Source: a virus. From it: a stretch of 26,066 nt of DNA. How positions within the stretch are numbered: the stretch's first letter is position 1; each line of letters opens with the position of its first letter. The stretch covers positions 1-26,066 of IMG/VR virus record IMGVR_UViG_3300046011_001910. The stretch is one strand, 5' to 3'. This document shows, in pieces, positions 1 to 26,066 of this stretch. Both the position numbers and the translations under genes were made by a program. The notes beneath the pieces were generated by a model. That model made no database searches. It was not told the DNA's origin and saw only the letters and a list, made by a program, of their open reading frames with translations.

Positions 1-291
1 AGGAATCGTCAAGTCGTCGTGTTTGGTCAAGCAAGTTTGGATGGTACGACGTGGCAAACAGGCGCAACAAGCGGCACATCAACGGTTAATGAAGGTGACT
101 TAACGTTTTTAGGAACAGTATCGGTTGCTGAACAAAACGTTAGCCACATTAGAAATTTTAGTGTATTGCAAGCGTTTGGCTTCGTCCCTGCTCATGTGCG
201 ATTTGTGATTAAAAATGACATCGGTACAGGTACCTTGCCGCTTGTGGAAGGCACATTATCAACGTCTGAAATCACAATGACGTATGCCTAG
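1..291 (+). CDS. Tail-associated protein, 3' end only (partial)
   Basis: The frame is open from the first base of the window and stops at TAG 289-291, so only the C-terminal ~96 residues are present. A GTG at 19 could be read as a start, but there is no ribosome site in front of it and the frame continues to the edge, so I treat the gene as cut. The visible part is rich in Thr, Ser, Gly and Val with alternating beta-type sequence and no recognisable catalytic motif. Its last eight bases overlap the start of the tail-fibre gene, which suggests a structural protein of the same tail module. G+C is clearly higher than in most of the window. Function is inferred from position only. Confidence 0.6.
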   Translation, partial: RNRQVVVFGQASLDGTTWQTGATSGTSTVNEGDLTFLGTVSVAEQNVSHIRNFSVLQAFGFVPAHVRFVIKNDIGTGTLPLVEGTLSTSEITMTYA

Positions 292-2536
292 CGTTAGCCA
301 GCGAACTGTCCGTACCACACAACCGCAAACCGCAGTCGGAATTGATTGGTCAAATCCGATAACACGCGGTTTAGTTGCGTGTCTTGATGCGAATAGACGG
401 GTATTGATAAACGGTAGTGAAACCCGACCGCTAACGCTAACTAATCCCGTCCGTCGTGCGTCACAACAAGAATATGGCTCGACGACATATCAAGGAACAA
501 TGCAAGCAATTAAAGCACCGCCTGCTGCGTCGTCAAACGTTACCATGTTGTCGCTTTTCATTCCATCGACCGAAGTTGCAGAAAGAACTTACGGACAGTT
601 AGGGCAAACCGCATCGGGTAATATGTTTTCTGTTGCGTCTGGGGACGGCACAACGGCTGGTGTTGTTAGGTTTAAAATTTATCTTGGTAGTACGCGAATA
701 ATTGGCGCATCGCAAGCGAATGCAGGGGTGCCAAATCTTGCTATTGCACGACATATCAATGGGCAGTCACAAAACCTGTGGTTAAACGGTGTAAAAGATA
801 CCTCAGGTGGTACATTTACTGGAAATAGTGTTGGTTTTGGTTTTTACGGTTATAACACGTCAAGCGGCACAGGCGCGTCAATCCTCAACGCGGTTTGGAA
901 TCGTGCATTAACCGATGCTGAAATCAAATCGTTATCTGAAAATCCTTGGCAAATTTTTGCGCCTGAAAGACGTGTTGTTGCGTTTGATGCGGATGTTGTT
1001 AGTGGGGTGATTGATTTACCTATTTTTGGTGTAGAAATAGATTCTAATGTTGAATCCCCAATTATTTCAACATTAGAATCCCCAATTAATTCTGTATTGA
1101 GTGTATGTTCTGCAGAAAATGTAATACATTCATCTTTTAATGATTTATCCAATACTCAATCGATTTCATTTATTGGTATTCCAAATGTAATTGGTTCATT
1201 TAATTTATCTTCGATTGGTTTGACCGGTGGCGTAGGGAATGTATCTGTTTCCGTAAATGAATCGTCTTCGATAGAATTATCAGGGATCTCATCAGGATTC
1301 GTAGATGGATACGTTACAAAATCGATAAATGTGTCGTTGAATGGATTATCTTCTAATGTTGGAATTGGCGATATTTTTAAAAATGTACAGAAATCTATCA
1401 CCAATATACAATCTAATGGATTATTAAATTCATTTAATACATTAAATGATGGTTTCGTAATAGGTTCATCAGCGAATGTATATATTGGATTAACATCAAG
1501 TCTAATAAATAAACAAATTTCTGATGTAAATTCTATTTCTGATGTAAATGATTTGTTGAATACAAGAAGTAATTTATTGAATGGGATATCGTTAAATTCG
1601 AGTTCTGGAACCATGAGTAACGGATCGCTGAAAATTATTCAATCTTTATATTCAAACGTTTCATTAGGTAATATCACAAACGATACAAATAAAATTATTG
1701 TTGGTAATAATTCAACACACAACGTTGGAATTTTACAAATTTTAGCAGCCAATGATATAATTTCAACAATTTCCTCTGTAATGGGTTTATTGAATTTAGG
1801 ATTATTGTCGTCATCTAGTTCTTCTGTTGTATCATTGACAAATAATGCATCTATTTTAAATTTTGGAATTATTAATAAATCTATATCAAGAAATGTATTA
1901 TCGAATAATGTAAATGTTTATTCTGGTAATCTAGATAAATCATTTAACAAAAATGTTAATGGAATTTTGATTGGTTCTAACGTAAATGGATTATCCACGT
2001 CATTCGAAAAACAAATTATACAAAATGTATCTTCTGTTATAATTAATGGTATGGTTGTTTCTTCAAATTTCGATATATCTTCGAATTTGATTACAAATAA
2101 TCTATCAATTTTAGGTAAGAATGTATCTAAAATTTTACAACAAAATTCTATAAATGGATACGTAGATAATGTATATCCAGAATTGTTAGGGTATTTTCAA
2201 GAATTAGTTGGCGTATCTGCTTCAACAAATCAAGGATATTTTACTCAAGATAGAACAAAAATGATTGATTCTATTTTAAGTATATCTGAAATAGAATCAA
2301 TTGAAGCGAATCTATTGTTTGGTTTGACATCAGACAATATAAATGTATCGTTGAACGATTTGGAAAATTTGTTTAGAGATAATATATTATCTTCGATTTT
2401 GTTAAATTCTGAAATAGATGGAATATATACATCTAAACAATTTTTAAAAATCTTGGCAACTGCTATCTATTTCAATACAATAAAAGATAATCGATTGAAT
2501 TTTAACACCATAATAAACAAAAAAGGGAAGTTCTAA
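284..2536 (+). CDS. Tail fibre-like protein: lectin-like head plus degenerate beta repeats
   Basis: This 750-residue protein is probably a receptor-binding tail fibre or tail spike. Residues ~10-240 resemble the LamG/concanavalin-like domain of many phage tail proteins: an N-terminal GIDWSNPITRGLVACLDA segment and a closing segment with AVWNRALTDAEIKSL then NPWQIFAPERR. Residues ~260-750 are Ser/Asn/Ile/Leu/Val-rich with loose repeats of about 20 residues such as SIELSGISSGFVDGYV and NVSLNGLSSNVGIGDI, the pattern of the V-S-L-x-G-V-x-x-x-G-x-V-G-x-V repeats of other fibres. The start ATG lies inside the previous gene (8-nt overlap). The first ~740 bases are moderately G+C-rich; the rest is extremely AT-rich, and a perfect inverted repeat (1040-1080) marks the change, suggesting a chimera. 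Minus-strand open frames here are shadows. Confidence 0.75.
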   Translation: MPSVSQRTVRTTQPQTAVGIDWSNPITRGLVACLDANRRVLINGSETRPLTLTNPVRRASQQEYGSTTYQGTMQAIKAPPAASSNVTMLSLFIPSTEVAERTYGQLGQTASGNMFSVASGDGTTAGVVRFKIYLGSTRIIGASQANAGVPNLAIARHINGQSQNLWLNGVKDTSGGTFTGNSVGFGFYGYNTSSGTGASILNAVWNRALTDAEIKSLSENPWQIFAPERRVVAFDADVVSGVIDLPIFGVEIDSNVESPIISTLESPINSVLSVCSAENVIHSSFNDLSNTQSISFIGIPNVIGSFNLSSIGLTGGVGNVSVSVNESSSIELSGISSGFVDGYVTKSINVSLNGLSSNVGIGDIFKNVQKSITNIQSNGLLNSFNTLNDGFVIGSSANVYIGLTSSLINKQISDVNSISDVNDLLNTRSNLLNGISLNSSSGTMSNGSLKIIQSLYSNVSLGNITNDTNKIIVGNNSTHNVGILQILAANDIISTISSVMGLLNLGLLSSSSSSVVSLTNNASILNFGIINKSISRNVLSNNVNVYSGNLDKSFNKNVNGILIGSNVNGLSTSFEKQIIQNVSSVIINGMVVSSNFDISSNLITNNLSILGKNVSKILQQNSINGYVDNVYPELLGYFQELVGVSASTNQGYFTQDRTKMIDSILSISEIESIEANLLFGLTSDNINVSLNDLENLFRDNILSSILLNSEIDGIYTSKQFLKILATAIYFNTIKDNRLNFNTIINKKGKF
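1040..1080. repeat. 15-bp perfect inverted repeat with a direct repeat, inside the fibre gene
   Basis: Arms are GATTCTAATGTTGAA (1040-1054) and TTCAACATTAGAATC (1066-1080) around an 11-nt loop. The sequence GAATCCCCAATTA also occurs twice in direct orientation, from 1052 and from 1076. The element is in frame (encoding IDSNVESPIISTLESPI) and lies at the change from G+C-richer to AT-rich sequence. No U-tract follows, so it is not a typical terminator. It may be a recombination scar or a structured mRNA element. Confidence 0.75.
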
Positions 2537-2844
2537 TGTCAAACTTTGTCGAAGGAGATACAGAATCCGCGTTACGCATCACTTGTATGGACAATAATAA
2601 TTCTTCCATAATAAACCTTAATGGAACTTCTGTTAAGATACGTTGGAAGAATAAATCGAATGTTATTAAATTGAAAGAAATGACGATAATTGATGCACCT
2701 AAGGGTGTCGTTCAATATCAATTTGATGTTGGTGAATTAGAACCACCAGAAATGTATTTTGATATTATAATAACAAATCTTTCTTCTGGAAGAACAGTCA
2801 CATGCGAAAATGTAGTGAAGATTATTGTAAGACATCATATTTGA
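2536..2844 (+). CDS. Small BppU-N/Ig-like baseplate-type protein
   Basis: A 102-residue beta-rich protein. The start ATG overlaps the fibre stop by one base (TAATG), with AAGGGAAG just upstream as ribosome site, so it is translated together with the fibre. The pattern (an N-terminal D/E-rich strand, NLNGTSVKIRWKNKSNV, then PKGVVQYQFDVGEL followed by EMYFDIIITN) resembles the Ig-like N-terminal domain of phage upper-baseplate (BppU/DUF2479-like) proteins, where a G-x-V-x-Y-x-F/L strand is characteristic. That domain usually joins receptor-binding proteins to the baseplate, which fits its place after the fibre. The match is by pattern only. It ends 10 nt before a strong hairpin terminator and is the last gene of the plus-strand tail operon. 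Confidence 0.55.
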   Translation: MSNFVEGDTESALRITCMDNNNSSIINLNGTSVKIRWKNKSNVIKLKEMTIIDAPKGVVQYQFDVGELEPPEMYFDIIITNLSSGRTVTCENVVKIIVRHHI

Positions 2845-2854
2845 ATCCAATAAA

Positions 2855-2885
2855 AATCCCGTAAGACTAATCATCTTACGGGATT
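2855..2885. terminator. Bidirectional intrinsic terminator
   Basis: A 12-bp perfect stem, AATCCCGTAAGA (2855-2866) with TCTTACGGGATT (2874-2885), encloses a 7-nt loop. U-rich sequence follows on the plus side and A-rich sequence precedes it, so it can work in both directions. It separates the converging tail operon (+) and the HNH gene (-). Confidence 0.9.
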
Positions 2886-2887
2886 CT

Positions 2888-3349
2888 TTATTTCAAACTT
2901 TTCAACAATTTTGGGTATTCAACGTTCCAATCATTTAAGAAAACATGTTGAGCTTGTTTTAATGTAATCTTACCAGAACATAACAATTTATGTACAGCAT
3001 GTTCGATTACATCTTTTTGTTTGGCATTATCTAATGATTCGGGCCATAAATTATGTGGATCTGTTGGATGACCGGAAACGCTTAACGGAATCCTATGGTC
3101 TTCTTGATAATGTTTAGGATTTGTATCTGAATATCCATACTCATGAATCTGTTGGATTTTCAATTTATTGGTATAATTTGATGATGGTCTAATCTTAGTG
3201 GTAAATCCTGGAACACAAACTGTCTGATTCAAATTTTCCTGCGATACGTTTGTATTTAACGATCCTGGAGTTAATTCTCTGTTTGGTTCAACAGTATCCG
3301 CTGATACATTAGTTGTAATTAAAAGGAATAACATAAACAGTAATTTCAT
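2888..3349 (-). CDS. Secreted HNH-type nuclease
   Basis: A 153-residue protein with a Sec signal peptide: MKLLFMLFLLITTNVSA, predicted cleavage near A17-D18. The mature part has the arrangement of small exported HNH proteins of bacteria: VCVPGFTTKIRP (45-54), YTNKLKIQQ, then EDHRIPLSVSG (83-93) and DPHNLWPE (97-104), giving D84-H85 and N100 as likely betabeta-alpha-metal residues. H117 or H120 could be the third position. C45 and C124 could form a disulfide, consistent with export. The start overlaps the stop of the GIY-YIG gene (ATGA), so the two nucleases are translationally coupled. Role is unknown: extracytoplasmic degradation of DNA from lysed hosts or from competing phage are both possible. 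Family call is solid; role is inference. Confidence 0.75.
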   Translation of the reverse strand: MKLLFMLFLLITTNVSADTVEPNRELTPGSLNTNVSQENLNQTVCVPGFTTKIRPSSNYTNKLKIQQIHEYGYSDTNPKHYQEDHRIPLSVSGHPTDPHNLWPESLDNAKQKDVIEHAVHKLLCSGKITLKQAQHVFLNDWNVEYPKLLKSLK

Positions 3350-3765
3350 AATTTCACGTGTAATTGATGGACTCTACATTGTATCTGGCGATTCAAGTAT
3401 TCATCAGATTCCAACACTCTACGATCCATTTGTTCCCTTGCTTCCAAATAAGACATAGTCCCTAGATTACCACATAAATGTAATATCTCTCTGATGTAAT
3501 TATCTTCACCTAATTGTTCTATTTCCAATTTCAAATCATCAGAACTTGAAAAGTAAGTCTTCCAATCAGATTCAGATTTCTTCTTCACTCGTTTCTTCTT
3601 TTTGGTTCCATTTTTCAATGTAACAGTTTTCATTGAAGAAGTGAATGAATAGAATTGTTTCTTACCAACGTATTTTCTGTTGTTAGATTTATTTGTGATA
3701 AGATATACAAATCCTATTTTACCTTCTGGTATATCTGTTAATTCGATTCCTTGATACAACCACAT
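3346..3765 (-). CDS. GIY-YIG endonuclease, SegE-like
   Basis: A 139-residue protein resembling the putative SegE-like GIY-YIG nucleases of T4-type phages. The GIY part is GFVYLITN (18-25) and the YIG part is KYVGKKQF (31-38). A lysine-rich stretch (about 51-63) and SDWKTYFSSSDDL (66-78), a segment typical of this subfamily, follow. E91 or nearby acidic residues could be the metal ligand. Such proteins are usually homing-type nucleases that nick or cut DNA at related loci; the short length and lack of an obvious separate DNA-binding domain are normal here. It overlaps the HNH gene by 4 nt and follows the GNAT-like gene by 53 nt. Whether it is mobile cannot be told from one genome. Confidence 0.7.
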   Translation of the reverse strand: MWLYQGIELTDIPEGKIGFVYLITNKSNNRKYVGKKQFYSFTSSMKTVTLKNGTKKKKRVKKKSESDWKTYFSSSDDLKLEIEQLGEDNYIREILHLCGNLGTMSYLEAREQMDRRVLESDEYLNRQIQCRVHQLHVKL

Positions 3766-3818
3766 ATTTGATTCTCCATAGTATGATATTATTACATATG
3801 AAGAATTTAATGATGGGT

Positions 3819-4481
3819 TTATTTGTGTGCAATTAAAACAAATCTTCTACCTTTACTGTTTGGTAACCAAATCTTATCGTCAGCCAAATTCTTTGTATCA
3901 TAATTGATTACTTTACCAGAATCATCCTTTATGAAATCATGTTCTATTGTATCATAAACAAATACATTTAATGAAGGAACTATTGATAACTTCTTCCATA
4001 ATCTTTTACCGCCTTCATATTGAACGTTATCGGAAACAATAACGTATCCATCATCCATCAATGCTTGGTATATAGAAGAAGCTAATCCAAGTCCTTCTAA
4101 GTTGGGAACTGTTGCTACAATTGATATTTGTAATTGTTTCTTATGTTCCAATTCCGCTGGTAAATTATCAATCAAAGGGTGTTTAAAATGAACTAGACAC
4201 GCAACATAATATATTTTAGCTCCGTCTTCTTGCCGTATAGTTGGTATATAAACGCCAGCCATCCCTTTTGTTTTTGTCAATAAAATTGTATAATCACCAA
4301 TAACACTCGAATTTTTTACAGTTTTAATCAAATCAAATCTTCTTTGAACTGTTTCATCTGTTATATATCTACCAGCATCACCTTCGGCCGATATTGTAAT
4401 CCAAGCAGACTGGTCTTTCGTTTCTGGTCTATGTTCAGGCATTTCTAATATCATCTTTCTAATTTCTGCAAATGTTTTCAT
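3819..4481 (-). CDS. GNAT-like phage protein (paralogue of 19253-19843)
   Basis: A 220-residue protein with the outline of a GNAT acyltransferase. After a beta sheet region (YTILLTKTKGMAGVYIP, IYYVACLVHF) comes LGLASSIYQALMDDGY, in the place of the acetyl-CoA pyrophosphate loop and helix, then VIVSDNVQYEGGKRLWKKLS, in the place of the C-terminal G-x-x-LW-x-x-L block. The classical R/Q-x-x-G-x-G/A loop is not well preserved, so activity is uncertain. The N-terminus MKTFAEIRKMILE resembles capsid-targeting peptides of T4 internal head proteins (MKTYxEFIAE), with a possible I-x-E prohead-protease site. A clear paralogue lies at 19253-19843. The start follows AAAGGGGAA. First gene after the 4531-4564 terminator, in a three-gene unit with two nucleases. 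Confidence 0.55.
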   Translation of the reverse strand: MKTFAEIRKMILEMPEHRPETKDQSAWITISAEGDAGRYITDETVQRRFDLIKTVKNSSVIGDYTILLTKTKGMAGVYIPTIRQEDGAKIYYVACLVHFKHPLIDNLPAELEHKKQLQISIVATVPNLEGLGLASSIYQALMDDGYVIVSDNVQYEGGKRLWKKLSIVPSLNVFVYDTIEHDFIKDDSGKVINYDTKNLADDKIWLPNSKGRRFVLIAHK

Positions 4482-4530
4482 GTTATATTTCCCCTTTAAA
4501 TTTTATTATAGATTTATTTAATCCAAAAAG

Positions 4531-4564
4531 AAACCCGTTAGAGCATTCAATCTCTAACGGGTTT
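4531..4564 (-). terminator. Intrinsic terminator ending the primase-RNR operon
   Basis: A 13-bp perfect stem, AAACCCGTTAGAG (4531-4543) with CTCTAACGGGTTT (4552-4564), loop 8 nt, followed on the minus strand by CTTTTTGG. It is nearly identical to the terminator at 17656-17688, from which it differs by one compensated base pair. Confidence 0.9.
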
Positions 4565-4575
4565 GGTATCACAAT

Positions 4576-4728
4576 CTATTCTTCATCTTCTTCAATATCA
4601 TCCAATAACGGCGTTCCGCAAATTGGACAACTTCTAATGTCATTTTCCGAAAAATCCTTTGATTTAATTGTAATAGATCCTTGCGCATCACAATGGTCGC
4701 AAGCGAAGTTCTTTTTTACTGATGCCAT
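4576..4728 (-). CDS. Small zinc-ribbon protein (50 aa)
   Basis: A short gene starting at ATG 4728 behind AAAAGGAATTAAA, a good ribosome site, and ending 12 nt before the terminator. The protein begins MASVKKNFACDHCDAQG and contains RSCPICGTPLLDD, so C10-x2-C13 and C34-x2-C37 form a probable zinc ribbon; the tail is very acidic. Such mini-ribbons are common in T4-like phages and usually lack an assigned function; nucleic-acid or protein binding is the likely mode. Last gene of the operon carrying primase, ThyX, NrdA and NrdB. Confidence 0.75.
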   Translation of the reverse strand: MASVKKNFACDHCDAQGSITIKSKDFSENDIRSCPICGTPLLDDIEEDEE

Positions 4729-4758
4729 TTTAATTCCTTTTAATGTGTTATTGTATAT

Positions 4759-4881
4759 TCATTTAATTGTATTTAATATGAAATTATTCATGTCATTAGA
4801 TAATTCTTCTATCTTTTTGAATAATAAATTTTTATTTTTAATTTCAAAATCCCAGATTACCAATACATTATAACCAGACAT
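4759..4881 (-). CDS. Possible 40-aa ORF after nrdB
   Basis: An open frame starting at ATG 4881 inside the last codons of nrdB (overlap 14 nt) and ending at TGA 4759-4761 fills the otherwise empty 139-bp gap before the zinc-ribbon gene. The product begins MSGYNVLVIWDFEIKNK and is lysine/asparagine/isoleucine-rich like its neighbours. The only ribosome-site candidate is a GGGG very close to the ATG. Support is limited to frame, gap filling and codon use. Confidence 0.35.
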   Translation of the reverse strand: MSGYNVLVIWDFEIKNKNLLFKKIEELSNDMNNFILNTIK

Positions 4882-5836
4882 CACCCCAAGAACCAGTTAA
4901 TGCACCTTTTGAATAATCCGTAATTGTAGTTTCAAAGAAATTTCCATGAATTGGCGCATTAATCATTTCGTCAATCCAATTCAATGGGTTTTTCTTAATT
5001 TTATAAATTCCTTTCAATCCCATGGAAATCAATCTTCTATCGCAAAGGTATCTAATGTATTGTTTAATATCACCTGCGGATAAATTTTCCATGTCACCCA
5101 TACTGAACGACAAATCAATGAATTTGTCTTCTAGTTCAACCATTTTTTCTGCGATAGAATATAATTCGGATTTTAATTTATCGTTCCAGATATGTCTATT
5201 TTCTTCGATATGAGTTCTAAACAGTTTAATCATACCTTCGCAATGCATTGATTCATCAACTAAACTCCAAGAAACTAATTGACCCATACCTTTCAATTTA
5301 CCATGTCTAGGAAAATTTAATAACATAGCAAATGATGAGAATAATTGTAATCCTTCTGTGAATGCGCTGAATACTGCAATTTGCTGAGCAATAGTGGTGT
5401 TATCCATATGAGTGAATCTATCAACATAATCATGTTTTTCTTTCATCTCAGAATATTCATTAAATTCGTTGTATATTCTTTCTGGCATCCCAAGAGTTTC
5501 AATTAAATGCGAATATGCAGCAATATGAATTGATTCTCTTGCAGCAAATCCTAATAACATCATTCTTATTTCTGGTTGAGGGAATGTTGGTAAATAATTT
5601 TTAACATATCCTCCAGCAACATCGATATCACCTTGAGTGAAGAATCTAAACAAATTTGTTAAAAAATGTTTGCTGGATTCATCTAATTTCGACCAATCTT
5701 TAATATCGTCTTGCATAGACACTTCAGTGAACATCCAATGACTTTGTTCATGAGTCAACCAATAATCATACGCCCATCCATATCTATGCGGTTTGTAATA
5801 TGGTCTTTCGTCAGTTAATTTTAAATTTTTACTCAT
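4868..5836 (-). CDS. nrdB: Class I ribonucleotide reductase, small (radical) subunit
   Basis: A 322-residue R2 protein that holds the dinuclear metal centre and tyrosyl radical needed by NrdA. I chose ATG 5836 (MSKNLKLTDERPYY): AAGGGTAA lies just upstream and 7 nt separate it from the nrdA stop; longer readings would run back into nrdA. The metal ligands fit the family: D70 (TQGD), E101 and H104 (ARESIH), E161 (FTEG), E195 and H198 (DESMH). Y108 (IAAYSHL) occupies the radical tyrosine position. The C-terminal tail GALTGSWGDVWL is the sort of peptide that docks on NrdA. Somewhat shorter than E. coli NrdB. It turns NDPs to dNDPs with NrdA, supplying phage replication. Confidence 0.95.
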   Translation of the reverse strand: MSKNLKLTDERPYYKPHRYGWAYDYWLTHEQSHWMFTEVSMQDDIKDWSKLDESSKHFLTNLFRFFTQGDIDVAGGYVKNYLPTFPQPEIRMMLLGFAARESIHIAAYSHLIETLGMPERIYNEFNEYSEMKEKHDYVDRFTHMDNTTIAQQIAVFSAFTEGLQLFSSFAMLLNFPRHGKLKGMGQLVSWSLVDESMHCEGMIKLFRTHIEENRHIWNDKLKSELYSIAEKMVELEDKFIDLSFSMGDMENLSAGDIKQYIRYLCDRRLISMGLKGIYKIKKNPLNWIDEMINAPIHGNFFETTITDYSKGALTGSWGDVWL

Positions 5837-5843
5837 TTTATAG

Positions 5844-7640
5844 TTACCCTTCACAAGCCAAACAAGAATTTCCCTCGGCAACAGACATCATATTCATTTC
5901 TTCAATAATATGTCGTTGAATTTGTTGTGACACTTTATCAGCCTTTCCGACTTTATTAGATCTCAAATAATACAAACTTTTTAATCCGCGTTTCCACGCA
6001 CTAAAATGGACGGCATGTAAGTATTTTATATGTGCATCTGGTCTGAAAAATACATTTATAGATTGTCCTTGGTCAATAATAGCTGCTCTATCCGCAGCTA
6101 AATCGATAATCCATCTTTGGTCAATCTCCATAGACGTTTTAAACACATCCTTTTCATCTTGAGATAAAATATCTAAATGTTGAACAGATCCTTCATTTGC
6201 AATAACGCTTTTCCAAATATCGTCTAATTTTGATTCTGTTAATGATTTATTAGATAATAATTTTTCTAATTGTTTGTTTTTGTAAATTGAAAATCCTGAA
6301 AGTGTATCTTGTCTATATGCATTTGCTCTAAATGGTTCAACACTTGGTGATGTATTTCCGACCAAAATAGACGTAGATGCATTAGGTGCGATTGCCTGCA
6401 TATGAGCAAATCTTTTACCATAACCAATTCCATCTGGACATTCCCCTCGTTCTAATGCCAATTCAGAATTACACTTATCTAAATGAACTTTGATACTTTT
6501 AAAGATACGCAAATTTGTACTTTTTGCTAATGCGCATTCGAATGGTATATTTTTTTGTTGAAAATAATCGTGTAATCCTAATACACCTATACCAATAGAA
6601 CGTTCATTCTTTGCGGATTCAACTGCTCTACGTAATTCTGGCGGAGCATTTTCGATAAAATGGGTTAAAACATTATCCAACATTTCGGCAACATCTCTAT
6701 GAAATTGATAATCATCTTTCCATTCATCATAATAATTTAAGTTTAATGACGATAAACAACAAACCGCAGTTCTATCTTCAGAAGTTGCGAGTTCTACCTC
6801 TACGCAGAGATTCGAGCCATTGATTTTTAAGCCTTTTTTTCTTTGAAATTCTGGTAATGCTCTATTTGCCGTATCAATAAAATGCAAATATGGTTCACCG
6901 CGTTGAACTCTAGTTTCAATCAATAATTGCCAAACTTCTTTTGCCGAAACAGTTTGTGTTATTTCTTTGGTTGCTGGATCTATTAAATTCCAAGAATCGT
7001 CAAAATCTGGTTCAATCATACATTTTTCAATGATTTGCATAAAATCATCTGTTATATTTACACCATGATTCAAATTTGGACATCGGATATTTGGATCTCC
7101 AGTCGCCTTTCTCATTTCAATAAATGGTATAATTTCAGGATGAGAAATATCCAAGAATGCCGCGTAACTACCTCTTCGAGTAGAACCTTGTTTATACGCT
7201 AAAGAAGACGCATCATATGTTTTTAAATGCGGGATGATTCCAGTTGATTTATCGCCAGCAGAACGAATATCCATATGGATACCAACACCCCCACCTAACA
7301 TGGATAATGTATTGACTTCAGATAATGTATCAATAAGGCCCTTTGATGTATCTGGTAAGTAAGACAAAAAACAAGAAATTGGTAATCCTTTTTTATTTCT
7401 ACCGAATGATAAAATCGGAGTCGAATAACTCAACCAATGCTTAGATGCATAATCATATAATCTTTGTGAATGTTCTTTATTAGTACCAAACGCATTAGAA
7501 ACATATGCATATCTTTGCTGAGGTGATGATTCATCAGACATCATGTACGATTCCTTAAATCGTTTATGTCCTAATTCATCTATCAAATTGTCTCGCGAAT
7601 AATCAACATTTATTCCTAAATACAATTCCGTTATACTCAT
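5844..7640 (-). CDS. nrdA: Class I ribonucleotide reductase, large (catalytic) subunit, without ATP-cone
   Basis: A 598-residue R1 protein, much shorter than the ~760 of E. coli NrdA. It lacks the N-terminal ATP-cone, so overall activity is probably not shut off by dATP, a common phage adaptation. Active-site features: C90 (GLPISCFL) and C294 or C295 (TAVCCLSSLNL) as the reducing cysteine pair, N277-L278-C279-V280-E281 (the NxCxE motif with the thiyl-radical cysteine), the YYLRS stretch matching the paired radical-transfer tyrosines, and C593-x2-C596 at the C-terminus (NSCLACEG), which is re-reduced by thioredoxin or glutaredoxin. AAGGAAAT precedes ATG 7640. It lies between a small unknown gene (9 nt) and nrdB (7 nt) in one operon with thyX and primase. 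Confidence 0.95.
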   Translation of the reverse strand: MSITELYLGINVDYSRDNLIDELGHKRFKESYMMSDESSPQQRYAYVSNAFGTNKEHSQRLYDYASKHWLSYSTPILSFGRNKKGLPISCFLSYLPDTSKGLIDTLSEVNTLSMLGGGVGIHMDIRSAGDKSTGIIPHLKTYDASSLAYKQGSTRRGSYAAFLDISHPEIIPFIEMRKATGDPNIRCPNLNHGVNITDDFMQIIEKCMIEPDFDDSWNLIDPATKEITQTVSAKEVWQLLIETRVQRGEPYLHFIDTANRALPEFQRKKGLKINGSNLCVEVELATSEDRTAVCCLSSLNLNYYDEWKDDYQFHRDVAEMLDNVLTHFIENAPPELRRAVESAKNERSIGIGVLGLHDYFQQKNIPFECALAKSTNLRIFKSIKVHLDKCNSELALERGECPDGIGYGKRFAHMQAIAPNASTSILVGNTSPSVEPFRANAYRQDTLSGFSIYKNKQLEKLLSNKSLTESKLDDIWKSVIANEGSVQHLDILSQDEKDVFKTSMEIDQRWIIDLAADRAAIIDQGQSINVFFRPDAHIKYLHAVHFSAWKRGLKSLYYLRSNKVGKADKVSQQIQRHIIEEMNMMSVAEGNSCLACEG

Positions 7641-7649
7641 ATAATTTCC

Positions 7650-7859
7650 TTATGGTTTTTCTTTCAAGATAAAAACACCATCTGCCGCGCAGGTCATATA
7701 TTCATTCATGATATAATCTTCACAATTGAATACAGTTGCCAAAGATGGAACAATTTTACATATTTCTTGAAATGATGGTTTATGATTGAATTCTGTAATG
7801 ATTTCAGTTTTAAAATCATTACCAGATTCGTTATAGATTTTATGTAATTGATACGTCAT
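7650..7859 (-). CDS. Small hypothetical protein between thyX and nrdA
   Basis: A 69-residue protein beginning MTYQLHKIYNESGNDF and ending ADGVFILKEKP. No signal peptide, membrane segment or known motif. Two cysteines (in FNCED and MTCAAD) are not arranged as a zinc site. It is 8 nt after thyX and 9 nt before nrdA, so it is certainly within the nucleotide-metabolism operon, but I do not recognise a family. A regulator or small partner of RNR or ThyX would be speculation. Confidence 0.6.
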   Translation of the reverse strand: MTYQLHKIYNESGNDFKTEIITEFNHKPSFQEICKIVPSLATVFNCEDYIMNEYMTCAADGVFILKEKP

Positions 7860-7867
7860 GATATAAT

Positions 7868-8449
7868 TTAGTTGAAAAGATTTGGAGCAACTTCTGTCAT
7901 TTGACGTTCAATTTCCTGCGCAACTAATCTGATTTCATATTGAGCTTCTTTTGTGTTGCGCAATTTAATGAAATCCAACCATGCTTGGAAATTACCAACA
8001 ACATTTAATGAGGTCGGCGAGAAATTCGGAAGCACCATTCTAGCGTCTTCTTTCTTTGCACCTAATGATAATAATTTATCATATTGTTCATAAGAATGTT
8101 CTAATGATTCTTTTAATACAATAGATGCTTCTTCAGATGTTTCAAAAAATGGCGGAACTTCTAATTCCAAGAGTTCGGATACATCTGATTTGGTGTAACG
8201 TTGACTCTTTTGAAGGAAGTCAAGATGTTTGGAACGAACCATTTGATGAGAACAGACTCTTGAGATGTCAGAGATTCTGAAGACAGCATGAGCAAAACGT
8301 AATACCGCAAGATGACCTTTTGATGAACAATGTTTGGCACGTTTTACATTTTTATCAGGATCTGATATATCGGCACCATAACATTCTCCTGCTACAATAC
8401 CTAAGAATTCTTCTGCGTTTGGTGTAACAAATAACAATTCAACTTTCAT
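7868..8449 (-). CDS. thyX: Flavin-dependent thymidylate synthase with an altered signature motif
   Basis: A 193-residue ThyX-family protein. The family makes dTMP from dUMP with methylenetetrahydrofolate, FAD and NADPH. Diagnostic parts: LRFAHAVFRISDISRVCSHQ (residues 50-69), the region just before the ThyX signature, and DFIKLRNTKEAQYEIRLVAQ near the C-terminus. The signature RHRx7SxR reads R72-S73-K74-HLDFLQK-S82-Q83-R84 here: spacing and the last S-x-R are intact, but the invariant His is Ser and the second Arg is Lys. These residues contact dUMP and FAD, so chemistry could be changed (see findings). ATG 8449 follows AAGGGAAAT. The start of the next small gene is 9 nt away. Confidence 0.9.
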   Translation of the reverse strand: MKVELLFVTPNAEEFLGIVAGECYGADISDPDKNVKRAKHCSSKGHLAVLRFAHAVFRISDISRVCSHQMVRSKHLDFLQKSQRYTKSDVSELLELEVPPFFETSEEASIVLKESLEHSYEQYDKLLSLGAKKEDARMVLPNFSPTSLNVVGNFQAWLDFIKLRNTKEAQYEIRLVAQEIERQMTEVAPNLFN

Positions 8450-8456
8450 ATTTCCC

Positions 8457-8987
8457 TTATTTTATTTCTTTAATTTTAGTCTTCTCTACGAATCCATAAA
8501 ATTGTAAATCGATTAGTTTATCAGTTTCTTTACCAGTACAAATACATTCACCATTCATAAAACAAACTTTTTTGTTTTTAATGGATTCATTATATTTCGC
8601 TTGGAATAAGAATTTCATTGGTATGTATATCGTTCCTCTTTTGGAATTATACGGATATTTCAATACATAATTTTTCAACCATTCAGACCACCATGGTATT
8701 TTAATTTCATATAATGTTTCAATACCTTGTTTGATGTATTTACCAGTACATTCAAATTCACCATTAAGATGTTGATGGTATCCCCCTGTTATACTTACTC
8801 GAGTTCCAATTCTACAATCCATTGTTTTATTATATTTGATTGGAATTAATTCATTATTCCATACAAATCGTTTTTCATAATCAATTTGATATTTTCTGAA
8901 AAATAGAAATTTTGATATGAATTTATTTGTTTTCTCCGTTTGTACCACTATATTCCTGAACGGATCCGTTTTGAATAGGTAATTCAT
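8457..8987 (-). CDS. Hypothetical protein with two NGE-x-x-CTGK units
   Basis: I chose ATG 8987 (MNYLFKTDPFRN), preceded by AAGGTTCAAA; a TTG seven codons earlier has no better site. The 176-residue protein is rich in aromatic and basic residues. Two related segments are visible: HLNGEFECTGKYIKQ (about residues 98-112) and FMNGECICTGKETDK (about 148-162), suggesting duplicated small beta modules, perhaps each a short barrel. Two WW-containing strands (KIPWWSEWLK) lie between them. No catalytic motif recognised. It overlaps the preceding gene (8923-9123) by 65 nt in another frame and follows the primase in the replication operon. Confidence 0.6.
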   Translation of the reverse strand: MNYLFKTDPFRNIVVQTEKTNKFISKFLFFRKYQIDYEKRFVWNNELIPIKYNKTMDCRIGTRVSITGGYHQHLNGEFECTGKYIKQGIETLYEIKIPWWSEWLKNYVLKYPYNSKRGTIYIPMKFLFQAKYNESIKNKKVCFMNGECICTGKETDKLIDLQFYGFVEKTKIKEIK

Positions 8988-9123
8988 TTTGAACCTTATT
9001 TGTATCAATTAAAGCGTTGATGATGTGTAATTCATTTTCATCATATTTCAATTTCATTAGATCTTTCAATTCTTTATCAACATCAAATTTACAAGGTTTA
9101 TCTTCTTTCAACATTTCCTCCAA
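8923..9123 (-). CDS. Small acidic hypothetical protein after primase
   Basis: A 66-residue protein beginning MEEMLKEDKPCKFD and ending QEYSGTNGENK. The start lies inside the end of the primase gene (16-nt overlap), indicating coupling. It is mostly helical and charged, with a hydrophilic tail, and has no recognised motif. The next gene begins inside its 3' part. Confidence 0.55.
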   Translation of the reverse strand: MEEMLKEDKPCKFDVDKELKDLMKLKYDENELHIINALIDTNKVQNELPIQNGSVQEYSGTNGENK

Positions 9124-10121
9124 GTGATATATTTCATGAGAGCGGATGCTCCGACGAATGTATTATTATCTATAATACTTTTTGCGTCTATACCATTCAA
9201 ATACATATCATTGATGTCTTTTTGTTTTATCTTGGAATCCCAAATACAAACCGAATATCCAAATTTGATACTGTTTTCGAGTAATCTCATTATTTCAATT
9301 GCTCTGGGTTCATTATCATAAACCAAGACAACATTGTCTTTATGTTCCTTAATGAACACATTACTGTTAAATGACGAACCAGAAACAGCTATACAATTAT
9401 CTATAAACAATGAATCAATTGGACCTTCAACAACGTATATCTTCTTAGAAGTATCAATTCTTTCTAAACCATATACAGGATAATCCGTATCCATCAATTT
9501 GATATTAGAATATCTCATGAAGTTGTTATCAATTGCTCTACCCGTTAATTGGAATATATATCCTTCTGGATTGAAATATGGAATAACAATTCTAGGTGAA
9601 TCAATTACAGAATCAAACTTTTCTGGGATGATCGAATTGATTAACTTTTTGTATTCTGTTGTATAATACAATAGTTTCCATTTATCCTCTGGTATATTTC
9701 TTCTTGAGAGAAATTCAATTGCTTCTTTAGATTCAGATGCTGGAATCAATTGAGATAGAATTTTGTTATTGTAAATTGATGATTCAGAAAATGATGGTTT
9801 TGAATCAGGAAGTTCAATTGTTTTGTTTGCTCTATGTTTATTGATTCCTTGTTTGTATCGTTCGACAACATAATCTGAATATAACAAAGAATTGACTTCT
9901 TTTAGGAATGTACCAAACGATACAGAATACTGGCAATTGAAACATCTATAGAACATATCATTTTTAACGGTATAGATGAATCCTCTGGCTTTTCTGGTAT
10001 TCTTTTTTGAATCCCCACAAATTGGACAACTCATCTTCCATGTTTCTTCATTTATCTTTCTGAAGTTGCGCATGGAAGATGAGAACAAATGGATGTATTT
10101 CTTATCGATGTATAATGACAT
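9108..10121 (-). CDS. DNA primase, T4 gp61-like
   Basis: A 337-residue primase, about the size of T4 gp61 (342). The N-terminal zinc-binding domain has C32-x2-C35 (CPICGDSKK) and C60-x2-C63 (CFNC). The TOPRIM domain includes KIYVVEGPIDSLF with E232 and VVLVYDNEPRA with D269, the metal-binding acidic positions, then DSKIKQKDINDM as the D-x-N-D type element. It should make RNA primers for lagging-strand synthesis together with a phage helicase that is not in the window. The gene lies in the operon that also supplies dNTP-making enzymes. It is a separate primase, not a T7-type primase-helicase fusion. Confidence 0.9.
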   Translation of the reverse strand: MSLYIDKKYIHLFSSSMRNFRKINEETWKMSCPICGDSKKNTRKARGFIYTVKNDMFYRCFNCQYSVSFGTFLKEVNSLLYSDYVVERYKQGINKHRANKTIELPDSKPSFSESSIYNNKILSQLIPASESKEAIEFLSRRNIPEDKWKLLYYTTEYKKLINSIIPEKFDSVIDSPRIVIPYFNPEGYIFQLTGRAIDNNFMRYSNIKLMDTDYPVYGLERIDTSKKIYVVEGPIDSLFIDNCIAVSGSSFNSNVFIKEHKDNVVLVYDNEPRAIEIMRLLENSIKFGYSVCIWDSKIKQKDINDMYLNGIDAKSIIDNNTFVGASALMKYITWRKC

Positions 10122-10124
10122 ACT

Positions 10125-10295
10125 TTACCATTTCTTTTGATTCTTGTTGTTATATTGTTTAGGAGGATGCGTCTGTTTTCCTGTCTTTGGAATTTCAATG
10201 TATCGTACATTAGCATCCACTCCATTACATGTTAATATAAACATTTCATCTTTTTGGATACCACCTAACATAATTCCTTCCAATTCATTTATCAT
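10125..10295 (-). CDS. Small hypothetical protein (56 aa), basic tail
   Basis: ATG 10295 overlaps the stop of the preceding membrane-protein gene as ATGA, and the stop is 3 nt before the primase start. The product begins MINELEGIMLGGIQKDE and ends with a basic Gln/Asn/Lys-rich tail (QYNNKNQKKW). Possibly a small beta module with a nucleic-acid-binding tail; not recognised. The plus-strand open frame in this interval is a shadow of this gene. Confidence 0.6.
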   Translation of the reverse strand: MINELEGIMLGGIQKDEMFILTCNGVDANVRYIEIPKTGKQTHPPKQYNNKNQKKW

Positions 10296-10447
10296 AATAA
10301 TTTCATTCCAATTAAACCACTATACATAATCAAACAAATTCCAATGTAAAACAATTTGAACACTTCATGTAGTTTTAATCTACCAGAAAATAACATATCC
10401 ATACAAAAATAAACCCCGATTAGATTTAATAAAATCAATAAATTCAT
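10292..10447 (-). CDS. Small two-helix membrane protein (51 aa)
   Basis: ATG 10447 overlaps the preceding gene by ATGA and follows AAAGGTGAATT, a good ribosome site; the stop overlaps the next start by ATGA. The protein has two hydrophobic segments, NLLILLNLIGVYFCMDMLF (about 2-20) and LFYIGICLIMYSGLIGM (about 32-48), joined by a short basic loop (SGRLKLHEVFK). This is the size and topology of a small holin-like or membrane-modulating protein, but its position in an early-type operon argues against a lysis role. Function unknown. Confidence 0.65.
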   Translation of the reverse strand: MNLLILLNLIGVYFCMDMLFSGRLKLHEVFKLFYIGICLIMYSGLIGMKLL

Positions 10448-10773
10448 AATTCACCTTTAATGTAAGAAATGATTGAATCGAACGGTATATCTTCAACAGA
10501 ATTGTATCTTGTATATCCAATATCGTTATATTCAATCCATATTAAAATGTCATCATTATTAACATTTATTTCAATGTAACAAGTCTCAGATTCATTATCC
10601 AATTCTATCTTAACTGATTTAAAATCTTCGGAAATATCCACGGTTTTGATATTCTGTTTTATATCATCTAATTCATATAGAATCCTTTTTGAATTAGAAA
10701 TTATAACAAATGATGGATTATCCAATGAATCTAAATTATCTATTTCCTCTAAAAAAGAATCAATGTGAGACAT
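10444..10773 (-). CDS. Acidic hypothetical protein
   Basis: A 109-residue, very acidic protein beginning MSHIDSFLEEIDNLDS, with a beta-rich second half (KIELDNESETCYIEINVNN, ILIWIEYNDIGYTRY). Start codon overlaps the previous stop by one base (TAATG). No motif recognised. Strong acidity in a small early-operon phage protein is sometimes a sign of a DNA mimic or inhibitor, but nothing here proves it. Confidence 0.6.
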   Translation of the reverse strand: MSHIDSFLEEIDNLDSLDNPSFVIISNSKRILYELDDIKQNIKTVDISEDFKSVKIELDNESETCYIEINVNNDDILIWIEYNDIGYTRYNSVEDIPFDSIISYIKGEL

Positions 10774-10991
10774 TATTCTAATCCATCAGAATTCAAATTG
10801 TAAATTTGGTCAATAAACATTTGGAAATTCGATTCATTTAATTCATTACTTCTAATGCCTTTATAATAAACAGAAGATCCTTTTGAATGTAGAACCTCAA
10901 TTTTGTTTTCATGAACGTCGAAATATGTAACATTGTCTACAATCAAAACTCGAACTACATTGTTGTTAAATTCAATCTTAATGGCTCTCAT
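10773..10991 (-). CDS. Small hypothetical protein, first gene of the primase-RNR operon
   Basis: A 72-residue protein beginning MRAIKIEFNNNVVRVLIVDN; mostly beta strands, then a C-terminal helix. CTAGGAGAAAATATG gives an excellent ribosome site, and promoter P1 lies 25-50 nt upstream. Its stop overlaps the next start by one base. No family recognised; leader genes of phage early operons are often host-takeover proteins, which is only a positional hint. Confidence 0.65.
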   Translation of the reverse strand: MRAIKIEFNNNVVRVLIVDNVTYFDVHENKIEVLHSKGSSVYYKGIRSNELNESNFQMFIDQIYNLNSDGLE

Positions 10992-11015
10992 ATTTTCTCC
11001 TAGTTGAAAAACTAT

Positions 11016-11043
11016 ATTATAATCTATTATATCAGAAACGAAA
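11016..11043 (-). promoter_or_regulatory. Promoter P1 (TTTCG-N17-TATAAT)
   Basis: On the minus strand TTTCG (11043-11039) is separated by exactly 17 nt from TATAATATAG (from 11021). A second TATAAT (11032-11027, preceded by TG) overlaps the spacer. It lies 25 nt before the ATG of 10773-10991. The same TTTCG-N17-TATAATA arrangement occurs at 17634-17607 and 24029-24002. Confidence 0.7.
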
Positions 11044-11052
11044 GAATAAAGA

Positions 11053-11157
11053 TATAATACATCTTATTTGTTGAATACACAACGAAAACAATACATCCTG
11101 TATGATATATTGTTCTAATCATTAACATTGTTTAAACGACAAATAAGATGTATTATA
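11053..11157. repeat. 19-bp inverted repeat enclosing a hairpin (possible structured RNA or origin)
   Basis: The arm TATAATACATCTTATTTGT (11053-11071) is exactly complementary to 11139-11157. Two more pairs can be added on the inner side (one G-U). Between the arms, AACAATA (11087-11093) pairs with TATTGTT (11108-11114) around a CAT/ATG extension, and GTTTAAAC (11129-11136) is palindromic. The element fills the 187-bp gap between P1 and the terminator at 11179-11204. There is no gene in this interval. Confidence 0.65.
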
Positions 11158-11178
11158 ACTGATATTTTATCCAAAAGA

Positions 11179-11204
11179 AATCCCATCATTTTATTGATGG
11201 GATT
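11179..11204 (-). terminator. Intrinsic terminator ending the 17571-11208 operon
   Basis: A 10-bp perfect stem, AATCCCATCA (11179-11188) with TGATGGGATT (11195-11204), loop TTTTAT, followed on the minus strand by TTTCTTTTGG. It begins 4 nt after the stop of the coiled-coil gene. Confidence 0.88.
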
Positions 11205-11207
11205 ATC

Positions 11208-11648
11208 TTAAGGTTTTGACGCAAATACATTAAAATGTTCAATATAATAACCGATTGCGCCAGCTATACCAACAATAAACCATTTCCATTGTTCAATCTT
11301 AGAAATACGTTCTTCTAATTCTTCAATTTTATCTACAGTGTCTTCCAATTTATCTTTGTGAGCTTCAGCAAATTTTGAACCAAATTCAGCAACGCTTTTA
11401 TTGATTTGTTTATCAGATTCATCCACTTTAGAAGATACGGCTTTAACATCTTGAACTAGAGATTTATGTTGTTCTTCAAATTTAATAATTTTTTCTTCAT
11501 GTACAGCAACCATTTTATTCATGGTGATTGTATTTTCAGCAACCTTTTCAACAACTTTTTCTAATCTGTCGATTGTTCTTTGTTGGGATGCCAATTCAAT
11601 ATCGGCGACGTGGTCGGATGCTCTTCTTTTAACAATCTGCTCTTCCAT
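11208..11648 (-). CDS. Coiled-coil protein with C-terminal membrane anchor
   Basis: About 146 residues. Two ATGs are possible (11654 and 11648); MEEQIVKRRASDH from 11648 has GGA at 8 nt and is preferred. A long heptad-rich helical region runs from about residue 20 to 118 (DRLEKVVEKVAENT, KIEELEERISKIEQ), then one membrane segment, WFIVGIAGAIGYYIEHF (about 122-138). Such anchored coiled coils occur in T4-like marine phages and could act at the cell envelope or in the virion. A spanin-like or holin-like role is possible but not shown. The 5' end overlaps the preceding gene by 20 nt. Confidence 0.65.
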   Translation of the reverse strand: MEEQIVKRRASDHVADIELASQQRTIDRLEKVVEKVAENTITMNKMVAVHEEKIIKFEEQHKSLVQDVKAVSSKVDESDKQINKSVAEFGSKFAEAHKDKLEDTVDKIEELEERISKIEQWKWFIVGIAGAIGYYIEHFNVFASKP

Positions 11649-12039
11649 ATGCATTTTCCGTTAAAGTTAAAAAATCAATCACTTGAATTTCTTCTTGTAA
11701 TCGTTTATTTGATGAGACAATATCTAAAAATTGTTCAGAAATTATATTCTCATCCATGTTGTTCTTGTATGATTCTTTGATTAAGAACATAGCAGCAGCT
11801 AAATTTTTAATTCTAGTGTCACCTCCAGGCAACATATTCATCATACGTTTTAAATTAAAAACTAATCTTTTTAGATAATTGACTGAATCTTTCTCTTCAG
11901 ATGTTTTTAATGTATTGTATTTTTTCAACACTTTACCATTCTCATCAATGATGCCTAATTTAAAAGCATCAGTTTGATTAAATGGTGTGGTCAATAATGA
12001 CAATATACGTAAAGCAATAAGATTATCGATAATTTTCAT
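11629..12039 (-). CDS. Conserved T4-like phage protein of unknown function
   Basis: A 136-residue, mainly helical protein. It closely resembles a family I associate with T4-like marine phages: ALRILSLLTTPFNQTDAFKL, GIIDENGKVLKK, LKTSEEKDSVNYLKRL and NMLPGGDTRIKNLAAAMFLI are typical blocks. Its function is not established to my knowledge. Start overlaps the previous stop by one base (TAATG) behind AAGAGGAATG, and the end overlaps the coiled-coil gene, so it is co-translated with its neighbours. Confidence 0.75.
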   Translation of the reverse strand: MKIIDNLIALRILSLLTTPFNQTDAFKLGIIDENGKVLKKYNTLKTSEEKDSVNYLKRLVFNLKRMMNMLPGGDTRIKNLAAAMFLIKESYKNNMDENIISEQFLDIVSSNKRLQEEIQVIDFLTLTENAYGRADC

Positions 12040-12380
12040 TACATTCCTCTTAACATGTTAAATGTTTTTTCATCATATTCCATTCCTTCATCTATATCAT
12101 AATTAAGAAACATTACAACAGAAGCAATTACACCCCAATGTTTCTTATCTATTTTATTGTAGAGGAATTCTGTTGTATTAACACCAAAAACATTATATAG
12201 AATTATGATATGATTGACTATCAATTTAATACAAGATTCTTCATTGTTTGTATATCTGACAAGCAATTTCCTCAATAAATTAAATCTTGCATAATCATAT
12301 TTGAATTCAAAGATATTATTACATTGAAGATTATTATAAGAATTTTTTGCTTTATCGAAGAAATCATTGTCGTCATTCAT
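12039..12380 (-). CDS. Conserved T4-like phage protein of unknown function
   Basis: A 113-residue helical protein. The block LIVNHIIILYNVFGVNTTEFLYNKI followed by HWGVIASVVMFLNY matches a recurring T4-like phage pattern (N-H-I-I-x-L-x-N-V-F-G). It lies beside the family at 11629-12039, consistent with my recollection of a conserved pair. The N-terminus is acidic and Asn-rich (MNDDNDFFDKAKNSY). The start is 2 nt after the Ig-like gene stop; ribosome site weak (GGTGTAAAA), so reinitiation is likely. Confidence 0.7.
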   Translation of the reverse strand: MNDDNDFFDKAKNSYNNLQCNNIFEFKYDYARFNLLRKLLVRYTNNEESCIKLIVNHIIILYNVFGVNTTEFLYNKIDKKHWGVIASVVMFLNYDIDEGMEYDEKTFNMLRGM

Positions 12381-12382
12381 TT

Positions 12383-13252
12383 TTACACCACAGTCAACGT
12401 TGCAGCTGTTGTTAATTTAGGTGTAGCATTTGTTGCCGTCACATTACACGTATACTTTTTACCATTCAAACCAGTTGTATTTGAAATGGTCAATGTCGCG
12501 GTCGTTGTGCCGGTATAAACACCCACGTTTGTTAAATCAACGCCATCGACTTTCCATTGGTAACTTAATGTACCACCACCAGCCGAAATTGTAGCAGTCG
12601 TCGCAAATGTTGTTCCAGCAGGAGCAGTAATTGTTCTATTTGTTGGAGCAGACGCTGAAATTACAAATGGATCTTTCATTCGCAATTCGCCAAATTTAGT
12701 AGTCACAGTATCAGCATTAGCTGCAGTTACAATACAACGATATTTCTTACCAATCAAACCAGTCGTAGAAGAAATAGATAACGTATTTGTCGTCGCTCCT
12801 AAATAAACACCAGTATTGGATACGTTGGCGAATGTTTTATTCGAAGCAGAAACTTGCCATTGGTAACTTAATGCACCACCACCAACCGAAATAGTCGCTG
12901 TTGTTGAAACGGTTGCTGCAGTTCCTTCGAAGATTACACTTGATGCTGGATCTGTAGCTGAAATTACATAAGTTTGAGTCGCAGTTAAATTGGCATCCAC
13001 TGCTCTGGTGACACCAATTGAATATCCAGAATTCGATGCTGGATTTAACAATTCAGCTTTATGTCGAGTTGTTCCAGCGGAATCTTTATACGTAAAGTAT
13101 TTCCAATATCCTGAACATGTAATCCCTTTCAATTTAGTGTCTGGATCGTCAGCTTCCGCTTGAGATACAAAAATTACATTTCTTCTATCATCTTCCGATA
13201 GAAATGACGGTAAATTGGTTTCCGTATCTGTTCCAAATTTCCATGTACCCAT
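12383..13252 (-). CDS. Virion surface protein with two Ig-like repeats
   Basis: A 289-residue protein, probably a structural or decoration protein. The N-terminal ~75 residues (MGTWKFGTDTETNLP, then SGYWKYFTYKDSAGTTRHKAE) match a module found in T4-like phage structural proteins, with W-x-x-Y-x-T-Y-x-D-x-x-G-x-T-R-H-K-x-E as its core. Two Ig-like domains of about 90-95 residues follow, each with L-S-Y-Q-W-Q/K-V, TLSI/TLTI, TTGLxGKKYxCxVTAxNA; the Trp and Cys fit the Ig core. Ig-like domains on capsids and tails usually bind carbohydrate or cell surfaces. Base composition is G+C-richer than its neighbours, as in the tail gene, suggesting exchange. AAGGAAC precedes the ATG and a late-promoter octamer is at 13291-13298. 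Confidence 0.75.
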   Translation of the reverse strand: MGTWKFGTDTETNLPSFLSEDDRRNVIFVSQAEADDPDTKLKGITCSGYWKYFTYKDSAGTTRHKAELLNPASNSGYSIGVTRAVDANLTATQTYVISATDPASSVIFEGTAATVSTTATISVGGGALSYQWQVSASNKTFANVSNTGVYLGATTNTLSISSTTGLIGKKYRCIVTAANADTVTTKFGELRMKDPFVISASAPTNRTITAPAGTTFATTATISAGGGTLSYQWKVDGVDLTNVGVYTGTTTATLTISNTTGLNGKKYTCNVTATNATPKLTTAATLTVV

Positions 13253-13290
13253 TTTGTTTGTTCCTTATAAAAATAATAGTGGTATGGAAT

Positions 13291-13298
13291 TATTTATA
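13291..13298 (-). promoter_or_regulatory. T4-type late promoter (TATAAATA)
   Basis: The minus strand reads CATATAAATAATTCC, an exact T4 late-promoter octamer 38 nt before the ATG of the Ig-like virion gene and just after the end of the preceding gene. It would let this gene be expressed late, independently of P2. A weaker version, CATAAATA, is at 14266-14273. Confidence 0.55.
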
Positions 13299-13307
13299 TG
13301 GATGTAT

Positions 13308-14240
13308 CTAACGATGCGCAGATAATCTCGCAGATTCAATTTTCTTGATTTTTGGTAACAATTTATTTGCCAATTTTGTGATAGTTGCTCGTTTCTTCTG
13401 AACCATCTTTTCCAATCTTTCTTTTTCAGGAATCGATAATGTATTCAGAGGTTTCTTAGCCATTTTTGTTTTAAACGCAATAATGGCAGCATGTCTTGCT
13501 CTGGAAGCAATTTTAGCTGGAGATGATTTTGTATGTAATGCCAATTTCATTTTAGCGGTTCGTTTCGATTGAGATTGATGAAATTTAACAGCCATTTTCA
13601 ATCGAGCCATTCTACTTAACATTTCATCAAGACGTTCCACAGATTCATTAGTTGGTACATAAGGATCTACAATACCTGGATGAATATACCCCATATGATT
13701 ATCTTCATCATCAACAATATGTAATTCATCGTCGTCATATACATCCATACCAATTAAATCTTCTAAATCTCCGATACTGTCGTAAATATCATCAACAACA
13801 TCATCGTTAATTCCAATTAAATTCCCGAAAATATCTTCTGTTGTTGTATCGTCTTCTAAATCATATTCTAATTCTTCAACTTTACCGTCATTGTCGATAT
13901 CTCCATCAATCTTACCATCTTTATTCTTATCTTGTAAATGATCTGGAATATCATCATCATTGAAATCTGTATAAGATTTTCTTGGTACATTATATAATGA
14001 ATCCATTGTACCACTAGATGTGGCTTCATTTACTCGTTTTCTTAATTCTTTGAATGTTTGCATTGGTTTAACCGATTCTGATACTGTTGAAATAATGACA
14101 TTCGATGCCGTCTTTTTAAGAGCATCGGGGATTGTCTTGTCGTCTTTTAATCTTACCATCATTTTCTTCTTAAAATCTTTATCTTTTGGATTTAAGTCAA
14201 ATGTATCGGCAAGCATCTGTAATAATTGTTCGTCTTTCAT
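13308..14240 (-). CDS. Acidic calcium-loop protein with basic C-terminus (probable virion/internal head protein)
   Basis: A 310-residue protein with three distinct parts. Residues 1-75 are helical and contain MQTFKELRKRVNEAT (60-74), which looks like a T4 capsid-targeting/prohead-protease-type sequence. Residues 90-125 carry consecutive calcium-loop motifs of EF-hand or thrombospondin-3 type: DFNDDDIPD, DKNKDGKID, DIDNDGKVEE. A very acidic stretch (to ~195) follows. Residues ~205-310 are strongly basic and helical (MARLKMAVKFHQSQSKRTAK, PLNTLSIPEKERLEKMVQKK), a C-terminal family I associate with T4-like phage structural proteins. The charge asymmetry fits DNA or scaffold contact in the head. 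Lies 22 nt after the NMNAT-like gene, with a possible late promoter in front. Confidence 0.65.
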   Translation of the reverse strand: MKDEQLLQMLADTFDLNPKDKDFKKKMMVRLKDDKTIPDALKKTASNVIISTVSESVKPMQTFKELRKRVNEATSSGTMDSLYNVPRKSYTDFNDDDIPDHLQDKNKDGKIDGDIDNDGKVEELEYDLEDDTTTEDIFGNLIGINDDVVDDIYDSIGDLEDLIGMDVYDDDELHIVDDEDNHMGYIHPGIVDPYVPTNESVERLDEMLSRMARLKMAVKFHQSQSKRTAKMKLALHTKSSPAKIASRARHAAIIAFKTKMAKKPLNTLSIPEKERLEKMVQKKRATITKLANKLLPKIKKIESARLSAHR

Positions 14241-14264
14241 GAGATTCCTCTATTCAATATGTTA

Positions 14265-14810
14265 TTATTTATGTATTAAACATTCCCATATTTCAAGAGC
14301 TTCCCTATAATGACATTCATGGGGTAACATTTTATAGAAAGAATTGTAATCATTATTTTCAACATATTCTCTCATTTTAGAACTGGAATAGGATGACGGT
14401 CCAATACCAAATCTTTCACCTCTTGATACAATTTCAACAGATTTGAATTCAAAATAATCTCTTGTATTTAAAAACAAATCGAATCGAGTTTTATATTCAT
14501 CAAATCTATCTTCACCGCATACCACTATTACTTTTTCATATTGATTTTGATGTGCGTAATGTAATAGATTGATTGGTTGTTTTACTTTTTTATCATAATC
14601 AATCTTAACAAGTCCGTCTGTCCATTTGTTCATCAACAACGATTTAATCTCATATGGTAAAGGATTTTTGTTATTGTCTTCTGTGTGAGATAAGAACATA
14701 GCAGAATCAGCATTGTATTTCTTAGCCAACTCCTTGATTTTAGAAATCAATAAGAAATGTCCTTTATGTGGTGGATTGCATCTGGCAAATGAACAGACTA
14801 ATGTTTTCAT
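14265..14810 (-). CDS. Cytidylyltransferase/NMNAT-like nucleotidyltransferase
   Basis: A 181-residue enzyme of the HxGH nucleotidyltransferase superfamily, which transfers an AMP or CMP from NTP. The signature is FARCNPPHKGHFLL (8-21; H15-x-G-H18). The second motif, YSSSKMREYV (141-150), corresponds to the ISSTxIR element that binds the triphosphate. VVCGEDRFDEYKTRF (97-110) fits the substrate-facing region. It could be an NMN adenylyltransferase of an NAD salvage route, but no NadV or Nudix partner is seen here. Instead it is the last of three nucleotidyl-transfer genes, overlapping the ligase gene by ATGA, so a role in nucleic-acid end processing is equally possible. Substrate unassigned. 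Confidence 0.8.
   Translation of the reverse strand: MKTLVCSFARCNPPHKGHFLLISKIKELAKKYNADSAMFLSHTEDNNKNPLPYEIKSLLMNKWTDGLVKIDYDKKVKQPINLLHYAHQNQYEKVIVVCGEDRFDEYKTRFDLFLNTRDYFEFKSVEIVSRGERFGIGPSSYSSSKMREYVENNDYNSFYKMLPHECHYREALEIWECLIHK
14266..14273 (-). promoter_or_regulatory. Possible weak late promoter (CATAAATA)
   Basis: The minus strand reads ATACATAAATAATAAC 26 nt before the ATG of 13308-14240. It differs by one base from the T4 late octamer and overlaps the last codons of the preceding gene. Its position before a virion-type gene, as at 13291, is the main support. Confidence 0.3.
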
Positions 14811-15658
14811 TGTTTCATCAACTCCTTAAATTCTAATGTTGTAACTTTATACCATGTATCGTTAATCTTAAACATAATACCTTCAAACATTTCTCCCATT
14901 AAATTGGTTCCGACAACCTGAGATAAAATATATTCAGAAAACAAATCTTTACGTTCTTGTAATACATGTTTGATTGATTCTTTTTGAACCTTATCTATTT
15001 TCTTTCTTGATGTTAAAATTTGTTCAACATTTGGTATGTCCAATACTTTGAACACCCATTCTAATTCTTTCAGAATATTGACATTTTTGAATGAGATGAA
15101 CGGATTAATGAATTTGTAATTATTATTTGATTCCATTAACAAACCATCAATTATTTGTTTTGATTCAGGATGTTCTTCATTATACACTGAATCTAAGACA
15201 GTGTGTGGGAATAATGTAGCAACTTGCCCCAATAATGGACAAGGATATGCGATATGTACAAATTTGATTGTATTCATTCGCATTGGAGTCAATCCATTTT
15301 TGTACATTAGAACTTCCATACAAACTTCTGTATCACAAGGAATACACAAAAATCCATTCAAATATGAATCAGCCAAATCTCTATACATTTCTGCTCGTTT
15401 GATTTGTAAAGGATCTGTAATTCCTTTCAATTCGATATAATCAATGAATTCTTGACCTCTGTAAATTTCACCAGAATTGCTTGTTTTAACATAAAGTTTT
15501 CCTGATAATTCTTTACCAATTCTGAATCCAAATCCATCAATTTTTAACATGACTGGAATATCAGAAAGGATGTCCCCTTTTTGTTTAATTGTTTTTAACA
15601 TATTGATGAATTCAATATCTTTCATCTTATGTACATGTTGAACAGATTTTCTAGTCAT
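14807..15658 (-). CDS. ATP-dependent polynucleotide ligase-like protein
   Basis: A 283-residue covalent nucleotidyltransferase. Motif I is MLKIDGFGFRIG with K39 as the adenylated lysine (K-I-D-G, then R46). EVCMEVLMYKNG (111-122) fits motif III (E115), MFEGIMFKI (257-265) fits motif IV (E259-G260), and WYKVTT (269-274) supplies the motif V lysine K271. It is short and has no OB domain after motif V, which is more like RNA ligases and minimal ligases than T4 DNA ligase gp30. It overlaps both neighbours (4 and 8 nt), a pol-beta-type NTase and an NMNAT-type enzyme, implying one pathway. Which of RNA, DNA nick or tRNA is sealed cannot be told. Confidence 0.8.
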   Translation of the reverse strand: MTRKSVQHVHKMKDIEFINMLKTIKQKGDILSDIPVMLKIDGFGFRIGKELSGKLYVKTSNSGEIYRGQEFIDYIELKGITDPLQIKRAEMYRDLADSYLNGFLCIPCDTEVCMEVLMYKNGLTPMRMNTIKFVHIAYPCPLLGQVATLFPHTVLDSVYNEEHPESKQIIDGLLMESNNNYKFINPFISFKNVNILKELEWVFKVLDIPNVEQILTSRKKIDKVQKESIKHVLQERKDLFSEYILSQVVGTNLMGEMFEGIMFKINDTWYKVTTLEFKELMKQ

Positions 15659-16715
15659 TGTTTAATCCTCTTGAATAATAATCAGATATTATCTTACTAT
15701 AATTTACATCTAAATCAATATCTAATTTTTCGCATATAAACATCAATCCTGTAACTTTTTCATCATAATCTTTAACAGGATTATCTCTTACAATCATCTG
15801 AGAGTTGACACTAAACATCCTACCAACATAATCATCTACAATCGATTTAATATGTTCTGGTAGGAATCGTTGAATCAATCTAATACATCCATTGAATGAT
15901 TTTATTTCATTCTTATACATCAATGATTTTACTCCAAACAATATCTCAAGGATACTATCCAAATCTGTATGGAATATCGATTCATCAGATGTCAGTTCAT
16001 TAAATACAGGAATTCCATTATCAAACAATTCAGTTGGTATGTATCGCCAACGTAATCCTCGTTGAACAGAAAATGCTAATTGACTTTTTTCAACAATTTT
16101 TGGTTTCTTTGTTTTTCCTGTTAACAATACAATTCGTTCTTTTGTCCTTGAAGCGGCAATAGATTGTAACATGTATTTGTGATGGAATCCTTTAATGTCT
16201 TGAATTATATCATCCCATGAACTAGAATGTGAAAATTTACTCCATTCAGTGGGTTCTCCGTTTTCAAATTCAACCAGTTCAAAATCAATCTGAATGTTGA
16301 GATTAAATTGATTGAAATGCCATAATGTGATGTATTGACCAGCAGATGTCTTATATCCAATTAGTTTCCATTTTTCAAAATCAACATATCCAGTCAGACT
16401 ATCAAGCATTCTTCTGATTGAATCTTTCGTGTTAATATCAACCATCAAATCAATATCACCAACTGTATCCTTTTTCAATACAAATTGATATGTTGGTATA
16501 TCATCTACGTTGAATAGATGATATGATGAACCAGAAAGGAATTGTTTGGAATTGAATAATGAATCATTCCAAATTTGTCGTTTATTGAACGTATTATGTA
16601 ATTGATTCAATGTTGATAACAATTCATCAACTTCTTGGACTAGGGTATCTCTGTCAACATGTAATAAATCAATCCTGTCTGCTTTGATACCATCAATTAT
16701 AACATTTCCACCCAT
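15651..16715 (-). CDS. DNA polymerase beta-type nucleotidyltransferase (large)
   Basis: A 354-residue protein with the three carboxylates of the pol-beta NTase fold. LSGSSYHLF (60-68) is the GS motif, VGDIDLMVDI (85-94) supplies D87 and D89, and NIQIDFELVEF (140-150) supplies the third acid, D144. The remaining ~200 residues are helical, with a basic stretch (LLTGKTKKPKIVEK) and no known domain. Members of the fold add nucleotides to RNA, proteins or small molecules. The tight overlap with a ligase gene suggests end modification before sealing, for example of cleaved tRNA or nicked DNA. ATG 16715 directly joins the previous gene. Confidence 0.75.
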   Translation of the reverse strand: MGGNVIIDGIKADRIDLLHVDRDTLVQEVDELLSTLNQLHNTFNKRQIWNDSLFNSKQFLSGSSYHLFNVDDIPTYQFVLKKDTVGDIDLMVDINTKDSIRRMLDSLTGYVDFEKWKLIGYKTSAGQYITLWHFNQFNLNIQIDFELVEFENGEPTEWSKFSHSSSWDDIIQDIKGFHHKYMLQSIAASRTKERIVLLTGKTKKPKIVEKSQLAFSVQRGLRWRYIPTELFDNGIPVFNELTSDESIFHTDLDSILEILFGVKSLMYKNEIKSFNGCIRLIQRFLPEHIKSIVDDYVGRMFSVNSQMIVRDNPVKDYDEKVTGLMFICEKLDIDLDVNYSKIISDYYSRGLNND

Positions 16716-16915
16716 TAGATTTTACCTTTACGTTCTTCAAATGCATATGACTGTATTTTATCCACTAAATCTGGTCTACGTTTTTTATAGAATACATCGG
16801 TACAACGTTCATCAATCGCAGAGTAAATTTGTTTTATCACATTAAAAGGATCTTCTCCTTTACGGATATGATTTTTTAATATGATGTTCAATAACCATTT
16901 TTCTAATCTATTCAT
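16715..16915 (-). CDS. Small basic hypothetical protein
   Basis: A 66-residue, helical, basic protein (MNRLEKWLLNIILKNHIRKG, ending SYAFEERKGKI). It overlaps the neighbour before it by 8 nt and shares one base with the NTase gene after it. No motif recognised. The basic character and coupling to the NTase and ligase genes suggest a nucleic-acid-binding accessory, which is inference only. Confidence 0.6.
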   Translation of the reverse strand: MNRLEKWLLNIILKNHIRKGEDPFNVIKQIYSAIDERCTDVFYKKRRPDLVDKIQSYAFEERKGKI

Positions 16916-17135
16916 TTTTAAATACCTGATGGAAGAAACGTTCGTCGGATAATTTGAAACCTAATTCAACGCAATTCAAATATACATCTATATCAGAATC
17001 AATGATATTGTCATTGGTGTTGACATATTTCATGATTGATTTATACACTGATGTTGAACTTCTGCTACCAGAATAAAATCCAGTTAACATCTGTTTGAAT
17101 TGCTTGGAGTTGATATATTCAGAAATTGATAACAT
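16908..17135 (-). CDS. Small hypothetical protein with MLSISEYINSK start
   Basis: I place the start at ATG 17135 because AAAGGAACTCAA stands directly before it and the previous gene ends 10 nt away; an upstream ATG (17156) has no ribosome site. The 75-residue product begins MLSISEYINSKQFKQM, similar to the MLSFKQYNN start of the 17693-19159 protein and loosely to T4 capsid-targeting peptides. The rest is helical with no known motif. Confidence 0.6.
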   Translation of the reverse strand: MLSISEYINSKQFKQMLTGFYSGSRSSTSVYKSIMKYVNTNDNIIDSDIDVYLNCVELGFKLSDERFFHQVFKNE

Positions 17136-17145
17136 TTGAGTTCCT

Positions 17146-17571
17146 TTAAGATTCATGACGTAAAGAGTTTTTCTTTACTTTACCAGTTGATGTTAATGAG
17201 ACATTCCATAAAATACCAGTATCAGAATTGATATGGAACCAGACATATTTCTGAGTTTGGTCAACAATTTTGATTTCATCTGATTCCAGTAAATCCGCTT
17301 CTTTTTTGATTTGTGTTGTTAAATCAGAAACGGTATTTTCTACATATAAAATTTTAATCAAAGCTGTTTGGATGTGATTGTCATCAAGGTATTCATAAAA
17401 CGTATCAGACAATGTATAATTTTCTAATTTATTGATGTGATGGAAGATTCTCCATGCTTGTTGGACTCTTGATTGGTCAGAAACCAAAGACAATGGTAAT
17501 TTGAACTCTGAGATACCATGCATTTCAATAGCAGTTTTCAACATTGTTTGATGTTCAGATGTCATTTTCAT
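17146..17571 (-). CDS. Hypothetical protein, first gene of the P2 operon
   Basis: A 141-residue protein starting at ATG 17571 behind GGAGGAATTAAAA, one of the strongest ribosome sites in the window. The N-terminal half is helical (HQTMLKTAIEMHGISEF, QSRVQQAWRIFHHINKL); the C-terminal part looks like a small beta sheet (KYVWFHINSDTGILWNVSL). No family recognised. Promoter P2 lies 36-63 nt upstream. It leads an operon with NTase, ligase, NMNAT-type and virion-like genes. Confidence 0.65.
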   Translation of the reverse strand: MKMTSEHQTMLKTAIEMHGISEFKLPLSLVSDQSRVQQAWRIFHHINKLENYTLSDTFYEYLDDNHIQTALIKILYVENTVSDLTTQIKKEADLLESDEIKIVDQTQKYVWFHINSDTGILWNVSLTSTGKVKKNSLRHES

Positions 17572-17606
17572 TTTTAATTCCTCCGATATAATTCAACATG
17601 AAATCT

Positions 17607-17634
17607 ATTATAATGTTTTTTAGATTCATCGAAA
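17607..17634 (-). promoter_or_regulatory. Promoter P2 (TTTCG-N17-TATAAT)
   Basis: On the minus strand CTTTCGA (TTTCG at 17634-17630) is separated by 17 nt from TATAATAGA (TATAAT at 17612-17607). It lies between the 17656-17688 terminator and the start of 17146-17571. Arrangement identical to P1 and P3. Confidence 0.75.
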
Positions 17635-17655
17635 GACTTTTCTTTATCTAAAAAG

Positions 17656-17688
17656 AAACCCGATAGAGATTTTCGCTCTATCGGGTTT
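17656..17688 (-). terminator. Intrinsic terminator after the 17693-19159 gene
   Basis: A 13-bp perfect stem, AAACCCGATAGAG (17656-17668) with CTCTATCGGGTTT (17676-17688), loop 7 nt, then CTTTTTAG on the minus strand. Near-twin of the 4531-4564 terminator with one compensated pair. Confidence 0.9.
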
Positions 17689-17692
17689 GGTG

Positions 17693-19159
17693 TCATGAAA
17701 TTTTGTAGAACACAGAACTAAAATGATTTTGTTTCTTAGAGGATAAACATAACATCTTTAATGTTTCTCTCATGTTAGTTTGTTCTAAACAATATAAGAA
17801 ATGTAATAACACAAGACATCTTTTAATTGTATATTGATTATCAGGTTCTTCAGTTTCCAACGTTTGAATGTCAATGAATACAAATTTATCGTTCTTTACA
17901 TAATCAACAAATCCTGAATACTTTGAATCAATCGAATCCAATGTTTTCAATACATTAGATTCAGGAACTAATTGATAATCAACGTAATCCTTGAATTCAG
18001 GAATAATGAAATCAGTCAATTTGTTAATCAATGCCTTAGAACTGCTACCGTCCCAATTAGATTTGTTGAAATCGGCAGAACCTTGACAATATACATTCAG
18101 GTCGTTACTCTTACCTCTTGGTGCCAATCTGAACATGTATTCGTAATCTTTACCAAATTCTTCCATGATACAATACATATTGATGTAAGATAACATATCA
18201 TTGAATTTGAAAATCTTTAATGGTCTATCATACCATAAATTATCAACATAATTGTAATCAACTTCGACTTTCTCTACCTTAGCAAATTCATTCAATGTTG
18301 ATTCAGAAACTAATCCTGTTGTTGGAGCAATGACTTTCTTCAGGGAGAAACCAATCAATTGTCTTGTGTCAAACAGATGTTTAATGGTATCATTCAGGTC
18401 ATATACATCTGCTCGTCCTGTTTCAATTCTGTATAGAACTTCCGAGAGGGTATCAATGACATTTTGTTTATGATGTTTGTTGATTGCCCATACATCAGAT
18501 GGATTCCAATTATCTTTCGAGTCTGGTAGATATTTGGATTGAGTCATTGTAGTCAGAATTGGTAATTTATTCTTATCGGAATCTCTATAGAATTCATAAG
18601 AATGAATATCAATCACTCTACTGACAGCATTATATGTTTCTTTGAATGATAAGAACCATGTGTCGTCAAATTCAAACCCGATTGTCTTATTGATTTGAGA
18701 TTTGGTAGGATATTCAGGAAATGAGTTTAAAATGTAAGTGATAGCTTCTTCATGTTGATATGAACTTGGTCTATTATTTACAGTTTCATTACCATCTTCA
18801 TCAACCACTCTTTTGAATCCACCTCCAGATTTATAGAATGTAAATGATACTCCACCGGTATGGAATTTAATGGCATTCTTGTCTTCTGAGATATGTTCAA
18901 TACCAATATGCGAGATAGCATCATACATTCGTTTGATGGATTGAAAATCATCTACAATGGAGAAATGGATGTTGTTTGTGATTTTATTATCGATTATCTT
19001 TAGATGCAATTTAGATGCATAAGGTTGTAATGCATTCAACAATGTATTTATATGAGAATTGTTTTGAAATTGTTGACGTATTACTTCGAACGCAGATTTA
19101 CCTAATCTATAATGGGTTGCTTCCTGTATTGTGTTGTTATACTGTTTAAAAGATAGCAT
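17693..19159 (-). CDS. Large unknown phage protein (488 aa), possible capsid-targeted protein
   Basis: An isolated gene between two terminators (17656-17688 and 19218-19249), so it is its own transcription unit. AAGGAATATAA precedes the ATG. The N-terminus MLSFKQYNNTIQEATHY resembles the capsid-targeting peptide of T4 internal head proteins (MKTYxEFIAEA), with I-x-E at residues 11-13 as a possible prohead-protease cut. Recognisable blocks are DNWNPSDVWAINK (about 216-228), LIGFSLKKVI (about 273-282) and FVFIDIQTLE. The combination NP-x-D-x-W followed by I-x-x-S-L-K-K-x resembles large unknown proteins of other marine phages, and such charged motifs could be enzymatic. A DNA-packaged or injected protein is a reasonable guess; no function is established. 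Confidence 0.65.
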   Translation of the reverse strand: MLSFKQYNNTIQEATHYRLGKSAFEVIRQQFQNNSHINTLLNALQPYASKLHLKIIDNKITNNIHFSIVDDFQSIKRMYDAISHIGIEHISEDKNAIKFHTGGVSFTFYKSGGGFKRVVDEDGNETVNNRPSSYQHEEAITYILNSFPEYPTKSQINKTIGFEFDDTWFLSFKETYNAVSRVIDIHSYEFYRDSDKNKLPILTTMTQSKYLPDSKDNWNPSDVWAINKHHKQNVIDTLSEVLYRIETGRADVYDLNDTIKHLFDTRQLIGFSLKKVIAPTTGLVSESTLNEFAKVEKVEVDYNYVDNLWYDRPLKIFKFNDMLSYINMYCIMEEFGKDYEYMFRLAPRGKSNDLNVYCQGSADFNKSNWDGSSSKALINKLTDFIIPEFKDYVDYQLVPESNVLKTLDSIDSKYSGFVDYVKNDKFVFIDIQTLETEEPDNQYTIKRCLVLLHFLYCLEQTNMRETLKMLCLSSKKQNHFSSVFYKIS

Positions 19160-19217
19160 TTATATTCCTTGGAAAAACAATATCATTGATAAAGATTTCC
19201 TATTTGGTTAAATTGAA

Positions 19218-19249
19218 AAAGCGAAAAACCTCGTCAGGAATTTCGCTTT
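19218..19249 (-). terminator. Intrinsic terminator ending the P3 operon
   Basis: AAAGCGAAA (19218-19226) pairs with TTTCGCTTT (19241-19249); the loop region holds an extra CCT/AGG pairing, and the minus strand continues into TTTTTCAATTT. It begins 3 nt after the stop of 19253-19843. Confidence 0.75.
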
Positions 19250-19252
19250 GTA

Positions 19253-19843
19253 TTACATTGTAATTTGTTTATTCCTTAAAATCAATCTGATATGAGATAA
19301 GTCTTTATCATAAGACCATACTCGAGTATCGAATTCCCAATCGTTAGACCCATGATATAATGTAACATCAGTTTCAACGATTTTGTTTTCTTTCAAATCG
19401 ATAATGTCGACGCAAACATCTTCCATTCTGGATAATTTAGTCCATAATTTTCTGGCACCAAAGAATTGTTCCTCGTCGCCTAAGATAATCATATCATTAT
19501 TCTTAACAAAATGTGTATACATTCCAGCAGCGATTCTAGTACCTTGACATTTCGTAACAACCCTTACTCCGTCGACATTATATACGTTGTTGTAATGTAA
19601 AATCGAACCTCTGTAATCTAATTCAATTATACCATACGTTCTAAATTCAGTAATTTGTCTTCTTGTACAAAATTTACCAAGACGATACATTATGTTAGAT
19701 TTTGATTCTAACTTACGAATTTCATATTTCCATCCCTGTACATTTATTTCTTCAGGAATAGGATATTTGTCCTCTATAATTTGAAGAGAAACATTTTGAA
19801 AATCAATATCATCAATCCAGTCACCAACTCTAGCAATCGACAT
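19253..19843 (-). CDS. GNAT-like phage protein (paralogue of 3819-4481), last gene of the modification operon
   Basis: A 196-residue protein; ATG 19843 (MSIARVGDW) has AAGG seven bases upstream, and a TTG two codons earlier is less likely. The segment GTRIAAGMYTHFVKNNDMII, then GDEEQFFGARKLWTKLS and VCVDIIDLKENKIV, aligns block by block with LGLASSIYQALMDDGYVIV, SDNVQYEGGKRLWKKLS and LNVFVYDTIEHDFI of the 3819-4481 protein, so the two are paralogues. Both have the outline of a GNAT fold with a poorly conserved acetyl-CoA loop. This copy lies downstream of the aGPT-PPlase-like and DNA-kinase-like genes; GNAT enzymes are known to decorate hypermodified thymines, so a tailoring role is possible but unproved. 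Confidence 0.55.
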   Translation of the reverse strand: MSIARVGDWIDDIDFQNVSLQIIEDKYPIPEEINVQGWKYEIRKLESKSNIMYRLGKFCTRRQITEFRTYGIIELDYRGSILHYNNVYNVDGVRVVTKCQGTRIAAGMYTHFVKNNDMIILGDEEQFFGARKLWTKLSRMEDVCVDIIDLKENKIVETDVTLYHGSNDWEFDTRVWSYDKDLSHIRLILRNKQITM

Positions 19844-19855
19844 TTCCAACCTTAT

Positions 19856-20014
19856 TTAATTGTTTCTAAGAACTCCGAAAATAATGAATTCATATTTGGT
19901 GATAATTTCCTCATTTGATAAATCAATGTTTGATTCAATTTCTTCCTGTAAAATATTGAACAATCCAAGTAGGATAGAAATTTGAGGATTGTTAAAAATA
20001 GTTGGATTTAACAT
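19856..20014 (-). CDS. Small helical hypothetical protein (52 aa)
   Basis: ATG 20014 lies one base after the stop of the kinase gene, and the stop is 12 nt before the GNAT-like start, so the frame fills the gap exactly. The product begins MLNPTIFNNPQISILLGLFN and is helical with acidic segments (QEEIESNIDLSNEE). The ribosome site is weak; reinitiation after the kinase is likely. Not recognised. Confidence 0.6.
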   Translation of the reverse strand: MLNPTIFNNPQISILLGLFNILQEEIESNIDLSNEEIITKYEFIIFGVLRNN

Positions 20015-20015
20015 A

Positions 20016-20561
20016 TTATTTTTCCGAAAGAATTGAATTGATAAAATCTAAGATTTTAGATTGTTCTTCTTTTGTCTCATTTTTGAATTCTGTGATATAT
20101 TCAGCTAATGAAAAATTGTTTTGGATATTTGAGATTTTCGTTTCTCTACCGTTCAAGAATTGGTCAGATTGATTAGATCCTCTATCCGCATATCGTTGTT
20201 TCAACAAATCTTGTTTACATTTTAAGACAACGATATGAAATTCAATATCAGGTTGTTCTGACATCAATTCATATAGATTCATATTTGTTAATCTATCACC
20301 TTCCATCAAAATGTTTGATTCTGTGACCTTGAACCATTTAACAAATTCTGGTTGAACAGCCAGACTCAACTTATCTGTTCCAGGAAACGTCTCACCTTCA
20401 TCATATTTCCCTAAGATATACAAATCTAAATCTTTAGAGTATTCAGAATCCACTAATTTGGCAGGTTGTGTTCTTTCCCAAGTGGACGATTTCATGAATT
20501 CTCTGAACAGAGTAGATTTACCAGTTCCTGGAACCCCACATACAGCAATAACTTTTCTCAT
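20016..20561 (-). CDS. P-loop kinase, 5-hydroxymethyluracil-DNA kinase-like
   Basis: A 181-residue P-loop protein; ATG 20561 shares a base with the previous stop (TAATG), preferred over an upstream TTG. The Walker A motif is GVPGTGKST (9-17). LYILGKYDEGETFPGTDKLS (52-71) and NILMEGDRL (88-96) give the layout G-x-Y...GTD-x-LS...EGDRL, which I associate with the small phage kinases that pyrophosphorylate 5-hydroxymethyl-dU within DNA. That reaction is the first step of thymidine hypermodification in phages such as ViI and phiW-14. The adjacent gene encodes the predicted next enzyme. If this call is wrong, it is still a small nucleoside or polynucleotide kinase. Confidence 0.7.
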   Translation of the reverse strand: MRKVIAVCGVPGTGKSTLFREFMKSSTWERTQPAKLVDSEYSKDLDLYILGKYDEGETFPGTDKLSLAVQPEFVKWFKVTESNILMEGDRLTNMNLYELMSEQPDIEFHIVVLKCKQDLLKQRYADRGSNQSDQFLNGRETKISNIQNNFSLAEYITEFKNETKEEQSKILDFINSILSEK

Positions 20562-21469
20562 TATATTTTCTCGCAATCTAATTCTGTTATATTCATGTCA
20601 ATCAATTTTAATCTATTACTCAATAGATTATCAACTGAACCTTTCAATTTCTCTGCTATCAGAGAATCATTATTATACTCTAATGCAGCTCTTAATTTAA
20701 GAACTTTATCACCTTTGTTTAATGTCCCTTTAAATGTCTTCCTATAATCGCAAAAGAATGTCTCAATTTCAGTGACGCCAATACATCTATTTGGATTATG
20801 AGGACATTTATATTCTTTGAAGAATTCCAATTCCGATAAGAACAATTCATCTAACAGAGGATCTTGTCTAATCTGTTCCGATGAACGTTTGGAGATAGAC
20901 GATCCTGTTCTAACCAATTCAAATCCCGATAATGAACCCTTTGGTATAGTCTTCTTGAAATCATCCGACCAGACTGGTTTGTAATTCATGTCAAATATAG
21001 ATTCAACCATATCAGCAACTTTGAACGCAAAGTATTCACCAAACGTAGGAATCATCTTAGCGGATTCAAGTGATGTCTTCCAATCAACAGTATGTTCTAA
21101 TACATTATCAATCCATTGTTCAGGAGTTTTAATCCTCATTTTATCTATCTGAGTGTTATAACTTCTTGATTTAACATTTGTTTCTCTTGAAGCTACATCA
21201 ATTCTGTCTTTACCAACTTTTGCTTCCTTGAACAACATTCTCACATAATCATAGTATTCATCGTCTGGTATAGAACATAATTTAATGGAATGTTTTAAAT
21301 CATATACCATTAGATTAGAGAAGATTAACCGTTTCTTCTCAGTGTCCGATAATTCAGAATTTCTAATCATTGTATAGATGGGATCCACTTCACCCAGAGC
21401 AATATGTTGAAATGAAAACTTCCTGAATTCATCTAATAATATATAGACATCATCAAATAGATTATTCAT
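20561..21469 (-). CDS. Amino acid:DNA transferase-like protein (aGPT-PPlase family)
   Basis: About 302 residues from ATG 21469; GTG 21478 gives three more (numbering below from GTG). It matches the alpha-glutamyl/putrescinyl-thymine pyrophosphorylase family, also called amino acid:DNA transferases, which replace the pyrophosphate on 5-PPmdU in DNA with an amino acid or polyamine. Blocks: [11 protein letters not shown] (29-39), [12 protein letters not shown] (54-65), [13 protein letters not shown] (131-143), [18 protein letters not shown] (144-161), and a C-terminal Cys region CPHNPNRC...[15 protein letters not shown] (225-251). I recall this order (DP-x-Y, YD, W, G-x-[WY]-x-AFK-x-[AD], ET-x-x-CD[FY]) as typical. 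It overlaps RNase HI by 8 nt and the kinase by 1 nt, so the pair is co-translated. Confidence 0.7.
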
Positions 21470-21923
21470 TGGATTCACTAATCATCTGGTAATATCCTTT
21501 ATTTGCCAGAGAATCCGCCTTCTCGTTTCCTGGATGACCAACATGTCCTTTAATCCATACAAATTCAATATCATGTAAATTCATTGCTTCATCTAATCTC
21601 CTCCATAGATCCTCATTTTTAACGGGTTGTTTAGAAGCAGTCTTCCAACCATTTTGTTTCCAACCTTTCATCCAAGATGATGCTCCATCTAATACATATT
21701 TAGAATCACAACATAATTTAACGGGACATGGTCGTTTTAACAATTCTAACGCATTGATAACAGCCATTAATTCCATTCTGTTATTGGTTGTATTACGTTC
21801 TCCACCACAGATTTCCTTCTCAACACCCTTGAATGAAAGGATAGCTCCCCATCCACCATTTGAATTATCTTTACCGTTGGATTTACAAGCTCCATCCGCA
21901 TAGATTATCACTTGTTCAGTCAT
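21462..21923 (-). CDS. rnhA: Ribonuclease HI
   Basis: A 153-residue RNase HI that cuts RNA in RNA-DNA hybrids, probably removing primers made by the gp61-like primase. The catalytic set is complete: D10 (YADGACK), E51 (NNRMELMA), D73 (CCDSKYV) and D137 (NEKADSLAN), with H127 in the flexible loop (IKGHVGH). The basic handle segment, [16 protein letters not shown], is present as in E. coli. ATG 21923 is preferred over GTG 21932. It is a cellular-type RNase HI, unlike T4 Rnh, which belongs to the FEN-1 family. It overlaps both neighbouring genes by 8 nt. Confidence 0.95.
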
Positions 21924-22125
21924 AATTATCACTTAATGTATATAATTCAGAAATTGTATTCGATTCATGATTCCATAGTTCTGTTCTAATGATTTCATGA
22001 ATGGAAATAGGTTCAACATTTTCATCAGAATGAATCATCCAATCAGCATCGTTGATTGCGTCAATAATGTTCTCGTGAAATGATGATTCAATTTTACTAC
22101 CAGTTGCATATTGTAATTCAAACAT
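21916..22125 (-). CDS. Small acidic hypothetical protein
   Basis: A 69-residue acidic protein beginning [20 protein letters not shown] and containing [18 protein letters not shown]; overlaps the RNase HI start by 8 nt. The arrangement (a short strand, a helix with A-I-x-D-A, then acidic residues) loosely resembles the 23740-23976 protein, which has FEHAIDKATEIAKK. No known function. Confidence 0.55.
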
Positions 22126-22131
22126 ATTTTG

Positions 22132-22641
22132 TTATAATCCTAATTGGTCTAATCTTTCTCTGACAAAATGAACCGATACCCAAAAGTAATCGGCAAGATC
22201 TGTCGCAGAATATCCTTCTATAATTTTATTTTTAACTTCATCTTCCGGCATCAAAAAATGATACGCAAATTCATCTGCTTCATTTAATTCGTCGAAGATG
22301 TATTTTTGATACGATCCATATTCAATTTCAGGAACATCCGTATGAATTAGATATTCACCAATACATCTGGCAACTAATTCCCGTAAGATAAGGATCGATT
22401 TGGCGTAATCATTTACAATGAAAATTGGGTTTGAATTTGGACCAATTGAAACCAACGTCTGTAATTCATACCCAAATTCTCCATTATGAAAACATTGTAG
22501 ATTACCAATTTTATTGGCAATTTTGATTACATCAACTGGAAACAGATGTTTTGTATTCAATTCAATACGTTTTATATCAGCATATTCAGCTAATGCTGGA
22601 TTCAATTCTTTAATTGTATTATGCCCTCTAGGTGATTTCAT
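22132..22641 (-). CDS. Degenerate ImmA/IrrE-like protein (zinc site lost)
   Basis: A 169-residue protein; ATG 22641 is one base after the previous stop. It has the outline of an ImmA/IrrE (COG2856) peptidase: VDVIKIANKIG (36-46), PIFIVNDYAK (72-81) as the strand before the active helix, then ARCIGEYLIH (91-100) where active members have AHELGHYLLH, then NEADEFAYHFLMPEDEV (120-136), matching the EANAFAAELLMP block, and a C-terminal VSVHFVRERLDQLGL typical of the family. The HExxH is R-C-I-G-E, so both zinc histidines and the catalytic Glu are missing. It is therefore probably a binding protein, for example one that occupies a repressor or an immunity partner, not a protease. Confidence 0.65.
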   Translation of the reverse strand: MKSPRGHNTIKELNPALAEYADIKRIELNTKHLFPVDVIKIANKIGNLQCFHNGEFGYELQTLVSIGPNSNPIFIVNDYAKSILILRELVARCIGEYLIHTDVPEIEYGSYQKYIFDELNEADEFAYHFLMPEDEVKNKIIEGYSATDLADYFWVSVHFVRERLDQLGL

Positions 22642-22642
22642 A

Positions 22643-23119
22643 TTATAATCCCATTGATTTAGCTGTTGACACAAATTTCATTAGATTACCAAATGATTCT
22701 TTACAGAATTCTTGAAATTTCATTCTCGTTTCTGGTTTGATTTTATTTGAACGTAATGCTCTGATAGCAACACCGGCGGATCTAGTGTCAACTCGTCTTG
22801 ATGTCCCGTCTTTGAAGAACACTTTATGATTTTTATTGGTACAATTTCTTAATTGAGAGATGATGTTATCGAATACAAGTTCATTACCACAAATCATTTC
22901 AACTTCTTCGTCTACGTTTTTTGTTACAGGAGGAACTTTATAATAATCTTTGGCAATTTTATTTTCACTCATCCATGTTTTAACGGATGCTGGAATTTCA
23001 GATAACCCCAATAGAGAAGATACATGTTCAAAAACTTCTTCATGTAATCCATGGTCAAATTTAGAATCAGATTTGTAGTAAAATGTAGTGACGATTGATA
23101 AGAATGTATTTTTGTCCAT
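22643..23119 (-). CDS. Unknown phage protein (paralogue of the gene at 25604-26066)
   Basis: A 158-residue protein, ATG 23119 behind AGGAGATTACC. An N-terminal part (FYYKSDSKFDHGLHEEVF, IPASVKTWMSENKIAK) and a C-terminal part (KVFFKDGTSRRVDTRSA, IKPETRMKFQEFCKESF, NLMKFVSTA) both align with the truncated gene at the right edge: the shared core reads F-x-DGTS-[RK]-x-[VI]-D-x-R-[ST], then IKPE-x-R-x-x-x-Q, then NL-[ML]-K-x-V. This duplicated family is not one I can name. The DGTS-x-x-[VI]D-x-R core is compact and basic, consistent with nucleic-acid binding, but that is a guess. Confidence 0.65.
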   Translation of the reverse strand: MDKNTFLSIVTTFYYKSDSKFDHGLHEEVFEHVSSLLGLSEIPASVKTWMSENKIAKDYYKVPPVTKNVDEEVEMICGNELVFDNIISQLRNCTNKNHKVFFKDGTSRRVDTRSAGVAIRALRSNKIKPETRMKFQEFCKESFGNLMKFVSTAKSMGL

Positions 23120-23128
23120 GGTAATCTC

Positions 23129-23419
23129 CTAAATTGTAAAAGTAAGTTCTAAATCAGATGAAATTGAATCGGATACAATAATGTCTTTGTATTCATGTAA
23201 TCTATTTTGTATATGAATCAAAAATTGTAATACAACTTTGTTATCATATATTGATAGATATCCTTGTTTTATCGAAAACACTTCGTATTTGCCAATTTTG
23301 TTTGTATTAACCAAATATGAGATTGATACCAATACGTCATCTTGTATTTGGAATAATAAATCTCTAATTCCAGATGAGTGTTCAACATTAGTGATTAATT
23401 TGGCAACGTTCTTTGTCAT
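23129..23419 (-). CDS. Small hypothetical beta-rich protein
   Basis: A 96-residue protein, ATG 23419 behind GGAGGAAAACA. Alternating beta strands (GKYEVFSIKQGYLSIYDN) lead to a helix (VVLQFLIHIQNRLHEY) and an acidic end (SDSISSDLELTFTI). The helix-acid-tail arrangement recalls the preceding gene's FSFIKHLMKNFGRYKISLNL and DSDLEL, so the two may be diverged duplicates. They overlap by 32 nt in different frames. Function unknown. Confidence 0.6.
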   Translation of the reverse strand: MTKNVAKLITNVEHSSGIRDLLFQIQDDVLVSISYLVNTNKIGKYEVFSIKQGYLSIYDNKVVLQFLIHIQNRLHEYKDIIVSDSISSDLELTFTI

Positions 23420-23747
23420 TGTTTTCCTCCAAGTTAAATTGTATCAATACATCATATTCGCCTTGTAATTCCAAATCAGAATCTAAGTTTAATGATATTT
23501 TATATCGTCCAAAGTTTTTCATTAGATGTTTGATGAATGAAAAGATTATCATATTATGTTTGTAATCTAAAATCAAATCTTTTCTGGATGCTTTATAATT
23601 ATGGATGAATCCAGTTACACCATCAATGGTCATTTCTAATTGTAATTCATCAGAACCGTTCTCATCCCAAAAATCAAAAAGAATGTTTCTATGTTCTTCA
23701 TTGAACCCAGATTCATAATTGAAATTAATACCAGAAAAATTACTCAT
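23388..23747 (-). CDS. Hypothetical protein
   Basis: A 119-residue protein; ATG 23747 overlaps the previous stop by 8 nt behind CGAGGAATGATAC. Acidic, beta-rich, with HNMIIFSFIKHLMKNFGRY and LDSDLELQGEYDVLIQF, which resemble blocks of the next gene. No motif recognised. Confidence 0.6.
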   Translation of the reverse strand: MSNFSGINFNYESGFNEEHRNILFDFWDENGSDELQLEMTIDGVTGFIHNYKASRKDLILDYKHNMIIFSFIKHLMKNFGRYKISLNLDSDLELQGEYDVLIQFNLEENNDKERCQINH

Positions 23748-23976
23748 GTATCATTCCTCGTTTTTTAGCTATCTCCGTCGCTTTGTCGATTGCATGTTCA
23801 AAATCATTTGTTGCGTATAACATTTCACTAAGCGATGGTGAAGATACATCTTGTATACCAATTTTATACTTAGAATAAATTGTTTTCAAAATGACAACCT
23901 TAATACCATTCTTTACATCAGATTCATATTTCTCTGAGAATCTATTTGTAATTGGTTCAATCTTATGTAATTTCAT
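23740..23976 (-). CDS. Small hypothetical protein, first gene of the P3 operon
   Basis: A 78-residue protein, ATG 23976 behind TAGGAGGAATT. Mixed alpha/beta with the final helix FEHAIDKATEIAKKRGMIHE. Promoter P3 is 26-53 nt upstream. Leader position in a long operon that includes RNase HI and the putative DNA-modification genes. Not recognised. Confidence 0.65.
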   Translation of the reverse strand: MKLHKIEPITNRFSEKYESDVKNGIKVVILKTIYSKYKIGIQDVSSPSLSEMLYATNDFEHAIDKATEIAKKRGMIHE

Positions 23977-24001
23977 AATTCCTCCTATTAAAGTAAGTTC
24001 T

Positions 24002-24029
24002 ATTATACTACTTTAAACGATCTTCGAAA
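24002..24029 (-). promoter_or_regulatory. Promoter P3 (TTTCG-N17-TATAAT)
   Basis: On the minus strand GTTTCGA (TTTCG at 24029-24025) is separated by 17 nt from TATAATAGA (TATAAT at 24007-24002). It drives the 23976-19253 operon and lies in the 89-bp divergent gap shared with the metacaspase gene. On the plus strand the same gap contains TTTAAATA (from 24031), a possible but imperfect late-type element for the metacaspase. Confidence 0.75.
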
Positions 24030-24065
24030 CTTTAAATAATAACATATTAAATAAGGAGAGAAACA

Positions 24066-24791
24066 ATGAAAGCATTATCTATTGGTATCAACAAATACAA
24101 CGTAGCACCTCTGAGAGGTTGTATAACAGATTCTAATGATTTAACAACAGAATTGATTGAAAGGGGATTTGATGTATCGAGGTTGTTAGACGAACAAGCA
24201 ACCAAATCAAACATTATTGAAAAGATGCATCAATTATTGTCTGAATCCAAAACAAAATTCATTTTACATTATTCTGGACACGGTTCACAGATCCCATGTT
24301 CAAATGGTTCGGAAGAAGATGGATTGACTGAAATCCTATGTCCATTCGATTTAATCAATTCAGACGGTTCATGGACATCCAATTATATCACAGATGATGA
24401 AATACAACAATTGTTCTCAGAGTTTCCTGATATTCATATAGAAGTTATTCTTGATTGTTGCCATTCAGGAACCGCAACTAGAGATATTAAACCAACATCC
24501 ATTACTCCTAGATTCATACAATCTCCTGTTATAAATTCATCTAAGAATATTCCATTCGGAGTATCTAATGATAATGTAATCTGTTGGAGCGGATGCACCG
24601 ATAATCAGACGGCAGCTGACTCGTTCATCGACGGGAAATACAGGGGAGCATTTACCACAGCATTTTTGACTGCTTCTGGTAACAGAGAAATAATGTTTAA
24701 GAATATTACGGATTACATGATTAAGAATGGATATGAACAACGACCAGTCTTAACTTGTACAGATAAACAAAGGACAGAATCAATGTTCTAA
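24066..24791 (+). CDS. Metacaspase-like cysteine protease (caspase/C14 fold)
   Basis: A 241-residue complete caspase-fold protease, the only plus-strand gene right of 2845. KALSIGINKYNVAPLRGCITDSNDL (2-26) is the typical first strand and loop of metacaspases. Catalytic H72 is in HYSGHGSQ (68-75) and catalytic C132 in ILDCCHSGTA (128-137); YITDDEIQQL (107-116) and YRGAFTTAFL (192-201) match the conserved acidic and core strands. There is no prodomain, long linker, signal peptide or membrane segment: it is a bare p20-p10 unit. Metacaspases cut after Arg or Lys, often Ca2+-dependent. AAGGAG precedes ATG at 9 nt. It has its own terminator (24794-24826), like a phage moron. Possible roles: counter-defence, proteolysis of a host factor, or timed host death. 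Confidence 0.88.
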   Translation: MKALSIGINKYNVAPLRGCITDSNDLTTELIERGFDVSRLLDEQATKSNIIEKMHQLLSESKTKFILHYSGHGSQIPCSNGSEEDGLTEILCPFDLINSDGSWTSNYITDDEIQQLFSEFPDIHIEVILDCCHSGTATRDIKPTSITPRFIQSPVINSSKNIPFGVSNDNVICWSGCTDNQTAADSFIDGKYRGAFTTAFLTASGNREIMFKNITDYMIKNGYEQRPVLTCTDKQRTESMF

Positions 24792-24793
24792 AG

Positions 24794-24826
24794 AAATGGG
24801 ATAGAATGTAAAGTTCTATCCCATTT
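24794..24826. terminator. Intrinsic terminator, mainly for the metacaspase gene
   Basis: A 13-bp perfect stem, AAATGGGATAGAA (24794-24806) with TTCTATCCCATTT (24814-24826), loop 7 nt, followed by TTATTAA on the plus strand. The minus strand also runs into TTTCTTTAG, so it can end the converging operon too. Confidence 0.88.
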
Positions 24827-24829
24827 TTA

Positions 24830-24928
24830 TTAATGAATCATTGCTATCGAGCCGATTATGTAAATCAATATAGATGTTACAACCCAGCAAGATACAAACA
24901 ATACTCCATTTATAATTCTCTTAATCAT
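24830..24928 (-). CDS. Tiny membrane protein (32 aa)
   Basis: ATG 24928 overlaps the end of the MNT-like gene by 8 nt behind AAAGGAATTCAAAT. The product is one hydrophobic helix with a basic N-terminus: MIKRIINGVLFVSCWVVTSI then LIYIIGSIAMIH. It ends 3 nt before the terminator stem. Single-helix microproteins like this are common in phage operons; function unknown. Confidence 0.6.
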   Translation of the reverse strand: MIKRIINGVLFVSCWVVTSILIYIIGSIAMIH

Positions 24929-25607
24929 ATTTGAATTCCTTTATATTATTTGCGTTCATCAACAATTCTTCTATTTCATGTATGTCTGGAAACTTATTGT
25001 CTACATTCAGAATAGGATACATCGTCAATTCATTATTTTCATACATTGAATTACATTTAGTTCTTAATTGGAGTTCCTTACTTTGTAATTCATCTTTACT
25101 CAATTTCTGATAACGTCCAATATCATTTAATTCTGGTAATCTACCCTCCAATAGACATTCAGCAACGTAAAGACATCTTGAAATATGAAATGATTTTCGA
25201 TTCTTTTTATCTTTACTTGTATTCAATAATTTCAAATCAAATTTAGCTCTACCGACGAATCCTTTTATAATTTTGTACGTTCTACATGTTAATAATTTAT
25301 CCGAATTCGTTATGTCTGTGAATAACACCAATTCAGCAAAAATGTTAGATTCACCAGATAATAAATTTTTGTAAAACGTAGATTCAGTTGTCAACATCCA
25401 TTGAGTGTTATTTTCGATGTCATCAAATTGAAAACAATGGATGTTTGGATAAATTCTATCTGAATTGAAAATATCGTCGAGTATTAAAACAATATCCTTG
25501 TCCGATTGTTCTGTATTGGTTTTATGTAAATGGGATCCAAACGTATATCTAGAAATTGTATATTGTTTCAATATATCAAATTGTTCTTTTGTAATTTTTA
25601 TGTTCAT
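24921..25607 (-). CDS. MNT-like nucleotidyltransferase
   Basis: A 228-residue protein with the minimal nucleotidyltransferase signature: RYTFGSHLHKTNTEQSDKDIVLIL (20-43), with G24-S25 and D36 and D38 as metal ligands. It resembles the COG3541-type predicted nucleotidyltransferases of phages. A third carboxylate is not clear. The rest is helical (KIIKGFVGRAKFDLKLL, HISRCLYVAECLLEGRLPEL), typical of these proteins. The start overlaps the previous stop (ATGA) behind AAAGGAGAAAA. Possible roles are RNA-end or tRNA nucleotide addition, or modification of a protein; the substrate is unknown. It is the third nucleotidyltransferase of this general type in the window, with the two at 14265 and 15651. 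Confidence 0.75.
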   Translation of the reverse strand: MNIKITKEQFDILKQYTISRYTFGSHLHKTNTEQSDKDIVLILDDIFNSDRIYPNIHCFQFDDIENNTQWMLTTESTFYKNLLSGESNIFAELVLFTDITNSDKLLTCRTYKIIKGFVGRAKFDLKLLNTSKDKKNRKSFHISRCLYVAECLLEGRLPELNDIGRYQKLSKDELQSKELQLRTKCNSMYENNELTMYPILNVDNKFPDIHEIEELLMNANNIKEFKYD

Positions 25608-26066
25608 TTTTCTCCTTTCATCATTTCTCTGTTTAATTCAACCACTTTCAATAGATTGTTATAATTTTCGGAGACGTAATTCTGTAATTCAAACCTATTT
25701 TCTGGTTTGATGTATTCATCCGTTAAGATTGAATATAATTCTTTTAATGTACGTTTGTCGATCTTCTTGGAGGTTCCATCTGTAAATTTGATTTCATTAT
25801 TATATCGAATTGCTTTATTACATTGGATGATAATAGGTTCTAATGGTTTTGGTTGTTTCTTCAGATTAAGGTATTGTTGAACAAAAATATCAACATCTTC
25901 TTCGATCTTGGGGATTTCATAGAATCCTTTTGAACGAGTATTTTCTTTCATCCATTGTTTGATTCCTTTGGGTGATGGGATGTTAAGATATTCATTTGTT
26001 TCTTGGAAGAAATACTCTGGGATACCGCCTGAATTCTGCGTATCTGATAAGAAGTAAATTGATGAT
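25604..26066 (-). CDS. Unknown phage protein, 5' end cut by the window edge (paralogue of 22643-23119)
   Basis: The frame is open from the right edge to TGA 25604-25606. The ATG at 25951 is internal: residues before it (SSIYFLSDTQNSGGIPEYFF and IPSPKGIKQW) align with the N-terminal half of the 22643-23119 protein, and the later core IKFTDGTSKKIDKRT, then IKPENRFELQ, then NNLLKVVE, aligns with its C-terminal half. At least 153 residues are in the window. Function unknown; see the paralogue. It is coupled by ATGA to the MNT-like gene. Confidence 0.65.
   Translation of the reverse strand, partial: SSIYFLSDTQNSGGIPEYFFQETNEYLNIPSPKGIKQWMKENTRSKGFYEIPKIEEDVDIFVQQYLNLKKQPKPLEPIIIQCNKAIRYNNEIKFTDGTSKKIDKRTLKELYSILTDEYIKPENRFELQNYVSENYNNLLKVVELNREMMKGEK

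Follow-up and report, generated by a model that had tools for sequence, protein, structure and literature searches.

The locus described here raises the question of what two overlapping genes do for the virus that carries them, and of which base in the viral DNA their products would act upon. The window, i.e., the whole stretch of DNA that was analysed (26,066 bases), is an entire virus record. On its minus strand the gene order is RNase H, the amino acid:DNA transferase (ADDT) gene and the kinase gene (Table 1). The 3′ end of the RNase H gene overlaps the ADDT start by 8 nt, and the ADDT/kinase junction reads ATATAATGAGA, so that one base is common to the TAA stop and the ATG start. The pair had previously been described, in a reading made from the sequence only (the sequence-only reading), as two co-translated genes with a 1-nt overlap and characteristic motifs; the shared base bears out the overlap, and the quoted motifs are present in both translations, those of the kinase being GKST, GKY, GTDKLS and EGDRL. 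The pair is also encoded in three longer IMG/VR viral contigs, G001 (234,735 bp), G002 (249,362 bp) and G003 (149,447 bp), with identities to the window protein of 100 %, 83 % and 100 %, respectively, for the ADDT and of 100 %, 70 % and 100 % for the kinase. Because of these three contigs, and because the positions of DPxY, GxYFxxKxAD and ETxxC are invariant across 17 aligned ADDTs, the pair is beyond chance: the window ADDT and kinase genes are real. Very probably, the products of both contribute to joining an amino acid to one of the bases in the phage's own DNA.

Table 1. Positions of the genes discussed, in the window and in contig G001
Feature	Sequence	Coordinates	Strand	Details
ADDT gene	Window	20561-21469	(-)	302 aa from ATG 21469; alternative 305 aa from GTG 21478
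Kinase gene	Window	20016-20561	(-)	181 aa from ATG 20561
ThyX gene	Window	7868-8449	(-)	Pfam Thy1, 6.3e-42
Second ADDT gene	G001	198167-199372		3.6e-9
TET1 gene	G001	199503-200873		TET/JBP profile
TET2 gene	G001	203369-204730		TET/JBP profile

Judging from sequence comparison and a modelled fold, the first gene of the pair is an ADDT, an identity which the sequence-only reading had already put forward. Its product matches the Pfam ADDT profile PF18724 at 3.1e-5 (24.2 bits, the curated cut-off being 26.2 bits), and its match to deoxyhypusine synthase (0.093, Pfam) is at chance level. A phmmer comparison aligned residues 19-260 with PDB entry 8z2m, a phage glycinyltransferase, at 1.3e-5, and the ETxxC and GxxxxFKxAD motifs are common to both proteins. 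Subfamily HMMs were derived from 95 sequences, each 250 aa or longer, reduced to 28 with five loci omitted as copies; the window ADDT scored 94 bits (2.6e-30) against the HMM of 11 ADDTs of hmU phages, from which the window protein itself was left out, and 6.7 bits against that of 15 ADDTs of TET operons. Structures were predicted from 17 ADDTs and 32 TETs with ATG starts chosen by script, and the AlphaFold2 model of the window ADDT (17 sequences) reached a pLDDT of 79 and a pTM of 0.81. Foldseek returned three matches below 0.001 for this model, all of them PaMx11 gp46/PUGT, the 5-PmdU glycinyltransferase (8z2m, 8z2n), which it matches in fold over 254 residues (VIA Z 22.4 against 8z2n) and in the two motifs; however, the sequences are only 16 % identical, and the amino acid of PaMx11 is glycine according to the entry title. 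The next entry follows at Z 7.3; at this level (Z ~7) the matches are to 8-oxoguanine glycosylases and a protein of queuine salvage. The window ADDT is thus predicted, from sequence and model, to act on 5-phosphomethyl pyrimidines in DNA, putting an amino acid in place of the phosphate. As to the leaving group, the PDB titles of the glycinyltransferase name phosphomethyl, and pyrophosphate is reported for phiW-14 in the accessible part of PMC5977210.

The second gene had been assigned to a 5-hmU-DNA kinase. The P-loop kinase part of this assignment stands, whereas membership in the HMUDK family does not: a Pfam search up to E = 1 gave no hit to HMUDK (PF18748) for the protein, which instead passes the cut-off of Ploopntkinase3 (PF18751; 5.9e-7, 29.6 bits, cut-off 27) and matches AAA_18 at 7.2e-9. 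No PDB entry matched at 0.01. The kinases of Cr30 and of Melnitz phages match PF18751 under the cut-off, and the kinase of P26218, which is flanked by an ADDT and a thymidylate-synthase-family gene, likewise matches PF18748 under the cut-off (2.5e-5). As these Pfam labels are thin, the two kinase groups are told apart chiefly by their neighbour genes. The closest named relatives of the window kinase are those of Caulobacter phage Cr30 (42 %) and of four Melnitz phages (33 %). The kinase is predicted to phosphorylate a 5-hydroxymethyl pyrimidine in DNA.

The neighbourhood of this kinase family was surveyed from four aligned kinases, which gave at least 482 confirmed relatives in viral contigs (599 candidates), the best 80 of the 482 being kept. 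In these 80 loci, which represent the nearest relatives and many of which are short, a local HMM search found a TET gene in 39, an ADDT gene in 68, a ThyA-type synthase in none and a C5-methyltransferase in one. The kinase relatives sit 3′ of the TET and ADDT genes, and among the 27 of these 80 loci with more than 7 kb upstream, an ADDT is present in all and a TET in 26; the TET-less locus is that of G002, whose TETs lie elsewhere in the contig. The control loci of HMUDK kinases showed the opposite pattern, with a synthase in 21/22 and a TET in 0/22; an ADDT was present in 19/22. After thinning to below 90 % kinase identity, TET genes occur in 28/39 loci vs. 0/13 controls (Fisher p 4e-6) and synthases in 0/39 vs. 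12/13 (Fisher p 6e-11), p values which serve as guides since the loci are related. At the level of whole records, a TET was found in 10/10 with the window type of kinase vs. 0/10 chosen via HMUDK or the hmU type of ADDT, phiW-14 included. The reverse search, from a TET alignment, gave a weaker link, with the kinase in 8 and an ADDT in 9 of 21 loci, many of which are short. In DLP6 and C48C1, a TET of the window-type clade occurs without an ADDT and without this kinase, which, like the reverse search, counts against the pathway proposed below.

G001, G002 and G003 each encode two TET/JBP dioxygenases that score above cut-off. Judged by shared genes, the window ends at position ~196182 of the near-identical G001, which puts a second ADDT and a TET some 2-3 kb past the window's end in that contig; G002 has its second ADDT (3.3e-16) clustered with both TETs, ~75 kb away from the ADDT-kinase pair. 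The TET profile has one weak match in the PDB (7n7v, 0.4). The 26 PDB entries closest to the TET1 model (pLDDT 85) are all TET, NgTET1 or CMD1 structures, with TM scores of 0.28-0.45 normalised by query length, and H299, D301, H352 and R366 of TET1 are invariant in 32 aligned sequences; we take the first three to be the iron ligands of an HxD...H motif and R366 to be the 2OG arginine. The sequence-only reading had expected a dUMP hydroxymethylase elsewhere in the genome, an expectation at odds with the three longer contigs, in none of which the PF00303 profile detects a ThyA-family gene, the two TET/JBP genes being found instead. This gene content suggests that the base is first oxidised within finished DNA by a TET-type enzyme, as opposed to being incorporated as a ready-made modified nucleotide. 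In the records of Cr30, DLP6, HTVC112P and S-CBWM1, the TET/JBP genes are annotated as SNF2 DNA repair protein.

The reading that we favour, and hold to be probable on balance, is a variant route of oxidation in DNA, most likely at thymine, followed by phosphorylation and amino-acid transfer. Ordinary DNA would be made first, with dTMP coming from ThyX; the TET/JBP-type dioxygenases encoded just past the fragment would then act on the finished DNA and hydroxylate a pyrimidine at its 5-methyl group, most likely converting thymine to 5-hydroxymethyluracil. The hydroxymethyl group would be phosphorylated by the kinase, and the phosphate or pyrophosphate would be exchanged for an amino acid by the ADDT, yielding a final modified base that may block host nucleases. 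Within this pathway, we infer which base is modified, which amino acid is attached, in what order the steps occur and that the DNA is protected.

Cytosine as the substrate is unlikely. A phage C5-methyltransferase would produce 5mC, a TET would oxidise it to 5hmC, the kinase would phosphorylate the latter and the ADDT would add the amino acid. Such a methyltransferase is indeed encoded in G001, ~44 kb from the ADDT-kinase pair, and in G002, ~6 kb from it on the same strand; 5mC could also come from host methyltransferases, and the solved TETs that match the TET1 model act on 5mC DNA according to their PDB titles. However, among 21 whole records the gene is found in three (G001, G002 and Melnitz) and was not found in the other 18, including G009, G015 and G016 (165-171 kb) and the complete Cr30, the completeness of most others not being given; because of these 18 records, thymine is the likelier oxidised base. 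The relatives of the two ADDT kinds also lean to thymine, since both occur in thymidine-modifying phages: the window ADDT is closest to those of hmU phages, and the TET-operon kind has matches at 1e-5 in 376 phage records, of which 162 are from Salmonella phages, and the best among the matches listed bears a note that names phage ViI. The modified base of ViI is a thymidine derivative according to the accessible part of PMC6449724.

The Melnitz-type phages speak on both sides of this question. Their TETs, collected in a search of 71 loci, are accompanied by a methyltransferase in 66, and in 27 the same kinase family as that of the window follows the methyltransferase and TET genes, as the cytosine version would have it; however, an ADDT is found in 0/71. 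The methyltransferase is present in 57/57 loci with more than 1.5 kb upstream, and L224 and L227, two loci of the Melnitz clade scored without it, come from contigs that begin beside the TET. In a tree of 114 TETs reduced to 44 at 80 % identity, in which Cr30 is represented by a TET fragment with a long branch, the methyltransferase-linked TETs form a clade separate from the window-type TETs, on the opposite side of a fully supported branch. The Melnitz-type loci L178-L248, which pair a C5-methyltransferase with an adjacent TET, lack an ADDT and in many cases include a kinase of the same family, are possibly a 5hmC-phosphorylating system in their own right. The methyltransferases of G001 and G002 themselves have SPPC and ENV motifs, and they read GMSV, with no Arg, in the region which we equate, by eye, with that of HhaI Asn-304. 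An Arg at the Asn-304 position of a C5-methyltransferase homologue is the criterion for a CmoX carboxymethyltransferase in the accessible part of PMC12783734, and CmoX-type carboxymethylation was rejected as the source of the handle.

Distinctly improbable, in our estimation, is the presence of two in-DNA pathways in one phage, in which one TET, the hmU-type ADDT and the kinase would produce an amino-acid-bearing thymine, and the remaining TET would work with the C5-methyltransferase and the second ADDT to give a hypermodified cytosine. If true, the genome would contain two different amino-acid-bearing bases.

We give little credence to a modification that starts in the nucleotide pool, in which hydroxymethyl-dUMP would already be formed ahead of replication, its source being a hydroxymethylase encoded outside the contigs, which are perhaps incomplete, or ThyX, with the later steps as in phiW-14. 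Such a route would fit the window ADDT, which belongs with those of hmU phages, and the window has a thymidylate synthase gene that is missing from the sequence-only reading, namely ThyX, identical to the ThyX of G001. This protein reads RSK, as does that of G002, where M. tuberculosis ThyX has RHR, the position of which we take to be the ThyX signature; given this replacement, hydroxymethylation by ThyX is retained among the rival readings. In phage SP-15, one of two Thy1 proteins is proposed to be a hydroxymethyluridylate synthase, according to the accessible part of PMC5977210. However, G001, G002 and G003 each encode exactly one Thy1 gene, ThyX, which would need to do both jobs in all of them; it probably supplies ordinary dTMP, judging from its sequence. 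Moreover, PF00303 is absent not only from the three contigs but also from 20/21 whole records of the wider set, although the same profile does detect the ThyA-family genes adjoining the ADDTs of P26218, MW202557 and nACB2 (53-69 bits). The strong ThyA match of Cr30 (373 bits) is read as an ordinary thymidylate synthase. The TET in 26/27 of the longer kinase loci noted above also stands against this route and is consistent with oxidation in finished DNA. Finally, the absence of any DNA hypermodification, with the P-loop protein serving as a nucleotide kinase or as a subunit of the terminase, and its partner as a repair enzyme resembling DNA glycosylases, is hardly credible: the phrog_800 match of the kinase is labelled terminase small subunit and the queuine-salvage and glycosylase folds come next in the ADDT list, but that label is also borne by the P26218 kinase between its ADDT and synthase-family genes, Z drops from 22.4 to 7.3 after the glycinyltransferase, and the kinase is strongly associated with TET and ADDT. 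The terminase role was rejected as a database label only, and kinases of TET/ADDT systems are annotated in this way.

The families that recur near the kinase in the best 80 of the 482 loci are ADDT (67 loci), a protein with a HELIHF motif 3′ of the kinase (64), TET (38), a class II glutamine amidotransferase (36, with Cys at residue 2 in 34/36 members of the family), a DnaB helicase (30), GNATs (23 and 14), an amidoligase-like protein whose profile score is under the cut-off (15) and a radical SAM protein (6). Some of these recurrent neighbours may tailor the side chain. Of the tailoring enzymes of the relatives' operons (glutamine amidotransferase, GNAT, amidoligase-like, radical SAM), none was found in G001 and only the amidotransferase in G002. 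It lies at L030:17380-18069 (G002 179380-180069; PF13522, 1.7e-8), between TET1 and the second ADDT, and possibly provides an ammonia or amino donor step.

The sequence-only reading had also proposed a GNAT-like gene at 19253-19843, but Pfam gave no GNAT hit at E values up to 1 for the product of this gene (19253-19849). A GNAT role was rejected: the protein has paralogues elsewhere, including 3819-4481, and is unmatched by HMMs of the GNATs from the relatives' operons. The two genes, both on the minus strand, are paralogues of an uncharacterised phage family (phrog_7522, phrog_15502) with more copies in G001 and G002. The window also contains a gene for a caspase-domain protein at 24066-24791 (+) (Peptidase_C14, 1.2e-26; no PHROG match at 0.001) and one for a SegE-like GIY-YIG endonuclease at 3346-3765 (-) (1.6e-32).

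Among known systems, M6, ViI and phiW-14 incorporate 5hmdU, which is then acted upon by a 5hmdU DNA kinase and by alkylamine or amino-acid transfer, according to the accessible part of PMC6449724. The proposed system would share with them the kinase and ADDT steps, the window ADDT being related to phiW-14 gp109 (1e-7). In contrast to these phages, the contigs examined here have TET/JBP genes and no ThyA-family hydroxymethylase, and their kinase belongs to another Pfam family. The cultured phage Cr30, with a complete genome, has a TET, an ADDT and the same kinase family, and no C5-methyltransferase; unlike the window-type phage, it has one ADDT (of the TET-operon kind, unlike the window ADDT), one TET and a ThyA match instead of ThyX. 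The Melnitz-type phages are alike in their TET and kinase family and unlike in the methyltransferase, the lack of an ADDT and the TET clade. In base J synthesis of kinetoplastids, JBP hydroxylates thymine in DNA, and if the thymine reading is right, the TET/JBP step proposed here would be alike. The difference would lie in what follows, i.e., glucosylation in base J, which the part of the source available describes as glucosylated hydroxymethyluracil, and phosphorylation with amino-acid transfer as predicted for the window system.

A 2021 survey (PMC7824862, accessible part) describes TET/JBP enzymes as absent from the jumbo phages characterised so far. The 235 and 249 kb contigs G001 and G002, both above 200 kb, encode two TET/JBP enzymes each. 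Iyer et al. are said to have predicted in 2013 phage systems that start from hydroxymethyl-pyrimidines generated by TET/JBP enzymes, so the idea of a TET/JBP-first route may already be in print. Among the listed titles and abstract openings of the open-licence literature, a TET-ADDT-kinase operon was not found. The characterised thymidine hypermodifications of phages begin with 5hmdU from the nucleotide pool, according to the accessible part of PMC6449724. The viral collection holds 482 or more relatives of the kinase, and since Cr30 is in culture, the prediction can be put to the test. If the TET/JBP-first route is true, the nucleotide pool of such phages would stay ordinary, and the side chain would be built on finished DNA.
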